Below, one piece after another: positions 1-64,000 of a stretch of DNA of 64,000 bases (positions within the stretch are counted from its first letter, which is position 1; each line of letters opens with the position of its first letter). The notes beneath the pieces are model-generated. The model was not told where the DNA came from. It searched no databases and saw nothing but the letters and a program-made list of their open reading frames with translations. The DNA lies in the NCBI GenBank assembly GCA_001897355.1, contig MKST01000007.1:449707-513706 (forward strand). The letters run 5' to 3'. The position numbers and the translations under genes are program-made. The stretch is from Solirubrobacterales bacterium 67-14. GTDB taxonomy: Bacteria; Actinomycetota; Thermoleophilia; Solirubrobacterales; 70-9.

Positions 1-67
1 GGCGACGGTGGCGCGGCTGAAAGCCGTGCCTCCGGAGCGGTCTTCCTTACCCGGGGCGACGGTGGCG
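1..67. repeat. 13-bp direct repeat at window edge
   Basis: The 13-mer ggcgacggtggcg occurs at 1-13 and again at 55-67, a spacing of 54 bases, just downstream of the antiporter gene. The window edge cuts the region, so it is unknown whether more copies follow to the left. No coding sequence is supported here. Confidence 0.35.
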
Positions 68-70
68 GGG

Positions 71-1825
71 TTAGGACGGGGCGTCGAGTACCAGCAGGGT
101 TGCGCGGCCGTCTTGTTTGACGGGTTTTTCTTCGGTGGTGAGGTGGATCTTGGCCGGCATCGTGCCGGACTGCGGGATCACCGCGGCGAGCGGGATCGCG
201 CCTTCGGGCACCTCGGCCAGGGGGCCGACCACGGAGACCGGCTCGCCGGCCGATAGCCGCCGCTGGACCTCGGTCTCGGTGTCGCCGTCGTGGAACAGTT
301 CCAGTGCCTCGGAGTTGACGATCGGCGCCGCGTCAGAGGGCGAACGGCGCCGGTAAACCTGATTCGCCTCGTAGAGCTCGGCCAGTTGGAAGGAGAGCAG
401 CTGGTTGAGGCTGTCGTCGTCACTGACCACGGCGAACGCGGCGACATCCTCCAGCGGTGAATCGGCCGAGTTGTCTTCCGGGTCGAGCGGGCCGCCGAAG
501 GAAGGTAAGCCGCGCTCGGCCGCGGCCCTGGCCTCGTCGGGATCCTCGGTCCAGACGGTCACGTCCGCCCCGGCCCGGGTCAGGCCCTCACCGACCGTGA
601 GCGCCCAGGGCGGCGCCCCGATCATCAGCAGCGCGGGCCGGTGCTCGCCGGCCAGCCCGAGCAGCCTGGCCAGCCAAGGGGAGACCAGCGAGTAGTAGAG
701 CACGGTGCCGATGATGATCATGAAAGTGACCGGGATGATGTACTCGGCTCCGGGAACGTCCCGTTCGGTCAACTCCAGCCCGAAGGCGGAGGCCGTTGAC
801 GCGGCGACGATCCCGCGCGGAGCCATCGAGGCGAAGAACACTTTTTCCTTCCAGGTGAAGGGGAGCCCGACCAAAGCCAGTGCGGCCAGGGGTCGGGCGA
901 CGAAGATCAGGATCGCGATCACGACCAACCCCTGCCAGCCGAGATCGATCACCTGGTCGATGTCGACGTTGGCGGCGAGCAGCACGAAGAGGATCCCGAC
1001 CAGGATCGGCACCAGGGTTTCCTTGAACTCCGCCACCTGGTCGATCCGGACCCGGCGCTGGTTGGCCAGGGCGACGCCCATCGCGATCGTCGCGACCAGC
1101 CCGGAGTCGGCGAGGATCGCATCCGCGACCGCGAAGCAGACGACCACCATCATCAGGGTCGCGGCCACCTTGTCGCGGCCGGCCAGTCGTTTGGTGCCGA
1201 GGATCGGGAACATCAGCATCGCGCCGGCCGCGCCGACCAGGCCGCCGACCCCCAGGGAGACCAGCAGCTCGACCAGGTCGAACTCGCCGCCGACCCCGTT
1301 CTCGAAGGAGCCGAAGACGACCACGGCGATGATCGCGCCGATCGGGTCGATCAGGATCCCTTCCCACTTGAGTACCCGTCGCACCTTCTGGGTCGGCCCG
1401 ATGAAGTCGAGGATCGGCAGGACCACGGTCGGCCCCGAGACGATCACGGTGGCCCCGATCAGGATCGAGACTTCGTGCGGCACGTCGAGCAGCAGGGCGA
1501 TCGAAACCGTGGCCACGAACCAGGTGATGACCACCCCGATCGTGATCAGGCGGGTCACCGCGCCCCTCACCCCGGAGGCGAGCTCCTCCCGTTTGAGGCC
1601 GAGGGCGCCTTCGAAGAGGATGATGCCGACGGCGATCTCGACCGCCGGCGAGAGCGACGGCCCGAGCAGCTTCACCGGGTCGATCAGGCCCAGCCCCGAG
1701 ATGCCGACCGCCATGCCGACGATCAGGAGCGGCACGATCGGCGGCACCCGCATCCAGGTGGCCGAGAGCCGGGCCAGCACCGAGAGGATCACGACAAGGC
1801 TCAGACCGAGGAGGATTTCATCCAT
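71..1825 (-). CDS. Cation:proton antiporter (CPA1/NhaP-type) with cytoplasmic nucleotide-binding-like tail
   Basis: A predicted inner-membrane Na+(K+)/H+ antiporter of 584 residues. Residues 1 to about 390 form a run of hydrophobic helices with CPA-type motifs: EGILIDPIGA in the middle and SMAPRGIVAAS near the end of the membrane part. Residues from about 400 form a soluble tail starting with a Rossmann-like segment (ALLMIGAPPW), similar to the TrkA-N/RCK tails that gate monovalent-cation transporters. The ATG start overlaps the last 8 bases of the upstream ion-channel gene, so the two are probably co-translated. It is the last gene of a gnd-pgl-channel-antiporter series. The exchanged cation cannot be read from sequence. 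Confidence 0.88.
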   Translation of the reverse strand: MDEILLGLSLVVILSVLARLSATWMRVPPIVPLLIVGMAVGISGLGLIDPVKLLGPSLSPAVEIAVGIILFEGALGLKREELASGVRGAVTRLITIGVVITWFVATVSIALLLDVPHEVSILIGATVIVSGPTVVLPILDFIGPTQKVRRVLKWEGILIDPIGAIIAVVVFGSFENGVGGEFDLVELLVSLGVGGLVGAAGAMLMFPILGTKRLAGRDKVAATLMMVVVCFAVADAILADSGLVATIAMGVALANQRRVRIDQVAEFKETLVPILVGILFVLLAANVDIDQVIDLGWQGLVVIAILIFVARPLAALALVGLPFTWKEKVFFASMAPRGIVAASTASAFGLELTERDVPGAEYIIPVTFMIIIGTVLYYSLVSPWLARLLGLAGEHRPALLMIGAPPWALTVGEGLTRAGADVTVWTEDPDEARAAAERGLPSFGGPLDPEDNSADSPLEDVAAFAVVSDDDSLNQLLSFQLAELYEANQVYRRRSPSDAAPIVNSEALELFHDGDTETEVQRRLSAGEPVSVVGPLAEVPEGAIPLAAVIPQSGTMPAKIHLTTEEKPVKQDGRATLLVLDAPS

Positions 1826-2486
1826 TCGCGCGTGACCTTCCGAGGTTGCCGACGATCACGGCGACAACCGTGATCACATAGATCTGCCCGATCAGGGCCT
1901 CGGCCGCGGTCAATGACCGTCCCAGGTTGGTCGCGGCGGAAAAGTCGCCCATGCCGACGGTGGTGATCGTGGTGATGCTGTAGTAGAGGTAGTTGTTGGT
2001 GGTGCCGTCCGCGACCCCTTGCTGGAAGAACGGGTCGCCGCTGACCGCGGCGATCGCCCCGAAGGCGGAGGCGAAGGCGAGGCACATCAGCAGGTAGATG
2101 CAGAGCACGCCCATCATCGTGTGGGTGGTGATCCTCCCCCGCTCCTTGACCTGGCGGACCAGCCCCCAGCCGATCACCGGGGTGGCGATCACGACGAGGG
2201 AAAAGGTGGAGAGCCTGACGAAGTCGTCGTTGACGGAGTTGGTGAACGCGGCCTGAGTCCAGGCGGCGAAGATGGCCAGCCCGATGATCACCCCGACCGT
2301 CACCCGGAGGGCCATCCGCGGCTGGGCTGCCCGGGTCGAGGCGAAGAGCGCGAACGCCTGGAGGTTCAGCGAGATCACGTTCGCCCACTTGCCGTCGGGC
2401 GTGGCCATGATGAAGACCATCGAGGCCAGGATCAGGATCAGCGCGAAGCCGTAGCGCTCGGCCCCCATGTCACGAATCTTGGTCAA
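1818..2486 (-). CDS. Ion channel family protein (K+ channel-like pore) with TVGMGD filter
   Basis: A 222-residue membrane protein. The N-terminal half has several hydrophobic segments. The C-terminal third carries a pore-loop signature, SITTITTVGMGDFSA, followed by a final helix, matching the P-loop and inner helix of two-TM potassium channels. The selectivity filter reads TVGMGD where K+ channels normally have TVGYGD or TVGFGD, so ion preference is uncertain. The TTG start at 2486 gives a TTGA overlap with the stop of pgl; an in-frame ATG at 2468 is an alternative. The neighbouring antiporter supports a role in monovalent-cation homeostasis. Confidence 0.8.
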   Translation of the reverse strand: MTKIRDMGAERYGFALILILASMVFIMATPDGKWANVISLNLQAFALFASTRAAQPRMALRVTVGVIIGLAIFAAWTQAAFTNSVNDDFVRLSTFSLVVIATPVIGWGLVRQVKERGRITTHTMMGVLCIYLLMCLAFASAFGAIAAVSGDPFFQQGVADGTTNNYLYYSITTITTVGMGDFSAATNLGRSLTAAEALIGQIYVITVVAVIVGNLGRSRANG

Positions 2487-3157
2487 GTCGCGTCTGCTGT
2501 CTCGGAAAGCTCGATGTCGGTGACCAGGGTGACGTTCGGGTTCTCGATCCGACCGGCCGGGATGCTCGGATCCCCGGCGGTCAGTTTCGAGAGCGCCTCT
2601 TCCTTGCCTTCGCCGGTGACCAGGAAGAGGATCTGGCGGGCCCGATCGATCGCCTTGTAGGTCAGCGACATGCGGCGGGTGCCCTGGTAGTCGCCGGCGG
2701 TGATCGCGACCTGCCGGTCGGTCACCTCGAGGATCTGATCGTCGGGGATCAGGGAGGCGGTGTGCCCGTCCGGCCCCAGCCCGAGATGGACCAGGTCGAA
2801 CCGGTCCGGCAGCGAGTACTCATAGCCGCTGGCGGCCGTCGCCAGGTCATCGGCTCCGACCGGCATCGGCCGGATCGCGGCCTGGCAGATCAACGGCAGG
2901 GTGAGGACCAGGTGGGTGAGGTTGCGTTGCGTGCTCCCGGTCGGGGCGATCCGTTCGTCGACCTGGAAGAGCGAGGTCCGGCTCCAGTTGAGGCTGCTCT
3001 CGGCCAACAGCTCCAGCATCCGCCACGGAGTCTTGCCGCCGCTGACCGCGAAGTTGAAACGGCCCCGATCGGCGATCGCCGCGTCGGCGACCATCTCGAC
3101 GATCCGGGCCGCCTCGATTGCGGCCGCTTCCGCATCTGCGACGACCCGGGAGACCAA
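2483..3157 (-). CDS. pgl: 6-phosphogluconolactonase
   Basis: Hydrolyses 6-phosphoglucono-1,5-lactone to 6-phosphogluconate, the second step of the oxidative pentose-phosphate pathway, in the cytosol. At 224 residues it has the usual length. Family motifs visible are the sugar-phosphate-binding segment FAVSGGKTPWRML, the VDER stretch (LFQVDERIAP), and HLGLGPDGHTASLIP, which contains the conserved GPDGH. The start is a TTG immediately after the TAA of gnd (TAATTG), with an AAGGA Shine-Dalgarno inside the end of gnd. It is followed by a TTGA overlap with the channel gene. Placement between gnd and the divergent zwf fits the pathway assignment. Confidence 0.93.
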   Translation of the reverse strand: MVSRVVADAEAAAIEAARIVEMVADAAIADRGRFNFAVSGGKTPWRMLELLAESSLNWSRTSLFQVDERIAPTGSTQRNLTHLVLTLPLICQAAIRPMPVGADDLATAASGYEYSLPDRFDLVHLGLGPDGHTASLIPDDQILEVTDRQVAITAGDYQGTRRMSLTYKAIDRARQILFLVTGEGKEEALSKLTAGDPSIPAGRIENPNVTLVTDIELSETADAT

Positions 3158-4189
3158 TTAGCCGTCCTTGCCCTCCGCGGGCTTCTCGTCGTGGCCGCCG
3201 AACTGCTTGCGCATGGCCGAGAGCACCTTGTCGCCGAAGTCACCCAGGCCGCGCGAGTAGAAGCGTTCGTGGAGGGCGGCGGTCAGGACCGGGGTCGGCA
3301 CCCCCTCGTCGATCGCGGCGATCGAGGTCCAGCGGCCCTCGCCCGAATCCGAAACGCGACCGGAGAACTCTTCCAGCTGCGGCGACTCGGCCAGGGCGGC
3401 TGCGGTCAGGTCGAGCAGCCAGGAGCCGACCACGCTGCCGCGGCGCCAGACCTCGGCAACTTCGGCCACGTCGATCTCGTACTGGTAGTACTCGGGGTTC
3501 TCCATCGGCGCGGTCTCGGCGTCCCCGTCGCGCAGGTGCTTGCCGGCGTCGGCGCTCTTGATCACGTTCAATCCCTCCGCGATCGCCGCCATCATGCCGT
3601 ACTCGATCCCGTTGTGGACCATCTTCACGAAGTGGCCGGCGCCGGCCGGACCGCAGTACAGGTAGCCGTTCTCCGCCGGCGAGGGGTCGCCGCTCAGGCC
3701 GGGGGTCCGCTCGGCCTCTTCCACCCCGGGGGCGAGGGTGGCGAAGATCGGCTCGATCCGCTGATAGGCCGCTTCGGGCCCGCCGATCATCAGGCAGTAG
3801 CCGCGCTCGAGGCCGAACACGCCACCAGAGGTGCCGCAGTCGAGATGGTCGATCCCCTTTTCGCCCAGTTCCTCGGCGAAGTGGATGTCGTCGCGGTAGT
3901 AGGTGTTGCCGCCGTCGACGATCGCATCGCCCGGCTCGAGCTCCGCGGCGACCGCGCGGATCGTGCTGCGGGTGATCTCCCCGGCGGGGACCATGATCCA
4001 GACCGCGCGCGGTGCGCTCAGCTTCGAGGCGAGCTCGGCCAGGTCGGCCGCCGGGTCGGCACCCTCGCCGGCGAGTTCCTTCGCCGCCTCCGGGTTCACG
4101 TCATAGACCACGCACCGGTGTCCATCCCGCATCAATCTCCGGGCGATGTTCGCCCCCATACGACCAAGCCCGACGATCCCGATTTCCAT
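3158..4189 (-). CDS. gnd: 6-phosphogluconate dehydrogenase, short decarboxylating type
   Basis: Oxidatively decarboxylates 6-phosphogluconate to ribulose 5-phosphate. The 343 residues match the short family (about 300-340 residues, YqeC/GntZ-like, often NAD+-linked) rather than the 470-residue NADP+ enzyme. The N-terminal dinucleotide fold begins GIVGLGRMGANIARRL. The substrate-binding segment includes DGGNTYYRDD and GTSGGVFGLERGYCLMIGG, and the catalytic lysine lies in GHFVKMVHNGIEYG. A TAATAT hexamer ends 6 bases before the ATG with no Shine-Dalgarno, suggesting a leaderless transcript. It diverges from zwf across 41 bases and is followed directly by pgl. Confidence 0.94.
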   Translation of the reverse strand: MEIGIVGLGRMGANIARRLMRDGHRCVVYDVNPEAAKELAGEGADPAADLAELASKLSAPRAVWIMVPAGEITRSTIRAVAAELEPGDAIVDGGNTYYRDDIHFAEELGEKGIDHLDCGTSGGVFGLERGYCLMIGGPEAAYQRIEPIFATLAPGVEEAERTPGLSGDPSPAENGYLYCGPAGAGHFVKMVHNGIEYGMMAAIAEGLNVIKSADAGKHLRDGDAETAPMENPEYYQYEIDVAEVAEVWRRGSVVGSWLLDLTAAALAESPQLEEFSGRVSDSGEGRWTSIAAIDEGVPTPVLTAALHERFYSRGLGDFGDKVLSAMRKQFGGHDEKPAEGKDG

Positions 4190-4195
4190 GCCGTC

Positions 4196-4223
4196 ATATT
4201 AGAAGGCGTGGTCCGGGTACGCT
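4196..4223. promoter_or_regulatory. Divergent, probably leaderless promoters of gnd and zwf
   Basis: The 41-base gap between the two starts holds TAATAT on the minus strand (4196-4201), 6 bases before the gnd ATG, and TACGCT on the plus strand (4218-4223), 7 bases before the zwf ATG. Both fit the TANNNT -10 box of leaderless actinobacterial genes. Neither gene has a Shine-Dalgarno. Confidence 0.5.
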
Positions 4224-4230
4224 GCGGATC

Positions 4231-5667
4231 ATGAGCAAATCCAAGGAGAGGGAAGCGACGGACGCACTGGTCATCTTCGGCATCACCGGGGACCTGGCCA
4301 AGAAGATGACCTTCCGGGCGCTTTACCGGCTGGAGATGAGGGGCAAGCTCGACTGTCCGATCATCGGTGTGGGACGCAACCAGGACTGGCACCACGAAAC
4401 CATGCGCCAGTGCGCCGAAGAGTCGATTCGCGGCACCGTCGAAGAGTTCGACGCGGCCACGTTCAAGCGTCTGGCCGAACGCATGCGGTTCGTCAACGGC
4501 AACTTCGACGACGAGTCGCTCTATCAGTCGCTGGACGAGGAACTCGCCGATTACGAACGTCCGCTTTTCTATCTGGAGATCCCGCCCCCGCTCTTCTCCG
4601 AAGTGGTTCACGGCTTGGCTGCCGCCGGGTTGACCAAGAACGCCCGCGTGATCCTCGAAAAGCCTTTCGGCCACGACTACGACTCCGCCCAGGAGCTGCA
4701 GAAGGATCTCACCCGCGTGCTCCGCGAGGACCAGATCCTGCGGATCGACCATTACCTCGGCAAGGAGCCGGTGATGGACATCACCTACCTCCGCTTCGCG
4801 AACGCCCTGCTGGAGCCGGTCTGGAACCGCAACTACGTCTCCTATGTGCAGATGACGATGAGCGAGAACTTCGGGGTCGAGGACCGGGGGCGCTTCTACG
4901 AAGGGGTCGGGGCGATCCGCGACGTGGTCCAGAACCATATGCTGCAGGTGCTCGCCCTCCTGGCGATGGAAGCACCGAACGCGAACCAGCACGACTCGAT
5001 CCGGGCCAAGAAGCTGGAGCTCTTCGAGGCGATCCGCTCCGCCGACCCGGAGAAATGCGTGCGCGGGCAGTACAACGGTTACCGGGACATCCCGGATGTC
5101 GCCGACGATTCCCAGGTCGAAACCTACGCGGCGATGGAGCTGGCGATCGACAACTGGCGCTGGTCCGGCGTGCCCTTCTACCTGCGCACCGGCAAGAACC
5201 TGCCGGTCAAGCACACCGAGGTCCGGGTGGTCTTCAAACGCCCGCCCCACACTGGGGTCGGGATGAAGTCGCACAAGCCGCCGCGCAACCAGATGGTGGT
5301 CCGTATCGACCCGCTGCCGGGCGCCCGGATGGCCTTCGTCGCCAAGGCGGCCGGGGTCGAGGATTTCGAGGAGGCCGACCTGGACGTGCTGTTCGAGAAG
5401 GAGCCGGGCACCGAGCCGGAGCCCTACGAGCGCCTGCTCGACGACGCGATCCACGGGCGCTACGACCTCTTCACCCAGTTCAGCATGGTCGAGGAGACCT
5501 GGCGGATCGTCCAGCCGCTGCTCGACGACCCGCCACCGGTGGTGCCCTACGAGATCGGCAGTTGGGGCCCGGAAGAGGCCGATCGCCTGGTCAAGGGCAT
5601 CTGCGACTGGGACCAGCCATGGCGCCCGGTCGAGGACGCTCGTCAGCACGTGCTGCTCGGAGGCTGA
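4231..5667 (+). CDS. zwf: Glucose-6-phosphate dehydrogenase
   Basis: Oxidises glucose 6-phosphate to 6-phosphoglucono-lactone with production of NADPH, the entry step of the pentose-phosphate pathway. The 478-residue product is the usual length. The nucleotide-binding motif FGITGDLAKKM lies near residue 15, EKPFGHD about residue 145, and the active-site signature RIDHYLGKEPV about residue 170. The ATG at 4231 is chosen because it places the nucleotide fold at the normal distance from the N terminus and because TACGCT lies just upstream; the frame is open further upstream but non-homologous. It is divergent from gnd-pgl, completing the oxidative branch. Confidence 0.96.
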   Translation: MSKSKEREATDALVIFGITGDLAKKMTFRALYRLEMRGKLDCPIIGVGRNQDWHHETMRQCAEESIRGTVEEFDAATFKRLAERMRFVNGNFDDESLYQSLDEELADYERPLFYLEIPPPLFSEVVHGLAAAGLTKNARVILEKPFGHDYDSAQELQKDLTRVLREDQILRIDHYLGKEPVMDITYLRFANALLEPVWNRNYVSYVQMTMSENFGVEDRGRFYEGVGAIRDVVQNHMLQVLALLAMEAPNANQHDSIRAKKLELFEAIRSADPEKCVRGQYNGYRDIPDVADDSQVETYAAMELAIDNWRWSGVPFYLRTGKNLPVKHTEVRVVFKRPPHTGVGMKSHKPPRNQMVVRIDPLPGARMAFVAKAAGVEDFEEADLDVLFEKEPGTEPEPYERLLDDAIHGRYDLFTQFSMVEETWRIVQPLLDDPPPVVPYEIGSWGPEEADRLVKGICDWDQPWRPVEDARQHVLLGG

Positions 5668-5712
5668 GGCGGCAAGCCCGAAATGGTGCCCCACAGGTAG
5701 GATTCCCCGGAT

Positions 5713-6207
5713 ATGTCTGAGATCCTGAACGTTCTGGTGGAAGTCCCGAAGGGCTCCCGAAACAAGTACGAATGGGACGCCGAGCTGGGCGCGATCAAGC
5801 TCGACCGTTTCCTTTTTTCCTCGATGGTCTACCCGGTCGACTACGGCATGGTGCCGAACACGCTCGGCGCGGACGGCGACCCGCTCGACGCGATGGTCTG
5901 CGTTTCGGAGCCGACCTTCCCGGGCTGCATCATCCCGTCGATCCCGCTCGGCCTCTTCCGCATGACCGACGACGGCGAGCTCGACGACAAGATCCTCTGC
6001 GTCCCCGCCGACGACCCGAACTGGAACTACATCGAGTCGCTGGACCAGCTCTCGAACCAGCTCAAGGAAGAGATCTCCCACTTCTTCGCGGTTTACAAGC
6101 AGCCCGAGGGCAAGATCGTCGAAGTAGACGGCTGGTACCCCCTCGAGTCCGCCCTCGAGGTACTCGAGCTCAGCCGCGAACGCTTCACCTCAGGCGCCAA
6201 CGCCTAG
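5713..6207 (+). CDS. ppa: Inorganic pyrophosphatase (family I)
   Basis: Hydrolyses pyrophosphate to two phosphates in the cytosol and so drives biosynthetic reactions. The 164 residues are typical of the soluble bacterial enzyme. The family signature with three metal-binding aspartates is seen as DGDPLDAMV about residue 57. The preceding YPVDYGMVPNT and the later DDPNWNY are also characteristic. It follows zwf by 45 bases. A TAGGAT hexamer ends 9 bases upstream of the ATG, so it may have its own promoter. Confidence 0.96.
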   Translation: MSEILNVLVEVPKGSRNKYEWDAELGAIKLDRFLFSSMVYPVDYGMVPNTLGADGDPLDAMVCVSEPTFPGCIIPSIPLGLFRMTDDGELDDKILCVPADDPNWNYIESLDQLSNQLKEEISHFFAVYKQPEGKIVEVDGWYPLESALEVLELSRERFTSGANA

Positions 6208-6228
6208 AGCCGCAGGATCGAAGGCGGG

Positions 6229-7218
6229 TCAGGCGGCGGCTTTGGCGGCGAGTTGACCGCAGGCGGCGTCTATGTCGCGGCCTCGGGTCAGCCTTACCGT
6301 GGCGTGGATTCCGCGGGACATCAGGGTCTCGCGGAAGTGGTCGATCGTTTCCCGCGGTGACCCCTGGTAGCCCGTGCCGCTGGGGTTGTAGGGGATCAGG
6401 TTGACCTTGAAGTCGTTCTTGGGCAGGAGGAGGTCCGCCAGCTCGTGGGCCAGTTCCTCGCTGTCGTTGACACCGTCCAGCATCAGGTACTCGATGAAGA
6501 CCTTGCGCTTGCGGGTGTGCCGCCACTCACGGCAGGCGGCGACCACGTCCTCCATCGGGTAGCGGTCGTTGACGGGCATGATCTCCGAGCGCAACCGGTC
6601 GTTCGGGGCGTGCAGGGAGAGCGCGAGCCGGACCGCCGGGCCCTCGGTGGTCATCCGTTGGATCCCGGGCAGCCAGCCGACCGTCGAGACCGTGGTGTGG
6701 GAGTTGGCGATCCCGACCTCGGGCAGCCGCTCGCAGACCGCGAGCACGTTGTCGAGGTTCATCATCGGCTCGCCCATCCCCATGAAGACCGCGTGGTTGA
6801 CCGGCTCGATCCGGCGGAAATGGAGCGCCTGGTCGAGGATCTCGGACTCGGTGAGGTTGCGGCCGAACTTCATCGTGCCCGTCGCGCAGAAAGTGCAGGT
6901 GAGCGGGCATCCGGACTGGCTGGAGAGGCAGAGCGAGCGGCGGCCGTCGCGGTAGCGCATCAGAACCGCCTCGACCGGGCGGCCGTCGGCAGTCAGGAAG
7001 AGGGCCTTCTCGGTGCCGTCGACCGACTTGGCGGTGGCGTCCATCGCCAGGGTCGAGATCGGCAGCTGGCTGCCGAGCTCTTCCCGCAGCGAGGTCGGCA
7101 GGTTGGTCATCTCATCGAATGACCCGGCTCCGCGGGCAAGCCACTCCCAGACCTGGCCGGTCCGGTAGGAAGGCTGGCCGAGGCCGGCCATGGTTTCTTC
7201 GAGCAGCTTCAGGTCCAC
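6229..7218 (-). CDS. rlmN: 23S rRNA (adenine2503-C2)-methyltransferase
   Basis: A radical-SAM enzyme that methylates A2503 of 23S rRNA and A37 of certain tRNAs, affecting translational fidelity. Its 329 residues are the usual size. The radical-SAM cluster motif CxxxCxxC is seen as CPLTCTFC. GMGEPMMNLDNV follows, and the C-terminal segment RGRDIDAACGQL carries the conserved cysteine that forms the covalent RNA intermediate. The start is GTG at 7218. It is convergent with ppa across about 20 bases. Confidence 0.95.
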   Translation of the reverse strand: MDLKLLEETMAGLGQPSYRTGQVWEWLARGAGSFDEMTNLPTSLREELGSQLPISTLAMDATAKSVDGTEKALFLTADGRPVEAVLMRYRDGRRSLCLSSQSGCPLTCTFCATGTMKFGRNLTESEILDQALHFRRIEPVNHAVFMGMGEPMMNLDNVLAVCERLPEVGIANSHTTVSTVGWLPGIQRMTTEGPAVRLALSLHAPNDRLRSEIMPVNDRYPMEDVVAACREWRHTRKRKVFIEYLMLDGVNDSEELAHELADLLLPKNDFKVNLIPYNPSGTGYQGSPRETIDHFRETLMSRGIHATVRLTRGRDIDAACGQLAAKAAA

Positions 7219-7255
7219 ACCACAAGTGTGGCAGGAGCTGATGGCTCCCTGCCTT

Positions 7256-8398
7256 TCAGGCGCCTTCCTTCTGCGGGGTCTTGAGCCAGTTCCTGATCTC
7301 CTCGCCTTGCTGGTCCAGGGCCGGCGGCGGAAGCCGCGTCTCGGCCGGGCTGCCCGAAAGGCGGATCGGGGATGAGGTCGTCCTGATCCCTTCGAACTCG
7401 GTCACGGGGTCCAGCCCCAAGCGGTCGGCCAGCTCGAAGCCACCGCCGATCTCGTTGACCGGGCCGGCCGGCACGCCGGCGTCGTTCAATGCCTCGGACC
7501 AGTACTCGACCGAATCCAGGCTGAGGCGCTGTTCCAGTTCCGTCCGCAGGGAGCCCCGGTTCTCGACCCGGTCGAGATTGCTGGCGAAGCGGGGGTCCTC
7601 AGCCAACCCGGGGGCGCCGATCGTCACCGCGAGCTGCCGGAACTGGCGGTCGTTCCCGGCGCAGATCATGATCGGCCCGGTCGCGGTGGCATAGGTCGCG
7701 AAGGGCTCGATGCTGGGATGGACGTTGCCGAGGCGGGAGGGGGAGTTGCCGGTGTGGAGGAAGGCCGAGCTCTGGTTGGCGAGTGCGGCGAGGGCGGTAG
7801 AAAGCAGGCTGACCTCGACCCGCTGACCCTCCCGCCGGCAGTCGCGATCGTGGAGCGCGGCGAGGATGCCGGTGGCGGCGTTGAGGCCGGCGATCACGTC
7901 GACCAGGGCGACCCCGACCTTGCTCGCTTCCCCGTCCGGCGGGCCGGTGATCGACATCATGCCGCTGAGCGCCTGGATCAGCGGGTCGTAGCCGGGCATC
8001 GCGGCCCCCGCGCCTTCCCCGAAGCCGGTGATCGAGCAGTAGATCAGGGCCGGGTGGGCGGCGTGGACGGTTTCCCAGTCGAGGCCGAAACGGGCCATGG
8101 TGCCGGGCCGGAAGTTCTCGATCAGGACATCGGCCCGCATCGCCAGCTCGAAGGCCAGCGCCCGGTCCGCTTCGTCCTTCAGGTCAAGGGCCACCGATCG
8201 CTTGTTCCGGTTCGCCGTGTGGAAATAGGTGGATCTACCCTCTGAGTCGACCGGCGGCAGCCACGATCTGGTCTCGTCCCCCCCGGGTGGTTCGACCTTG
8301 ATCACGCTCGCCCCGAGATCGCCCAGCGTCATCGCGGCCAGAGGACCGGCCAGTACCCGGCTGAAGTCAGCCACGATGACCCCCGAGAGTGCGCTCAT
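7256..8398 (-). CDS. CoA-transferase family III (CaiB/BaiF) protein
   Basis: Predicted to move coenzyme A between organic acids; the substrate cannot be read. The product is about 380 residues from the ATG at 8398. Family features are the N-terminal SRVLAGPLAAMTLGDLGA, IKVEPPGGDETR, NRNKRSVALDLK and PGYDPLIQALSG. The ATG at 8398 is preferred because the family normally begins a few residues before the SRVLAGP motif. The frame is open upstream, but that extension overlaps the divergent ABC gene. Only 16 bases separate it from the exporter ATPase gene, so the two promoters must overlap or lie in the coding ends. Confidence 0.88.
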   Translation of the reverse strand: MSALSGVIVADFSRVLAGPLAAMTLGDLGASVIKVEPPGGDETRSWLPPVDSEGRSTYFHTANRNKRSVALDLKDEADRALAFELAMRADVLIENFRPGTMARFGLDWETVHAAHPALIYCSITGFGEGAGAAMPGYDPLIQALSGMMSITGPPDGEASKVGVALVDVIAGLNAATGILAALHDRDCRREGQRVEVSLLSTALAALANQSSAFLHTGNSPSRLGNVHPSIEPFATYATATGPIMICAGNDRQFRQLAVTIGAPGLAEDPRFASNLDRVENRGSLRTELEQRLSLDSVEYWSEALNDAGVPAGPVNEIGGGFELADRLGLDPVTEFEGIRTTSSPIRLSGSPAETRLPPPALDQQGEEIRNWLKTPQKEGA

Positions 8399-8414
8399 GG
8401 TTGCATGGTGACGG

Positions 8415-9218
8415 ATGAAGCAGCCAACGACAACGACGGCGGCGAACCCGGCCGGTCCGGTCCCGGCGGCCCTTTCGATCCGTGGCCTGACCAAGCGCTA
8501 CGCAGATGGCACCCTGGCCCTGGAGGATCTCGACCTGGAGATCCCGGCCGGCAGCTTCTTCGGGCTGCTCGGGCCGAACGGAGCCGGCAAGACGACCCTG
8601 ATCGGGGCGGTCTGCAACCTGATCCGCTTGAGCGGCGGCGAGATCTCGGTGTTCGGCCAACCCGGCGGCACGATGGCGGCCCGCCGGATGATCGGGATCG
8701 CCGAGCAGGAGCCGAACCTGGACAAGTTCCTGACCGTCTACGAAACGCTGCTCTACCACGGCGGCTACTACGGGATGGACGGCGCCGAGGCCTCGGAGCG
8801 GGCCGAGCAGATGATCGATGCCTTCGACCTGCGGGCCAAGCGCGACGTCGAGGCGCCGAAGCTTTCCGGCGGCATGCGGCGACGACTGCTGCTGGCCCGG
8901 GCGCTCCTCCACCGACCCCGGCTGGTCATTCTCGACGAGCCGACCGCCGGCGTCGACCTCGAGCTGCGACATGAACTGTGGCGTTACATCCGTGCCCTCC
9001 ACGAACAGGGCACCACGATCCTGCTCACCACCCACTACCTCGAAGAAGCGGAAGCGCTCTGCGACGAGATCGCCCTGATCAGCGGCGGCCACATCGTCGC
9101 CCGCGATTCGGCCGAGGGACTGAAGCAGTCGTACGGGGTAGAGACGCTGGAAGAGGTCTATCTCCGCACCGTGGCCGGCGGGCGCATCGCGATCAACCAG
9201 TTGGAGGAAGTCGAATGA
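8415..9218 (+). CDS. ABC-2-type exporter, ATP-binding protein
   Basis: The ATPase subunit of a drug/lipid-type ABC-2 exporter. In 267 residues it shows Walker A GPNGAGKTT, the ABC signature LSGGMRRRL, Walker B RLVILDEPTAGVD and the switch histidine in LLTTHYLEEAEALCD. This signature set is typical of the DrrA/NodI/CcmA group. Its stop overlaps the start of the dehydrogenase gene (ATGA), which in turn overlaps the permease gene at 10123. The three genes therefore form one translationally coupled unit. The substrate is unknown. Confidence 0.92.
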   Translation: MKQPTTTTAANPAGPVPAALSIRGLTKRYADGTLALEDLDLEIPAGSFFGLLGPNGAGKTTLIGAVCNLIRLSGGEISVFGQPGGTMAARRMIGIAEQEPNLDKFLTVYETLLYHGGYYGMDGAEASERAEQMIDAFDLRAKRDVEAPKLSGGMRRRLLLARALLHRPRLVILDEPTAGVDLELRHELWRYIRALHEQGTTILLTTHYLEEAEALCDEIALISGGHIVARDSAEGLKQSYGVETLEEVYLRTVAGGRIAINQLEEVE

Positions 9219-10126
9219 GCAAAGTCGGATACATCGGGTTGGGGATCATGGGGCGGCCCTGCGCCCTCAACTTGATCGAGGCGGGCCACGAGTTGGCGGT
9301 CAACACCCGCACCCGGTCAAAGGCGGAAGACGTGATCGGGGCCGGTGCCGCTTGGTGCGACACGCCCGCCGAAGTGGCGACCGCCTCCGAGATCGTCTTC
9401 CTCAATCTGCCCGACACCCCCGATGTCGAGACCGTCATCCTCGGCGATCACGGCATCACTTCCGCCCCGGACTTCCAGGGCCTGGTGGTGGACATGAGCA
9501 CGATCGACCCGGGCCGCACCGCGGAGATTGCCACCGACCTGGCCGGGCGCGGGATCGGCTTCGTCGACGCTCCCGTCTCCGGTGGCGAGAAAGGCGCGAT
9601 CGAGGGCAGCCTCTCGGTCATGGCCGGTGGCTCCGAGGCGGACTTCGCCCGTGCCCTCCCGCTGCTTGAAGTCGTGGGCGGCCGGATCACCCACGCCGGC
9701 CCGGCCGGGGCGGGCCAGATGGTCAAGGCCTGCAACCAGCTGCTGGTCGGTAGCAACCTGATGGCGATCGCCGAGGCGATGGTGCTGGCCGAACGCAGCG
9801 GCCTGGTCTCGCCCGCCGTGATGCGGGAAGCGGTGACGGGCGGCTTCGCTGACAGCCGCTGCCTCCAGGTCCACGGCGAGCGCATGGTGAATTCGACTTT
9901 CGAGCCGGGCTTCAAGACCGAGCTCCACGCCAAGGATGCGGGGATCGTGGAGAAGATGGCGGTCGAGACCGGAACCCCGATCCGCGCCTTCGACGTTGCC
10001 CGCGCGGCGCTCGACCGGCTGGTCGAGACCGGTCGTGGCGAGCTCGACGACTCGGCCGTGATCGAGATCGTGCGCGAGGCGACCTCCACGGCCGATTCGG
10101 ATGAAGGTTCGGGGCCGGGCGCTTGA
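9215..10126 (+). CDS. 3-hydroxyisobutyrate dehydrogenase / tartronate semialdehyde reductase family
   Basis: A NAD(P)-dependent beta-hydroxyacid dehydrogenase of 303 residues. The cofactor fold starts YIGLGIMGRPCALNL. The substrate-site motif DAPVSGGEKGAIEGSL and the catalytic-lysine motif GAGQMVKACNQLLVG are intact, so the protein looks active; the exact hydroxyacid is undetermined. The ATG at 9215 overlaps the ATPase stop, and its own TGA overlaps the TTG of the permease gene. An enzyme placed between two subunit genes of an exporter is unusual and suggests that its product or substrate is linked to the exported compound, or simply that an operon insertion was tolerated. Confidence 0.92.
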   Translation: MSKVGYIGLGIMGRPCALNLIEAGHELAVNTRTRSKAEDVIGAGAAWCDTPAEVATASEIVFLNLPDTPDVETVILGDHGITSAPDFQGLVVDMSTIDPGRTAEIATDLAGRGIGFVDAPVSGGEKGAIEGSLSVMAGGSEADFARALPLLEVVGGRITHAGPAGAGQMVKACNQLLVGSNLMAIAEAMVLAERSGLVSPAVMREAVTGGFADSRCLQVHGERMVNSTFEPGFKTELHAKDAGIVEKMAVETGTPIRAFDVARAALDRLVETGRGELDDSAVIEIVREATSTADSDEGSGPGA

Positions 10127-10917
10127 ACCCGCTGCCCCCGGTTGAAGTCGAGCCGCATCCGTGGCGCGGGCTCGCCTGGCTGACCAGGCGGGAGTGCCAC
10201 CGCGTGCTGAAGCTCTGGAAGCAGACCATCCTCGCGCCGGTCATCTCCTCGCTGCTCTTCATGATCGTGTTCGGGCTTTCGCTCGGCGACAGCATCGCCG
10301 AGGTGAACGGCTTCGAGTACCGGGTCTTCATCGTGCCCGGCCTGATCGCGATGGCGATGGCCCAGTCGGCCTACTCGAACAACTCGAGCACGATCTTCCA
10401 GGCCCGCAACGACCGCTACCTGGACGACATCCTCTCCGCCCCGATGAGCGCCTGGCAGGTCCACCTCGGCTACCTCGCCGGAGGTGCGATGCGATCGCTG
10501 ATGATCGGTGTCGTGCTGACCGCCCTGGCCCTGCCGATCACCGGTTCGCCCCTCGAGCAGCCGCTGATCCTTCTGCTTTCGGTCGTTCTCGCGATCGGCG
10601 CCTTCGGCGCCCTCGGGATCATCGTCGGCATCTACGCCCAATCCTGGGACAACCAGTCATTCATCAACAACATCGTGATCCTGCCGCTGATCTTCCTCGG
10701 CGGGGTCTTCTACTCGGTCAGTCGCCTGGGCAGCCCCTGGGAGCAGATCTCGCACCTGAATCCGCTCTTCTACGTGGTCGAGGCGATGCGCTACGGCTTC
10801 CTCGGCGCCGCCGACGTCTCCGCTTGGCTCTCGCTCGGCGTGGTCGGGGCGATCACGATCGCCCTGCTCGCCTGGGCCCAGTTCCTCTTCTCTACCGGCC
10901 ACCGCCTCAAGCCCTGA
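10123..10917 (+). CDS. ABC-2-type exporter, permease protein
   Basis: The membrane subunit partnering the ATPase at 8415. It has 264 residues with about six predicted membrane segments and the ABC-2 layout. An amphipathic N-terminal segment precedes the first helix (ISSLLFMIVFGLSLG). The central segment ARNDRYLDDILSAPMS is characteristic of DrrB-like permeases, and the late motif PLIFLGGVFYSV is common in them. The TTG start overlaps the stop of the dehydrogenase gene (TTGA). Confidence 0.9.
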   Translation: MNPLPPVEVEPHPWRGLAWLTRRECHRVLKLWKQTILAPVISSLLFMIVFGLSLGDSIAEVNGFEYRVFIVPGLIAMAMAQSAYSNNSSTIFQARNDRYLDDILSAPMSAWQVHLGYLAGGAMRSLMIGVVLTALALPITGSPLEQPLILLLSVVLAIGAFGALGIIVGIYAQSWDNQSFINNIVILPLIFLGGVFYSVSRLGSPWEQISHLNPLFYVVEAMRYGFLGAADVSAWLSLGVVGAITIALLAWAQFLFSTGHRLKP

Positions 10918-10936
10918 CGGGCCACTGAAGCTGAGC

Positions 10937-11290
10937 TCAGGCGAGTTCGGGGATGTACCGGCGAACGTGCTGGTCGATGGTTTCCCTCACCCAGCGACGG
11001 GTATCGGGATCTGCCATTCGGTAGCGGCCGAGCAGCATCTTCTGGTCCTCCAGGGGCAGGCCGGCGATCTCCCAGGAGACCACGAGGCGCTCGAAGACCA
11101 GTTCGGTCCGGCGTTGCCAGATGTCGTCCACCGAGTAGGCCTGGTTCTCGATCTGCTCGCTGACCTTGGCGATCGATCCGTCGCTGAGCGAATCTCGCAG
11201 CACGAGTGTGTTCCCTTCGGCGTCGGTATAGCTCGAGGTCGAAGTCTTCTCTCGCGAAACCCGCTTCTTCGGCTTGCGCTTTTTCGCCAT
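10937..11290 (-). CDS. Conserved-looking hypothetical protein, basic N terminus
   Basis: I do not recognise the family. The 117-residue product starts with a strongly basic stretch (MAKKRKPKKRVSREK), followed by an acidic, soluble, helix-rich body (IENQAYSVDDIWQRRTELV and DPDTRRWVRETIDQHVRRY). There is no signal peptide or membrane segment. The ATG at 11290 is chosen; an in-frame TTG at 11308 adds six residues. Neither has a clear Shine-Dalgarno. It is convergent with the exporter operon. Confidence 0.6.
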   Translation of the reverse strand: MAKKRKPKKRVSREKTSTSSYTDAEGNTLVLRDSLSDGSIAKVSEQIENQAYSVDDIWQRRTELVFERLVVSWEIAGLPLEDQKMLLGRYRMADPDTRRWVRETIDQHVRRYIPELA

Positions 11291-11745
11291 CACGTACCAG
11301 TTTGACAACTGTCCGCGGACCGTGAGACCCGCCGGGGCGGGGCTGGTGAGGCCCGGCCCAACACCGGTGCCTCACCAAACTCCATAGGGCGGCCAAGGGT
11401 CAGGCTCTCGGTCCGCCCTACCCCGGAGTGCCGGCCTGACTGCGAGCTCCGGCACTACCGCTGCTAGGCTTCATGGCCTCCATGGGAGTCGGAGGGCAAT
11501 GTCGTCCCGCAGCATCGATGCGTCGTACAGGGATATACCGCGCATCGATATTCGGGTCGTGTCCACAAAGGGAGCCGTGAATCACGCCCCGACTTGTCCG
11601 GGTGGGGTTACCGCCTCCGCCTGACCGGCTGCGATGGATTCCTTTCCGGAGGAAACCTCCAGACGCCCGCCGCAGGGATGAATGCGGCGGGCGCCTGACT
11701 TTTCACCCTGGCCTCTTGCCAGGGCAAACTTGGTGTGTCTCGCTA
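11291..11745. other. 455-base non-coding region with several inverted repeats
   Basis: No convincing gene. Visible inverted repeats are ggtgaggc/gcctcacc (11345-11376), agtgccgg/ccggcact (11427-11456), atcgatgcg/cgcatcgat (11514-11549), the 10-bp stem gcccgccgca/tgcggcgggc (11665-11692) and ccctggc/gccaggg (11706-11724). The last two lie just 3' of the FG-GAP gene and probably help end its transcript. The others are unexplained. Confidence 0.5.
11665..11692 (-). terminator. Hairpin 3' of the FG-GAP protein gene
   Basis: A perfect 10-bp GC-rich stem with an 8-base loop (11675-11682), 54 bases past the stop at 11746. On the minus strand there is no T-run after it, so it is a weak or factor-assisted terminator at best. 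Confidence 0.45.
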
Positions 11746-14700
11746 TCAGCCGACCTTGATGCTCGCCTTTCCGGTCTTGCTGCCGAGACCATTGGCCGAG
11801 GCCTTGAACTTCAGGGCGACCTTCTTGCCCTTCTTGGCCTTCTTCTTGACCTTGACCTTGAACTTGACCGTCTTGCTCACACCCGCTCCGAGCGAACCGA
11901 CGTTGACGCACTTGGCGCCAGCGACCATCTTCTTCGGTGCGGAGAGGCAGACCTTCGTCCCGGCCGCGGCTGCGGTACCGGTGTTGACGATGGTCGCCTT
12001 GGCCGTGGTCTTCTTGCCACGCTTGACCTTGGACTGAGCGACGCTCACGATCAGGCCGCTGAGCTTCGCCTTCGGAGCCTGGCACTCGGCCTTGCCCGCG
12101 TTGGCCGGGTCCTTGCAGTACTCGTACTTGCTGCAGCCCGGCAGGGTCGCGTCAGCCTCACAACCTTGCTTCGGCGCGGTCTTCGCCGTCTTGAAGGTCT
12201 TGTCCTGACCCTTCTGGACGAAGCCGAGCTCGTTGGTCACGACCAACCGGTAGTGGTACTCCGTGTCGGGGGTGAGACCACCCAGGTCGGCACTCACCGG
12301 TTCCGATCCACCGGCCGCCAGTGACTGGCTGTCGGTCGACGAACCGTAATCGTCCGAGGTTCCGTACTCGAACTGGTAATCGGTCGCCCGGCCGTTGGTA
12401 CCGACCTGGCCGTTGACCGTCGCCTTGGTGTCATTGACCACCGTCGAACTACCGGTAGCCGCCCGGGCAAAGAGATTCTTGCCCGAGATGATGTACACCG
12501 AGCCGGACTTGGTGAGTCCGTTGTTCGCCTCGGAAGGCGCACTGACCGCGTAGTCGGTCAAACCGTCGCCGTCGATGTCGCCCAGCACGGTCGGCAGGTT
12601 GCCGAACTCGCTCTGGCGGACCTTGCCACTGACGATGGCAACGCCCAGGTCAGAGGTGAACTGCGGCCCGAGGCCGATCGGCGATTCGACACCCGGCTCC
12701 TGCCCCTTGAGCAGGTACAGCGCGCCCGTCTGATCGAGCCCGTTGGCGGGAGTCGCCGTAGCACCGACCATCATGGCATCGAGGCCGTTGCCGTATACGT
12801 CACCCATCGACGCCAGCGCGTAGAGGCCGAGCGCGGCGGGCGCCCCACCGGGGTTGAACACGTAACCTCCGCCCTCTTCCATGTCGATGCCGGCGAGGAT
12901 CGGATCCGAGGTCGGCAGCTCGGGCATGTAGACGACCGACAACTCACCAGCGGTCGCAGAAGCGGCGTTGATGTAGCCAACCCCGAGGTCATCCCGGCCG
13001 TCACCGTTCATGTCACCGATGTTCCTGACGGTGGCGAACCCGAGCGGAGCCAGAGCGATGTAGAAGCCATCCTCCGGCTCCACGGTGTTCAGATCGATCG
13101 GATCGCTCACACCTTCGAGCGAACGGCCGGTGACCACATACTCACCACTGCCGGCGAAGAGGCCGCCGAGGATGGCGATCTCGTTCTTGCCGTCGCCGTT
13201 GACGTCATCTAGCCCATCGATGATGAACCCGAACTGGGTGGCAGACGGTCCGAGAACCTTGATCGCGTCGGTACCGACCGCGGCCTGGAGATCGACGGTA
13301 CCGGTGCGCTCGCCACCCTTCAGGATGAGCATGGAAGCGTTGCTGCCGTCATTCGCCGCGAAGGCAAGGTCCTTGACGCCGTCGCCATCGAAATCGGTGG
13401 ATGCCATAGAGATCAGATCTGGTACGTCGTTGGAGATCTTGTATCCCTGGTCAGCGTCCATCGTCGACGGATCGAGGCAGCGCCCCGCACCCGAGCTGCA
13501 GGCCGGGAACGAGGAAGCGTCCGCGACTCCGTACACGACGTATGCGTCGCCAACGTTGCCGTTGCCGTTCGGCCCGACCAGCAGGTCATCCCGGCCGTCT
13601 CCGTTCTGGTCACCGATGCTCGTGACTCCGGGAGTGTCGTTACCCCCGGAGGGGTCTGTGATCCGGAAGCCCTTGTCGGGGCCAACGGGCGACATCGTCC
13701 CACTCTTCAAGCCGTTCGTGCTGAAGAGGATCTGCATCGTGCTGTCTGTGCCGTCCGCGATGGCGAGGTCGTTACGGCCATCACCGTTCACATCACCGGC
13801 AGACAGGCTGGCCGGTGTGGCCGGCGCCGGGGCACCGATTTGCGAGTTGGCGGAGGCACCGTCCAAGCGCACGCTCGCGACATCGTCGATGTCGATCGCA
13901 CCGTTAAGGACCTCCGGCACGTCTACCGTCCACGTCGCGGACGCAACCGGTCCCTCGCCGCCCGGACCGATGGCCTTGACCGAGAAGGTGTGATCGCCGT
14001 TCGTCGGGTAGTTCGAGATATTGCCGCCTGAGGAACAGCTAAACCAGGCGGCGTCATCGAGCCGACACTGCATTCCCGAAGCCAGGTTCGTGTCGGCGGG
14101 GTCGATGATCGACTTGACGACGTTGGCCCCAGCGGTGGTGACCGGACTGGTCGGCTGGGTCTGGATCACCGGTGGCGCCGTCGGCGCCGGCAGAGCCTGA
14201 TTCCAGCTGTAGTTGGCTATCCCGGTGCCCTGGATCGCTCCGCTGACGGCAACCGCCTGGAAGCGATGGGCGCCGTTGGGCAAGCTCAGATTGAGGGTGT
14301 ACGGTGCGGACGGGCTACCGCAGCTGTACCAAGGGCTCCAACCACCCGTGCCACTGTCGACCCGGCACCGGAACGAATCCACGGTCAAGGTCTCGGCCGG
14401 GTTTGGCTCCACCTTGAACGAGCTTGTCTTATTGGTGATGTTCGGGTCGTCCGGAACGGTGACGATGATCGGTGGCTCGGTCGGTCCTGGGACGCCACTC
14501 TGGGTCCAGGTGTAGGAGGCGATCGGGCCCTGGGTGTTGATGTTGGTGGTCTCGCGGGCCGCGACTTCGAACTTCCAGTTGCCGTTTTCCAGGGTGTACG
14601 CCTTGGTCAACGGCTGCGGATCGGTCGAGGTCCCGCAGGCCGACCAAAGGCCATTCTCGACGGGTGTGACCGCCTGGTCGTAGACCCGGCAGTAGAACCG

Positions 14701-14910
14701 GAGCGGTGAAGCGGTCGAGGTCTCGCCCGCACCGACCGTGTAAGTGAAGGTGGATACCGTTTCGGTCGAGTTGGGGTCGGCCGGGTGCGAAACGATGTCA
14801 GGGGCGGCTGTCGGCGCGGCCTGCGCCATCCCCTGCATCGCCAGCAACCCGGCAATGGTCATCGCCACCGCTATCAGGCAGCGTTTTAGAGTCTGTCTTG
14901 TACTACTCAT
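11746..14910 (-). CDS. Secreted Ig-like / seven-bladed FG-GAP beta-propeller / FN3-like / CARDB-like protein
   Basis: A 1054-residue exported protein. The signal peptide covers about residues 1-31, ending MAQAAP. Next come three Ig-like repeats with Cys pairs (FYCRVYD, FRCRVDS, MQCRLDD types). Seven FG-GAP/VCBS calcium-type repeats follow, for example DVNGDGRNDLAIAD, DQNGDGRDDLLVG, DFDGDGVKDLAFA and DIDGDGLTDYAVSA, as in integrin-alpha propellers. An FN3-like domain (YQFEYGTSDDYG to YHYRLVV), a four-Cys linker and a Lys-rich CARDB-like domain of about 105 residues end the protein. The ATG at 14910 is chosen because AAGGAGGG lies 7 bases upstream. Such proteins usually bind or adhere at the cell surface; no enzyme motif is seen. 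A shorter paralogue lies at 35443-37737. Confidence 0.85.
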   Translation of the reverse strand: MSSTRQTLKRCLIAVAMTIAGLLAMQGMAQAAPTAAPDIVSHPADPNSTETVSTFTYTVGAGETSTASPLRFYCRVYDQAVTPVENGLWSACGTSTDPQPLTKAYTLENGNWKFEVAARETTNINTQGPIASYTWTQSGVPGPTEPPIIVTVPDDPNITNKTSSFKVEPNPAETLTVDSFRCRVDSGTGGWSPWYSCGSPSAPYTLNLSLPNGAHRFQAVAVSGAIQGTGIANYSWNQALPAPTAPPVIQTQPTSPVTTAGANVVKSIIDPADTNLASGMQCRLDDAAWFSCSSGGNISNYPTNGDHTFSVKAIGPGGEGPVASATWTVDVPEVLNGAIDIDDVASVRLDGASANSQIGAPAPATPASLSAGDVNGDGRNDLAIADGTDSTMQILFSTNGLKSGTMSPVGPDKGFRITDPSGGNDTPGVTSIGDQNGDGRDDLLVGPNGNGNVGDAYVVYGVADASSFPACSSGAGRCLDPSTMDADQGYKISNDVPDLISMASTDFDGDGVKDLAFAANDGSNASMLILKGGERTGTVDLQAAVGTDAIKVLGPSATQFGFIIDGLDDVNGDGKNEIAILGGLFAGSGEYVVTGRSLEGVSDPIDLNTVEPEDGFYIALAPLGFATVRNIGDMNGDGRDDLGVGYINAASATAGELSVVYMPELPTSDPILAGIDMEEGGGYVFNPGGAPAALGLYALASMGDVYGNGLDAMMVGATATPANGLDQTGALYLLKGQEPGVESPIGLGPQFTSDLGVAIVSGKVRQSEFGNLPTVLGDIDGDGLTDYAVSAPSEANNGLTKSGSVYIISGKNLFARAATGSSTVVNDTKATVNGQVGTNGRATDYQFEYGTSDDYGSSTDSQSLAAGGSEPVSADLGGLTPDTEYHYRLVVTNELGFVQKGQDKTFKTAKTAPKQGCEADATLPGCSKYEYCKDPANAGKAECQAPKAKLSGLIVSVAQSKVKRGKKTTAKATIVNTGTAAAAGTKVCLSAPKKMVAGAKCVNVGSLGAGVSKTVKFKVKVKKKAKKGKKVALKFKASANGLGSKTGKASIKVG

Positions 14911-14946
14911 TGAAATTCCCTCCTTGATCCCTTTTGGAAAGAGGAA

Positions 14947-14980
14947 GGGGCTGCCAGGCGGCATTGCGCCGGGCAGCCCC
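14947..14980 (-). terminator. Hairpin between the two secreted-protein genes
   Basis: Stem ggggctgcc/ggcagcccc with an inner ggcg/cgcc pairing, 6 bases past the stop of the upstream gene (14987). There is no long T-run. It may partly terminate or protect the 3' end of the first message. Confidence 0.5.
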
Positions 14981-14986
14981 GTCTCC

Positions 14987-16414
14987 CTACTTGATCTTGA
15001 TCGTGGCCTTGCCGGACTTGGCCCCGGCGTTGGACGTGGTCGCCTTGAACTTCAGGACGGCCTTCTTGCCCTTCTTGGCCTTCTTCTTGACCTTGACCTT
15101 GAACTTCGCGGTCTTGGTCGCACCAGCACCGACCTGCCCGAGGCTGACGCACTTCTTCACCTGGACGAGCTTCTTCGGTGCGGTCACGCATACCTTGGCG
15201 CCCTTGGCAGCCGCCTTGCCCGAGTTCTTCACCTTGACGGTGATCGTGACCTTCTTGCCGCGCTTGACCGCCTTGTTCTTCGGGGCGACCTTGAGAGCAG
15301 CGAGCTTCGCCTTGACACCAGGCTTCACGCAGTTCGGCGGAGTACCGGTCGTCCCGTCGGGGCAGGTCTGGTTGCCGCCGGTGACGGTCCAGCTGTAGCT
15401 GCCAGCCGGGCCGTAGCCCAGGTTGTTACCAGCCCTGACCTCGAACTTGTGGGCTCCGGCCGCGAGGCCGGTGTAGTCCTTGGTACCCGAGTCACAGGCC
15501 TCCCAGGCCGACTCTTCGGTCGAATCCAGGCGGCACTGGAACTTGGTTACCTGCTGCGTCTCACCCTCGCCAGCGTCGTACTGGAAGCTCGCGTTGGTGG
15601 CGTTGGTCTCCGACGGAACGTCTGTGGTGATCGTCGGTTCCTTGATCGGCGGGGTCGGCACGACCTCGCCACCGATCGTGGCAGCGCCGGACAGCCAGAG
15701 GCCACCCTCGCCGCCGATCAGGCCGTCGACCGCGGGACAGACGATGGCGGCCATCTCTCCGCCCATGATGGTCGAGTTGGGCAGGCCTTCCCACTCATCG
15801 ACCATCGCACCCGCATGGGTCGTCGGGTCGAATGCTGCCGAGTCGTAGTCCGTCGGCGGGGTCGTGGCCGGGTCCGTCAGGGTGCCGTTGGTTTCCATGT
15901 CGAGACTGAACCCGCTGACCTTGCACTTGGCGGCAGCGGCCGATTCACCTGCCGCGTAGACGGTGATGATCGCCTGAGCCGGGACCGTCATCGTCGCCGC
16001 ACCCGAGGCATCGTCGAAGGTGCCGGTCACGTTGGCGGTCGCCGAGATCTCGATCTTCGCGTCCACGTACGGGAGGAACGAATTGCCGGTGGCCAGATTC
16101 GTGATCGTCTTCTTGGGGAAGGTAAAGGCCGACTTCGGCGCCGAGAAGTTGCCGTCGTCGCCGAGCGGCGCCGTCAGGGTCGCCGGATTGTCCGGCGGGC
16201 TGAGGTCCGGGTCGATGATCTTTACGCCGGTCGTCGAGCCGAGGTTGATGATCCCGCGGTCGAGCGAGAAGCTCAGCGCGCGGTCGGCCGCTGAGGCCGA
16301 AGCGATGTTGACTACCGCCAGCGCGCCAATGATGGTGGCCAGCGAGATGCACAAGGCAAGGACGCGACCTCGCGCGCCTCCCCATGTGCCACTTTCGAAC
16401 GTTCTGTAACTCAC
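14987..16414 (-). CDS. Secreted companion protein: novel N-domain, Ig-like domain, CARDB-like tail
   Basis: A 475-residue exported protein. The signal peptide ends near IASASAAD (residue 43). An N-domain of about 230 residues follows, which I do not recognise. It has the phrases DPDLSPPDNPATL, ITNLATGNSFLPYVDAKIEI and VTGTFDDASG, and two lone cysteines in AKCKVSGFSLDM and IVCPAVDGLIGG. Then comes one Ig-like domain (FQCRLDSTEESAWEACDSG), a two-Cys linker CPDGTTGTPPNC, and a Lys-rich CARDB-like domain of about 108 residues. The start is a GTG at 16414 with GGAGGGG just upstream. The paralogue at 33845-35251 shares every domain; that at 49642-50865 shares the N-domain distantly. Function unknown; a surface or adhesion role is inferred. 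Confidence 0.8.
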   Translation of the reverse strand: MSYRTFESGTWGGARGRVLALCISLATIIGALAVVNIASASAADRALSFSLDRGIINLGSTTGVKIIDPDLSPPDNPATLTAPLGDDGNFSAPKSAFTFPKKTITNLATGNSFLPYVDAKIEISATANVTGTFDDASGAATMTVPAQAIITVYAAGESAAAAKCKVSGFSLDMETNGTLTDPATTPPTDYDSAAFDPTTHAGAMVDEWEGLPNSTIMGGEMAAIVCPAVDGLIGGEGGLWLSGAATIGGEVVPTPPIKEPTITTDVPSETNATNASFQYDAGEGETQQVTKFQCRLDSTEESAWEACDSGTKDYTGLAAGAHKFEVRAGNNLGYGPAGSYSWTVTGGNQTCPDGTTGTPPNCVKPGVKAKLAALKVAPKNKAVKRGKKVTITVKVKNSGKAAAKGAKVCVTAPKKLVQVKKCVSLGQVGAGATKTAKFKVKVKKKAKKGKKAVLKFKATTSNAGAKSGKATIKIK

Positions 16415-16532
16415 ATCCCCTCCAATCGGGCGGTATCTCCGCCTCGTTCTGGTCTCCCGCACGTGGCGCCTCAAGGCGCACTCCCTGCCTAGGTGACATT
16501 TCTCCCAGCCCGTCCTGCCGGGCCTTTTCGGC

Positions 16533-16562
16533 AAGATACCCAGAACGCTCAGGGTTTGTCAA
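16533..16562 (-). promoter_or_regulatory. Sigma-70-like promoter of the secreted-protein operon
   Basis: On the minus strand, TTGACA (16557-16562) is followed after 18 bases by TATCTT (16533-16538), about 120 bases upstream of the GTG at 16414. The -35 is embedded in CTTGACAAA, as in the promoter at 38657. Confidence 0.55.
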
Positions 16563-16648
16563 GTAAAAAGGTGTCTTTGATCAAACCACTTGTTCATGGA
16601 ATGTTGCAGAGTTCAGTTGCAGAGCCAAAAAGCTCTACAAACGGGGTT

Positions 16649-16678
16649 TAGGGGAAAGCGCCCAGGACGGGCGTGTTT
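16649..16678. terminator. Hairpin with T-run between secreted-protein promoter and regulator gene
   Basis: A short GC stem cgccc/gggcg is followed on the plus strand by tgttttt and flanked on the other side by A/G-rich sequence. It lies within 30 bases of the 3' end of the ArsR-type gene at 16680 and may insulate it from the operon downstream. Confidence 0.4.
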
Positions 16679-16679
16679 T

Positions 16680-17261
16680 TCAGGCGCGATGAAAGTGCAG
16701 CAGGGTGAGCTCGGTCTTCTCGAGCTCTTCCGGGGCGGACCTGGCACGCGACTGTTCTTGAAGTGCCAGACCGAATCCGATCAGGCGCTCGAGTTCGGCC
16801 CCTAACTGCCGGAACGCCTCGTCGTCGAGATCGAGGGGATTCCAGACGACGCTGGCCCGGGGATCCTTGAAGCCCTCTGCGCCCGCTTCCGCAACGTGGT
16901 CCCAAGCTTGCTTCAGCGTCTGGTCAAAGATCCGGTCGCGCATGCCCTGGGGCAGGCTCTCCCACTCGGGGGCACTGAGTGCCGGCAGCATCGTGTGCCG
17001 GTAGAAGTGCTCGAGTGCGCCCCGGACCGGCTCGGTCCTGACCAGTTCCACCGCCTCGCACTTGACCAGGATCTTGAAGTGATAGCTGACGTTACTCAGC
17101 GGTTCGTCGATCTCCTTCGCCACCTGGCTGGGGCTGGCCACCCGATCGTAGAGGACCTGGAGAATCCTCTGGCGCAGGGGATGTCCCAACGCCTTCAGCA
17201 CGTTGACGTCAACGGTCGCTTGCCGCTCAGCGGCAGCCGCCTTCGAGGCACTTTTGGCCAT
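16680..17261 (-). CDS. ArsR-type winged-helix transcriptional regulator
   Basis: A DNA-binding regulator of 193 residues. The N-terminal winged helix (about residues 15-85) reads VLKALGHPLRQRILQVL, then SPSQVAKEI, and the recognition segment PLSNVSYHFKILVKCEAVELV, an ArsR/HTH_20 pattern. There is no metal-binding CxC motif, so the signal is not an obvious metal. The C-terminal half is helical and matches the same region in two paralogues at 41146-41817 and 42053-42685. It lies 3' of the peptide ABC importer operon with a 141-base gap and may be transcribed alone. Targets unknown. Confidence 0.85.
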   Translation of the reverse strand: MAKSASKAAAAERQATVDVNVLKALGHPLRQRILQVLYDRVASPSQVAKEIDEPLSNVSYHFKILVKCEAVELVRTEPVRGALEHFYRHTMLPALSAPEWESLPQGMRDRIFDQTLKQAWDHVAEAGAEGFKDPRASVVWNPLDLDDEAFRQLGAELERLIGFGLALQEQSRARSAPEELEKTELTLLHFHRA

Positions 17262-17402
17262 GCATCCCTTCTCGCCGAGAAAACCGGGGCCGGGCGCGGG
17301 CTCTTTACCTCACGCGTTGGGACCAGCCACCACTCGACAGTTCTTGATTATTTCAGAACCCGCCAGCGGAAGAGATGTTGCGGTACCGATGAGCGCGGAC
17401 GC

Positions 17403-18368
17403 TCAGGTCCGATCGGGCCGCGGATCGGCGGCCCGGAAGGCGAGGTCGGTGACGAGGTTGAGCAGGACCATAACGAGCGCGGCAACGAGCACGAGGCCTT
17501 CAATCACTGGCAGGTCAGATTGGTTGATCGAAGAAGTGACCGCTGATCCGGCCCCGGGCAGGTTGAACACCGTTTCGACCAGGATCACGTTGCCGGCCAG
17601 AATCAAGCCGAGGTCAAGGCCGGCCAGACCGAGGATCGGGGTGAGCCCGGTGCGGGCGGCATGCCGCCAGACGACGGTCTGTTCACCGAGCCCTCTGGCC
17701 CTTGCGGCGAACACGTAGGGCGCCCGGAATTCACTCCTCATGGCCGACCGGGTCAGGCGATAGTAGATGGCGGCCGAGGTGAGTCCGAGGACCAGCACCG
17801 GGAGGATCATCGCCGCGAGCTTGCCGGCGGCTCCCTGCGCATCCTCCCACCCCCCGATCCCGGGCAGTACCGGCAGGAGGCCGACGCCGGCGCCCAGCAC
17901 GAAGATCGCGACGTAGCCGGTCCAGAAGATCGGTGCCGAGATCAGCAGTAGCGACAGACCGCCGGCCAGGCGGTCCCCGGCGGTGCGGCTGTAGCTCGCC
18001 CCGATCACCCCGCCCAGTACCCCGGCGGCGAACCAGACCAGCGCAGCCCCGAAGACCAGCAGCGCGGTGACCGGCAACCGGTCGGCGATCAGGCTCCGGA
18101 CCTCGGTGCCCGACCGGGCGCTTTCACCGAGGTCAAAATGCAGCAAGAGGTCACGGACGTAGATCCCGAACTGGACGTACACCGGCCGGTCGAGTCCCAT
18201 CTCCGACCGGACCCTCGCGATCTGGTCGGGGGTCGCGAACCGTCCGATCCGGAGCGTGGCCGGGTCACCGGAGGGCAGCACCTGGAAGATGAGGAAGACC
18301 AGGAGCACCGCGAAAAAAGCGAAGAAGACTGCCCAGGCCAGCCGCCCCAATATGAACCGTGCCGACAC
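17403..18368 (-). CDS. Peptide/nickel-type ABC importer permease (DppB-like)
   Basis: One of two inner-membrane permeases of a peptide-type ABC importer, 321 residues. DppB-type traits are the N-terminal helix, then VLPSGDPA, MGLDRPVYVQFGIYVRDLL and the late ETVFNLPGAGSAV. The cytoplasmic ATPase-contact loop lies in RLTRSAMRSEFRAPYVFAARARGLGE (split here only by description of its start and end). It begins 1 base after the substrate-binding-protein stop and is the last gene of the transport operon. Confidence 0.92.
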   Translation of the reverse strand: MSARFILGRLAWAVFFAFFAVLLVFLIFQVLPSGDPATLRIGRFATPDQIARVRSEMGLDRPVYVQFGIYVRDLLLHFDLGESARSGTEVRSLIADRLPVTALLVFGAALVWFAAGVLGGVIGASYSRTAGDRLAGGLSLLLISAPIFWTGYVAIFVLGAGVGLLPVLPGIGGWEDAQGAAGKLAAMILPVLVLGLTSAAIYYRLTRSAMRSEFRAPYVFAARARGLGEQTVVWRHAARTGLTPILGLAGLDLGLILAGNVILVETVFNLPGAGSAVTSSINQSDLPVIEGLVLVAALVMVLLNLVTDLAFRAADPRPDRT

Positions 18369-18369
18369 C

Positions 18370-20157
18370 TCAACCTCCCTTCAGGGAGATCATCGGCAAC
18401 GCGGGGGTCGTCGCGGAGCGTTCCAGGACCAGGTTGACGTTGGCAGAGCTGAGGTAGGAGATGTTCAGCCAGACGATCGGGACTGCCGGCGCCAGGCCCG
18501 TTATCTGCCGGTCGATGCGGCCCCAGCTTTGCGCTCTCGCTTCCTCTCCGGTCACCTGCTTGGCCCGATCGATCGCACGGTTGACCGCCGGCACGTCGAG
18601 TAGCGACCAGTTCGAGTTGTTCACGGGCATGATCGCCGCGCCGTTGAAGGTCGGGTCGAGCACGGTCTGGCCGTCCCCGAACTGGCCTACCCAGCCGACG
18701 TCAGGACAGACCGCGACCCGCTTGGCCGGCACGTTGCAATAGGTGGAGTACATCGTGTCCCGCGAAACCTGGACTTCGTCCACGTCGATACCGAGCGACT
18801 CGATCGCCTGGCGCAGGATCTCGGCGAAACGCTTCCCCTGGGTGGTCGTGTCGGTCACCATCACGGGCCGCGCGTCGCCGTCATAGCGGCCGGACGGATA
18901 GCCGGCTCGCCGCATGTACCGGGCGGCCAGCGCGGGGTCTCCCTCCGGAGCGCCGAGGAAGTCGAAACCTGGCCCGGCCACGCCGCCTGCCTCTTCGAAA
19001 CCAGCGACCTCCGGGGGCAGGAAATGAGTGGCAAGGTTGCCGACCGTCTTCCCGCCGATGGCCAGCCGCATGGCGTTGCGGTCTGTTGCGGCGATCACCG
19101 CCCGCCGCACGTTCGGGTCGTCGAACGGCGGCACCTGGGTGTTCAGGCTCGAATAGAGGGCCGCGCTCGAAGGCGCGATCATGAGCTGCTGTGGATACTC
19201 GGTCGCGGCGCTTTCCAAGGCGAGTGGCGGCGGCGGGATGTCGCCGCTCACCATCGACGTCCCCGAAAGGATCTGACGCGACGCGGCCAGCGGGTTCGTG
19301 TAACCGCTCTCCAGATCGATCTCGTCCAGGTAGGCCGGGCGGAAATCGCTGGCCGGCTCCCAGTTGGGGTTGCGGACGAGGGATATGGAGGCCCCTGGTT
19401 TGTACCCGGTCAGCTTGCCCGACGCGTCCTCGGCGACCATGTAGGGACCGCTTGCGACAACGTGGTCACCGTACGCCGACGGAATCGAGCGGTCATAGGG
19501 TCGGGCGTAGGCGCGTGGCACCGGCGCCGTGACCGGGAGAGTGAGCGCAGCTTGGGCGAGCGGCGGCACCGATCCCTTGAACCTGAAGACGATCAGGTTC
19601 GGCGAGGGGCAGCTGATCCCGGCAATGACCGGGGCCCGATGAGGATGCAGCCGTGCCCCCTTCCGGGCCCGCCCCAGGCCTACCAGGCCGTCGAGATAGG
19701 TCACGATCTCGCCGTTGGCCACCCCGGGCATCAGTGACCGCTCGATCGCGTACCTGACGTCGTCGCTGCGAACCCGGCGGTTGACCGGCGGCGAGAAGCG
19801 CACGTCGTCGCGGAGCCGGACCCGCATCACTCGGTGATCGGCATCGACCTCGGGCATCCCGTCGGCCAGGTCCGGCATCAGGGCTGAGCTCGACTCGGAC
19901 GAGATCGCGAGCGGCGCCCGCTGGGTTGCGAAGACCAAGATGAAGGTCGACTGGTTGATCGCCTGGCCGGGGTCAAGCGGTCCGAAATCCCCGTTTCCCA
20001 GGACTCGGAGCCGTCCGCCACGCACCGCGTCAGAGGTGGGCTGGTATCGCGGGGCAAAGTCTTCGGGACCTGAGCCAGAGGATCCGTCGCCGCATCCGGC
20101 CGCCGCGAACGTGCATGCGGCCAGACAGGCCAGCGATGTCACGACGTACTTCTTCAC
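18370..20157 (-). CDS. Peptide-type ABC importer substrate-binding lipoprotein (SBP family 5)
   Basis: The extracytoplasmic binding protein of the importer, 595 residues. The N terminus is a lipoprotein signal with lipobox AAGC (about residue 22), so the mature protein is membrane-anchored. Family-5 features are LDPGQAINQSTF, VRLRDDVRFSPP and DDVRYAIERSL, plus a large C-terminal lobe. The GTG at 20157 overlaps the stop of the upstream permease gene (GTGA) and places the lipobox correctly; the frame is open further upstream without meaning. Ligands are likely oligopeptides, given four secreted X-Pro-peptidase-like enzymes nearby, but this is inference. Confidence 0.9.
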   Translation of the reverse strand: MKKYVVTSLACLAACTFAAAGCGDGSSGSGPEDFAPRYQPTSDAVRGGRLRVLGNGDFGPLDPGQAINQSTFILVFATQRAPLAISSESSSALMPDLADGMPEVDADHRVMRVRLRDDVRFSPPVNRRVRSDDVRYAIERSLMPGVANGEIVTYLDGLVGLGRARKGARLHPHRAPVIAGISCPSPNLIVFRFKGSVPPLAQAALTLPVTAPVPRAYARPYDRSIPSAYGDHVVASGPYMVAEDASGKLTGYKPGASISLVRNPNWEPASDFRPAYLDEIDLESGYTNPLAASRQILSGTSMVSGDIPPPPLALESAATEYPQQLMIAPSSAALYSSLNTQVPPFDDPNVRRAVIAATDRNAMRLAIGGKTVGNLATHFLPPEVAGFEEAGGVAGPGFDFLGAPEGDPALAARYMRRAGYPSGRYDGDARPVMVTDTTTQGKRFAEILRQAIESLGIDVDEVQVSRDTMYSTYCNVPAKRVAVCPDVGWVGQFGDGQTVLDPTFNGAAIMPVNNSNWSLLDVPAVNRAIDRAKQVTGEEARAQSWGRIDRQITGLAPAVPIVWLNISYLSSANVNLVLERSATTPALPMISLKGG

Positions 20158-21062
20158 CGGCTCAGTACCACCTGGCGGACACGCCGCTCCGTCGTCGGTT
20201 CCTCCGTCCGCAAGGCGTCGGCCACGACCGTGAAGGAGACGACCGTGATCAGTAGCGCCACCCCGGGTGCGACCAGATACCACCAGGCGTCTGGGAAGGA
20301 AGCGGCACCGGCCGAGATCATGGCGCCCCAGCTGGGCGTCGTCGTCTCCACCCCAACCCCGAGGAAGGTAAGCGCCGCTTCGGCCATCACGGCCTGCGGG
20401 ATCAGGATCGCCAGGAAGACAGCCAGGGTTCCCGAGAGGTTCGGCAGGACGTCGGCGACGAGGATCCGCCGGGTAGGGATTCCGGCCGCCTGGGCAGCCT
20501 GCACGAAGTCGGCCCGCCTCAGGGTCGCGACCTGGCTACGGACGACCCAGGTGACGATCGGCCAGCTCGCCGCCACGATCACCACGACGACCAGCGGGAT
20601 ACCTGGTTTCAGGGCGCCGCCGACACAGCCTTGACCGACCGAGCAACTGGAGGCGATGCCTGCGGCCAGGACCAGGTAGGGGATGATCAGGAATGCTTCG
20701 GCCAGCCTCGAGATGATCCAGCCGAGGGTGCCACCGCGGAAGCCGGCCAGCAGGCCGAGCGAGGCGCCGATCAGGATGGTCAGCAGCGCGGCCGGCACGG
20801 CGACCAGCATCGCCACCCTGGCGCCGTAGATGGTGCGACTGAGCACGTCCCGCCCCAGACCGTCTACGCCGAGGGGATGACCGGCCTCGGGACCGGCCGG
20901 GGTTCCAAAGACGGGCGAGAGCGCCGAGGTGTCGCGGAAGTTCGGGCCGGGCAGGCCGAGCACGGAAACGAGCAGGGGCGCAAAGATCGCCACCGCGAGT
21001 ATTAGGCAGATCATCCCGAGAGCCAGACGGACCGAACGCTTCACCCCTGCAACTCCTCCCAT
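20154..21062 (-). CDS. Peptide/nickel-type ABC importer permease (DppC-like)
   Basis: The second permease of the importer, about 302 residues. DppC-type traits are the short N-terminal helix and the periplasmic segment HPLGVDGLGRDVLSR, followed by IYGARVAMLVAV. The EAA-type loop ends QAAQAAGIPTRRIL, and ALTFLGVGVETTTPSWG lies near the end. The ATG at 21062 begins MGGVAGVKRS; a GTG at 21044 with GGAGG about 9 bases upstream may be the true start. First gene of the minus-strand operon, divergent from the ATPase genes. Confidence 0.92.
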   Translation of the reverse strand: MGGVAGVKRSVRLALGMICLILAVAIFAPLLVSVLGLPGPNFRDTSALSPVFGTPAGPEAGHPLGVDGLGRDVLSRTIYGARVAMLVAVPAALLTILIGASLGLLAGFRGGTLGWIISRLAEAFLIIPYLVLAAGIASSCSVGQGCVGGALKPGIPLVVVVIVAASWPIVTWVVRSQVATLRRADFVQAAQAAGIPTRRILVADVLPNLSGTLAVFLAILIPQAVMAEAALTFLGVGVETTTPSWGAMISAGAASFPDAWWYLVAPGVALLITVVSFTVVADALRTEEPTTERRVRQVVLSR

Positions 21063-21138
21063 TGCCTGTCGGCACCCATATTAGAGACTGTGCCGTTCTT
21101 CATCCCACCCCGGGCCGTCGTAGGCTCCCCGGAGACCA

Positions 21139-21945
21139 ATGTCCGAAAGAAGCGAACCGATCCTTGTCGTGAACGGCCTCAACCTGTGGCTGGGTCGGGA
21201 CCGTGCCCATGTGGTGCGGAATTTGGATCTTTCCGTGGGCAAGGGCGAGATCCTGGCGATCGCCGGGGAATCCGGCGCCGGCAAGACCCAGGCGGCCGCC
21301 AGCCTGATCGGCCTGGGTGGGAACGGCACTGCGGCCGCGGCCACCGGTCGGATCACCTTCGACGGCGAAACGATCGAGGCCGGTGACTTCAACCGCCTGG
21401 CCCGATTGCGAGGCCGGGGAATGTCGATGGTGACCCAAGAGTCAATGGCTTCGCTCACCCCGGTCCGGCGGGTCGGGGACCTGCTTTCCGAGACGCTCGG
21501 ACAGGTCGGGGGCGGCGAGCAGGGCGAGCGGGCTGCCGAGCTGCTGACCGAAGTCGGATTCGACGACCCGGACCGCGTGCTCACCTCATTCCCACACGAG
21601 CTCTCGGGCGGCATGCGCCAGCGCGTCGCCTTCGCGCTCGCGCTCGCCGCCGAGCCCCGCGTGCTGATCGCCGACGAGCCGACCACCGCCCTCGACCTGC
21701 GCCTGCAGGCGTCGCTGATGTCCCTGATGAGCCGGCTGCGGAATTCCAGGGGAATGTCGATCCTGCTGATCACCCACGACCTGGCCGTGATCGCCCAGTT
21801 GGCGGACCGGGTCCTGATCATGCGGCAGGGAAGCCTGGTCGAGTACGGGCCGACGGACCAGCTTCTTGCCGATCCCACCGAGCCGTACACCCGGCAACTG
21901 GTCGAGCAGAACCGTCACCGGAGGCGGGGCCTTGTCACTGCTTGA
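21139..21945 (+). CDS. Peptide-type ABC importer ATPase 1 (DppD-like)
   Basis: ATP-binding subunit, 268 residues, cytosolic. Walker A is GESGAGKTQ, the signature LSGGMRQRVAFALALA, Walker B VLIADEPTTALD, and the H-loop ITHDLAVIAQLADRVLIM. The C-terminal segment PTEPYTRQLV is typical of the oligopeptide family. GGAG sits 4 bases before the ATG. The end overlaps the next ATPase gene by 14 bases. Confidence 0.93.
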   Translation: MSERSEPILVVNGLNLWLGRDRAHVVRNLDLSVGKGEILAIAGESGAGKTQAAASLIGLGGNGTAAAATGRITFDGETIEAGDFNRLARLRGRGMSMVTQESMASLTPVRRVGDLLSETLGQVGGGEQGERAAELLTEVGFDDPDRVLTSFPHELSGGMRQRVAFALALAAEPRVLIADEPTTALDLRLQASLMSLMSRLRNSRGMSILLITHDLAVIAQLADRVLIMRQGSLVEYGPTDQLLADPTEPYTRQLVEQNRHRRRGLVTA

Positions 21946-22768
21946 GGTATCCGCCCTGACCGTCGCGTTCGAGGCCTCGCGCCGGTCGGAGCCAGAGGTC
22001 ACGGCAATCGCCAATCTCGATCTCGAGATCGGGGCCGGCGAGGTGCTGGCCCTGGTCGGCGAATCGGGTTCCGGCAAGACCACCCTGGCCCGGTCGATCG
22101 TCCGGCTGGTCGATCCGACCCACGGGAGCATCCGCTTCGACGGGGTCGAACTAACCGGTCTCGGGGCCAAGGAACTGGCGGCGGTCCGAGGCCGGATCGG
22201 CTTCGTTATGCAGGATTCGGCTACCGCGCTCAATCCTCGACGGCGCCTCCTCTCGTCGGTTTCCTCACCGCTCGACTCGCAGCGGTCGGTCAGCCGTAGG
22301 CAGAGGGAAGGGCTGGCTCGAGAGGCCCTTCAGCGGGTCGGCCTTCCTGCTGATTTCGGCGAGAAACAGCCCGGCGAGCTTTCCGGCGGTCAACGCCAGC
22401 GGGTCTCGGTTGCCCGGGCGATCGTAACCGGGCCGGACCTGCTGATCTGCGACGAGCCGCTGGCCGGCCTCGACCTGATGACCGAATCGCACATGCTGCG
22501 GGTGCTGAAGGAGGTGACCCATGACACCGCCTGCCTGTTCATCACCCACGACCTCTGCCTCGCGGCGGAGATCGGCGACCGGGTCGCGGTCATGGAGCAG
22601 GGGCGCATCGTCGAGGAGGGACCGGCCGGGGAGGTGCTTTCCCGACCGGCCCATCCACACACGCGGGCACTGATCGAAGCGATCCCGCCGGCCGATCCTG
22701 ACTCGGCCTGGCGGGATCGCCATGGGATCGTCAGATCCGTTCAGCCGCCGTTCGAAGCAGCCACGTAG
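21932..22768 (+). CDS. Peptide-type ABC importer ATPase 2 (DppF-like)
   Basis: The second ATPase, 278 residues. Walker A is GESGSGKTT, the signature LSGGQRQRVSVARAI, Walker B LLICDEPLAGLD, and the H-loop ITHDLCLAAEIGDRV. The C-terminal AHPHTRALIEAIP is the hallmark of DppF/OppF. The TTG at 21932 is chosen because GGAGG lies 7 bases upstream; the frame extends upstream only into the previous gene. The end overlaps the convergent hydrolase gene by 28 bases. Confidence 0.92.
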   Translation: MSLLEVSALTVAFEASRRSEPEVTAIANLDLEIGAGEVLALVGESGSGKTTLARSIVRLVDPTHGSIRFDGVELTGLGAKELAAVRGRIGFVMQDSATALNPRRRLLSSVSSPLDSQRSVSRRQREGLAREALQRVGLPADFGEKQPGELSGGQRQRVSVARAIVTGPDLLICDEPLAGLDLMTESHMLRVLKEVTHDTACLFITHDLCLAAEIGDRVAVMEQGRIVEEGPAGEVLSRPAHPHTRALIEAIPPADPDSAWRDRHGIVRSVQPPFEAAT

Positions 22769-25206
22769 TCCCGGCTGGGCTGGCCGCGCAGCGCGGTCGG
22801 GGGCGGCAGCGGATTGCCTTCCGATGTCTGCCCCGGGACCACCGGCAGGACCAGCTTCGACGGCACGGCGCCGCCGAGGCCGATCGTGTTCTTGGTCTTG
22901 CCCTTCTCGATCGTGTCGAAGTCCCAGATCGTCCGGTCACCGCCGGGCGCCTGGATGTTGATCCGGATCTTCGAGCCGGCCCGGAAGACATGGCCGAACG
23001 GGAAGATCTGGATCCGCTCGTAGTTGTACTTGCCCTTCTTCAGCCAGGCCGCATCCTGCTTGAGGTGGGTCTGGACGGGATCGAAGGCGCTCGACTTCTT
23101 CTTGTCGATCGCCCGGTGCGAGGCCCTGAGCCAGCCGTTCTGGACGTAGGTCTCCTTGCCGTCGGGCCGCACCTCGGTCAGGGTGACCTGGATGTCCGTG
23201 TCCTTCATGCTGGACTTCAGGTACAGATCCAGGCTGGCCGGGCCGGCGGCGAAGACATCCTTCGACAGCGGCTGGGTGATGTACCCGAGGCCCTTGCCGG
23301 CGGCGACCGGCTGCCAGTTGTACGGCGGCTGAGCCAGCCAGGAATCGCCCTGGGCGTTCTCGCCGAGGGTCTTGGCCGGACGGGCCGACGGGTCGGACTT
23401 GTAGCTGTCAGAACCAGACGACGGCTTGCTCGTCGTCAGGGTGCCACCCTTGCCGAGGTAGTACGAGGTCGGCTTGATCGAAGGGATCGGCCAGCTGTTG
23501 AAGTCGGCCTCCCACTTCGCCCCGATCGCGCCCGGGTCTCCCGGAACGGCAGCCCCGTTGTCCATCAGGATCCGGATCCGCGGATCCTTCTCGAAGGTCG
23601 CCTTGGCGGCGGCCACGTTGGCCGGCGTATCCGCCATGTCGGCGAACCGAGTCTGCTGGAGCGGCAGCGATCCGGCATCGGCCAGGAACTTGTAGAGCTC
23701 GCCGCCCAGCGGCAGCACGAACGACGGGACCACCGGGATCCGGTCGGCGACATACAGGTTCATGAACTCAGCCCAGCGCGTGATGATGCTCGGACCGAGC
23801 GAGTCGACGTGAACGCCGTTCTGGAGGGTGACCCAGGCCCGCTTGTTGGTCTTGGGCAGGTTGGCGATCGACTCGGGCCAATGGCCGCCGGTTTGCTCAT
23901 CCTCGAACTGGCCGACCCAGAAGATCGGGACCTTGATGTTCTTCACCCACTTGCCCGGTGAGCGATTCTCGAACAGCAGCGGGGTCCGGAACGGGTTGTC
24001 CTTGATCTGCTTGTTCGCATCCCGGGTCTGCAGCCTCAGCTTCTGGTTGTCGAGGCAGTGCTGCTTGTTCGATTCCCGCGAGATCGGGTCCGTGTCCAGC
24101 GGATCGCCGGTCGAACTCATGATCTTCGCCCAGGGCTGGCCGCCCTCCGGCGCCGGTTCCGCGTCATGCATGCGTTCGGTGATCCAGCTGTAGGCGAACC
24201 CGTTGTTGAAGATGCCTCCCGGGAAGCCGGTCGCCGAGTAGACATCGTCGGTGACCGAGAGTGGTGAGACCGCGGCCAGGTGCGGCGGGTTGGTGCCAGC
24301 CGTGAAGAGCTGGCTGATCCCGGAGAACGAGATGCCGCCCATGCCGACCTTGTGTCCCTTGACCCAAGGCTGCGCCGCAACCGTCTCGACCGCGTCGTAG
24401 CCATCGTAGGTGGTCGGAAGGCCGAACAGGTCGAAGGCACCGCCGGAGCAGCCGGAACCACGCATCTGCACGCTCACCGTCGCGAACTTGAGCAGCGGGC
24501 CGACCACCGAGCCGACCGCGGTCGAGGTCGCCGGAGCGAGGTCGTCACTGGGGCCGCTGCCGCCACCGCCAACCTGATTGATGATCGCGTTGAGAAGGCC
24601 ATGCGGGGCCGCGGTCTGGTAACCGGAGTACTCGATGAAGGTCGGGAACGGTCCATCCGCGAACGAGGTGGCGCCCATCGGCAGGCGGACCGTCATCGCC
24701 AGTTCGGTGCCGTCGCGCATCGTCACGTAGTTGAGTCCCTCGTGGAGGACCTTCTTGTCGTAGAAGGACTGGGGTGGGTTGGCACCGGGCTTGAGGACCT
24801 TGAACGGCTTGGTGCCGATCGACTTCTTCTTGCTCTTGCGGGTGCGGACCGTGAACTTCGCGCCCTGCTTCACGTCGTAGAAGATCTTCGATCCGAACTT
24901 GTCGGCCTTGCCCTTCTTGACGATCCGGTTCTTCTTGTTGACCAGGAGGAGCATGGTCCCTGGCTTCGCACCGGTGACGGTCGCGTCGCCCACGTTGCCC
25001 CGGGCCGAGTAGGGAGCCTTTGCCTTGATCGGCGGCGCCTTCGGAAGCTTCTTCTTCGGCTTCTTGTTCGCCTTCTTCTGCGGCTTCTTCTGCGGATGGT
25101 TCTGCTTCTTCGCCGCGTCGGCCGGCATGGTCAGGACCATGCTCACTCCGAACAAGCCGACGAAGGTCAGCAACAAGGCCGCAAGGCCGCTTCTCGTCCT
25201 GCCCAT
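22741..25206 (-). CDS. Secreted CocE/NonD-type hydrolase, X-Pro dipeptidyl-peptidase (S15) family, copy 1
   Basis: An exported alpha/beta hydrolase of 821 residues. It has a signal peptide (about residues 1-32), a Lys-rich linker, and a small beta domain (ARGNVGDATVTGAKPG) also found in the other three copies. The catalytic domain carries MRGSGCSGGAFDLFG and the nucleophile elbow GMGGISFSG (Ser about residue 290). Likely acid and base regions are FEDEQTGGHW and NGVHVDSLG. A PepX_C jelly-roll domain contains SLDLYLKS, EVRPDGKETYVQNGWLRASHR and APGGDRTIWDFDT. It ends AASNGG. The ATG at 25206 has GGAGGAG 5 bases upstream. Substrate could be X-Pro peptides or esters; family members vary. Confidence 0.88.
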   Translation of the reverse strand: MGRTRSGLAALLLTFVGLFGVSMVLTMPADAAKKQNHPQKKPQKKANKKPKKKLPKAPPIKAKAPYSARGNVGDATVTGAKPGTMLLLVNKKNRIVKKGKADKFGSKIFYDVKQGAKFTVRTRKSKKKSIGTKPFKVLKPGANPPQSFYDKKVLHEGLNYVTMRDGTELAMTVRLPMGATSFADGPFPTFIEYSGYQTAAPHGLLNAIINQVGGGGSGPSDDLAPATSTAVGSVVGPLLKFATVSVQMRGSGCSGGAFDLFGLPTTYDGYDAVETVAAQPWVKGHKVGMGGISFSGISQLFTAGTNPPHLAAVSPLSVTDDVYSATGFPGGIFNNGFAYSWITERMHDAEPAPEGGQPWAKIMSSTGDPLDTDPISRESNKQHCLDNQKLRLQTRDANKQIKDNPFRTPLLFENRSPGKWVKNIKVPIFWVGQFEDEQTGGHWPESIANLPKTNKRAWVTLQNGVHVDSLGPSIITRWAEFMNLYVADRIPVVPSFVLPLGGELYKFLADAGSLPLQQTRFADMADTPANVAAAKATFEKDPRIRILMDNGAAVPGDPGAIGAKWEADFNSWPIPSIKPTSYYLGKGGTLTTSKPSSGSDSYKSDPSARPAKTLGENAQGDSWLAQPPYNWQPVAAGKGLGYITQPLSKDVFAAGPASLDLYLKSSMKDTDIQVTLTEVRPDGKETYVQNGWLRASHRAIDKKKSSAFDPVQTHLKQDAAWLKKGKYNYERIQIFPFGHVFRAGSKIRINIQAPGGDRTIWDFDTIEKGKTKNTIGLGGAVPSKLVLPVVPGQTSEGNPLPPPTALRGQPSRDYVAASNGG

Positions 25207-25331
25207 TTTCTCCTCCAGTTGGTTCCCTAGTTGGTCGATCGCGGACCCATCCTCCGCGAGTCCGCGATTACTATAACCCAATCGAGTACTCGAAGTTTCT
25301 TGAGCAACTGGAATGTTTCCGGAGTGCACGC

Positions 25332-25357
25332 AAAAGGGCCGCCCGCGGGCGGCCCTT
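25332..25357 (-). terminator. Rho-independent terminator of hydrolase copy 2
   Basis: Perfect stem aagggccgcc/ggcggccctt (25334-25357) with loop cgcg, and four T residues at its 3' side on the minus strand. It lies about 20 bases past the stop of the gene at 25379. Confidence 0.8.
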
Positions 25358-25378
25358 CGAGTTCGTTGCGTTTCGGGC

Positions 25379-27847
25379 TTAGCCGCCGTTGCTGGCCGGC
25401 ACGTACGTCCGGCTCGGTTCCCCGCGGAGCGCGGTTGCCGGGGGCAGCGAGGTTCCCTGGGCGTCCTGGCCCGGGATCACCGGCAACACCAGCTTCGACG
25501 GGATCACGCCGCCCAGGCCGATCTTGTTGACCGTCTTGCCCTTCTCGATCGTGTCGAAGTTCCAGATCGTCCGGTCGCCGCCCGGGGCCTGGATGTTCAG
25601 GCGGATCCTCGAGCCGGCCCGGAAGACATGCGCCACCGGGAAGATCTGGATCCGCTCGTAGTTGAACTTGCGCTTCTTGAGTGACTTGCGGTCCTTCTTC
25701 AGCCAGGTCTGGACCGGGTCGTAGGAGATCGACTTCGACTTGTCCACCTTACGGTGAGAAGCCCGGAGCCAGCCGTTCTGGACGTAGGTCTCCTTGCCGT
25801 CGGGCCGCACCTCGGTCAGGGTGACCTGGATGTCGGTGTTCTTCATGTTGGACTTGAGATAGAGGTCCAGGCTGGACGGGCCGGCGATGAAGAGATCCTT
25901 GTCCAGGGCCGGGGTGATGAAGCCGAGCCCCTTGTCCGCGGCCAACGGCTTCCAGTCATAGGCCGGCTGGGCCTTCCACGAGTCGCTCTGGGCGTTCTCG
26001 CCGAGGGTCCTGGCCGGACGGGCGGATGGATCGGACCTGTATTTCACCGTGGTTCCCTTGGCCGCCTTGGTCGACGACAGGATGCCGCCCTTGCCGAGGA
26101 AGTACTTGGTCGGCTTGAGGCCGGGAACCGGCCAGTCGGTGAACTGGGTCTCCCAGGCAGCCCCGATCGCGCCGGGCTGGCCCGGGATCGCCGCCCCGTT
26201 GTCCATCATGATCCGGATCCGCGGATCCTTGCGGAACTCGGCCTTTGCCTTGGCCACGTTCTGGGGCGTATCCAGCATCGTCGCGAACCTGGTCTGCTGG
26301 ATCGGCAGGGCCGGGGATTCAGCGATCAACTGGTAGAGCAGCGGGCCGGCGGCGATTACCACGGGGTTGATCCGCGGAACGCGGCCGTCACCGGTGAACA
26401 GGTTCATGAACTCTGCCCAGCGGGTGATCGTGCTCGGGCCGAGCGAGTCGACGTGGACGCCGTTCTGCATGGTGACCCAGACGTCACGGTTGGATTTCGG
26501 CAGGTCCCTGACCGCTTCCGGCCAGTGGCCGCCGGTCTGCTCGTCCTGGAAGGCACCGACCCAGAAGATCGGCACGTCGATCTTCTTCACCCAGGCGCCC
26601 GGTGAGCGTTTCTGGAACAGCTTCGGCGTGCGATATGGGTTCTGTTCGATCTGCTTGTTGTAGTCGCGGGTCTGCAGTCGCATCTTCTGGTTGTCGACGC
26701 AGTGCTGGATCTGCTCGCTGTGGAGCGGCTCCTGAACCTGCGGATCACCAGTGGTGGTCATCGCCTTCGCCCAGGGCTGGCCGCCCTCGGGGGCCGGCTT
26801 GGCGTCCTCGGCCCGCTCGGTGATCCAGCTGTAGGCGAAACCGTTGTTGAAGATGCCACCCGGGAAACCCGTCCCGTAGTAGACGTCGTCGGTCACCGAG
26901 AGCGGCGCCACCGCCGAGAGGTGCGGGGGCCGGGTGCCGGCGGTGAAGAGCTGTGTGATCCCCGAGAAGGAGATACCGCCCATACTGACCTTGCCGCCCT
27001 TGACCCAGTCCTGGGCCGCGACGGTCTCGATCGCGTCGTATCCGTCGTAGGTGGTCGGCCAACCGAACAGGTCGAAGGCGCCACCCGAACATCCGGAGCC
27101 ACGCATCTGGACGCTGACCGTGGCGAAGTCGAGCAGCGGGCCGATCATCGAACCGACGGCGGTCGAACTGGCCGGGGTCAGGTTCGGGTCCGGCACCGGG
27201 CTGCCGGGCAGGGAACCGGTGATGGTGTTCACCAGGTCACCGAGCGGGCCGGGCAGGTTGCTGGAGGGGAGGCCCGCGACCAGCCCGAGCAGGGCATCAT
27301 GCGGGGCGGCAGTCTGATAGCCCGAGTACTCGATGTAGGTCGGGAACGGACCCTGCGAGAGGGAGGTCTTGCCGTACGGGAGCCGGACCGTGACCGCCAG
27401 TTCGGTGCCATCCCGGGTGGTGATGTAGTTGAGGCCGGCCTTGAGGTCGGGCTTGCTCTCGTACCAAGTCTGGGAGGGATTGTCGCCGGGCTTCAGCACC
27501 CTGAACTTGCTGGTCCCCTGCGAGCCCTTCCCCGTAGGGGTCCGGACCGTGAAGACGGCACCGGGCTTCACGTCATAGAAGATCTTCGAGCCGAAGCGGT
27601 CGGCCTTGCCCTTGCGGACGATCCGGTTCTTCTTGTTCACCAGCAGCAGCTTCTGCCCTGGGTTGGCTCCCTTGACGTAGGCGTCCCCGACGCTGCCGCG
27701 GGCCGTGTAGCTGGCCTTCGAGGTGATCTTCGGCGCCTTCTTCAGTTTCTTGTGGGCGGCGCTGGCGGTGGTGGCGAAACCGCCCAGAAGGGCGAGGCCG
27801 AGGACGATGGCGGCCAAGCTGGCCAGGGACACACGAATCTTTCTCAT
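25379..27847 (-). CDS. Secreted CocE/NonD-type hydrolase, S15 family, copy 2
   Basis: 822 residues with the same layout as copy 1. The signal peptide ends ATTASAA, followed by the beta domain (ARGSVGDAYVKGANPG), the catalytic domain with nucleophile elbow SMGGISFSG (Ser about residue 287), and the PepX_C domain ending PASNGG. An insertion of about 20 residues relative to copy 1 lies before LTPASSTAVGS. The ATG at 27847 has GGGAGG 10 bases upstream. It resembles copy 3 most closely in the N-terminal and middle parts (AFQDEQTGGHWPEAV, KKIDVPIFWVGAF). It has its own terminator and a long spacer, so it is probably a separate transcript. Confidence 0.88.
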   Translation of the reverse strand: MRKIRVSLASLAAIVLGLALLGGFATTASAAHKKLKKAPKITSKASYTARGSVGDAYVKGANPGQKLLLVNKKNRIVRKGKADRFGSKIFYDVKPGAVFTVRTPTGKGSQGTSKFRVLKPGDNPSQTWYESKPDLKAGLNYITTRDGTELAVTVRLPYGKTSLSQGPFPTYIEYSGYQTAAPHDALLGLVAGLPSSNLPGPLGDLVNTITGSLPGSPVPDPNLTPASSTAVGSMIGPLLDFATVSVQMRGSGCSGGAFDLFGWPTTYDGYDAIETVAAQDWVKGGKVSMGGISFSGITQLFTAGTRPPHLSAVAPLSVTDDVYYGTGFPGGIFNNGFAYSWITERAEDAKPAPEGGQPWAKAMTTTGDPQVQEPLHSEQIQHCVDNQKMRLQTRDYNKQIEQNPYRTPKLFQKRSPGAWVKKIDVPIFWVGAFQDEQTGGHWPEAVRDLPKSNRDVWVTMQNGVHVDSLGPSTITRWAEFMNLFTGDGRVPRINPVVIAAGPLLYQLIAESPALPIQQTRFATMLDTPQNVAKAKAEFRKDPRIRIMMDNGAAIPGQPGAIGAAWETQFTDWPVPGLKPTKYFLGKGGILSSTKAAKGTTVKYRSDPSARPARTLGENAQSDSWKAQPAYDWKPLAADKGLGFITPALDKDLFIAGPSSLDLYLKSNMKNTDIQVTLTEVRPDGKETYVQNGWLRASHRKVDKSKSISYDPVQTWLKKDRKSLKKRKFNYERIQIFPVAHVFRAGSRIRLNIQAPGGDRTIWNFDTIEKGKTVNKIGLGGVIPSKLVLPVIPGQDAQGTSLPPATALRGEPSRTYVPASNGG

Positions 27848-27975
27848 CTGCGAGAAACCTCCCGGTAATTCTTAGGTCGTGGCATGACCCCGCATGCCTG
27901 TTTCGAGGGTGAACCACTGATTCCCCGAAAGGGCGACTCACAAACAGGATGTTTCCGGACCGTGTCCGGGCAACG

Positions 27976-28002
27976 AAAAAGGGCCGCCCGTGGGCGGCCC
28001 TT
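27976..28002 (-). terminator. Rho-independent terminator in the copy 2/3 spacer
   Basis: Perfect 11-bp stem aagggccgccc/gggcggccctt (27979-28002) with loop gt, and five T residues at the 3' side on the minus strand. Nearly the same hairpin as at 25334. It ends the copy 3 transcript after the paired-hairpin element at 28012-28082. Confidence 0.8.
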
Positions 28003-28011
28003 CAAAACGGA

Positions 28012-28082
28012 GCCCGGCCATCAAACCCTTGATGGCCCTGGCCGGGCGGGTTCCTGTTGCCGCCCGGCGAAGACCGGGCGGC
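28012..28082 (-). repeat. Paired-hairpin element, copy A
   Basis: Two adjacent stems between the stop of copy 3 and its terminator. Stem A is gcccggcc/ggccgggc with ggccatcaa/ttgatggcc inside (28012-28047). A linker cgggttcctgtt follows, then stem B gccgcccgg/ccgggcggc with loop cgaaga (28059-28082). The linker, loop and flank are shared with the element at 48442-48539, where stem B has compensatory changes. Read in gene sense it lies about 24 bases after the stop codon. Confidence 0.65.
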
Positions 28083-28105
28083 ATGCAGGTGGAGTAACGG
28101 CGGCG

Positions 28106-30499
28106 TCAGCCGGCGTTACTGGCGGGGGCGTACGTGCGGCTCGGCTCTCCGCGGAGGTCGGTCGGGCCGGGCAACGGGGTGCCCTGGGCGTCTTCGCCCG
28201 GGATCACCGGCAGCACCAGCTTCGACGGGATCACTCCACCGAGGCCGATCGTGTTCCTGGTCTTGCCCTTCTCGATCGTGTCGAAGTCCCAGATCGTCCG
28301 GTCACCGCCGGGCGCCTGGATGTTGATCCGGATCTTCGAGCCGGCCCGGAACACGTGGGCGGCCGGGTAGATCTGGATCCGCTCGTAGTTGAACTTGCCC
28401 TTCTTCAGCGGCTTGCCGTCCTTCTTCAACCAGGTCTGGACCGGGTCGTAGGCGGTCGAGGCCTTCTTGTTGAGAGCACGGTGTGAAGCCCGGAGCCAGC
28501 CGTTCTGGACGTAGGTCTCCTTGCCGTCGGGCCGCACCTCGGTCAGGGTGACCTGGATGTCGGTGTTCCGCTTGCTCGACTTCAGGTAGAGGTCGACGCT
28601 GGACGGACCGGCGATGAAGACGTCCTTGGTCAGGGCCGGGGTGATGAAGCCGAGCCCCTTGCCGGCGGCGACCGGCTGCCAGTTGTACGGCGGCTGAGCC
28701 AGCCAGGAATCACCCTGGGCGTTCTCGCCGAGGGTCTTGGCCGGACGGGCCGACGGGTCGGACTTGTAGCTGACCGAGCCGCCCTTCTTCGCCTTCTTCC
28801 GGCCCAGGGTTCCGCCCTTGCCGAGGAAGTACTTGGTCGGCTTGGTGGAATTGATCGGCCAGCTGTTGAAGTCGGCCTCCCACTTAGCGCCGATCGCGCC
28901 CGGATCACCCGGTACGGCCGCGCCGTTGTCCATCAGGATCCGGATCCGCGGGTCCTTGCGGAAGTCGGCCTTGGCCGTCGCCACGTTGGGCGGCGTGTTG
29001 TTCATGCTCGCGTAGCGGCTCTGCTCGATCGGCAGGGCGCCGGCCGAGGCGATCTCCTTGTAAAGCAGCGAACTGGCGTTGACCACCAGCGGCGAGATCT
29101 TCGGGATCCGGCCGTTGCCGGTGAACAGGTTCATGAACTCAGCCCAGCGGGTGATCGTGCTCGGGCCGAGCGAGTCGACGTGGACCCCGTTCTGCATGGT
29201 GACCCAGACGTCCTTGTTCTTCTTCGGCAGGTTCTTGACAGCCTCGGGCCAGTGGCCGCCGGTCTGCTCGTCCTGGAAGGCACCGACCCAGAAGATCGGC
29301 ACGTCGATCTTCTTCACCCAGGCGCCCGGCGAACGCTTCTGGAACAGCTTCGGCGTGCGGTACGGGTTGGTCTCGATCAGGCCGTTGTAGTTACGGGTCT
29401 GGAGCCGCATCTCCTGGTTCTTGACGCAGTGTGCGATCTGCTCGCCGCGCAGTGGCTCGGCCACGTCCGGGTCACCGGTCGTGGTCATGATCTTGGCCCA
29501 GGTCTGGCCACCCTCCGGGGCGGGCTTGGCATCCTCGGCCCGCTCGCTGATCCAGCTGTAAGCGAAGCCGTTGTTGAAGATGCCACCCGGGAAGCCGGTT
29601 CCGTAGTAGACGTCGTCGGTCACCGAGAGCGGCGAGACGGCAGCCAGGTGCGGCGGGCGGGTGCCGGCCGTGAACAGCTGCGAGATGCCGGAGAACGAGA
29701 TGCCGCCCATGCTGACCCGATGGCCTTGCGCCCAGTCCTGGGCGGCGACGGTCTCGACCGCGTCATAGCCGTCATAGGTGGTCGGCCAACCGAACAGGTC
29801 GAAAGCACCGCCGGAGCAGCCGGAGCCGCGCATCTGCACGCTCACGGTCGCGAAGTCGAGCAGCGGCCCGATCAGGGAACCGACCGCAGTGGAGGTGGCG
29901 GGGGTGAGCGGGTCGCTGCCCCCACCGCCGAGGACAGAGGAAAGCAGGTCATGCGGGGCGGCGGTCTGATAGCCCGAGTACTCGATGTAGGTCGGGAAGG
30001 GACCGTCGTCCAGGGTCTTGCCGGAGGGCAGCCGGACCGTCATCGCCAGTTCGGTGCCGTCGCGCATGGTCACGAAGTTGAGCCCGGCGTGGAGCTTGTG
30101 GGCGTCGTCCTGGTAGAAGGATTCCGGGGGGTTGGCGCCCGGCCTCATCACCTTGAACTTCTTGGTGCCCTGGGCTCCCTTGCCCTTCGGGGTGCGAACC
30201 GTGAAGTAGGCACCGGGGGTGACGTCGTAGAAGATCTTCGAGCCGTACGAATCGGCCTTGCCGGTACGGACGATCTTGTCCTTCGCGTTAACGAGGAGCA
30301 GCTTGGTGCCCGGCTCCGCATCCTTCACGTAGGCGTCGCCGACGCTGCCGCGAGCCGTGTAGTCCGCGGTCGATGTGATCTTCGGCGCGGTCTTCAGCTT
30401 CTTCGGCTTGGCGCTTGCGGTCGTGGCCATGCCACCGAGCAAGGCCAGCCCTGCAATGACTGTGGCCAATGCGGCCAGGTACACCCGAATACGACGCAT
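28106..30499 (-). CDS. Secreted CocE/NonD-type hydrolase, S15 family, copy 3
   Basis: 797 residues with the shared layout. The signal peptide ends ATTASAKP, then the beta domain ARGSVGDAYVKDAEPG, nucleophile elbow SMGGISFSG (Ser about residue 265), HVDSLGP, and a PepX_C domain ending PASNAG. The ATG at 30499 is chosen because GGAGG lies 8 bases upstream and it starts the signal peptide. The gene is a mosaic. About 115 bases near 28660-28773 match copy 1 (23290-23407) with one difference, whereas the middle part matches copy 2. This points to gene conversion among the copies. Confidence 0.88.
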   Translation of the reverse strand: MRRIRVYLAALATVIAGLALLGGMATTASAKPKKLKTAPKITSTADYTARGSVGDAYVKDAEPGTKLLLVNAKDKIVRTGKADSYGSKIFYDVTPGAYFTVRTPKGKGAQGTKKFKVMRPGANPPESFYQDDAHKLHAGLNFVTMRDGTELAMTVRLPSGKTLDDGPFPTYIEYSGYQTAAPHDLLSSVLGGGGSDPLTPATSTAVGSLIGPLLDFATVSVQMRGSGCSGGAFDLFGWPTTYDGYDAVETVAAQDWAQGHRVSMGGISFSGISQLFTAGTRPPHLAAVSPLSVTDDVYYGTGFPGGIFNNGFAYSWISERAEDAKPAPEGGQTWAKIMTTTGDPDVAEPLRGEQIAHCVKNQEMRLQTRNYNGLIETNPYRTPKLFQKRSPGAWVKKIDVPIFWVGAFQDEQTGGHWPEAVKNLPKKNKDVWVTMQNGVHVDSLGPSTITRWAEFMNLFTGNGRIPKISPLVVNASSLLYKEIASAGALPIEQSRYASMNNTPPNVATAKADFRKDPRIRILMDNGAAVPGDPGAIGAKWEADFNSWPINSTKPTKYFLGKGGTLGRKKAKKGGSVSYKSDPSARPAKTLGENAQGDSWLAQPPYNWQPVAAGKGLGFITPALTKDVFIAGPSSVDLYLKSSKRNTDIQVTLTEVRPDGKETYVQNGWLRASHRALNKKASTAYDPVQTWLKKDGKPLKKGKFNYERIQIYPAAHVFRAGSKIRINIQAPGGDRTIWDFDTIEKGKTRNTIGLGGVIPSKLVLPVIPGEDAQGTPLPGPTDLRGEPSRTYAPASNAG

Positions 30500-30667
30500 A
30501 CTGCGTTCCTCCATCCCATCCATCCCAATTTTTTGTCTGGGAGCGCCTCCTGGCCCCCGTGGGAGTCCATCTCCCACTCCCTGCCGTCCGCGGACTATAC
30601 GGCAAAGGTCTAGCTAGATGAACGCAGCGTTTCCTCAGGAGTTGCGGTGCGCAGGAGATGGGAAGCG

Positions 30668-30734
30668 GGCGCGGCCCCCCGAGGGGCAGGGGCCGCGCCG
30701 GCTTCCTTGTGACACGGGACTGGAGATTGTCCCG
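30668..30734 (-). repeat. Paired-hairpin element, divergent copy D
   Basis: Stem A ggcgcggcccc/ggggccgcgcc (30668-30678 with 30689-30699) is followed by ggcttccttg and a weaker stem cgggac/gtcccg (30715-30720 with 30729-30734). The order and the ttcct linker resemble elements at 28012, 30868 and 48442, but the second stem is short, so membership is tentative. Confidence 0.4.
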
Positions 30735-30821
30735 GCCACGTGACGCGCCGGGCCTGGCAGGTGGCCGTGGCGCATCGCGAGCGAACAATCCGCAGATGGG
30801 ATCACGGGCTGTCCGCATGCC

Positions 30822-30860
30822 GGCCCGGTTCCCGCAGGGAAACGGGAAGTAGCCCGGGCC
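30822..30860 (-). repeat. Two-tier hairpin in spacer
   Basis: Outer ggcccgg/ccgggcc and inner ttcccg/cgggaa stems with loop cagggaaa, separated by a 5-base bulge gtagc on one side only. It lies between two paired-hairpin elements. Confidence 0.5.
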
Positions 30861-30867
30861 GCCCGGT

Positions 30868-30931
30868 CCCCGGACCTGACATCCGGGGTCCAAGGCTTCC
30901 TGACTGGGACCGGGAATCGTCCCGGTCCCAG
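30868..30931 (-). repeat. Paired-hairpin element, copy C
   Basis: Stem A ccccgga/tccgggg (30868-30888), linker with ggcttcctga, then a perfect 12-bp stem B ctgggaccggga/tcccggtcccag with loop atcg (30904-30931) and ctgtgg after it. It has the same order and linker core (ttcctg, then tgtgg) as copies A and B, but a different loop. In gene sense it lies about 30 bases after the copy 4 stop. Confidence 0.55.
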
Positions 30932-30960
30932 CTGTGGCCCCTGTGCTTAGGTTCCAGTCA

Positions 30961-33705
30961 TCAACCTCCGTTCGATGCCGGCTCGTATTCCCGGCTGGGC
31001 TGGCCACGCAGCGCGGTCGGCGGCGGCAGCGGGGTGCCCTGGGCGGTCTGGCCCGGGATCACCGGCAGCACCAGCTTCGATGGTGTTGCGTCGCCGTATC
31101 CGATCGTGTTGGTGGTGTCACCCTTTTCGATCGTGTCGAAGTCCCAGATCGTCCGGTCGCCGCCCGGTGCCTGGACGTTGATCCTGATCTTCGAGCCGGC
31201 CCTGAACACGTGGGCGACAGGGAAGATCTGGATCCTGGTCAGGTTGAACTTCCCGGCTTCCAACGGCTGGGAGTCGGCCTCGAGGTGGTCCTGAACCGGA
31301 TCGTTCGGGGTGGACAGGGCCGGGTCGACCTTGCGGTGCGAGGCGCGGAGCCATCCGTTCTGGACGTATGTCTCCTTGCCGTCGGGTCGGACCTCGGTCA
31401 ACGTGACCTGCAGGTCGGTGTCGGCCTTGCTCGACTTGAGATACAGGTCAAGCGAGGACGAACCAGCGATGAAGGTGTCCTGGGTCAGCGCCGGAGTGGT
31501 CCAGCCGAGTCCCTTCCCGGAAGCGACCGGCTTCCAGTCATACGGTGGCTGGGCCAGCCACGAATCACCTTGGGCGTTCGCGCCGAGGGTCCTTGCGGGC
31601 CTTGCCGACGGGTCGGATACGTAGCTGTCCTGACCTGCTGGCTCCGGGTTCTTGCTGAGGTCGCCGTCCGGACCGAGGTAGTAGCTGGTCGGAGTGAGCG
31701 AGGGGACCGGCCAGTTGGTGAAGCTGGTCTCCCAGGCTGCCCCGATCGCACCCGGATCGCCATCCACCGCGGCGCCGTTGTCCATCAGGATCCGGACCCG
31801 CGGATCCTGATCGAAGATCGACTTCGCCTGTGCGACATTGGCCGGCGTGTCAGCCATGTCCGCAAAACGCGACTGCTGCAGCGGCAAGGAACCGGCATCG
31901 GCCAGGAACTTGTAGAGCTCCCCGCCGAGCGGCAGCACGAACGACGGGATCACCGGGATCCGGTCGGCCACGTAGAGGTTCATGAACTCGGCCCAGCGCG
32001 TGATCGTGCTCGGACCGAGTGAATCGACATGGACGCCGTTCTGCAAGGTGATCCAAGCCCGCTTATTGGACTCGGGCAGGTTCGCGATCGCCTCCGGCCA
32101 ATGGCCGCCGGTCTGCTCGTCCTGGAACTGGCCGACCCAATACACCGGCACATCGATCCGATTGACCCAATAACCCGGCGCCCGGTACTTGAACAGCTGC
32201 GGGGTCCGGTACGGGTTGTTCTTGATCTCCTCGTCGTAGTCGCGCGTCTGCAGACGCAGCTTCTGGTTGTCCAGGCAATGCTGCTTTTGCTCGCTGCGCA
32301 GCGGCTCGGCCACGTCCGGGTCACCGGTCGTCGCCATTGCCTTGGCCCAGGGCTGACCGAACTCAGGCGCCGGCTTGGCGTCCTGGGCGCGCTCTGAGAT
32401 CCAGCTGTAGGCGAATCCCTTGTTGAAGATGCCGCCCGGGAAGCCGGTGCCCTGGTAGACGTCGTCGGTCACCGACAGCGGTGAGACCGCCGCCAAATGA
32501 GGCGGGTTGGTGCCCGCCGTGAAGAGCTCGCTGATCCCGGAGAACGAGATGCCGCCCATACCGACCTTGCCGCCCTTCACCCAAGGCTGCGCGGCGACTG
32601 TCTCGACCGCGTCGTAGCCGTCGTAGGTGGTCGGCAGACCGAACAGGTCGAACGCGCCACCGGAACAGCCGGAGCCACGCATCTGCACGCTCACCGTGGC
32701 GAAGTTGAGCAACGGACCGACCACCGAACCGACCGCGGTCGAGGTCACCGGCGCCAGATCGTCGCTGGGACCACTGCCGCCACCAGCGACCTGGCTGATG
32801 ATCGCGCTGAGCAGATCATGCGGGGCCGCGGTCTGATAGCCCGAGTACTCGATGAAGGTCGGGAACGGGCCGTCGGCGAGCGACTCCGCACCCATCGGCA
32901 GGCGAACCGTCATCGCCAGTTCGGTGCCGTCGCGCATGGTCACGTAATTGAGACCCTGCTTCAGGGTCTTCCCATCGTAGAACGATTGCGGCGGATTCTC
33001 GTCCGGCTTGAGGATCTCGAACTTATCGGTGCCCTGCACGGTCTTCTCGTCCACCTTGGTGCGAACCGAGTAACCGGTGCCCGGCTGGATGTCATAGAAG
33101 ATCTTCGAGCCGTACGAGTCAGCGGTACCAGTCGTAACAACCTGCTCGTTGCCGTCAACCAGCATCAGCTCCGAACCGGGCGTCGCACCCTCGACATATG
33201 CCTCACCGACACTGCCACGAGCTTCATACGCGGCCGGCGCGTTGGCCTCCGGGGCAAGCTTCTTGAGCTCATTGTCGTAAGTCAGGTTGGCCCGCTTGAT
33301 GCAGGTCTTGCTCCTGACCTTGGCCTTGCGGACCCGCTTGCTGGACTTGCGGATCCTGACCTTCGCCTTGCGTACCTTGGTCTTGGTCTTGCGGACCCGC
33401 TTCGAGGCGGAACGAATCTTCACTTTGCTGTGTGCCCGTCTCGCCTTACCGCGAGCCTTGATCGCTTTTTTGCGGGCCTTTTTCGCCTTGCGAAGCTGCT
33501 TCTTGGCCTTGTGGACTTGCTTGTTCGCCTTGGCCACAGGCTGCTTGCACTTCTTGATCTGATTGGACCGCTGCTGTCTAAGCTGCGCGTACAAATCCGG
33601 CTCCGCGGCCGGCTTCGCCACCGCCGATGCCTCGAGGACACCGAGGCTTAGGACCGCGACGAGCGCTACCAGCGCCATCGCGAGTCTCGATCTGACCCTG
33701 CTCAT
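30961..33705 (-). CDS. Secreted CocE/NonD-type hydrolase, S15 family, copy 4, with Lys/Arg-rich insertion
   Basis: 914 residues, the longest copy. After the signal peptide (ending about SAVAKPA) there is a segment of about 95 residues (about 48-141) rich in Lys, Arg and Ala. It has repeating KAKKQLRKAKK and KRVRKTKTKVRKAK units and four Cys, and is probably a long basic helix. Then follow the shared beta domain (ARGSVGEAYVEGATPG), the catalytic domain with GMGGISFSG (Ser about residue 383), HVDSLGP, and a PepX_C domain ending PASNGG. Over the catalytic domain it is closest to copy 1. The ATG at 33705 precedes a good signal peptide; an ATG four codons upstream is possible. The basic insertion might bind acidic wall polymers, which is inference. 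Confidence 0.87.
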   Translation of the reverse strand: MSRVRSRLAMALVALVAVLSLGVLEASAVAKPAAEPDLYAQLRQQRSNQIKKCKQPVAKANKQVHKAKKQLRKAKKARKKAIKARGKARRAHSKVKIRSASKRVRKTKTKVRKAKVRIRKSSKRVRKAKVRSKTCIKRANLTYDNELKKLAPEANAPAAYEARGSVGEAYVEGATPGSELMLVDGNEQVVTTGTADSYGSKIFYDIQPGTGYSVRTKVDEKTVQGTDKFEILKPDENPPQSFYDGKTLKQGLNYVTMRDGTELAMTVRLPMGAESLADGPFPTFIEYSGYQTAAPHDLLSAIISQVAGGGSGPSDDLAPVTSTAVGSVVGPLLNFATVSVQMRGSGCSGGAFDLFGLPTTYDGYDAVETVAAQPWVKGGKVGMGGISFSGISELFTAGTNPPHLAAVSPLSVTDDVYQGTGFPGGIFNKGFAYSWISERAQDAKPAPEFGQPWAKAMATTGDPDVAEPLRSEQKQHCLDNQKLRLQTRDYDEEIKNNPYRTPQLFKYRAPGYWVNRIDVPVYWVGQFQDEQTGGHWPEAIANLPESNKRAWITLQNGVHVDSLGPSTITRWAEFMNLYVADRIPVIPSFVLPLGGELYKFLADAGSLPLQQSRFADMADTPANVAQAKSIFDQDPRVRILMDNGAAVDGDPGAIGAAWETSFTNWPVPSLTPTSYYLGPDGDLSKNPEPAGQDSYVSDPSARPARTLGANAQGDSWLAQPPYDWKPVASGKGLGWTTPALTQDTFIAGSSSLDLYLKSSKADTDLQVTLTEVRPDGKETYVQNGWLRASHRKVDPALSTPNDPVQDHLEADSQPLEAGKFNLTRIQIFPVAHVFRAGSKIRINVQAPGGDRTIWDFDTIEKGDTTNTIGYGDATPSKLVLPVIPGQTAQGTPLPPPTALRGQPSREYEPASNGG

Positions 33706-33770
33706 CTCTCTCTCCATTCCTGTTCGAGTTCCTTCTGACTACCCCAGGGTCGATCGGCCTTCACGATTAT

Positions 33771-33807
33771 CTCCCCAGGCCCCTCGATCATCGAGGGGCC
33801 TGGGGAG
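33771..33807 (-). terminator. 17-bp hairpin between copy 4 and the companion gene
   Basis: Perfect 17-bp stem ctccccaggcccctcga/tcgaggggcctggggag with a 3-base loop (33788-33790), about 38 bases past the stop at 33845. No T-run follows on the minus strand, but the stem strength suggests transcription termination or 3'-end protection. Confidence 0.6.
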
Positions 33808-33844
33808 CACGTGTCCTCCTTGACCGAACCTCGGCGTTCGCCTG

Positions 33845-35251
33845 TTACTTGATACGGACCTTAGCCTTACCGGCCTTCTTGCCCGCGTTATTTGACGTCG
33901 CCGTAAATTTCAAAACGGCCTGGCCCTTCTTGCGCTTCGCCTTGACCTTGAACTTGGCGGTCTTGGACTTACCGGCGGCAACCTGGCCCAAGCTCACGCA
34001 CTTCTTGACCTTGACCAGCTTCTTCGGTGCCTTGACGCAGACCTTCACCCCGGTCGCAGCGGCATTGCCGGCGTTCTTCACCTTGACCTTGACCACGGCC
34101 TTCTTGCCGCGCTTGACGGTCTTCTTCTTGGGCTGGACCTTGAGCGTCCCCAGCTTCGCCTTGGGCTTCACGCAATCCGGGTAGGTGCCGGTCGTGCCAT
34201 CCGGGCACTTCGAGGTCCCGGTGATGGTCCAGCTGTAACTGGCAGCTGGGCCGCTGCCGGCGGAGTTGGTCGCCTTGACGGAGAAGCTGTGCTCTCCGAC
34301 GGTGAGGTTCGCGTACTCCTTAGTGCCCGAATTGCAAGGCTCAGGAGTTCCGCTGTCCAGGCTGCACTCGAAGCCGTCGACCGGCTGGGTCTCACCGTCC
34401 CCCTTCTCGAAGCTAAAAGTGGCAGTGACCTGGTCAGTGCTGCTGGCGGGGTTGGCAGTGATGTTCGGAGCTACCGTCGGAACGTCGGGCCCAGGCTTTT
34501 CGCCCGGCAGGGCAGTCCCTTCAAGCCAAAGACCGCCCGGTCCGCCGATCAGCCCGTCAACCGCCGGGCACACAATTGAGGCAAGTGAACCGCCCAAGAT
34601 CTCCGAGTTCGGGAGGGAAGCCCATGTGGCAAGCATCGCTCCCGCGCCCGAAGGCGGCGCGAATGCGGCAGCGTCGTAGTCATGCGCAGGCCGCGGGGGC
34701 GAGGCTGAAGGATCTCCAGGATCCTGAAGCTGACCGCTGGTCGCGAAAGCGAAGGTCATCCCCGACACCTTGCACCGGGCGACCGATGCGGGAGATCCGG
34801 CGGGATACACAGTTATCACGGCTTCGGCCGGGAGATTCAGGGATACCACACCTGAGTCCATATCGAGGTTGCCTGTGATGTTGTCAGCGGCTGCGATCTC
34901 GATCTTGGCGTCAACCATTGGCAACAATGAGTTTCCGGTTGCCAGGTTGGTGATTCGCTTCACCGGGAAGGTGAAGTCTTCTTTCGCAGCGGTAAGAGTG
35001 CCATCCTCAGCTACGTTTGCCGCCAGCGTCGCCGGGTTGTCCGGAGGATCGAGGCTCGGGTCTACGATCTTCGCCCAGGTATCCGACATCTTGATCACGC
35101 CTGTATCCAGCTTGAAGTTGACGTTCTGATCCGCAGACGCGCTCTGTGCCGACGCGCCTGCCAGAGCCAACGTCATCATTGCGATAGCCAATACGAAGGC
35201 CGAGAGCTTCCCGATTCGCCGTTGGTTTGTTCCCTGCTCTAGTAGTTCCAT
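33845..35251 (-). CDS. Secreted companion protein 2: novel N-domain, Ig-like, CARDB-like tail
   Basis: 468 residues, a full-length paralogue of the product at 14987-16414. The signal peptide ends about AQSASADQ. The N-domain shows DPSLDPPDNPATL, ITNLATGNSLLPMVDAKIEI, the Cys in ARCKVSGMTFAF and the Cys in IVCPAVDGLIGG. One Ig-like domain (FECSLDSGTPEPCNSG), the linker CPDGTTGTYPDC and the Lys-rich CARDB-like domain follow. The ATG at 35251 has GGAAGGA 5 bases upstream. It lies 3' of its FG-GAP partner, the reverse of the order in the 11.7-16.4 kb pair. Function unknown. Confidence 0.8.
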   Translation of the reverse strand: MELLEQGTNQRRIGKLSAFVLAIAMMTLALAGASAQSASADQNVNFKLDTGVIKMSDTWAKIVDPSLDPPDNPATLAANVAEDGTLTAAKEDFTFPVKRITNLATGNSLLPMVDAKIEIAAADNITGNLDMDSGVVSLNLPAEAVITVYPAGSPASVARCKVSGMTFAFATSGQLQDPGDPSASPPRPAHDYDAAAFAPPSGAGAMLATWASLPNSEILGGSLASIVCPAVDGLIGGPGGLWLEGTALPGEKPGPDVPTVAPNITANPASSTDQVTATFSFEKGDGETQPVDGFECSLDSGTPEPCNSGTKEYANLTVGEHSFSVKATNSAGSGPAASYSWTITGTSKCPDGTTGTYPDCVKPKAKLGTLKVQPKKKTVKRGKKAVVKVKVKNAGNAAATGVKVCVKAPKKLVKVKKCVSLGQVAAGKSKTAKFKVKAKRKKGQAVLKFTATSNNAGKKAGKAKVRIK

Positions 35252-35376
35252 ACTTTTCCTTCCCTCGGGGCGGTTGTCCGCCCAATCACGCGCCGTATTG
35301 GTTCCCTGGCGCTTCAACGTTTCAGTGGTTCCTTCAGCTCCATCGAGTTCTCGAGACCCAACCGGGTGAATCCGGG

Positions 35377-35415
35377 GAGGCCGGTCTGGCGCTGTGACGC
35401 ATCCAGACCGGCCTC
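35377..35415 (-). terminator. Hairpin 3' of the second FG-GAP gene
   Basis: Perfect 13-bp stem gaggccggtctgg/ccagaccggcctc with a 13-base loop, 28 bases past the stop at 35443. No T-run. Confidence 0.5.
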
Positions 35416-35442
35416 TCCTCCAGATCAGCTCCCAAAAAGCCC

Positions 35443-37737
35443 TTACTTGACCTTGAGCTTCGTCTTGGCGCTCCGCTTGTCGAGCCCGGTCGCGGAAGCC
35501 GTGAGCTTGATCACGGCCTTCTTGCCACGCTTGGCCCGCTTCTTGACCAGAACCTTGAACTTCGCGGTCTTGGTCGCACCGGCGGTAAGTTGGCCAACCG
35601 TGACACACGGCTTACTCACCTTGACCAGCTTCTTCGGACCCGACGCGCAGACCCGCAGACCACTGGCAGCGGCCCCGCCGGTATTCACTACCGTGACCCG
35701 GACCACCGTCTTCTTGCCGCGCTTGACCTTGGCCGTCAAAGTACTGACGATCAGCCCACTGAGCCTGGCTACAGGTGTCTGGCATGCCGCCTCGCCAGCA
35801 TGGGTGCTGTCTTCGCAGTACTTGTAGCCAGGGCAACCCGGCTTCGTGTTGTCCGCCTCGCAACCCTGCGACGGAAGCGTCGCGCCCGTGGTGAAGGTGC
35901 GGTCACCCCCGTAACGGGTCAAACCGAGATCGTTCGTCACGACCAGGCGGTAGTGATAGATCGTCTCCGGATCCAGGCCGGTGAGGTCGGCATCAGCGGA
36001 ATCGGAAGAACCGCTACCGGCTATTGCCTGAGGGGAACTCTCCGACCCATAGTCGGTGGAAGTTCCGTACTCGAACTTGGCTTCTACGTCACGCCGGTTA
36101 CTACTGACAACCCCGTTCAGGCTGGCCGTCTTGTCGGTGACGCCGCTGGCCTTGCCGGTTTTCGCCTGCGCGACGAGACTACTGCCGCGCACGATGTAGA
36201 TGGCTCCGGCTTGACCTTGACCGAACGCCGAACCGAATGGAGCGGACACGGCAAAATCAGGCAATCCGTCCGCGTCGACGTCGCCCATCGGAGCCACCCC
36301 GGACCCAAGCTTCGCGCCCGGACTGTCTCCGGCCAGAGCAAGCCCGATGTCGTTGGCCATACCCGGTCCGACCGTGATCTCGTTCGATGCTGCCGGACGC
36401 TGACCGAATAGAAGGTCCACCAAGCCCGAGTTCGTTCCGTTGCCCACGGACGAACTCGGCGCTCCGTAAACCTGATCTGGGACTCCATCGTTGTTGAGGT
36501 CACCGATATCGGCGGTCGAGTTCCCGAAACCGTTGCCGGACTCATCGGTAGTCAGGGCGTACCCCTGCGCCAAGGCCGGGAACAACATCGAAGTTGCCGC
36601 ACCCGACCAGTCCGACCGGCCGTACAAGACCGAGCCAAACCCGTCCGGGGAAAACAGTCCCGTCGCGCCGATCAGCATGTCGGCAATGCCATCGCCATCC
36701 ACGTCGCCGCCGTTCTGGGCTTGGACCAACAGTCCCGCTCCCGGGCTGAACTGGACACCTTGCTCCCCAGTCAGACTCGACAACGACAATGGGTTCGGAA
36801 CGTCAGACCCACCGAAAATGACAAACGATGCCGCGGATGGACCGCCGAACAACGCCGGAGCGTTGGCGTAAAGGTCGTCGACTCCGTCGTCGTTGACATC
36901 CCCTACTCCACTCGTCAAAAAGCCGAGCAGCGACATCGCGTCGGTTCCGGTGATCGTCAGGACATCTGCTGGGGCGGCGCCGTCGACGTCCAATGTGCTG
37001 AGCGAACGTGAAGCGTCCCCGAAGACGACATAGATAGCACCTGCCATCGAGTCTGTACCTAGATAGTCGCCTACAGCGAAGTCATTAACACCATCCGAGT
37101 TGAAGTCACCTATGTCAGTTACATTTGCTCCAAAAGTTGCATTTCCCTCACTTTGAGCTGCCGTCGAGGTTATGACGTAGCCCTGAGTCGTCGACAGTGT
37201 CGTGGCATCCAGGCACTTGGTCGTCGATCCGCATGTGCCGAGGGAGCTTGGATCTTGAATCCCGTACACGAGCATGGCCTCGTCCGAGTCGGACAGCCCC
37301 AGCAGTTGGTCTGGAATTCCGTCTCCATTCTGGTCGCCGACCTCGGAGAAGCTGGCAATCGTGCCCGGCGCCTTAATCACGTACCCCTGCGCCGCGCTCA
37401 TACTGCCAACGCTGACGTTAGACGAATTTCTGCCAAAAAGGACGTATAGTCTCTGGTCTTGCAAAGCGAGGAGGTCTGCCTGACCGTCCTGGTTTACGTC
37501 ACCGGCCGACTTTACGCCACTGCCTATGCCTTGGGTGAGGCTAAGCTGCTGATTTGGCGCCGATCCCCCCCATCCAAGTTGTGCTACCTCGTCAGCCTGG
37601 ACGCTCTCTGGTGGCGCAGCCCACGCGGGCTCCGGACCGGAAACGACGAGGCCTAGTAAAAAGATTGAAGTCGCTGCGATCATCCAAGATGTGACGAGCG
37701 CCCCTAAATTGGTAGATGTACTCCCTAATTTGGACAT
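35443..37737 (-). CDS. Secreted seven-bladed FG-GAP beta-propeller / FN3-like / CARDB-like protein 2
   Basis: 764 residues, a shorter paralogue of the product at 11746-14910 that lacks the N-terminal Ig-like domains. The signal region ends about PAWAAPP. Seven FG-GAP repeats are visible, including DVNQDGQADLLAL, DQNGDGIPDQLLG, DFNSDGVNDFAVG, DVDGDGIADMLIG and DVDADGLPDFAVSA. An FN3-like domain (FEYGTSTDYG to YHYRLVV), the four-Cys linker (QGCEAD to AACQTP) and a Lys-rich CARDB-like domain complete it. The ATG at 37737 has GAGGG upstream. Its GC content looks lower than that of its neighbours in the N-terminal half. A surface-binding role is inferred. Confidence 0.83.
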   Translation of the reverse strand: MSKLGSTSTNLGALVTSWMIAATSIFLLGLVVSGPEPAWAAPPESVQADEVAQLGWGGSAPNQQLSLTQGIGSGVKSAGDVNQDGQADLLALQDQRLYVLFGRNSSNVSVGSMSAAQGYVIKAPGTIASFSEVGDQNGDGIPDQLLGLSDSDEAMLVYGIQDPSSLGTCGSTTKCLDATTLSTTQGYVITSTAAQSEGNATFGANVTDIGDFNSDGVNDFAVGDYLGTDSMAGAIYVVFGDASRSLSTLDVDGAAPADVLTITGTDAMSLLGFLTSGVGDVNDDGVDDLYANAPALFGGPSAASFVIFGGSDVPNPLSLSSLTGEQGVQFSPGAGLLVQAQNGGDVDGDGIADMLIGATGLFSPDGFGSVLYGRSDWSGAATSMLFPALAQGYALTTDESGNGFGNSTADIGDLNNDGVPDQVYGAPSSSVGNGTNSGLVDLLFGQRPAASNEITVGPGMANDIGLALAGDSPGAKLGSGVAPMGDVDADGLPDFAVSAPFGSAFGQGQAGAIYIVRGSSLVAQAKTGKASGVTDKTASLNGVVSSNRRDVEAKFEYGTSTDYGSESSPQAIAGSGSSDSADADLTGLDPETIYHYRLVVTNDLGLTRYGGDRTFTTGATLPSQGCEADNTKPGCPGYKYCEDSTHAGEAACQTPVARLSGLIVSTLTAKVKRGKKTVVRVTVVNTGGAAASGLRVCASGPKKLVKVSKPCVTVGQLTAGATKTAKFKVLVKKRAKRGKKAVIKLTASATGLDKRSAKTKLKVK

Positions 37738-37793
37738 CCAAATCCCTCTGTTTGTAGATAACTATTAGTAAGTTCTGCCTTGAAATCGTGCCG

Positions 37794-37826
37794 TCAGGGG
37801 TTTGGCGAACTCGGCCAAACCCCTGA
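37794..37826 (-). terminator. Hairpin 3' of the small secreted-protein gene
   Basis: Perfect 13-bp stem tcaggggtttggc/gccaaacccctga with loop gaactcg. A second stem, acctgc/gcaggt with ctcgg/ccgag inside, lies at about 37841-37872, closer to the stop at 37906. Together they form a tandem-hairpin 3' end. Confidence 0.6.
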
Positions 37827-37905
37827 GGGCACCGGCCTCACGTACCTGCTTTCTCGGTGAACCGAGTAGGCAGGTGCTTGTGAGACCTCTGAACACGGTG
37901 AAGCC

Positions 37906-38427
37906 CTACTGCTCCTGGAGATTCAGACTCACGGTCGACGGCGATGTCGTTGGGCAGGCGTTGGGCGAGCCCGGAGTGAAGAAGCCGTCTGCCGGGAAGG
38001 TGGCGGTGGACTCCCACCGCTGCTTCGGCGTCGAAACCGTCTGGGTGAACGGCACCGAGCTGGTCAGCGTGCCGGTGCAAACCGGAATGGAGAGAACCGT
38101 TGCCCGAATGCGGGCCGAACCGCCGTCCGGGGACAGAGTGCCCGTTCCGGTGGAGTTGTCCAGCGTGGCAGTAAAGCTGTCCGAGCCCACGATGCGGACG
38201 TTTCCGACCGGGCACGCGATCGTACCGATCAACGCGTTATTGATCGTAGTCGACCCTGAGTCGTCCACCGCAAACGCACCGGAGGTACAAGGTGCCCCAT
38301 TGTCGATCGAGACTTCAGCCTTCACGGTGATCGACGCGGCCGATGCAGTGCTGGCACCGAATCCTCCAACCGCAAGAACTGCGATCAGAAGCGCGAATGC
38401 TCCAGAGTACTTCTTGATTCTGTTCAA
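37906..38427 (-). CDS. Small secreted protein of unknown function
   Basis: A 173-residue exported product I do not recognise. The TTG at 38427 is chosen: AGAGAGGAA lies 4 bases upstream and translation begins directly with a good signal peptide (NRIKKYSG, hydrophobic stretch, ASTASAAS). An ATG at 38490 would add 21 residues without signal character. The mature part is Ser/Thr-rich, predicted beta, with four cysteines (APCTSG, IACPVG, PVCTGT, NACPTT) that could form two disulfides. A strong promoter lies about 200 bases upstream. It is beside the second FG-GAP/companion pair and may belong to the same surface set. Confidence 0.7.
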   Translation of the reverse strand: MNRIKKYSGAFALLIAVLAVGGFGASTASAASITVKAEVSIDNGAPCTSGAFAVDDSGSTTINNALIGTIACPVGNVRIVGSDSFTATLDNSTGTGTLSPDGGSARIRATVLSIPVCTGTLTSSVPFTQTVSTPKQRWESTATFPADGFFTPGSPNACPTTSPSTVSLNLQEQ

Positions 38428-38633
38428 GAGATTCCTCTCTTCCGTGGTCCTTTGGACCAGATTTGAGAAACGCACCGCTTCCGTGGGCATTTCTCCTCTT
38501 CCTCCCCCTCTCTTCAGGGGTGCATCCACGTCGTGCCGGCTACCCGATGGTCCTGGCTCCCTCGATCTGCAAGTCCACAAACGAGGCTTACAAGAGCTGA
38601 TCGAGTATCTGGCCGTTCATGGAGTGCTGCGCT

Positions 38634-38662
38634 ATTAGAACACACCGATCAATATTTGTCAA
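38634..38662 (-). promoter_or_regulatory. Strong sigma-70-like promoter of the small secreted-protein gene
   Basis: On the minus strand, TTGACA (38657-38662), 17 bases, TCTAAT (38634-38639). An inverted repeat gtcaag/cttgac (38658-38663 and 38677-38682) overlaps the -35 and could be an operator. Confidence 0.65.
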
Positions 38663-38704
38663 GACGCACAATTTTTCTTGACTTGCCCCGTGGTTTTCGT
38701 TGGG

Positions 38705-39136
38705 TCAGACTTCCGAGAGTCGCTTGGCCAACTTCCTTCTGGCTCGGCTGAGCCGGACTTTCGCCGCCGTCTCGCTGATTCCAAGCCGCACGGCCACCTG
38801 AGGCTGGGTCAGGTCCTCTACGTAGCGGAGCCCCAAGATCTCCTGATCAGCTTCGCTGAGCGAAAAAAGTGCTGCTTGCAGCTCCGCTCCCTCGACCAGA
38901 TCATGAAGCCGGTAGTCCTCCTCGCCACGATCCTCGAACTCTTCCACCGGGGTCGGAAGCTGGCGTTCCAGCCTCCGCAGCGCCTTGTTCTTCGTGATCT
39001 GCCCCAACCACTCGGCCCACCGGTCTGGGTCGCGGAGCTTCGACCGGCTCCGCCAAGCCTGTACCAGCGCCTCCTGGGCCACGTCTTCCGCATCCAACGA
39101 ATTTTTCGCATACCTCTTCGCCACTCTCAGAGCCAA
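38705..39136 (-). CDS. RNA polymerase sigma factor, sigma-70/ECF-like, short N terminus
   Basis: Directs RNA polymerase to a promoter subset. The region-2 core is DAEDVAQEALVQAWR and continues to WAEWLGQITKNKALRRLE. Region 4 is LSEADQEILGLRYVEDLTQ, with the helix-turn-helix PQVAVRLGISETAAKVRLSRARRKL. From the TTG at 39136 there are 143 residues, shorter than usual ECF factors, and the first helix of region 2 seems to begin at the start codon. The frame stays open for about 17 codons upstream with region-2-like residues (WDWEQARVLALRVAK) but has no ATG, GTG or TTG. No anti-sigma factor is adjacent. It is divergent from the methyltransferase of the peptide cassette. Confidence 0.82.
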   Translation of the reverse strand: MALRVAKRYAKNSLDAEDVAQEALVQAWRSRSKLRDPDRWAEWLGQITKNKALRRLERQLPTPVEEFEDRGEEDYRLHDLVEGAELQAALFSLSEADQEILGLRYVEDLTQPQVAVRLGISETAAKVRLSRARRKLAKRLSEV

Positions 39137-39209
39137 AACACGAGCCTGCTCCCAATCCCAAGATTCGTTCGATGTAACGGTTCTCGGCCCTCAACGGATC
39201 TTTACCGGT

Positions 39210-40013
39210 ATGAGCACTTCGTACGAACAAGATCATGCCCCAACTCGGGAGGCCTATGACCTCCTTTCCACCCACTACGACGAGCTGACCGAACACCACC
39301 TCTACGAGGAATGGTTCGACCGGCTCATCCCCGCGTTGGAGAAGGAAGGACTGACGGGGAACCGCCTCCTTGACCTGGGCTGCGGCACCGGGAAGAGCAC
39401 CTTGCCGCTCCTGAGGCGTGGCTGGCGGGCAACTGCGGTCGATCTCTCCCCGGGAATGCTCGCGCAGCTCAAACGCAAGGCCGGCGCCCAAATCGAGACC
39501 CTCGAGGCAGACATCGCCGACCTCCGCGTGCTCGGCGAGTTCGATCTCGTGCTGAGCCTCGGCGAAGCGATGAACTACAGCGCTGCGGAAGGTGGCTTCC
39601 AGGCGGCGTTAGATGGCGTGGCCAGGAACCTCGCCCCAACCGGACTGGCGCTGTTCGACCTGAACACCCTCCATAGCTACGAAACCTTCTTCGCCCAGAC
39701 CGAGGTGAAGCCCGCAGGCGGAGTCACCACCACCTGGACCGGCCAAGTGAGGGGCGAAGCCGAGCCCGGCGACCTGGCGATGGCCGTCATGGAGTTCACC
39801 TCGCCCGATGGACAGCATCTCAGCACGATCCATCGCCAACGGCACGTCAGCGAACCCGACGCCATAGCCGCCCTGAATGCCGCCGGCCTGGAATGCGTCG
39901 CGGTCTATGGACACGACTACTCCGGCGTGCTCGAGCAGCCGCTCGATCAGAGGCGCCACAACAAGGGGATCTTCATCGCAAAGCCTTGCAACCAAGCAGA
40001 GGAGAGGAGGTGA
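39210..40013 (+). CDS. Class I SAM-dependent methyltransferase
   Basis: A soluble methyltransferase of 267 residues. SAM-binding motif I is LLDLGCGTGKST (about residue 52). The acidic motif II equivalent follows in ATAVDLSPGML, and FDLVLSLGEAMNY serves as motif IV. The N terminus YDLLSTHYDELTEH is typical of the UbiE/CypM-like group. The substrate is unknown. It is the first gene of a tight three-gene unit: its stop lies 6 bases before a 20-codon reading frame, which overlaps the ThiF-type gene. A role in tailoring the small peptide is inferred from this arrangement. The ATG at 39210 is chosen; the frame extends upstream into the divergent sigma-factor gene. Confidence 0.85.
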   Translation: MSTSYEQDHAPTREAYDLLSTHYDELTEHHLYEEWFDRLIPALEKEGLTGNRLLDLGCGTGKSTLPLLRRGWRATAVDLSPGMLAQLKRKAGAQIETLEADIADLRVLGEFDLVLSLGEAMNYSAAEGGFQAALDGVARNLAPTGLALFDLNTLHSYETFFAQTEVKPAGGVTTTWTGQVRGEAEPGDLAMAVMEFTSPDGQHLSTIHRQRHVSEPDAIAALNAAGLECVAVYGHDYSGVLEQPLDQRRHNKGIFIAKPCNQAEERR

Positions 40014-40019
40014 ACACAC

Positions 40020-40082
40020 ATGAAGCTCCGCAAAGTCGAGAAGCCGATCGCGCCGCGCCCCTCATTCCAGAAGGGGTTCTGA
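40020..40082 (+). CDS. Candidate 20-residue precursor peptide
   Basis: A short reading frame encoding MKLRKVEKPIAPRPSFQKGF. The support for translation is unusual. The sequence AGGAGGTGA, a full match to the 16S 3' end, lies 6 bases before the ATG. The frame fills the gap between the methyltransferase stop and the ThiF-type start, and its TGA overlaps the ThiF ATG (TGATG). The peptide is basic (seven Lys/Arg) with a Pro-rich centre and an aromatic C terminus. Peptides this small next to ThiF-like enzymes occur in microcin C7 (MccA/MccB) and in pantocin-like RiPPs, so this may be the modified substrate. Alternatively it is a non-functional coupling leader. Confidence 0.6.
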   Translation: MKLRKVEKPIAPRPSFQKGF

Positions 40083-41233
40083 TGAACGGGGGTGACCGTC
40101 TGGGGACGCCCGGACGGTCACTTGACCGTGTTCGGCTGAAGCGATCGGTCGACTGCCTGCCCACCGGCGACGGCAACGTCCAGCTCCTCCACGACGGACT
40201 GGAAGAGCAGTACGAGATCGACCGGCCGGAAGCTCGGGATCTGATGCTCCTGAAGCTTCTACGGACGGGCTTCATAAGCGAGGTGGAGATCTGCGACCGC
40301 CTGCGAGAGGAAGGATTCGCAACCGAGACGGTCGCCCGGTCGCTGGCCAACCTGGAGGAGACGGGTCTTCTGGAACGCGACCGGGGACGGGAACTACTCA
40401 CCGAGGAAGAGGCCGAGCGATTCGACCGGCAGCTGATCTACCTCGCGGATGTCGCGCCCGCGGACCAGAGCGCGTGGGAGATGCAGGCCCGGCTGGGACG
40501 ATCTCACGTGGTCGTGCTCGGTTGCGGTGGGCTTGGCTCGTGGGCCGCCACCGGGCTCATGCTGGCCGGGGTCGGGCGGCTCACGCTGGTCGACGACGAC
40601 ACGGTCGACCTCAGCAACCTGAACCGACAACTGCTCTTTCGCAAGTCGGATATCGGATGCCAGAAAACCCGCGCGGCAAGGCGATCACTGACCGCGGTCA
40701 ACCCCGGCCTCGAGGTCGATACCGTCGAGAAACGCGTCGAAACCTCGGCCGAAGTCGCGGAACTCGCGACCGAAGCGGACTTCCTGGTGATGACCGCGGA
40801 CCATCCCCCGTATGAAGCCTTGAGGATCGTAAATCGTGCCTGCCTCGCGACAGGAACTCCGTGGATAAGTGCCGGCCAGATCCCGCCGACGATTCGGATC
40901 GGACCGGTAGTCATTCCCGGAAAGACTCCGTGCCATGAATGCCAGGAACGCGCCTTCAGACGGGACTATCCGGGTTACGAGACGCTGATCCGCCACCGGA
41001 CCGACAACCCGGCCAACGCGGCCACACTCGGCCCGGCTTCAGGCGCGATCGGGTCGCTGATCGCGATGGAGGCGATCCACCACCTGACCGGCGCCGTCAG
41101 CCCGGCCACGGCCAGCCGGGCGATGATGATGGACCTGCGGACCCTTCAGGTCGACTTCGAGCCAGTCGAGCCTGACCCCGACTGCGATTGCCGCGAATTG
41201 TCACGCGGAGCCGGCACTTTCTTGATGGGGTAG
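40082..41233 (+). CDS. ThiF/MccB-type E1-like adenylyltransferase with N-terminal RRE-like domain
   Basis: 383 residues. The N-terminal 110 or so residues resemble a winged-helix peptide-clamp (RRE/PqqD-like) domain: LLKLLRTGFISEVEICDRL, then VARSLANLEETGLLERDRG. The E1-type domain follows: GCGGLGSWAATGLMLAG (nucleotide loop, about residue 146), LVDDDTVDLSNLNRQLLF, the QKT lysine, and TADHP for the catalytic Asp. Two Cys pairs for structural zinc are CHEC (about 284-287) and CDC (about 367-369). This is the build of MccB and PaaA, which activate a small peptide by adenylation. The coupled 20-residue peptide supports that role; the product is unknown. The 3' end overlaps the convergent regulator gene by 88 bases. 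Confidence 0.85.
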   Translation: MNGGDRLGTPGRSLDRVRLKRSVDCLPTGDGNVQLLHDGLEEQYEIDRPEARDLMLLKLLRTGFISEVEICDRLREEGFATETVARSLANLEETGLLERDRGRELLTEEEAERFDRQLIYLADVAPADQSAWEMQARLGRSHVVVLGCGGLGSWAATGLMLAGVGRLTLVDDDTVDLSNLNRQLLFRKSDIGCQKTRAARRSLTAVNPGLEVDTVEKRVETSAEVAELATEADFLVMTADHPPYEALRIVNRACLATGTPWISAGQIPPTIRIGPVVIPGKTPCHECQERAFRRDYPGYETLIRHRTDNPANAATLGPASGAIGSLIAMEAIHHLTGAVSPATASRAMMMDLRTLQVDFEPVEPDPDCDCRELSRGAGTFLMG

Positions 41234-41817
41234 AGCATCGTGTCGATCTCCACCAGCCGTGTCTTGCTCTCCCGCTCCTCCGGGTCAAGCGCCGCAAGCC
41301 GCTGCTCGGCGCCGCTCTCCAAGGCCATTATCTCGTACACGAAGGAGGCGACCTTCCGGCTTGCCTCCGTGAACCCTTCCTCGTCCAGCGACACGACGTT
41401 CCAGGCGATCGCGGTGCGGAGGTCCTTGAGGCCCTCGTCATCGGATGCCGCCCGCACGTTGCTCCAAATTTGCTGAAGCGTTTCGTCGAGCAAAGTCTCC
41501 CGGACCGGCTCCGGCATGTGACGCCAGTTCTCCTCGTCGGCCACCGCCCGGACCTTGGCCCGGTACAGATGGATGACCGTGGTGCCCACGATCTCCTTCC
41601 TTACCAGCTCGATCGCATCGCACTTCTTGAGGATCCTGAAGTGGTAGCTGACCGTGTTCACCGATTCACCGATGATCCGCGCGACCTCACTCGGACTCGA
41701 CTCCTCATGCTCGGTGAGCACGTGAAGGATCCTCTGCCGGATCGGATGCCCGAGCGCCTTCATGAGCTTCACGTCGACCGTGGTCCGATCCTGCTCAGAT
41801 TTCACGCCTTTGCCCAT
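41146..41817 (-). CDS. ArsR-type winged-helix regulator, paralogue 2
   Basis: 223 residues from the ATG at 41817, which has GGAG 5 bases upstream; longer upstream frames lack support. The winged helix is VKLMKALGHPIRQRILHVL, SPSEVARII, then NTVSYHFRILKKCDAIELV. The helical C-terminal part (ENWRHMPEPVRETLLDETLQQIWSNV, given here in two family-typical pieces) closely matches the next gene. There is a Ser/Gly-rich tail. Its last 88 bases overlap the end of the ThiF-type gene on the other strand, so high expression of one could interfere with the other. Candidate regulator of the peptide cassette. Confidence 0.85.
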   Translation of the reverse strand: MGKGVKSEQDRTTVDVKLMKALGHPIRQRILHVLTEHEESSPSEVARIIGESVNTVSYHFRILKKCDAIELVRKEIVGTTVIHLYRAKVRAVADEENWRHMPEPVRETLLDETLQQIWSNVRAASDDEGLKDLRTAIAWNVVSLDEEGFTEASRKVASFVYEIMALESGAEQRLAALDPEERESKTRLVEIDTMLYPIKKVPAPRDNSRQSQSGSGSTGSKST

Positions 41818-42052
41818 CTTCGCTCCAGACTCTCCAAAAATTGCTTCCCATACTTGCTCCGACGCTCCTCGAAGCCGCGGACGGCGGAGGAGTTTCAGAA
41901 CAGATGGTGACACACGGAGCAAACGTTTTGACCGCTCAAGCATTCTTTTGCCAAATTCAGCGGCCAATCCGGGGGTCGAATTGGGTGCGACTCAGCAAGT
42001 CTTGACCGAACCGCGAGAGATTTCGTCGAGGCTACCGAGGCTTGCCTGGCTG

Positions 42053-42685
42053 CTATTGCCGAGGCCTCTTCGAAGGGGTCGGCAACTCGGGGATGGGGTA
42101 GAGCATCAGGTCGAGCTCGACCAGGTTCGTCCTGGCCTCGCGCTCCTCCTCGTCCAGCTCGGCGAGCCGTTGCTCGGCGCCGATCTGCAGCGCGAGTGCC
42201 TCTTCCGTGAATTCACCCACCATCCGGCTTAGTTCAGCGAATGCCTCGTCGTCCAACTTCAACGGAGACCAGGCGGCTGCGGTGCGCAGGTCCTTGAGAC
42301 CGTCGCCCTCGGAGGCCGAACGCACGTTGCTCCAGATCTGCTGGAAAGTTTGGTCCAACAGAGATTCTCGAACGTTGTCGGGGATGTTTCGCCAGTTGTC
42401 CTCGTCCACCACGGCCCGGACCTTCGCCCGGTAGAAGTGCTCGACCGAACTGCCAGACACCTCGGCACGGACCAGCTCGATCGCGTCGCACTTGACCAAA
42501 ACCCGGGCGTGATAGCCCACGTTGGTCAGCGGCTCGTCGATTGCCTGGGCGATCTGACTCGGACTGGCCTCCTCGGAACGAGTGAGCTCCTGCAGGATCC
42601 GTTGCCGAACAGGGTGCCCGAGCGCCTTCATCAGCTTGACGTCGACGGCGGGTTCGTCCTGTTTGAGACCAGCGGCTTTGCTCAT
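42053..42685 (-). CDS. ArsR-type winged-helix regulator, paralogue 3
   Basis: 210 residues. The winged helix reads VKLMKALGHPVRQRILQEL, SPSQIAQAI, PLTNVGYHARVLVKCDAIELV. The C-terminal part NWRNIPDNVRESLLDQTFQQ and the ending NLVELDLMLYPIPELP match the neighbouring paralogue (RLVEIDTMLYPIKKVP). The two genes are therefore a local tandem duplication, while the third copy at 16680 is more distant. The ATG at 42685 has AGGA upstream; a TTG two codons earlier is possible. A TTGACA/TACGTT promoter with a palindrome lies about 310 bases upstream. Confidence 0.86.
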   Translation of the reverse strand: MSKAAGLKQDEPAVDVKLMKALGHPVRQRILQELTRSEEASPSQIAQAIDEPLTNVGYHARVLVKCDAIELVRAEVSGSSVEHFYRAKVRAVVDEDNWRNIPDNVRESLLDQTFQQIWSNVRSASEGDGLKDLRTAAAWSPLKLDDEAFAELSRMVGEFTEEALALQIGAEQRLAELDEEEREARTNLVELDLMLYPIPELPTPSKRPRQ

Positions 42686-43156
42686 CTTCAATCCTGTCTT
42701 TGGGTGGGATCCGGACCGGACTTTTCCTTACGCTCTGCGGTGAGCGCAACCGCCGGCCGTCGATGCAGTTTGGCGGAGGCTAGGACAAGCATCAAGGTCG
42801 GTGGCCTGTCGCTACTTTCTGGAGCGAATTCTGCTTCACCGTGTGGCAACTCTCAGTGATCCGATCCGCTTTCCGAAGCCGGGCGTTGCAGATTTCATCT
42901 GTGACCGGCAGCATCGCCCTACCTCCGAGACCGGAAGAGAAATCCGGAGTCGATGCCGACGGTCAACAGACGAACCTGCGAATTGCAGGTAGTCAAAACG
43001 TACTAGTACGACACGACGTTGTCAATTCTCTCGTTCGCTCAGGGTAATCTGACCGAGCCTTGTCCAACTGCGAGACTCCCAGTTGCTTAGTAGGCGTTAC
43101 GTACATGGGCGTTTTGAGTATTGACGTGGCTGCCCGGGACATCTTGCATCTGTGGG
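42686..43156. other. 471-base region between regulator and HTH gene, mostly non-coding
   Basis: No gene is supported. It holds the promoter and palindrome at 42997-43025 on the minus strand and the unproven start region of the plus-strand gene at 43157. The stretch 42690-42990 shows no clear structure. Confidence 0.5.
42997..43025 (-). promoter_or_regulatory. Putative promoter with 12-bp palindromic operator
   Basis: On the minus strand, TTGACA (43020-43025), 17 bases, TACGTT (42997-43002). The perfect palindrome cgtactagtacg (42999-43010) overlaps the -10, the place a repressor would bind. It faces the ArsR-type gene at 42685. Confidence 0.45.
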
Positions 43157-43594
43157 GTGACCGCCCGGACCTCCCTCGCCAAGGAACTCAAACGCCTGGC
43201 CTCGGAGCGCGGTATGAGCATCGACCTCCTGGTCGAGCAGGCGAGGGACACGGACCGCAACGGATACGCCGCGTCGACCCTCCGCGAGATGCTCCACGAG
43301 AAGAGAACCCTTCAGATCAGGGCGATGGTCGCCTTTGGCAAGGCACTCGAGGTGGACCTCTCCGGCAACGAGGAGTATCGGCTTCGACTGGTCCGCTACC
43401 TGACGGATGAATCGATCCACGACATGGACGTGGTGCTGAAGAATCTCAAGAAACTCCGGATTCCCAAGCTGCCGAAGCTGACCGACGAAGAGGTTCACCG
43501 GATCCCGATCAGCCACCGGCAGATCAGGGAGGAAGCGGTCAGCCGCGGTTCGGCGGCAGCGAAACCGGCCAGACGGCGCAGCTCGGGCACCTAG
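43157..43594 (+). CDS. Probable XRE-like helix-turn-helix protein
   Basis: About 145 residues from the GTG at 43157; a TTG at 43121 or ATG at 43214 are alternatives, and none has a good ribosome site. The N-terminal half looks like a lambda-repressor-type fold: TSLAKELKRLASERGMSIDLLVEQA, with the latter part AASTLREMLHEKRTLQIRAMVAFGKALEVD resembling the recognition and closing helices (each quoted in part). The C-terminal part is helical and basic with PARRRSSG at the end. No ligand domain is seen. Lies between the regulators and the SOS-boxed gene. Confidence 0.55.
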   Translation: MTARTSLAKELKRLASERGMSIDLLVEQARDTDRNGYAASTLREMLHEKRTLQIRAMVAFGKALEVDLSGNEEYRLRLVRYLTDESIHDMDVVLKNLKKLRIPKLPKLTDEEVHRIPISHRQIREEAVSRGSAAAKPARRRSSGT

Positions 43595-43634
43595 GGCCGT
43601 CGCCCGCCGGTCAGCCGACTGATCGCCACGGCGC

Positions 43635-43868
43635 CTATCCGGCCTCCCCTTCCCTTCCGGGCCGGCGCGGCAGGAGGGACAACTCCGCTTCGCAGCTGGC
43701 CAGGCTCGCCCAGGTTTGGAAATCGGTCAATGCCCAGGCCCGGTGCTCGTGGCCCTCGAACAGGAACGCCCGGTCGGCGATGAAGCGGGCGATCTCCTCG
43801 GCCAACTCGTAATCGAGCTCGGTCACCTCGTCTTCATCGCCGCTCGCCCTTGGCTCGCTTCCCGCCAT
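43635..43868 (-). CDS. Small acidic protein under a putative SOS box
   Basis: A 77-residue product I do not recognise. It starts MAGSEPRASGDEDEVTELDY and continues as a soluble amphipathic helix region (AEEIARFIADRAFLFEGHEH), with a Pro/Arg-rich tail. The ATG at 43868 has AGGTGG 5 bases upstream. CGAAC-ATAC-GTTCG lies 18 bases upstream of the ATG and matches the Gram-positive LexA site. Regulation by DNA damage is therefore inferred; SOS-controlled small proteins in actinobacteria include cell-division inhibitors, but nothing in the sequence shows that role. Confidence 0.6.
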   Translation of the reverse strand: MAGSEPRASGDEDEVTELDYELAEEIARFIADRAFLFEGHEHRAWALTDFQTWASLASCEAELSLLPRRPGREGEAG

Positions 43869-43886
43869 CTCTACCACCTCGCTATA

Positions 43887-43900
43887 CGAACATACGTTCG
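43887..43900 (-). promoter_or_regulatory. Putative LexA (SOS) box
   Basis: Perfect inverted repeat cgaac-atac-gttcg. It fits the Bacillus/Mycobacterium SOS consensus CGAACRNRYGTTYC at 13 of 14 positions. It lies between -19 and -32 relative to the start of the small gene at 43868. Confidence 0.65.
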
Positions 43901-43989
43901 CTCGGAGGCTACGGATGCCAGCGGCGTTTCCAGCCTGTTCTCGCCAACTTGTTACAGATCTGCAACGAACGCGACAAAAGTGCAACGGA

Positions 43990-45120
43990 TCACACGGTGA
44001 GGGTGGCGGCATCCAGCAGCGGGCGCACGTTCTCGCCGAAGTTGAGGGCTTCCTCCAGATGCGGGTAGCCGGAGAGGATGAACTCGTCGATTCCTATGTC
44101 CCGATACTCGAGCAGCCGCTCGGCCACCTGTTGGTGGCTGCCGACCAGGGCCGTGCCGGCTCCTTCCCTGACCAGGCCGACCCCGGCCCAGAGGTTGGGG
44201 GCGATGACCAGCGCGTCGCGGTCGAGCCCGTCGGCCTCGGCGGGGTGGCTGAGGTCGGTCATACGAGCCTGGGCGGTCGATTCCATCCGGGCGAACTTCT
44301 CCCGCGCCGCCGCGACCTGCTCGGGGTCGATCGCCTCCAGGATCCGGTCCGCCTCCAGCCAGGCCTCCTCCTCGGTGTCCCGGCTGATCACGTGAATCCG
44401 CAGTCCGCAGCTGATCACGCGACCGGCCGCTTCGGCCCTTTCCTTGACGGGCGCAAGGCGCTCGGCCACGGTTTCGACCGGCTCGCCCCAGGTCAGCCAG
44501 GTGTCGGCATGCCTGGCGGCGACTTCGAGTGCCGGCGGTGAGGCGCCCCCGAAGTAGACCCGTGGCGGGCCGACCTCCTCCAGGCCGAGCCGCAACCCGG
44601 CGCCCTCGAGGCGGAAGAACTCGCCTTCGTGGTCGTAGACCTCGCCCGACCAGGAGCGTTTGACGATCTCGAGGAACTCGCCGGTCCGGCGGTATCTCGT
44701 CTCCTTGTCGAGGTGGTCGCCGAACGATCTCTGTTCGACCGGGTCGCCGCCGGTGACCACGTTGAGCAGCAGCCGGCCACCGGTCAGCCGCTGGAAGGTC
44801 GCGGCCTGGTGGGCGGCCCAGGCCGGCGCGATCGCGTCGGGCCGGAAGGCGACGATGAACTTGAGCTTCTCGGTGTGCTGGGCGACCGCGGCACAGGTGA
44901 CCCAGGCGTCTTCGCAGCCGGACCCGGTCGGGGTCAGGACGGCTTCGAAGCCGGCCCGTTCGGCCGCCTTGGCGACCTCCGACAGGTACTCGACATCGGC
45001 TGGCCGCGACATCGCCGTCTGGCCGAGCTGATCGATCACGTTGGTCACGTTGCGACCGTCGCCCGAGGTGGGCAGGAACCAGTGCCAGCGCGGTTCGGGA
45101 CGGTTCTCCGGGTAGCTCAA
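43990..45120 (-). CDS. ssuD: FMNH2-dependent alkanesulfonate monooxygenase (LLM class)
   Basis: Uses reduced flavin and O2 to release sulfite from alkanesulfonates, giving an aldehyde. The 376 residues match SsuD. Diagnostic are the N terminus HWFLPTSGDGR, EAVLTPTGSGCEDAWV, FIVAFRPDAIAPAWAAHQAATF, LLLNVVTGGDP and YFGGASPPALEVAARHAD. The TTG at 45120 overlaps the ssuB stop (TTGA), with AGGAAGAGGA just upstream. It is the last gene of ssuC-A-B-D; reduced flavin probably comes from the SsuE-like reductase at 52754. Confidence 0.93.
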   Translation of the reverse strand: MSYPENRPEPRWHWFLPTSGDGRNVTNVIDQLGQTAMSRPADVEYLSEVAKAAERAGFEAVLTPTGSGCEDAWVTCAAVAQHTEKLKFIVAFRPDAIAPAWAAHQAATFQRLTGGRLLLNVVTGGDPVEQRSFGDHLDKETRYRRTGEFLEIVKRSWSGEVYDHEGEFFRLEGAGLRLGLEEVGPPRVYFGGASPPALEVAARHADTWLTWGEPVETVAERLAPVKERAEAAGRVISCGLRIHVISRDTEEEAWLEADRILEAIDPEQVAAAREKFARMESTAQARMTDLSHPAEADGLDRDALVIAPNLWAGVGLVREGAGTALVGSHQQVAERLLEYRDIGIDEFILSGYPHLEEALNFGENVRPLLDAATLTV

Positions 45121-45953
45121 TCCTCTTCCTTTCCTGGGTTGCCGATCGTATCGCGCACTTTGCGCTTGAGATCGAGGAATGCCGTCGAGTCGCGGATCGA
45201 CCGGCGCACGTCGCCGCCGGTCTCGGCTCCGAAGGATCCGATCGGCAGGTCGAGCAGGATGCGGCCGGGCTGGCCACCCATCACCACCACCCTGGTCCCC
45301 AGATAGAGCGCCTCGTCGACGCCGTGGGTGACGAAGACGATGGTCGACCGGCTCTCCCGCCAGATCTCCAAGATCTCATCTTGGAGACGCTCCCTGGTGA
45401 TCGCGTCGAGCGCGCCGAAAGGCTCATCCATGAGGATGATCGAGGGGTCCGTGGCCAGCGCCCGGGCGATCGAGCAGCGCTGCTGCATGCCGCCCGAGAG
45501 TTCCCAGATCTTCTTCTCCGCCGCGTCACCCAGGCCGACCATTTCAAGCAGCCGGTCGGAGATCTCGCGGCGCTCGGCCCGGCCGGTTCCGGCCAGCTTC
45601 GGCCCCAGTTCGACGTTGCCCCGGACCGAAAGCCAGGGAAAGAGGTTCGAGTGCTGGAAGACCACCGCCCGGTCGCCGCCGGGCCGGTCCACGGTGGCCC
45701 CGTCGACCACCACCTGGCCGCCCTCGGGGAACTCGAAGCCGGCGATCAGCTTCAGCAGCGTCGTCTTGCCACAGCCGGACGGCCCGACCAGACAGACGAA
45801 CTCACCCGGCTCGATCGCCAGGCTGAGGCCGTCGATCACCGGGGCGTCCTCACGGCCGTAGCTGTGGACGATGCCGGCCAGCGAGATGCGGCCGACGGTG
45901 CCGGGACCCCGAGAGGTCCCGGCACCGACCGCTTCTTTGACGCTCGGGCTCAA
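45117..45953 (-). CDS. ssuB: Sulfonate/taurine ABC importer ATPase
   Basis: ATPase subunit of the sulfonate importer, 278 residues. Walker A is GPSGCGKTT, the Q-loop FQHSNLFPWLSV (PWL is typical of SsuB/TauB), the signature LSGGMQQRCSIARAL, and Walker B IILMDEPFGALD with the H-loop VTHGVDEALYL. The TTG at 45953 overlaps the substrate-binding-protein stop (TTGA). The N-terminal 20 residues are an extra Gly-rich leader. Confidence 0.93.
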   Translation of the reverse strand: MSPSVKEAVGAGTSRGPGTVGRISLAGIVHSYGREDAPVIDGLSLAIEPGEFVCLVGPSGCGKTTLLKLIAGFEFPEGGQVVVDGATVDRPGGDRAVVFQHSNLFPWLSVRGNVELGPKLAGTGRAERREISDRLLEMVGLGDAAEKKIWELSGGMQQRCSIARALATDPSIILMDEPFGALDAITRERLQDEILEIWRESRSTIVFVTHGVDEALYLGTRVVVMGGQPGRILLDLPIGSFGAETGGDVRRSIRDSTAFLDLKRKVRDTIGNPGKEED

Positions 45954-47077
45954 CCGCCCGTCACCGCGTTCACGTACTGCGGCGCCAGCGCCTCCTTGAA
46001 GAGCTGCGGCTGGGCCTGGCCCTCGAGCTGGCCGAGCTCGGCCAGGAACTCGGCCGTCGACTGCAGCGCATCCGACAGCTTGCCCGGGGCTGCGACCGTG
46101 CCGAGATAATCCGGCGCGGACTGTTCCTTGGCGTTCAGGAACTCGAGTCCCTTGCTCTGCGCGAGCGCTTCCTGGGGCGGGATGCTGAGCTCCTTGCCGA
46201 TTACCTTCGCGGCCGCCTGCGGATCTGACTTGTAGAGCTCGACCGCCTTGTTCTGGGTGTCGACCCAGGTCTGGACCGCGTCCGGGTACTGGTCGGCGAA
46301 GTCGTTCGTCACGACCGCGAGGTCGGCGGTCAAAGCGCCTTGCTTGGCGAGCTCGGCGCTGGAGACGATGATCTTGCCCCCGTCCTTGACCAGTTCGGCC
46401 AGGGTCGGGTTCCAGACGTAGGCGCCGTCGATATCGCCCCGGGTCCAGGCGGCGAGGATCGCGTCGGGTTCGAGGTCGACGATCTTGACGTCGCTGGGCT
46501 GGAGCCCGGCGTTCTTGATCGCGGTCAGGAGGCTGTAGTGGGTGGTCGAGGCCAGCGGCGCGGCGATCGTCTTGCCCTTCAGGCCCTCGACGTCGGTGAT
46601 GCCCGAGTCCGGGGTGACGGCCAGCGATTCGGCGTCACCGATCACGTCGTGGATCCACGGCACCTTGTAGCCGATGTCCTTGGAGGCGCCGTTGGCCACC
46701 GCCGCCGAACCGGCCAGACCGAGGTCGATGCTGCCGGCCGCGATCGCCGTGTTGACGTCACCACCTGAGTCGAACTTGACCCACTTGATGTTGCTGTCGG
46801 GGAAGGCATCTTCGAGCCAGCCTTCGCCCTTGACGATCAGGTCGCCGTTCGGGATCAGCTGGTAGCCGATCCGGATCTCGGCGGGTGCTTCGGTCGAGAC
46901 GGTCGAGGCGTTGCTGGTCTGGGTGGTGTCGGCAGCGGCGGTCGCGTCCGAGTCACCGGTGTCCGAGCTGGAATCGTCGGAGCCACAGGCGACCAGCCCG
47001 AAGGCGGCGAGGACCATGGCCAGCACCAACAGCCAGCGAAGGTTGCGGATTGAGGGGTTGGGGTGGGTTGCGTTCAT
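45950..47077 (-). CDS. ssuA: Sulfonate/taurine ABC importer substrate-binding lipoprotein
   Basis: 375 residues. Lipoprotein signal with lipobox LVAC about residue 31, then a Ser/Asp/Thr-rich tether and a family-typical SsuA/TauA fold: IRIGYQLIPNGDLIVKGEGW, WVKFDSGGDVNTAIAAGSID, LGLAGSAAVANG and AWTRGDIDGAYVWNP. GYQLIPN and YVWNP are closer to TauA, so taurine is a possible ligand. The ATG at 47077 has GGGAGG 12 bases upstream inside a hairpin. Confidence 0.92.
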   Translation of the reverse strand: MNATHPNPSIRNLRWLLVLAMVLAAFGLVACGSDDSSSDTGDSDATAAADTTQTSNASTVSTEAPAEIRIGYQLIPNGDLIVKGEGWLEDAFPDSNIKWVKFDSGGDVNTAIAAGSIDLGLAGSAAVANGASKDIGYKVPWIHDVIGDAESLAVTPDSGITDVEGLKGKTIAAPLASTTHYSLLTAIKNAGLQPSDVKIVDLEPDAILAAWTRGDIDGAYVWNPTLAELVKDGGKIIVSSAELAKQGALTADLAVVTNDFADQYPDAVQTWVDTQNKAVELYKSDPQAAAKVIGKELSIPPQEALAQSKGLEFLNAKEQSAPDYLGTVAAPGKLSDALQSTAEFLAELGQLEGQAQPQLFKEALAPQYVNAVTGG

Positions 47078-47085
47078 TTGCTTTT

Positions 47086-47102
47086 CGAACCTCCCGGGTT
47101 CG
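47086..47102 (-). promoter_or_regulatory. Hairpin over the ssuA ribosome-binding site
   Basis: In gene sense CGAACC-CGGGA-GGTTCG. The Shine-Dalgarno GGGAGG spans the loop and one arm, so folding would hide it. The function is untested. Confidence 0.4.
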
Positions 47103-47173
47103 GTCGAGACATCGCTTTTCGCATCAGTCGTTTCTTGGTTGCTTGGTTGTGTTTGGAGGAAGAGGGTTGAGGG

Positions 47174-47189
47174 GCCGGCCGCGGCCGGC
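47174..47189. repeat. 16-bp perfect palindrome between ssuC and ssuA
   Basis: gccggccgcggccggc, 20 bases before the ssuC stop side of the gap and about 100 bases upstream of ssuA. It could act as a partial terminator or processing site between ssuC and the rest of the operon. Confidence 0.4.
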
Positions 47190-47208
47190 GAAGTACGAGG
47201 TGCCTGGC

Positions 47209-48348
47209 TCAGTGGCCCCGCCAGGGGACGAGCAGGCGGTCGGTCAGCCGGATCAGGCCGTCGATGGCCAGGCCGCAGATACCGATCACGATGATCCCCA
47301 GCATCACCACGTCGGTTGCGTTGAAGCGCTGGGCGTCGGAGACCATGCCGCCGATGCCGGGCACGCCGTTGATCGTTTCGGCGGCGACGATGGTGGTGAA
47401 CGAAATCCCGACCGCGAGCCTGATCCCGGTCATGACCTCCGGCAGGACCGAGGGCACGGTGACGTGGAGGATGGACTGGAACCGGTTCGCGCCGAGCATG
47501 CGGACCGCGTTGATCCGGTCGGCCGGGACGCTCCGGACCGCATCTGCGGTCGCGATCACGATCGGCGGGAAGGCGGCGAGGAAGAGCAGCGTGACCTTCG
47601 GCGTGTCATCGATGCCGAACCAGATCACCAGCAGGCTGAAGTAAGCCAGCGGCGGCAGGTTCCGGAGGAAGTCGATCGCCGGGCCGAAGATCCAGCGCAG
47701 CGGGGTGACCACGGCGAGCAGGATCCCGATCGGGACGCCGAGCAGGATCGCGTAGCCAGCGCCCTGGAAGAGACGCGACATGCTGTGCCAGAGGTGCTCT
47801 TGCAGGAAGTAATTCGAGTAGCCGCGGATGCCGTCGTGGTAGCCGGTGATCACGAAGAGCTGATGGAAGACGTCCTGCGGCCCGGGCAGCAGCAACGGCG
47901 GCCAGATCTCGGCCGCGGCGATCGCCCACCAGATTCCGATCAGCACCGCGATCGCCGAGAGCTGGACGGCCGCCTGCTTCGCCCAGCGGGGAACCCGGGG
48001 TTTGCGGCGGGTGCCGGTCGGGCCTGCCTTCACCGACGGTTCGGTCGCGGCGTCAGCCGCGGGCGGGGTGGCCTCGAAGGCCTCACGGCCCCCAATGCCC
48101 TGGCCTCCCCGCCCGTCGACTTCCGCATCCCCCAGAGAGAGGTCGCCCTGGCCCACACGGCCGGGGCCGGTGCCTGCGGGAGTGTCGTTCCGCGCCGGCC
48201 CTCCGGGCGAGGGGAATGCCTGTGGACCGGCCGTAGCACCGGTCGCAACGGTGGCCGGGGTGTCTTGCCCCGGAAGCTTTCCGTCAATCTTGATGGAGTT
48301 ACTCGACATTAGGCGCGGTAACTTATCAAACTTGACCAACAAAGTCAT
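47209..48348 (-). CDS. ssuC: Sulfonate/taurine ABC importer permease with long N-terminal extension
   Basis: Membrane subunit of the importer. The last 250 or so residues match SsuC/TauC: LLPGPQDVFHQL, HLWHSMSRLFQGAGYAILLG, the EAA-type loop VRMLGANRFQSILHVTVPSVL and GVPGIGGMVSDAQRF. The first 120 or so residues are a Pro/Gly/Ala-rich, probably disordered extension not usual in this family. Translation may start at the ATG at 48348 or at the ATG at 48309; neither has a good ribosome site. The gene opens the ssu operon, with the permease first. Confidence 0.88.
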   Translation of the reverse strand: MTLLVKFDKLPRLMSSNSIKIDGKLPGQDTPATVATGATAGPQAFPSPGGPARNDTPAGTGPGRVGQGDLSLGDAEVDGRGGQGIGGREAFEATPPAADAATEPSVKAGPTGTRRKPRVPRWAKQAAVQLSAIAVLIGIWWAIAAAEIWPPLLLPGPQDVFHQLFVITGYHDGIRGYSNYFLQEHLWHSMSRLFQGAGYAILLGVPIGILLAVVTPLRWIFGPAIDFLRNLPPLAYFSLLVIWFGIDDTPKVTLLFLAAFPPIVIATADAVRSVPADRINAVRMLGANRFQSILHVTVPSVLPEVMTGIRLAVGISFTTIVAAETINGVPGIGGMVSDAQRFNATDVVMLGIIVIGICGLAIDGLIRLTDRLLVPWRGH

Positions 48349-48441
48349 GAAAGATCGACGCCGGCCTCCCAGACCCTGCTGTGGAGCTGCCGCGCAGGGT
48401 TCTAGCTCAGCGCTTCAAGCCCGCAAACGGGACGCCCCACA

Positions 48442-48539
48442 CGGTGAGGTTGAAGTTTCCGCCACATAGCGCTCGAATCTTCAACCTCACCGACCTGGGC
48501 CGGCGGGTTCCTGTGGTCATCCGGCGAAGACCGGATGAC
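48442..48539 (-). repeat. Paired-hairpin element, copy B
   Basis: Stem A cggtgaggttgaag/cttcaacctcaccg (48442-48455 with 48479-48492, 23-base loop) is followed by a linker ending cggcgggttcctgtg. Stem B is gtcatccgg/ccggatgac with loop cgaaga (48516-48539), then atgtgg. It ends 6 bases from the stop of the glutathionyl-hydroquinone reductase gene in gene sense. Linker, loop and flank match copy A at 28012-28082. Confidence 0.65.
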
Positions 48540-48545
48540 ATGTGG

Positions 48546-49478
48546 TTAAAGATGGCTGCGGCCGGGGTCGCTTTCGAAGTCGAGGACCGGGCCCATCGGG
48601 ACGATCTGGGTCGGGTTGATCTTCGGGTGGGTGATGTAGTAGTGCCGCTTGATGTGGTCGATGTTCACGGTGTCGGCGATGCCGGGCTGCTGGTAGAGGT
48701 CGCGCAGGTAGCCGGCCAGGTTGTCGTAATCGGCGATCCGCCGCTGGTTGCACTTGAAGTGGCCGACGTAGACCGCGTCGAAGCGGACCAGGGTGACGAA
48801 GAAGCGCCAATCCGCCTCGGTGATCTGGTCACCGGTCAGGAAACGGTGCTCGGCCAGCCGGTCGTCCATCTCGTCCAGTGCTTCGAAGAGCTCGACGAAG
48901 GCCTCCTCGTAGGCTTCCTGGGTGGTCGCGAAGCCGGCCCGGTAGACGCCGTTGTTGATCGAGCCGTAGATCCGTTCGTTCAGCTCGTCGATCTCGGGCC
49001 GGAGCGATTCGGGATAGAGGTCCAGCTCCGGGTTCCCCGCCCACTCGTTGAACTCGCTGTTGAGCATGCGGATGATCTCACTGCTCTCGTTGTTGACGGC
49101 CCGGTTGGTCTGCTTGTCCCAGAGCACCGGAACCGTGACCCGCTCGTCGAAGTCCGGGTCGGTCAGCCGGTAGGCCTCACTCAGGTACTCGAAGCCGTTG
49201 ATCGGGTCGGGGTCATCGGGGAAGAACTTCCAGCCCTTTTCGTCGCGGACCGGATCGACCGCGGTCATCGAGATCACGTCCTCCAACCCCTTCAGAGCCC
49301 GGAAGATGATCGCGCGCGAAGCCCATGGGCAGGCGTAGCAGACATAGAGGTGGTACCGGCCCGGTTCGGCCTTGAACCCGGATGAACCGTCCGCCGTGAC
49401 CCGGTCACGGAACACGTTCTCCTGGCGGACGAACGCACCTTTCTCGTCGGTCTCCTTCTCGAACTGGGCGTTGGCCAT
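48546..49478 (-). CDS. Glutathionyl-hydroquinone reductase (Xi-class GST, YqjG/EcfG-like)
   Basis: A soluble glutathione-transferase-fold enzyme of 310 residues that reduces glutathionyl-hydroquinones through a catalytic cysteine. The Xi-class motif is CYACPWASR (about residue 47-55). The N terminus begins with the family-typical GAFVRQENVFRDRV. Later motifs are VPVLWDKQTNRAVNNESSEIIRML (in part), IYGSINNGVYRAGFA and GDQITEADWRFFVTLVRFD. The ATG at 49478 has AAGGAG 5 bases upstream. Actinobacteria may use mycothiol instead of glutathione, so the thiol partner is open. It sits inside the sulfonate region without an obvious link. Confidence 0.92.
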   Translation of the reverse strand: MANAQFEKETDEKGAFVRQENVFRDRVTADGSSGFKAEPGRYHLYVCYACPWASRAIIFRALKGLEDVISMTAVDPVRDEKGWKFFPDDPDPINGFEYLSEAYRLTDPDFDERVTVPVLWDKQTNRAVNNESSEIIRMLNSEFNEWAGNPELDLYPESLRPEIDELNERIYGSINNGVYRAGFATTQEAYEEAFVELFEALDEMDDRLAEHRFLTGDQITEADWRFFVTLVRFDAVYVGHFKCNQRRIADYDNLAGYLRDLYQQPGIADTVNIDHIKRHYYITHPKINPTQIVPMGPVLDFESDPGRSHL

Positions 49479-49641
49479 CGATTCTCCTTGCCGGTCGGGG
49501 GTTGAATGAAGCTTAGGGAGCATCGAGTGTCGGCCGGGCCCAGTTCCCCCGTTCACCGAAGGTCGCGGGTATAGTCTGATCATCAGCGGGGGCCGCCAGT
49601 CGTGGGCTGCGGAGGGAATCCCGCTTCAAGAAGGGAGAGTC

Positions 49642-50865
49642 TTGCCGGTCACCGATACGAAGTCGTTGCGCCCGATCCGGGTTCTGCTGCTGCTCGCAGC
49701 GGTCTTGGGCGCCTGCCTCGCGGTCTCCGCCTTGCCCTCGTCAGCCGCGGCCGACGAGCCGTTCAAGATCGAGTTCGACAAGAGCAATATCCAGATCGGC
49801 GGCCTCGCCGACCTGCCGCTGGACACGATCGCGAGCGGGGCCAGCCTCGAAGGCACGATCGACGAGAACGGCAACGTGACGATTCCGAAGGGCAGCTTCA
49901 AGCTGCCGGAACTGGGCATCGACGACCCGGTGAAGCTGCGCGGCTTCATGGGCATCGAGAGCCCCGCCACCGGAACCTTCGACGCGGCCACCGGCCGGCT
50001 CGAATTGGACGCCAAGGCCGGGATCTGGATCTCGGTCGACGTCGCGGCGGCCCTCGACCTGGCCGGGGTGGACATCGACGACCTGATCGGCCAGGTCGCT
50101 GGCGGCTCGACCGGCGGGCTCAACATCGGCACCCTGATCAAGCCGTTGCTGAGCAACCTGACCTGCGGTTTTTCACCGATGGACGTCCACTTCACGACCG
50201 AGGCGAATTCACTTTCCACCGGCAGCCGCTTCGTCGACGGCCCGACCGGCACCGGTGCGATCACCGCCGAGTGGTCGCAACTCGGGCCGTTCTCCGGCCG
50301 GACCAAGATCTTGGGGCTGATCGACCCCTGCCAGATGCTGATGAGCTACTTGCCCACCCTCCTCGAGGGAGGCCTCGGTGGTTCTCTTCCCGGTGACATC
50401 GACCTCGGAGGACTCGACCTCGCCGGCATCCTCGACAACCTGAACAACCTGAACCTGGGGCCGAGCGCCATCACCCTGACCCGTACCCAGTCCCAGCCGG
50501 ATCCGGACCCTGACCCTGACCCCGATCCGACTCCCGGCCCGGCGAAGCTCAGGCTCTCGGTCACCCCGAAGCAGCACCGGGTGAAGGCCGGCAAGAAGAC
50601 CACGTTCAAGACCAGGGTCAAGAACGTGGGCAAGTCGAAGGCAAACGGGGTCCGGGTCTGCCTGACCGGCCCCGGCGTCGGCATCCTGGTCCGCTGGCGC
50701 TGCCTGAAGCTCGGCTCGATCAAGGCAGGCGCGACCAAGACCAAGAACATCCGGGTCCGGGTAAAGCGGAAATCGCCGCGCCGGAAGGCAAAGTTCCATT
50801 TCCGGGTGAAGTCGGCGAACGCGGCCAAGCGGGCCACCAGCGCCCGCCTGCTGATTCGCCGCTGA
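49642..50865 (+). CDS. Secreted protein: companion-type N-domain, Asp-Pro linker, CARDB-like tail
   Basis: 407 residues. The signal peptide ends about SSAAADEP. The N-terminal 260 residues are a diverged form of the N-domain in the products at 14987 and 33845. They share GTFDAATGRLELDAKAGIWISV-like order (quoted in part), a Cys in TCGFSPMDVHF where the others have CKVSGF, GAITAEWSQL for GAMVDEWEGL, and a second Cys in LIDPCQML. There is no Ig-like domain. A DPDPDPDPDP linker leads to a Lys/Arg-rich CARDB-like domain with its Cys pair. The TTG at 49642 has GGGAG upstream. Function unknown. Confidence 0.72.
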   Translation: MPVTDTKSLRPIRVLLLLAAVLGACLAVSALPSSAAADEPFKIEFDKSNIQIGGLADLPLDTIASGASLEGTIDENGNVTIPKGSFKLPELGIDDPVKLRGFMGIESPATGTFDAATGRLELDAKAGIWISVDVAAALDLAGVDIDDLIGQVAGGSTGGLNIGTLIKPLLSNLTCGFSPMDVHFTTEANSLSTGSRFVDGPTGTGAITAEWSQLGPFSGRTKILGLIDPCQMLMSYLPTLLEGGLGGSLPGDIDLGGLDLAGILDNLNNLNLGPSAITLTRTQSQPDPDPDPDPDPTPGPAKLRLSVTPKQHRVKAGKKTTFKTRVKNVGKSKANGVRVCLTGPGVGILVRWRCLKLGSIKAGATKTKNIRVRVKRKSPRRKAKFHFRVKSANAAKRATSARLLIRR

Positions 50866-50867
50866 GC

Positions 50868-52754
50868 TCAGGCGACGGATAGTTCCCGGGCCCGACCGAG
50901 CGTCCGGGCGAGCCCGCTGAGCAGCAGGTCGGCGAGCAACTCCGCCTGCTGGCCGATCTCGGGCACGGCCGTCGTCTCGAGCAGGACGCCGTTGCGTGGC
51001 GGGCCGATCGCGAAGATCCGCTCGGAGGTGACCGCGTCGCTGCCGATCAGGGCCCCATCATCGTCGACGTCGAAGCCGATCCCGAGCGCATCCGCGCGAA
51101 GCAGCCCGCCCTCCAGCAACCGGCCGACCAGCGGCTGGTCCAGCCGGCGCGGATCCCAGGTCGGGCCGGTGCAGTTGATCACGCGGTCGACCAGCAGGCG
51201 CTCCTCGGTCTCCGAGTTGCTCATCCGGAGTTGGACCGCCACTCGCTCCTCCTCCAGTTCGGCCCGAATGATCGAGGCGGCCCGCACCCGGAGCCGGCGG
51301 TTGACCTTGAGCCGCTCCAGCCGCAAGGCGACCCGCGGCGCCATCCGGTGCCGGTGGACGCCCCAGATCCGGCTCAGGTCGGAGAGGAAGCGCTTCTGGT
51401 CACGACGGTCGAGTGACCGCCAGAGGTCGTTGGTGATCGGGCGCAGGGAATCGAAGGCGACGCGCCAGTCCTCTCCCCTCGCCCCGGCGACGGCGATCTC
51501 GGTCAGGAGGCGGGAAGTGAGCTCGGTCAGCGAACATCGATCGTCCGGCAGGGCGACGGGGCGGCCCCGCACCGGCATCGTGTCCCCATGGGCCCGCGGC
51601 AAGAGGCCATGCCGGGATACAGCCTGCATCTCCGGGCCGCCCGGGCCACCGAGCGAGATCGCCATGTCAACCGTGGTCAGGCCGGTGCCGATCAACAGCA
51701 CGGCCTCGTCGGTGAGCGCCTGCTCGATCGCACCGGGGCTCCAGGGGTCGGCCACATACCGCTCCGACGCGGCCAAGGCAGGATCGATGCCGGGCAGTTC
51801 GGAGGGCCGGCCGTTGCCAAGGGCGAGCACGACCCGGTCGGCCCGGACTTCCCGGCCGTCGTCGAGTTCCAGGGTGACGAGGCCGCCAGGCTCGCCCGCG
51901 TCGATGCCGATCGCCTCGGCCCGGATCCGCTCGAAGGCTACGCCGGCCGATTCGCGGATCGTGCGGTCGAGCAGGTCGACCAGGTAGCGGCCGAAGACCC
52001 GGCGGGCGAGGTACTCCTGGGGCTGCGTCTCGGGCGCTTCCCGGCGGACCCATTCGAGGAAGTCGTAGGGCCGGTCCGGCAGGCCGATCATCTGACCGGC
52101 CGGCACGTTCAGCCGGTGCTGCTCGTCCTCGGTGCCGTACGCGACGCCCGGTCCTACCCGCTCCGACTTCTCGACCAGCACGACCCGCAGCCCGGGAGCC
52201 GAACGTCGGAGCAGCTGGACCGCGGTCAGGGTGCCGGAAGCGCCACCGCCGACGATGGCGATCGTCGCCACCGGTTCCGACGGCGCCTCACGTGCCACTT
52301 TCGGCGGTGCTCCACCGGGGGAGATGTCGACCAGCGGCACCTTGCTGGGCAGATGCCCGACCAGCAGCGAGGAGCCGCTGCGATTGAAGAGCAGCGGCCG
52401 GTGGCCACCCGGCTCGGGATCCTCCATCGCCTCCACCCTGCCGATCAGCAGTCGGTGATCGCCGGCCGGCACCGTGTTCTCGAGAGCACATTCGAACCGG
52501 CCGGCCCCGCCCTCCCCGAACTGGACCGTGAAGCGGGCCGACTCGGGGATCTCGGTGACCGGGGCACCGGAATCGACGCTGACCGCGAGCAGGGGAGGCT
52601 CACTCGATAGCACCGTGAGCGAGTCGGCAGCCAGGGTCAGGGATTCGGCGTCGGCAGAGCCCCGGATCGTGACCGCCGCGGAGCCGGCGGGCAGGCGGTT
52701 GGTCAGCCCGGCGAACCTCGTCTCGAGGTCCGGCCCCATCCCGTTTTCGTCCAT
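50868..52754 (-). CDS. Fusion of flavin-reductase-like domain and FAD/NAD(P)-binding oxidoreductase
   Basis: 628 residues. The first 160 or so resemble the HpaC-type FMN reductase fold (RLPAGSAAVTIRG, SLTLAADSLTVLSSEPPLLAVSV). From about residue 165 there is a FAD/NAD(P)-binding enzyme of the NAD_binding_9 type: IAIVGGGASGTLTAVQLLRR (dinucleotide motif), GVAYGTEDEQHRLNVPAGQM, ADRVVLALGNGRPSELPG, LIGTGLTTVDMAISLG and VINCTGPTWDPR. The ATG at 52754 overlaps the stop of the SsuE-like gene (TGATG). It may channel electrons or reduced flavin for sulfonate oxidation; the exact reaction is unknown. Confidence 0.82.
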   Translation of the reverse strand: MDENGMGPDLETRFAGLTNRLPAGSAAVTIRGSADAESLTLAADSLTVLSSEPPLLAVSVDSGAPVTEIPESARFTVQFGEGGAGRFECALENTVPAGDHRLLIGRVEAMEDPEPGGHRPLLFNRSGSSLLVGHLPSKVPLVDISPGGAPPKVAREAPSEPVATIAIVGGGASGTLTAVQLLRRSAPGLRVVLVEKSERVGPGVAYGTEDEQHRLNVPAGQMIGLPDRPYDFLEWVRREAPETQPQEYLARRVFGRYLVDLLDRTIRESAGVAFERIRAEAIGIDAGEPGGLVTLELDDGREVRADRVVLALGNGRPSELPGIDPALAASERYVADPWSPGAIEQALTDEAVLLIGTGLTTVDMAISLGGPGGPEMQAVSRHGLLPRAHGDTMPVRGRPVALPDDRCSLTELTSRLLTEIAVAGARGEDWRVAFDSLRPITNDLWRSLDRRDQKRFLSDLSRIWGVHRHRMAPRVALRLERLKVNRRLRVRAASIIRAELEEERVAVQLRMSNSETEERLLVDRVINCTGPTWDPRRLDQPLVGRLLEGGLLRADALGIGFDVDDDGALIGSDAVTSERIFAIGPPRNGVLLETTAVPEIGQQAELLADLLLSGLARTLGRARELSVA

Positions 52755-53281
52755 CAAGCGGGAATCCCCGCGAGCCAGTTGCCGCTGCGCTCCAGCCAGG
52801 CGGTGACCAGGCCTTCGGCGCCGAGCGAAGCCAGCTCCGCTTCGAGCGCGACCAGCGAAGGCGTGGAGCACGTCGCCCCTAGCTCGAGCAGAGCCGGGCG
52901 AAGGTGGACGTCCGCGGCCATCGCGTGCCGGGCCTGGCGGGCGATCATCAGCGGGATGCCCGTCTTTTCCAGCAGGGCGGCCTCGGGCAGGCCGTCGAGA
53001 AAGAGCTTGAGCAGGCCGGAGTAGCTGCCCATCACGGTCGGGCTGGCCGCGATCACGACCTGGGCGGTCCGCACCAGCTCGTTCAGCTCGGGGCTGAAGG
53101 CGCCGTCCTCCAGCGGCAGGTTGACCAGGTCGATCGCCACCGCCGGCGTCTCCCCCAACTGCGCGGCCAGCCCGTCGGCGACCCCGGAGGCGAGCCGCAG
53201 GGTGCGGCTGTCCGGGCGCTGGTTGCCGACGATCGCGATGACGTTCGGGTTGAAACCTGGGTGGAGAGAGGTCTGATTCAT
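52754..53281 (-). CDS. ssuE: NAD(P)H-dependent FMN reductase (SsuE-like)
   Basis: Supplies reduced FMN to the monooxygenase SsuD. It has 175 residues with a flavodoxin-like fold: AIVGNQRPDSRTLRLASGVA (phosphate loop) and ASPTVMGSYSGLLKLFLDGLP (flavin-binding loop, very typical of SsuE). LEATCS-like residues follow as LELGATCSTPSL. The first gene of a two-gene unit with the FAD fusion protein. Its ATG overlaps the stop of a 41-codon upstream frame. It is about 4 kb from ssuC and on the same strand. Confidence 0.9.
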   Translation of the reverse strand: MNQTSLHPGFNPNVIAIVGNQRPDSRTLRLASGVADGLAAQLGETPAVAIDLVNLPLEDGAFSPELNELVRTAQVVIAASPTVMGSYSGLLKLFLDGLPEAALLEKTGIPLMIARQARHAMAADVHLRPALLELGATCSTPSLVALEAELASLGAEGLVTAWLERSGNWLAGIPA

Positions 53282-53403
53282 CTGGTCGTCCTGTGTCTGA
53301 GGGGAGTGAAGGTCAGGGGCCGGGTCTCTCGACCCGGCCCCCTTGCTTGCGTCCAGCTGGGCCGTCTAGCCCACCGCCCAGCGGAGTAGACGTAGACATT
53401 CAT
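53278..53403 (-). CDS. Possible 41-codon leader reading frame before ssuE
   Basis: Begins MNVYVYSAGRWARRPSW and runs without a stop to a TGA that overlaps the ssuE ATG (ATGA). An 11-bp hairpin (53316-53341) lies inside it. No strong ribosome site. It could be a regulatory leader or a chance open frame. Confidence 0.3.
   Translation of the reverse strand: MNVYVYSAGRWARRPSWTQARGPGRETRPLTFTPLRHRTTR
53316..53341. repeat. 11-bp hairpin in the ssuE leader
   Basis: Perfect stem ggggccgggtc/gacccggcccc with loop tctc. There is no T-run on either side, so it is probably not a simple terminator. Confidence 0.5.
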
Positions 53404-53469
53404 GAGTTTGTCTAGTCAATAGATCAAGATACTACACGACCAGGGCGAAGATGCAATAGTGCGGCCATC

Positions 53470-54729
53470 TTGAAGTCGAGTGTCCCGTCCACGTCCGCGA
53501 TAGCGGCTGCGCTGATCCTCGCCCTGGCGGCGCTGATGGCCGCCGGCTGCGCCGGCACCAGCGAGTCTTCGACCGACCGCACCCTGCGGATCTACGTCAG
53601 CCAGCCGCTCAAGGGCGACCGGGGTGGCGAGGACATGCTGCGAGCGGTCGAGATCGCGAACGAAGGCGAAGGCGGACGCATCGACTCGGCGAAGATCGAG
53701 ATCGTGGGCCTGAACGATTCCGACGAGCGCGGCAACTGGGTCGCCTCGCTGGTGCGCCGGAACGCCCGCCGGGCCGCCGCCGACCCGTCCGCGGTCGCCT
53801 ACATCGGCGACTTCGACTCGAGGGCGACCGAGATCGCGATGCCGATACTGAACCGGGCCGGGATGCTGCAGGTCAGCTCCAGCTCGACCGCGGTGAAGCT
53901 GACCATGCCGACCCCCGAGCTCGGTGAAAGGATCCGCCCGACCGGGATCCGGACCTTCGGCCGGGTCGTTCCGAACGACAACGTCCAGGCCGCCGCGCTC
54001 GCGCTGTTCATGGACGAGGAAAGCGTCAACGAGGTGTTCGTGGTCGACGACGGCGAGACCTACGGACAGGGGCTCGCCTACCGCTTCGAGAGGGCCGCCG
54101 AAAGCACCCGGATCGATGTCGCCGCCAGCGCAACCCTGACCAGCGAGGCCCGGGTCGGCCAAGTCGCCCGACGGGTGACCGCCTCCGGGGCCGACGCTTT
54201 GCTCTTCGCCGGCTCGAACCTCGACCTCGCGCAGGGCCTGTTCGAGACCGTCCACCGCGACAACAACTTCATCAAGCTCTTCGGTGGTGACGGACTCTCG
54301 CTCACGACCTTCCTGGAATCGATCGGAGACACCGGTCTCGACACCTACGTGACCGCCCCACAGTTGCCGGCCGGCAACTACGCCCAGAGCGGCGAGTCGT
54401 TCCTGCGCGGGTTCCGGCAGCGGTATGGACGGCCGGCGGAGCCGATGGCCGTCTTCGCCTACGAAGCCGGTCGGGTCGTGATCGATTCGATCCGGCGCGG
54501 GGCCCGCGGCAACATCGCGACCGAACCGATCGACGCCCTCCGAATCAACACCCGAAACGCCTTCTTCGACACTTCCGAGCGAGCCTCTCCCCTGGGCAGC
54601 TACTCGATCGACGCCAACGGGGACACCACCCTTACCTTCTACGGCGCCTACCGGGTGGAGGACGGGAAGCTGGTGCTCGGCCGGGTGATCGACGTGCCTC
54701 CTTCGCTGCTGATGGAGGACGAACGATGA
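53470..54729 (+). CDS. LivK-like substrate-binding lipoprotein (Peripla_BP_6)
   Basis: 419 residues. Lipoprotein signal with lipobox AAGC (about residue 27). The mature part has the branched-chain-amino-acid receptor fold: RIYVSQPLKG, EDMLRAVEIANEG, VAYIGDFDSRATEIAMPILN, GMLQVSSSSTAVKLT and VFVVDDGETYGQGLAYRF. No LivH/M/F/G permease or ATPase genes are near. Its stop overlaps the start of a DUF4239 gene (ATGA), which suggests the pair works as a sensor or scaffold rather than an importer (inference). TTG start; the ribosome site is weak. Confidence 0.83.
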   Translation: MKSSVPSTSAIAAALILALAALMAAGCAGTSESSTDRTLRIYVSQPLKGDRGGEDMLRAVEIANEGEGGRIDSAKIEIVGLNDSDERGNWVASLVRRNARRAAADPSAVAYIGDFDSRATEIAMPILNRAGMLQVSSSSTAVKLTMPTPELGERIRPTGIRTFGRVVPNDNVQAAALALFMDEESVNEVFVVDDGETYGQGLAYRFERAAESTRIDVAASATLTSEARVGQVARRVTASGADALLFAGSNLDLAQGLFETVHRDNNFIKLFGGDGLSLTTFLESIGDTGLDTYVTAPQLPAGNYAQSGESFLRGFRQRYGRPAEPMAVFAYEAGRVVIDSIRRGARGNIATEPIDALRINTRNAFFDTSERASPLGSYSIDANGDTTLTFYGAYRVEDGKLVLGRVIDVPPSLLMEDER

Positions 54730-55517
54730 GCACCGCCCTGACCTGCATCGTGATCCTGGCCCTTGGCTGCGTGATCACCGGAGTCTCGATCCTGCTGGTG
54801 CGGCGCCTCGTCCCCGCGAGCCTGCGCGGCAGCGAGGAGCGGCGGGAACCGGTCTTCGCCTTCGCCGGCGTGCTCTACGCGCTGGTGATCGGCTTCGTCC
54901 TGGCCTACGCGCTCGACGGCTACCAGACCGCCGAGACCGCTTCAGGCACCGAGGCCGACTCGGTCAGTTCGCTTTCCCGCGCCGCCACCCTTTTCGATGC
55001 CGAGAGCCGGGACCGGATCGGGCACGAACTGATCTGCTACTCCCGGGCGGTGATCGAGGACGAGTGGCCGGCGATGTCACGTGGCAACCGCTCTGAGCTG
55101 GCCACGGCCGCCACCGACCGGCTCTTCCAGTCCTTCGGGAAGCTGGGTCGCAACAGCGCCGACAATTCCGCCCTCTCGAGCTCGCTCGAAAGGGTCAGCG
55201 ACCTTCAGAAGGCGCGGGCGACGCGACTGCTCAAGTCCGACACCTACCTACCGACCATGTTCTGGGTCTTCATGGTCGGCGGCGGGTTCATGCTGATCGT
55301 CTTCGCCACCGTACTCAAGGGTCGAGAACCGATCCGGGGCCAGGTGATGTTCGTCCTCCCGGTCACGCTGCTGCTGATCTGTTCGATCTACCTGGTCTAC
55401 GTGTTCGAGCAGCCGTTCCACGGGCCGAACGAAATCGGGCCACGCGCGATGGAACGGGCCCTGGTCTCGGTCACCGAGTTCATCCCCGACCCCCGAGCGG
55501 ACCGCCCCTGCCCCTAG
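54726..55517 (+). CDS. DUF4239 (bestrophin-like) membrane protein
   Basis: 263 residues with two N-terminal and two C-terminal membrane helices around a soluble helical domain (residues about 75-175). The family-typical segments are FAFAGVLYALVIGFVLAYAL, QTAETASGTEADSVSSLSRAA and RGQVMFVLPVTLLLICSIYLV. DUF4239 proteins are of unknown role and are related by fold to bestrophin channels. It is translationally coupled to the lipoprotein gene upstream and overlaps the convergent gene by 4 bases. Confidence 0.82.
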   Translation: MSTALTCIVILALGCVITGVSILLVRRLVPASLRGSEERREPVFAFAGVLYALVIGFVLAYALDGYQTAETASGTEADSVSSLSRAATLFDAESRDRIGHELICYSRAVIEDEWPAMSRGNRSELATAATDRLFQSFGKLGRNSADNSALSSSLERVSDLQKARATRLLKSDTYLPTMFWVFMVGGGFMLIVFATVLKGREPIRGQVMFVLPVTLLLICSIYLVYVFEQPFHGPNEIGPRAMERALVSVTEFIPDPRADRPCP

Positions 55518-57244
55518 CCCGTAGGGCCGAGGTCTTCTTGCTTGTCTTCTGGGATCGGGCCGAGCTTGCGGCTCGGGACCGTCTTGTCTTCCAGGTTGTG
55601 CTTGTCGTTGAACTGCAGCGGGGTCATCGGCTGGTTGCTGATCGGCGGATCGGGCTCCATCGCGTCGAGGCCCGCGTCGAGGTCGGCCTCCGAGACCGTG
55701 GAGGGGACCGGCACCGCCCGGTAGGAGGGAACCGGCAGGCCGAGACGGAAGGCCAGCTGACCGTCGGAGTTGAAGCCGTCGACCCAGGGATTGTCGCCCC
55801 AGGAAACGAGCCAGCCAGTGCCGAATTGTCTGAACGAACCGCAGCAATGGCTGCTCGGCGCGGCGGCCTTGTCGGTGAAGGCTCCGATGAAGGTGGCGGT
55901 GCGGTTCTCGAGGTCGATCCGGTAGCGAAGCGCCCGCGGTGCCCGACCCGCGATGTGGGTGCCGTTGTCGTGGACGCTCAGCACGTCGCCATCCATGCGG
56001 GCGTCGTGGTTACCGGAGATCGGGTAGTTGCCGTACGGGTCGTCGCCGACCACCTTGAGTGATTCCGGCGTCTTGACCCCGCCGAACTTCCAGACGATCT
56101 TGCCGGTCTTCTTGTCGATGCCCCAGACCGAGTCGGTGTGACGGGTCGAGATCACGTACTCGTCGCGCCAGGGCTCGATCGAGTTGAGGTGGAAATGGTC
56201 GTAGCGGATCCTGCCGTTCTGGTCGTAGTGCGGGTTGTTCCACTCGCGGATCCACCAGCGCTGCGGGATGTCCTCCATCGGAACGTGATCTCCCGAGTTC
56301 CAGGAATAGAGGACCTTGCCGTCCGGAGTCTGCACCTGGAAGGCACCGTCGAGCACACCGCGGTTGGCCCGGCCGCCGACCGGGCGGAGATCGACCCCGT
56401 AGCGCGGGTCGTAGCTCATCACGATCCGGTTGCCGTTCGGCAGCAGCACGTACTCGTGCGCGTCGGTGGGGGCGCCCTTGAAACGGACGGTCTTGATCAA
56501 TTTGCCGCTGAGGCTGCGGATGTCGGTCGCGGTGCGGACATCCTGGCCGAAGCCGTCCCCGAAACCACGCGGGAACTGGACCGTGCCGTCGGCGAGCACC
56601 TGCCCGCCGAGCGTGTTGTAAGGCGGCGTGTACCACCAGCGCGGCGTGCCGTCCTGGTCCCATACGACCAGCCAGACCCGGCCGACCTTGCCCGGAGTGA
56701 GGTACGAAGCGGTCATGAACATGCCCTTCGGCGGCTTCTTCATCCGCTTGTACCGCCACTCGGGGAAGTTCGACGGCAGGCAGCGGACCTCGTACGACTC
56801 GGTGCCGCCATCCCGCATGATCTTCACATCGAAGTCCTGGCCGGGCATGGGCCGGGCCTCGGCGCCGTAGCGGCCGGACTGGGCCGGGTTGGCCCACACC
56901 TTGACCTTGACGTCGGGATCCGAGCGAACCTCGACCATGACCCGGCCCGGGACACAGCGGGTCACGTAGTAGTGGCGGTCCGGGTTGAACTTCGGCCACA
57001 TCGACTTGGTGCTGAACTGGGCGTCGTACTCCTTGCCCGGATCGCCGTTGCCCTTCTCGGTGCCGACGATCGGGGCCAAGGCGTTGGGGTTGCCGCCGCC
57101 ACCCTTGGCGGCCTTCGCGTCGTTCTTGTCGACCCGGTACTGGCGGTAGGCGAGCGCCCCCGCACCCAACCCGAGGAAAAGCGCGGCGAGCAGCACCGCA
57201 AGGTTGTACGGCGTGAATTTGAGTTTGTTCTCGGAGGTTTCCAT
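55514..57244 (-). CDS. Arylsulfotransferase (ASST) family protein, membrane-anchored
   Basis: 576 residues from the ATG at 57244. A single N-terminal membrane anchor (PYNLAVLLAALFLGLGAGAL) and a Gly-rich linker precede a beta-propeller domain of the Arylsulfotran_2 type: DAHEYVLLPNGNRIVMSYD, DHFHLNSIEPWRDEYVIST, RHTDSVWGIDKKTGKIVWKFGG and GNHDARMDGDVLSVHDNG. Real ASSTs transfer sulfate between phenols through a histidine; HE and DH residues are present, but I cannot confirm the active site. A TATAGT -10-like box lies at 57352-57357 on the minus strand. The sulfur link to the nearby ssu region is suggestive only. Confidence 0.82.
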   Translation of the reverse strand: METSENKLKFTPYNLAVLLAALFLGLGAGALAYRQYRVDKNDAKAAKGGGGNPNALAPIVGTEKGNGDPGKEYDAQFSTKSMWPKFNPDRHYYVTRCVPGRVMVEVRSDPDVKVKVWANPAQSGRYGAEARPMPGQDFDVKIMRDGGTESYEVRCLPSNFPEWRYKRMKKPPKGMFMTASYLTPGKVGRVWLVVWDQDGTPRWWYTPPYNTLGGQVLADGTVQFPRGFGDGFGQDVRTATDIRSLSGKLIKTVRFKGAPTDAHEYVLLPNGNRIVMSYDPRYGVDLRPVGGRANRGVLDGAFQVQTPDGKVLYSWNSGDHVPMEDIPQRWWIREWNNPHYDQNGRIRYDHFHLNSIEPWRDEYVISTRHTDSVWGIDKKTGKIVWKFGGVKTPESLKVVGDDPYGNYPISGNHDARMDGDVLSVHDNGTHIAGRAPRALRYRIDLENRTATFIGAFTDKAAAPSSHCCGSFRQFGTGWLVSWGDNPWVDGFNSDGQLAFRLGLPVPSYRAVPVPSTVSEADLDAGLDAMEPDPPISNQPMTPLQFNDKHNLEDKTVPSRKLGPIPEDKQEDLGPTG

Positions 57245-57387
57245 GCCGGGGTGGGTCCGGTTCGTTCCCGTTCGGCCCGGCGTGCGCTGCACGTCGCGCG
57301 TGTGCCATGCCGGTGCGTCCGGGCGATTCTCTGGTGGCCCAGGGTCCGGAAACTATAGGCGACCGTCGGCGGGTAGGGTTCGCGCCC

Positions 57388-58092
57388 ATGCCCCAGGCAA
57401 GGCTAGAAGTCGGCAAAACGATCCAAGCGGTTCTCACCACCTTCGAGGAGAACAGTTCCCTGGTCTTGCAGCTGACCGTGGTCTTCTCACTGCTCAGTGC
57501 GCTCTCGGTGCTGCTCGACGTCACCGGCGCCGCCGGGTTCGCGCTTTCGCTCGGCATCCTCTGCCTGCTCGGAGTCACCTACGGCGGCATGATCACCGCC
57601 CTCGTCTGCATCCCCGGCAAATCCGAGGGGGCGGGTGAACTCTGGACCGTGGTCAAGCCGGTCCTCGCCCGGCTCATCTGGGTCACCCTCTTGACGGGGG
57701 CCGGCGCCATGGCCGGGTTGATCGCCTTCATCGTTCCCTGCTTCGTACTGATCACCTTTTGGTCGGTCGCGACCCAGACCGTGGTGACCGAGCGCACCAC
57801 GGTCTTCGAGTCGTTCGGACGCAGCTTCGAACTGGTCCGGGGAAACGCCTGGCGGGTCTTCGGCTACATCCTGGTCCTCGGCCTGATCAGCACACTGCTG
57901 CTGGGGCTGTCACTGCTCATCTCGATCCCGCTCGGAACCAGCCAGGTCGGCAAGGTGGTCGGGAGCTTCGTCAGCAACGCCCTGACCATGCCGATCGCCG
58001 CGATCGGCGCAGCGGTGCTCTACCGCGAGCTGCTCGCCCTGGGGCGGGTCAAGGCAGCGGAAGAAGACCAAGATCCGTTCGCGCCGCGCTGA
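57388..58092 (+). CDS. Multi-pass membrane protein of unknown function
   Basis: 234 residues with about five to six membrane segments (for example VVFSLLSALSVLL, TLLTGAGAMAGLIAFIVPCF, VFGYILVLGLISTLLLG). The order, including TQTVVTERTTVFESFGRSFELVRGNAWRVFG in the middle (quoted in family-typical pieces), resembles the glycerophosphodiesterase-type membrane domain or YciC-like proteins. I cannot assign a role. The ATG at 57388 has TAGGGT 8 bases upstream, suggesting a leaderless message. Divergent from the arylsulfotransferase gene. Confidence 0.7.
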   Translation: MPQARLEVGKTIQAVLTTFEENSSLVLQLTVVFSLLSALSVLLDVTGAAGFALSLGILCLLGVTYGGMITALVCIPGKSEGAGELWTVVKPVLARLIWVTLLTGAGAMAGLIAFIVPCFVLITFWSVATQTVVTERTTVFESFGRSFELVRGNAWRVFGYILVLGLISTLLLGLSLLISIPLGTSQVGKVVGSFVSNALTMPIAAIGAAVLYRELLALGRVKAAEEDQDPFAPR

Positions 58093-58104
58093 GCGGCGGC
58101 GGGA

Positions 58105-59733
58105 TCAGGAAGCTTCGGCCGGCGCCTCGGTCGAGACATCGCCCGGGTCCGGCACCGTATCGCCTGCCACCTCGGTCGGCGCCTCGTCGCCGTCGATGAC
58201 GATCTCCTTCATCTTGCCGCCGACCATGCCGAAGTGGGCGACCACGTAGCAGGCCACCATGACTCCGGCCATCACGTAGAAGACGGTCTGGGTCGAGTGG
58301 GCGAAGGCGTCCTGGAGGGCGTGGTAGACCTGCTCCACCGACCCGCTCGAGGCGTGCCCGGAAAGCGCGTCGGAGTTGCCGCCGCCGGCCGAGGTCATCG
58401 CGTGGGCGATCTCGTCAGCCTTGGCCTTGGGCAGGCCGAGCTGGCCGAGTTTGTCCTCGACGTTGGCCCGGTTCTGAGTGGTGAGGATGGTGCCGAGCAC
58501 GGCCAGGCCGAAGGCGGCGGCGTAGTTGCGGACGGTCTGGGTGATGCCGGTGGCCTCGCCGTAGCTGGTGTTGGGCGCCCGGTTGATCGCGTCGGTGCTG
58601 ACCGGGCCGAGCATCAGCCCGACCCCGGCACCGGCCATCACCATGTAGATCCACTGGCCACCGAGGCCGGCATCGATGTCGGTCATCTGGCCCGCCCAGA
58701 GGAAGAAACCGACCGCGCCGAGGATGGCGCCGACGATGGCGGCCGGTTTGGCTCCCTTGCTGTCGAGGATGCGGCCACCCCACTGTGAGCCGACCACGAA
58801 GCCACCGAAGAAGACGAGCAGGAAGAGGCCGGCGTCCGAGGCGTCCCAGCCGAGTGCGATCTGGGAGTACATGCTGGCGAAGAAGAAGAGCGGGACGAAG
58901 GCGATCGAAAGGAAGAAGAGCGCCAGGTTGTCAGCCGTGAAGGCCCGTTCGCGGAAGATCGAGACTCGCATCAGCGGGAACTCCTGGCGGTTCTCGAAGA
59001 CGAAGAAAGCGACCAGGATGACGATGCCGGCCACGATGCAGATCCAGGTCAGGGGGTTGTCCCAGCCCCAGATCGCCGACTGCTGGAAGCCGAGCACCGA
59101 AAGGCCCATGCCGAGCGCGATGATGACCGCGCCGCGGATGTCGAGCGGCTGCGGGTTCTTCTTGTTCCGGGGCTTCGAGAGCCAGATCAGGACCAGCGAG
59201 ATGATCGCGATCGGGATGTTGATCCAGAAGATGGAGCGCCAGGTCCACTCGGTCAGGTAGCCACCCGCGATCGGCCCGACCGAGGTGAGGGCGCCGGTGA
59301 TGCCGAAGAAGACCGCCAGCGCCCGGCCGCGCTTGTCGATCGGGAAGGCGGAGATCGTGATGGCCAGAGCGGCGGGGAACATGATCGCGGCGCCGGCGCC
59401 CTGGATCAGGCGGAAAGCGATGATCCAGGCCTCGGCGATGTCGGTCTCCGGCGTTGCCCCGCAGAGGGCCGAGCAGACGGTGAAGATCAGGATCCCGACC
59501 ACCAGCATGGTCCGGTGGCCGACCACGTCGGCCAGCTTGCCGCCGAGCGCGAAGATCGCCGCCATCGCCAACAGGTAACCGCTGACGATCCACTGCACCC
59601 CGGTTTCGGAAAGCCCCAGATGCTGCTGGATGTTGGGAACCGAAATCGAGACGATCGTCTGGTCGATGAAGGTCATCGACACGGCGAAGATCATTGCTAC
59701 CAGGACGAGGGCACCGCTCTTCTTTTCAGCCAT
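58105..59733 (-). CDS. MFS drug exporter, DHA2 (EmrB/QacA) family
   Basis: 542 residues with about 14 membrane segments. Family traits are the N-terminal FIDQTIVSISVPNIQQHLG, GVQWIVSGYLLAMAAIFALGG, the loop KLADVVGHRTMLVVG, QGAGAAIMFPAALAI and the antiporter motif C region GITGALTSVGPIAGGYL. The C-terminal soluble tail is acidic. The ATG at 59733 has a TAAGTT box 8 bases upstream. Divergent from the haloalkane dehalogenase gene. Substrate unknown. Confidence 0.92.
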   Translation of the reverse strand: MAEKKSGALVLVAMIFAVSMTFIDQTIVSISVPNIQQHLGLSETGVQWIVSGYLLAMAAIFALGGKLADVVGHRTMLVVGILIFTVCSALCGATPETDIAEAWIIAFRLIQGAGAAIMFPAALAITISAFPIDKRGRALAVFFGITGALTSVGPIAGGYLTEWTWRSIFWINIPIAIISLVLIWLSKPRNKKNPQPLDIRGAVIIALGMGLSVLGFQQSAIWGWDNPLTWICIVAGIVILVAFFVFENRQEFPLMRVSIFRERAFTADNLALFFLSIAFVPLFFFASMYSQIALGWDASDAGLFLLVFFGGFVVGSQWGGRILDSKGAKPAAIVGAILGAVGFFLWAGQMTDIDAGLGGQWIYMVMAGAGVGLMLGPVSTDAINRAPNTSYGEATGITQTVRNYAAAFGLAVLGTILTTQNRANVEDKLGQLGLPKAKADEIAHAMTSAGGGNSDALSGHASSGSVEQVYHALQDAFAHSTQTVFYVMAGVMVACYVVAHFGMVGGKMKEIVIDGDEAPTEVAGDTVPDPGDVSTEAPAEAS

Positions 59734-59773
59734 GTCGGTGAAACTTATCCAAGGTGTCAACAAATCCAAAAAG

Positions 59774-59804
59774 TTGACACGCATCAGCTTATACGCGCTA
59801 GGCT
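59774..59804 (+). promoter_or_regulatory. Probable leaderless promoter of the haloalkane dehalogenase gene
   Basis: TTGACA (59774-59779), 19 bases, TAGGCT (59799-59804), then 6 bases to the ATG at 59811. The short distance from the -10 implies transcription starting at or near the first codon. Confidence 0.4.
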
Positions 59805-59810
59805 GCGCGC

Positions 59811-60704
59811 ATGGAGATCGTGCGCACGCCCGAAGAACGATTCGCGAACCTTCCCGGCTTCCCCTGGGAGCCGGTTTACCGGGAATGGGAGGGCATGCGC
59901 CTGGCCCACATCGACGAAGGCGAGGGTGAACCGGTCCTGCTCGTGCACGGCGAACCGACCTGGGGATTCCTCTGGCGCAAGGTGATGGACCCGCTGCTGG
60001 AGGCCGGCTACCGCTGCATCGTCCCCGACCTGCCCGGTTTCGGCCGCTCCGACAAACCGGTCGACGACGAGTGGTACAGCTACGACCGCCACACCGCCGC
60101 CCTGGTCGACCTGCTCGAGCAACTCGACCTGACCGGGCTAACCCTGGTCTGTCACGACTGGGGCGGTCCGATCAGCCTGCGCACCGCATCGATCGAGGTT
60201 CCGGAACGCTTCTCGCGCCTGGTCGCGATGGACACCGGCCTCTTCACCGGGTACCAGAAGATGTCCGATGACTGGAACCATTTCCGCGACTTCATCGCTT
60301 CGCATCGGGACGTGAAGGTCGAGATGCCGATCCGCGGCGGTTGCGCGACCGAGCTCCCCGACGAGGTGGTCGCCGCCTACGAGGCGCCCTTCCCGGACGC
60401 CGACCACAAGGCGGGCATCCGCACCTTCCCGCCGATGATCCCGGTCACGCCCGACGATGTCGGTGCCGCCGAAGGCCAGGCCGCGGCCCAGTACCTGCTC
60501 CAGGACGACCGGCCTTCGCTCCTGCTCTGGGGCGACAGCGACCCGGCCCTGCCGCTCGACCCGGTCGGCCGGACCGTCCAGATGCTCTTCCCGAAGGCCG
60601 AGCCGCTGACCGTGATCGAGAACGCCGGCCACTTCCTCCAGGAGGACCAAGGCGAGCAGATCGGCCGGATCATCGTCGACTGGCTGGACCGCACCCGGGC
60701 CTGA
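59811..60704 (+). CDS. dhmA: Haloalkane dehalogenase
   Basis: Hydrolyses haloalkanes to alcohol and halide in the cytosol. 297 residues, usual for the HLD-I group. The oxyanion/halide motif is HGEPTWGFLWR and PDLPGFGRSDKP follows. The nucleophile Asp lies in VCHDWGGPI, the catalytic Asp region is LWGDSDPALPL, and the catalytic His is in NAGHFLQED. The N terminus RTPEERFANLPGFPWEP is typical of DhmA/DhlA-like enzymes. The natural substrate is open; some homologues prefer epoxides or esters. Confidence 0.9.
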   Translation: MEIVRTPEERFANLPGFPWEPVYREWEGMRLAHIDEGEGEPVLLVHGEPTWGFLWRKVMDPLLEAGYRCIVPDLPGFGRSDKPVDDEWYSYDRHTAALVDLLEQLDLTGLTLVCHDWGGPISLRTASIEVPERFSRLVAMDTGLFTGYQKMSDDWNHFRDFIASHRDVKVEMPIRGGCATELPDEVVAAYEAPFPDADHKAGIRTFPPMIPVTPDDVGAAEGQAAAQYLLQDDRPSLLLWGDSDPALPLDPVGRTVQMLFPKAEPLTVIENAGHFLQEDQGEQIGRIIVDWLDRTRA

Positions 60705-60726
60705 GCCCGGCGGACCCGCCCAAGTA

Positions 60727-60757
60727 GGGATAGTTGGCAACTATTGCCAACTATCCC
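60727..60757. terminator. 14-bp A/T-rich hairpin between convergent genes
   Basis: Perfect inverted repeat gggatagttggcaa/ttgccaactatccc with loop cta, between the ends of the dehalogenase (+) and TetR-type (-) genes. Its lower GC and internal palindrome tagttggcaacta differ from nearby hairpins. It could be a two-way terminator or a protein-binding site. Confidence 0.55.
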
Positions 60758-60771
60758 GATCTCGCTGCGAT

Positions 60772-61413
60772 TCAGGCCGGTTCGGCGGCGCGGAGGAGCA
60801 TGTTGAGCAGTGGTTCGGCGCGTCGGGCGTCGGGCTGCTCGCCGGTGATCAGGTCGAGGTATATGTAGCCCGCCGCCATGCGCTCGATCACGTAGGCGAG
60901 ATCGTAGGACTGGACGCCCGCGGGCAGGACCATCGCGCCGGCCTCGACCTGCCGGTCGATCGAATCCTCGATCCAGGCGATCAGTCGCGGCTGGTACCCG
61001 GCCCCCGAACGAGTCAAGAGCGACATCGCCGACTCCCCCTCGGTCGCGAGCCAGTGCTTCATGCCGGGGTTCTCGATCACTTCGTCGGCGAAGCCGATGG
61101 TGACTTCGATGATCCGATCCGGGCCTTTCGCAGTCGAGTCCCGCTCGAGCCGCTCGAGGCTGCGAATCGTCATGTGCCAGATCATCTCGACCAGGAACTG
61201 CTCCCTCGAACCGACCCAGCGGTAGAGGGTGGCCCGGTTGATGTCGAGCTGCCGGGCCATGGCCGACATGTCGATCCGCTCGCGGGCCATGAAGGTGCGG
61301 ACGCCCAGCCGAAGCGCGCGCAGCGGACCGGAATCCTCCGGTTCGCCCGGTTCGGTCAAGGCAGCCTGAAGCTTTGTGGCTCGGGGAGTCACGGGAACGC
61401 CAGCATTTCGCAT
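60772..61413 (-). CDS. TetR-type transcriptional regulator (QsdR-like)
   Basis: 213 residues. The N-terminal helix-turn-helix (about residues 40-85) reads [37 protein letters not shown], quoted across its two helices; the turn [12 protein letters not shown] is the recognition part. The C-terminal ligand domain is helical and resembles the QsdR group. The ATG at 61413 is chosen; the ribosome site is weak. It starts 23 bases after the DsbA-like gene on the same strand, so the two may be co-transcribed. It may control the dehalogenase or the MFS genes nearby (inference). Confidence 0.83.
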
Positions 61414-61436
61414 TTGGGCCGTTTCCGCCCGGTCGG

Positions 61437-62075
61437 TCAGCTTCCGGTACCGGCTGCCCGTTCGATCGCCTGCCGCATTACCTCCACCGGCTGGGCCCCG
61501 GAAAGCGCGCTCGAACGGTCGAAGACGAAGGCCGGGACGCCCGTGATGCCGAGCAATCCGGCCAGCTCCTGGTCCGATCGCACCTCGGTCGCGAACTCGT
61601 CCGAGCCCGCGACGGCCTCGGCCCGGCTCGCTTCGACCCCAGCCTCCGTCGCCAGGCGCGTGAGATCCGCAGGGTCGGAAAGGTCGGCCGACCCGGTGAA
61701 GTAGGCAGCGAAGAAAGCGTCGGCCAGGGACGCCTCGACGCCGGACTGGCCGGCCAGCTGGAGCATGCGGTGAGCGTCGAAGGTGTTGACCGCGAAGGCG
61801 TTCTCGAAGTCGAACTCGATCCCCGCGGCGTGGCCCATCGAGACCACGCGCTCGTTCATCGCCTTGGCCTCGTCCCGGGAGATCCCGAACTTGCGCGAGA
61901 GATGGTCGTAGAGGTCGCCTTCCGCCCGGCGCGGCGCCGTCGGGTCGAGCTGGAAGCTGCGCCAACGCACCTCGATGCCATCTCTGCCGTCGACCTCGCC
62001 GAGCGCCTCGGCGAACTGACGGGTGCCGATGTAACAGAAGGGGCAGGCGACGTCGGAGAAGATTTCGACTTTCAC
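61437..62075 (-). CDS. DsbA-family oxidoreductase (FrnE-like)
   Basis: 212 residues with a thioredoxin fold and a helical insertion. The active-site motif CPFC is at residues 11-14 ([12 protein letters not shown]). The cis-Pro loop is [11 protein letters not shown]. No signal peptide is present, so it is cytosolic, as are FrnE/polyketide-type DsbA-like enzymes. The GTG start at 62075 has TAGTCT 7 bases upstream (leaderless type). Divergent from the MFS gene at 62122. Confidence 0.9.
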
Positions 62076-62082
62076 CCAAAGG

Positions 62083-62115
62083 AGACTAGAGAGCCTCCGG
62101 CCCCGGCCATAAGAT
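62083..62115. promoter_or_regulatory. Divergent leaderless-type promoters
   Basis: On the minus strand TAGTCT (62083-62088) ends 7 bases before the GTG of the DsbA-like gene. On the plus strand TAAGAT (62110-62115) ends 6 bases before the ATG of the MFS gene. Neither gene has a Shine-Dalgarno. Confidence 0.45.
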
Positions 62116-62121
62116 CAGGCC

Positions 62122-63711
62122 ATGGCACCGTCCAAGAAGGGGGACGTTCCCGCGAAACAGGGTCTCGTCCTGCTGACCCTCATCCTGATCGCCGGGGTCG
62201 CGAACCTGAACCTCGCCGTCGCCAACGTCGCCCTGCCGGACATCGGCAAGGACCTCGACGCCAGCCAGACCGGGCTCAACCTGGTCGCGGTCGGCTACTC
62301 GCTCGGCCTGGCCGGGTCGGTGCTTTACCTCGGCGCACTGGGCGACCGTTACGGGCGCAAGATGATGCTGATCCTGGGCACGTGCCTGGCGATCCCCGCC
62401 TCGCTGCTGGCCGGGTTCGCCCCCAGCGTGGACGTCCTCTTTCTGGCCCGGGTGCTCGGCGGCCTGGCGGCCGGCATGGCCTACCCGACCACGCTCGCCC
62501 TGATCACCGCCCTCTGGTCGGGCGCCGCGCGGACCCGCTCGATCGCCCTCTGGTCCGGCATCGGCGGCGGGATCTCGGCCTTGGGACCGCTGGTATCCGG
62601 CGCCCTGCTCGAGCAGTTCGACTGGGGTTCCGTCTTCCTGATCACGATCCCCTTGGCACTGATCGCCCTGCTGCTGGCGATCAAGCTGATCCCTTCGCAT
62701 GTGAACGAGACCACGGACCCGGTCGACAACCTCGGCGGGATGCTCTCGATCGTCATGGTCGGCGGGGTGGTCCTCGCGATCAACTTCGTCTCGATGCCGG
62801 GCTACGGCGAGACGACCGCGGCGATGACCGCGATCGGCGTCGCCGCCGGCCTGGGCTTCTTCATCCAGCAGCGCCGCCAAGGGCGGGTCGGCAATCCGCT
62901 CTACGACCTGAAGATCGCCGCCCGGCGCACTTTCTGGGTCGCCGCGGCCGCCGGCATCATCGTCTTCGGCACCCTGATGGCGGCCATGTTCATCGGCCAG
63001 CAGTACCTGCAGAACGTGCTCGAGTACTCGACCCTCGGCGCCGGGGCGGCGATCCTGCCCGCCGCCGTCGCGATGGTCCTCGCGGCCCCGGTCTCGGCCA
63101 AGCTGGTCCAGAGCCACGGATCCCGGGTCACGCTGCTCCTCGGTTTCCTCTTCTGCCTGGTCGGCTTCGTACTGATGTTGCTGCTCTGGGACGAGAACGC
63201 CTCCTACTGGCAGGTCTTCCTCGGCTACTTCCCGGTCGGGATCGGGGTCGGCCTGGCCGGCACGCCGGCCTCGAACTCGCTGACCGGGTCGGTGCCCGTC
63301 CACCGGGCCGGTATGGCTTCCGGCACGGCCGACCTGCAACGCGACCTCGGCGGGGCGATCATGCAGTCGATCCTCGGCTCGGTCCTGACCTCGGCCTACG
63401 CCAGCTCCTTCGCCTCCCAGATCGCCGCCAATCCCGACGCCGCGAAGAACGTCAGCGACTCGACCCAGACCCAGCTCGAACGATCTTTCGGCAGCGCGGT
63501 CACGGTCGCCGAGCAACACAAGGAGTATGCGCCGCAAATCGTCCACGCGGCCCAGACCGCTTTCCTGAGTGGCGGCGACGCGGCCTACACGGTCGGCATC
63601 GTGGCGATCGCGCTCGGCGCGGTGCTGGTCTTCTTCGCCTACCCGAAACAGGACCGCGAAGCGGAACTCCTGACACAATTCCATGCCGAGGACGCCGTCG
63701 CGACCGCATAG
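62122..63711 (+). CDS. MFS drug exporter, DHA2 family
   Basis: 529 residues with about 14 membrane segments. Traits: [40 protein letters not shown], the loop [35 protein letters not shown] and [20 protein letters not shown] (motif C). A periplasmic loop near the end ([19 protein letters not shown]) is hydrophilic. Substrate unknown. It is distinct from the exporter at 58105, so the region holds two DHA2 pumps. Confidence 0.92.
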
Positions 63712-63749
63712 CCTCGCGACGTAGGCAACCAACCGAGGAGCAGGAAGAG

Positions 63750-64000
63750 ATGAACCGCACTTTCGTGATCGGGGTCGGCATGACCAAGTTCGACAAGCCC
63801 GGGACCAAGGAGGGCGACTACCCGGACTGGGCGGTCGAAGCCGGCCAGAAGGCCCTGGAAGACGCGGGCATCTCCTATGACGACGTCGAGAGTGCCTACG
63901 TCGGCTACTGCTACGGCGAGTCGACCTCGGGCGAGCGGGCGGTCTACGGACTCGGGCTTTCCGGCATCCCGATCGTCAACGTGAACAACAACTGCTCGAC
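63750..64000 (+). CDS. Thiolase-family protein (lipid-transfer/SCP-x type), 5' part only
   Basis: Cut by the window edge after 83 codons. Begins [20 protein letters not shown] and continues [20 protein letters not shown], then [20 protein letters not shown] and VNVNNNCS, where the last Cys is the thiolase nucleophile. These match the SCP-x/acetyl-CoA acetyltransferase-like thiolases of actinobacteria. The ATG at 63750 is preceded by GAGGAG and GGAAGAG. Confidence 0.85.

Follow-up and report, generated by a model that had tools for sequence, protein, structure and literature searches.

The locus analyzed here lies within the window, a 64,000-nucleotide stretch of the genome of Solirubrobacterales bacterium 67-14 (G000:C7:449707-513706), and consists of three genes that follow one another closely on the forward strand. 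The first of them (39210..40013, + strand; ATG at 39210, TGA at 40011-40013) encodes a 267-residue class I SAM-dependent methyltransferase (PF13649, E 1.4e-17), and its stop codon is overlapped by a ribosome site, AGGAGGTGA (40005..40013, + strand), with a spacing of 9 bases between AGGAGG and the following ATG. That ATG (40020), 6 bases past the methyltransferase stop, opens a 20-codon frame (40020..40082, + strand; stop at 40080-40082) encoding the putative precursor peptide MKLRKVEKPIAPRPSFQKGF, of calculated pI 11.2. The peptide stop is overlapped in turn, as TGATG, by the ATG (40082) of a gene for a 383-residue RRE-fused E1-like adenylating enzyme of the ThiF/MccB type (40082..41233, + strand; TAG at 41231-41233), hereafter E1. 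The coordinates thus confirm the gene order reported in the initial annotation, which had proposed this cassette as a candidate new RiPP or microcin-C-like pathway. Divergent from the methyltransferase gene lies a gene for an ECF-type sigma factor (38705..39184, - strand; Sigma70_r2 and r4, sigma70-ECF), the start codon of which is uncertain, the first usual start being TTG at 39136 and the homology extending to about 39184. On the other side, a gene for an ArsR-like winged-helix regulator (41146..41967, - strand; HTH_20, E 9e-12), given here as its longest frame and with a likely start near 41817, is convergent with the E1 gene and overlaps its 3' end, and a second ArsR-like regulator gene (42053..42691, - strand), whose product is 61% identical to the first, lies beyond it. 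A third ArsR-like paralogue (16680..17261, - strand) adjoins a set of Dpp/Opp-type peptide ABC importer genes (permease, binding protein, permease and two ATPases; 17403..22768), of which the binding protein gene lies at 18370-20283 (SBP_bac_5, E 5.2e-43); both the paralogue and the importer are possible distant parts of the same system.

Judged from the window sequence alone the peptide would be doubtful, since a GTG codon (40010) in the E1 frame, to which the initial annotation did not refer, overlapping the methyltransferase stop and with AGGAG five bases upstream, allows E1 to start ahead of it. Among the 232 genomes of the order, E1 matches (E <= 1e-45) number 29 in 28 genomes, and a methyltransferase gene adjoins E1 at 13 of those loci (12 genomes), a count that leaves out L045 (methyltransferase fragment 1.2 kb past E1), L063 (broken E1) and loci repeating the same contigs. 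A frame of 19-21 residues lies between the two genes at 12 of the 13, preceded every time by a ribosome site (weak at L049), and the expectation that a short frame would consistently precede homologous ThiF genes is to this extent borne out; at the remaining locus (G199) E1 comes directly after the methyltransferase, with no peptide in between. All 12 peptides carry a lysine at position -3 and two prolines are usual, examples being MKPQEIKKPATPRSAIQKGG (G011), MPSIKKLDTRVIPALSVTKSA (G047), MLNIETIDRPIIPDASIWKGG (G120) and MLKIVKIEEETLPVASLVKNG (G077). A strict scan for 18-23-codon frames with a ribosome site was positive for 10 of the 13 intervals, all with Lys -3, versus 0.8% of first-order resampled intervals with such a frame and 0.03% with such a frame and Lys -3. 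The mean BLOSUM score per column over 14 peptides (L124 was left out of this test) was 1.2 in frame, 0.14 and 0.59 in other frames and -0.6 to -0.9 downstream. As regards selection at the protein level, by which the initial annotation had proposed to judge the frame, conservation in frame does exceed that of other frames and flanks, but the codon-position test is clear in one trio of relatives only, with values of 0.26, 0.20 and 0.49 at positions 1-3; the third-position excess is absent over all pairs (0.54, 0.53, 0.48), in another trio (0.45, 0.41, 0.35) and in the pair formed by the window and G011 (0.53, 0.18, 0.29), probably because divergence is saturated. Conservation, the frame test and the random expectation together rule out a chance frame, and on this comparative evidence the 20-codon frame is a real, conserved gene.

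Lysine -3 is present in 16 of 16 peptides, comprising the 12 just described, two further peptides beside a methyltransferase alone, in G201 and G223, that emerged from a methyltransferase search, and two in distant genomes, and sequence comparison identifies it as their sole invariant side chain. No Lys requirement was imposed in scanning the intervals between methyltransferase and E1, where a few other short frames (at L037, L046 and L059) were disregarded, as were longer in-frame starts, or in reading the distant genomes; in the scan of methyltransferase loci, short frames lacking the motif were discarded at L180, L182, L187, L190 and L194. Peptides found with the help of the motif (G067, G068, G072, the second copy in G201, and G198) are excluded from this count. 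The C-terminal residue, by comparison, varies (F, G, A, S, M, N, V, I) and is Asn in 3 of 21 peptides; that of the window does not end in Asn, as the initial annotation had stated. Gly at -1 is not conserved, several peptides ending in Gly-Gly or Gly-X, and the one peptide of the 21 with a Cys has it near its start. The peptide of several relatives (L038 and L049, for instance) terminates well ahead of the E1 domain.

Outside the order, near whole-length E1 matches are three, L101, L111 (in G466) and L112, from a class sample of 399 and a phylum sample of 396 genomes, and the remaining matches cover the ThiF domain or somewhat more. A methyltransferase, a peptide (MDFIKEIEKQVNPAEIIKNI or MTIEKDEKKVQASEIIKNI), E1 and an MFS-type transporter occur in this order in G466, a distant genome of the phylum sample (GC of the examined stretch 0.58), and in G842, one of 140 genomes of the G466 family, the transporter being assigned by Pfam in the former and judged by eye in the latter. 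L101 and L103 have upstream frames ending in ...PISKA and no methyltransferase, and L112 shows no obvious peptide. In Streptococcus gallolyticus (L072), MKKVAEVKSFSEKEKMGSC, E1 and an MFS-like gene (by eye) form a locus in which no methyltransferase was seen and which resembles described streptococcal pathways.

Within the order, no peptide was found beside E1 at loci lacking the methyltransferase, either by a short-frame scan or by an all-against-all comparison, the matches of the latter being read as echoes of coding frames and rejected. The scan of L031-L073, for short frames with a ribosome site that end in Lys/Arg-X followed by a small residue, F, M or N, returned 27 rows, of which 16 are cassette peptides and 11 are unlike frames elsewhere, set aside by eye. 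A profile and motif search placed likely precursors away from E1 in G067, G068 and G072; the profile contrast, between the 28 E1 genomes and 28 others, is not independent, since the E1 genomes contain the training peptides. The sole full-model profile hit among the 28 control genomes (G198, E 0.012) is a good peptide beside an ArsR-like gene, which indicates that the profile generalizes. Since G198 is among neither the 28 genomes with an E1 match nor the 52 with a methyltransferase match, modification may be optional there; the whole-genome protein searches scored only the best candidates per genome (5-11), so that absence from a genome is not proven.

The E1 protein matches PF00899 (E 1.7e-53), and its GCGGLG stretch (147-152) and residues D171, D173, N179, R182, Q183, K195 and D240 align with identical residues of MccB. 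It has two Cys pairs, C284/C287 and C368/C370, the second of which is CxC in the window and in G011 and CxxC in the other 8 of the 10 aligned cassette enzymes. In the AF2 model (mean pLDDT 91.9, pTM 0.90) approximately residues 17-99 form a predicted N-terminal RRE-like domain, with strands at 17-46 and helices at 51-62, 67-76 and 84-93. The N-terminal domain, intact adenylation site and paired cysteines ascribed earlier to this protein are thereby borne out. A profile of 28 E1 relatives, compared with the PDB, ranks MccB first (213.8 bits) and PaaA second (193.5), ahead of ThiF (170.3) and MoeB (163.3), and its alignment with PaaA spans 6-349, N-terminal domain included. Foldseek, queried with the model, also returns MccB and PaaA on top, with near whole-length matches, and a single-sequence search gives MccB, then MoeB, then PaaA. 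E1 further passes the cut-off (36.9) of TIGR03882, the leader-binding E1-like domain of TOMM pathways, with 44.9 bits. A TOMM/YcaO pathway was nonetheless ruled out: none of 9 cassette genomes gave a YcaO (PF02624) hit, with 5 of 14 control genomes positive, and the absence of YcaO argues against an azol(in)e pathway despite the leader-binding match.

The methyltransferase, modeled with a pLDDT of 87.5, belongs to class I; its best NCBIfam match, daptide_MTase (NF041820), scores 67.9 bits and does not reach the cut-off of 175. Its nearest structures in Foldseek are two uncharacterized methyltransferases, followed by C-methyltransferases (PsmD) and the cypemycin N-terminal methyltransferase CypM, with amino-sugar N,N-dimethyltransferases (among them TylM1) ranking lower. 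The family (E <= 1e-45) occurs in 28 of 28 E1 genomes versus 24 of 204 others (Fisher p 4e-22, uncorrected for kinship), and these 24 of the 52 genomes bearing it, lying outside the E1-matched set, speak against a strictly shared pathway. Members of the family are also found at loci without a peptide, and in genera g9 and g11 the methyltransferase and E1 occupy separate loci. Methylation of the peptide by this predicted enzyme is plausible.

The genes that surround the cassette point to a regulatory context. A divergent ECF sigma homologue adjoins the methyltransferase at 11 of the 13 loci, and one of the other two ends at a contig edge. The window genome has three ArsR-like paralogues (E <= 1e-4), all inside the window and two of them next to E1; relatives number one in G011, three in G047 and seven in G077, and in all three of these other genomes searched the closest homologue is 1 kb or less from the cassette. 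Peptide copies away from E1 are found in G201 (two), G067, G068, G072 and G198, with a methyltransferase near one of the G201 copies and near that of G067. An ArsR-like gene, searched for with the window query, is present at five of these six loci versus 0 of 29 weak-hit loci (Fisher p 2e-5); other loci with a ThiF domain have it in 0 of 24 cases, and long E1/cassette loci in 7 of 10. The sixth peptide locus (G067) has a different divergent frame, winged-helix-like by eye and with no Pfam match. A Dpp/Opp-type binding protein is encoded within 1.5 kb of the methyltransferase or E1 at 5 of the 13 loci (G011, G047, G077, G081, G082) and about 19 kb from the cassette in the window, the closest relative of the latter adjoining the G011 cassette. 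The importer link is weaker, since this family occurs in 90 of the 232 genomes (best candidates per genome scored). No exporter was noticed by eye in the frame lists beside the cassettes of the order. The claim that none is adjacent holds in the window, where no MFS exporter lies next to E1 and the neighbors are the sigma and ArsR-like genes, but it does not extend to the two distant relatives, in which an MFS-type gene (by eye in G842) follows E1.

Comparison of genomes establishes, then, that the genes of a methyltransferase and of a predicted RRE-fused E1 with intact adenylation residues flank a conserved gene for a peptide of about 20 residues. The product of this mini-operon is probably a modified peptide, and it may be sensed by the neighboring regulators. 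On balance, and with nearly as much doubt as confidence, we lean towards the view that these cassettes form a new ThiF-type family of RiPP pathways, the product of which would be closed as a lactam at Lys -3, methylated, exported, re-imported and read by ArsR-like proteins as a signal or regulatory peptide. In such a pathway the RRE-like domain would hold the N-terminal half of the peptide while E1, with ATP, would adenylate its C-terminal carboxylate, and the invariant lysine would attack the adenylate to yield a small Lys-to-C-terminus lactam. The methyltransferase would add methyl groups, perhaps onto an amine. Once exported, the product would re-enter through a peptide ABC importer and be recognized by the ArsR-like regulators encoded next to the cassette, expression of which would be turned on by the ECF sigma factor. 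The lactam is the simplest product because Lys -3 is the only side chain that never varies; C-terminal amidation, nucleotidylation or Lys methylation may occur instead, and the lysine could also be where the peptide is methylated or cut by a protease. A signal or regulatory peptide is more likely, on genomic evidence, than a microcin-C-like toxin, given the regulators and the sigma factor, the pairing of peptide and ArsR-like genes at loci away from E1 and, to some extent, the importer. More tentatively, a cell-cell or self-sensing system might be envisaged, in which a methylated 20-mer pheromone, cyclized by E1 at Lys -3, would be imported by the ABC system and read by ArsR-like receptors, some lineages having several peptide/receptor pairs per genome that share one tailoring set; this possibility we would put well short of an even chance.

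The toxin is nonetheless the alternative that survives best. It would have E1 join the peptide C-terminus to a nucleotide, giving a Trojan-horse antibiotic that would be exported and then enter competitors through their peptide importers, and it draws on MccB being the closest solved fold to E1, on the MFS-type gene after E1 in G466 and G842 and on MccD of microcin C, which is likewise an enzyme of class I methyltransferase fold (PMC12250964). We consider it unlikely in view of a C-terminal Asn in only 3 of 21 peptides, lengths of 18-21 residues instead of a heptapeptide, the ECF sigma and ArsR-like neighbors and the lack of an exporter noticed by eye next to the order's cassettes; strict microcin C is ruled out, its Asn not being conserved. 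Together with a Dpp/Opp-type binding protein at 5 of 13 loci, these observations leave the microcin-C-like label of the initial annotation less supported and the comparison doubtful. The interpretation was right in kind, the cassette having the arrangement of a new ThiF-type RiPP: a conserved 20-mer linked with an MccB/PaaA-like, RRE-fused E1, a precursor in which the motifs of described precursors are absent. A peptide-derived cofactor or small metabolite, akin to PQQ or mycofactocin, with the peptide as scaffold and its C-terminal part excised and used in the cell, would agree with the very short conserved precursor, the RRE enzyme and the lack of a noticed exporter beside the order's cassettes, but it fits poorly with peptide genes beside regulators away from E1 and with a variable C-terminal residue; nor was any recurrent peptidase or oxidase neighbor noticed by eye, as opposed to by family search, and we hold this reading to be rather improbable. 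Less probable again is a carrier of the ubiquitin or ThiS type, whose activated C-terminus would become a thiocarboxylate or be joined to another protein. The Gly-Gly or Gly-X ends of several peptides and the E1 fold with its Cys pairs recall such systems, but a beta-grasp carrier needs more length than a 20-mer offers, Gly -1 is not conserved, and E1 has an N-terminal RRE-like domain that ThiF and MoeB are not known to have. Finally, that there is no peptide at all, E1 starting at GTG 40010 behind its in-frame AGGAG and the 20-mer being a chance overlap, can be dismissed as extremely improbable, contradicted as it is by the 12 of 13 relatives that keep the peptide, by the strict scan set against its 0.8% expectation per interval and by L038 and L049, where the peptide stops well ahead of the E1 domain.

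If the RiPP reading is correct, the ThiF-type RiPPs described by experiment, few as they are, gain both a further lineage and a further type of precursor. Among the literature matches listed (open-licence PMC), none deals with a cassette of this kind in the Solirubrobacterales. The substrate pattern is now defined, with a length of about 20 residues, Lys at -3 and, in most cases, two prolines, allowing cheap synthesis and tests with a single purified enzyme. Should the regulator link hold, the product would be an E1-modified signal peptide, and no peptide-signalling paper for this actinobacterial group is among the matches listed; the ArsR-like proteins would then have a peptide, not a metal, as their ligand.

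For a signal peptide, the nearest parallel is the Rgg/SHP signalling of streptococci, whose peptides enter the cell by Opp-type import. There, too, a short peptide gene adjoins the gene of its regulator (PMC13361665). The putative signaling cassette differs in having an ArsR-like regulator in place of Rgg and an E1 and a methyltransferase linked to the peptide.

Among RRE-fused E1 enzymes, microcin C7 provides a tiny gene-encoded peptide, MccA, a heptapeptide with a C-terminal Asn, on the C-terminus of which MccB acts; the peptides described here differ in their 18-21 residues, in their invariant Lys -3 and in having genes for a methyltransferase, an ECF sigma factor and ArsR-like proteins next to them. 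PaaA of pantocin A is the second closest solved relative of E1, with the N-terminal domain aligned, and the Glu-Glu-Asn core of its precursor is absent from the peptides of this cassette. Described RRE-E1 enzymes adenylate a carboxylate, which a nearby nucleophile then attacks (PMC12150305 and a review, PMC12250964). The minimal RRE-E1 pathway of IndF and IndA is the closest case in this respect, its C-terminal carboxylate, once adenylated, being trapped by the side chain of a residue three positions earlier, Trp6 to Ile9 (Org Lett 2025, PMC12150305); it differs in its Trp nucleophile, in the M16 peptidase and transporter of its cluster and in the NWYFI motif of IndA, which the window peptide lacks. 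GrcB and the enterofaecin enzyme EnfB are likewise of the RRE-E1 type and have short precursors as substrates (EnfA has 21 aa), from which they form either a thiolactone with Cys or, at WWIVI, a C-terminal imide (PMC12250964); such precursor ends are absent here, the single Cys among 21 peptides being near the start of its sequence. The capture proposed for the cassette would thus resemble those for which Trp (IndF) or Cys (GrcB) is described as the nucleophile, with Lys -3 taking its place.

An ArsR-like winged-helix regulator gene follows each of the genes for the conserved precursor peptide of about 20 residues both in locus L217 of genome G201, at about 5.7-7.7 kb in the locus, and in L245 of G198, at about 1.5 kb. 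At the thresholds used (E <= 1e-45), G198 yielded no match to either the RRE-fused ThiF/MccB-type adenylating enzyme (E1) or the SAM-dependent methyltransferase (MT), and the peptide/regulator pair may therefore exist without these tailoring enzymes. ArsR-like genes also lie near MT paralogues that have no adjoining E1 or recognised peptide, in 6 of the 19 MT-only loci (L177, L180, L184, L187, L190 and L194).

In the window, the divergent ECF-type sigma factor frame (38705-39184, minus strand) has TTG 39136 as its first usual start codon, and its homology extends further upstream, so the gene either begins at an unusual codon or the sequence contains an error.

Within a different family of the class, frames ending in ...PISKA occur upstream of an E1-like gene that lacks an MT (L101/L126 in G451, L103/L125 in G378), the L101 frame being MRAARSRPSSISVVRIPLQPISKA; as judged by eye, a BTAD-type regulator-like frame is found upstream, near the E1-like locus of G451. 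The same RRE-E1 forms a second group in G027, G034 and G025 (L032-L034) and their relatives. There, again by eye, it lies near an MMPL-like transporter and a gene resembling a uracil-DNA glycosylase; the MT resides at a separate locus, and the precursors seem to be encoded elsewhere.
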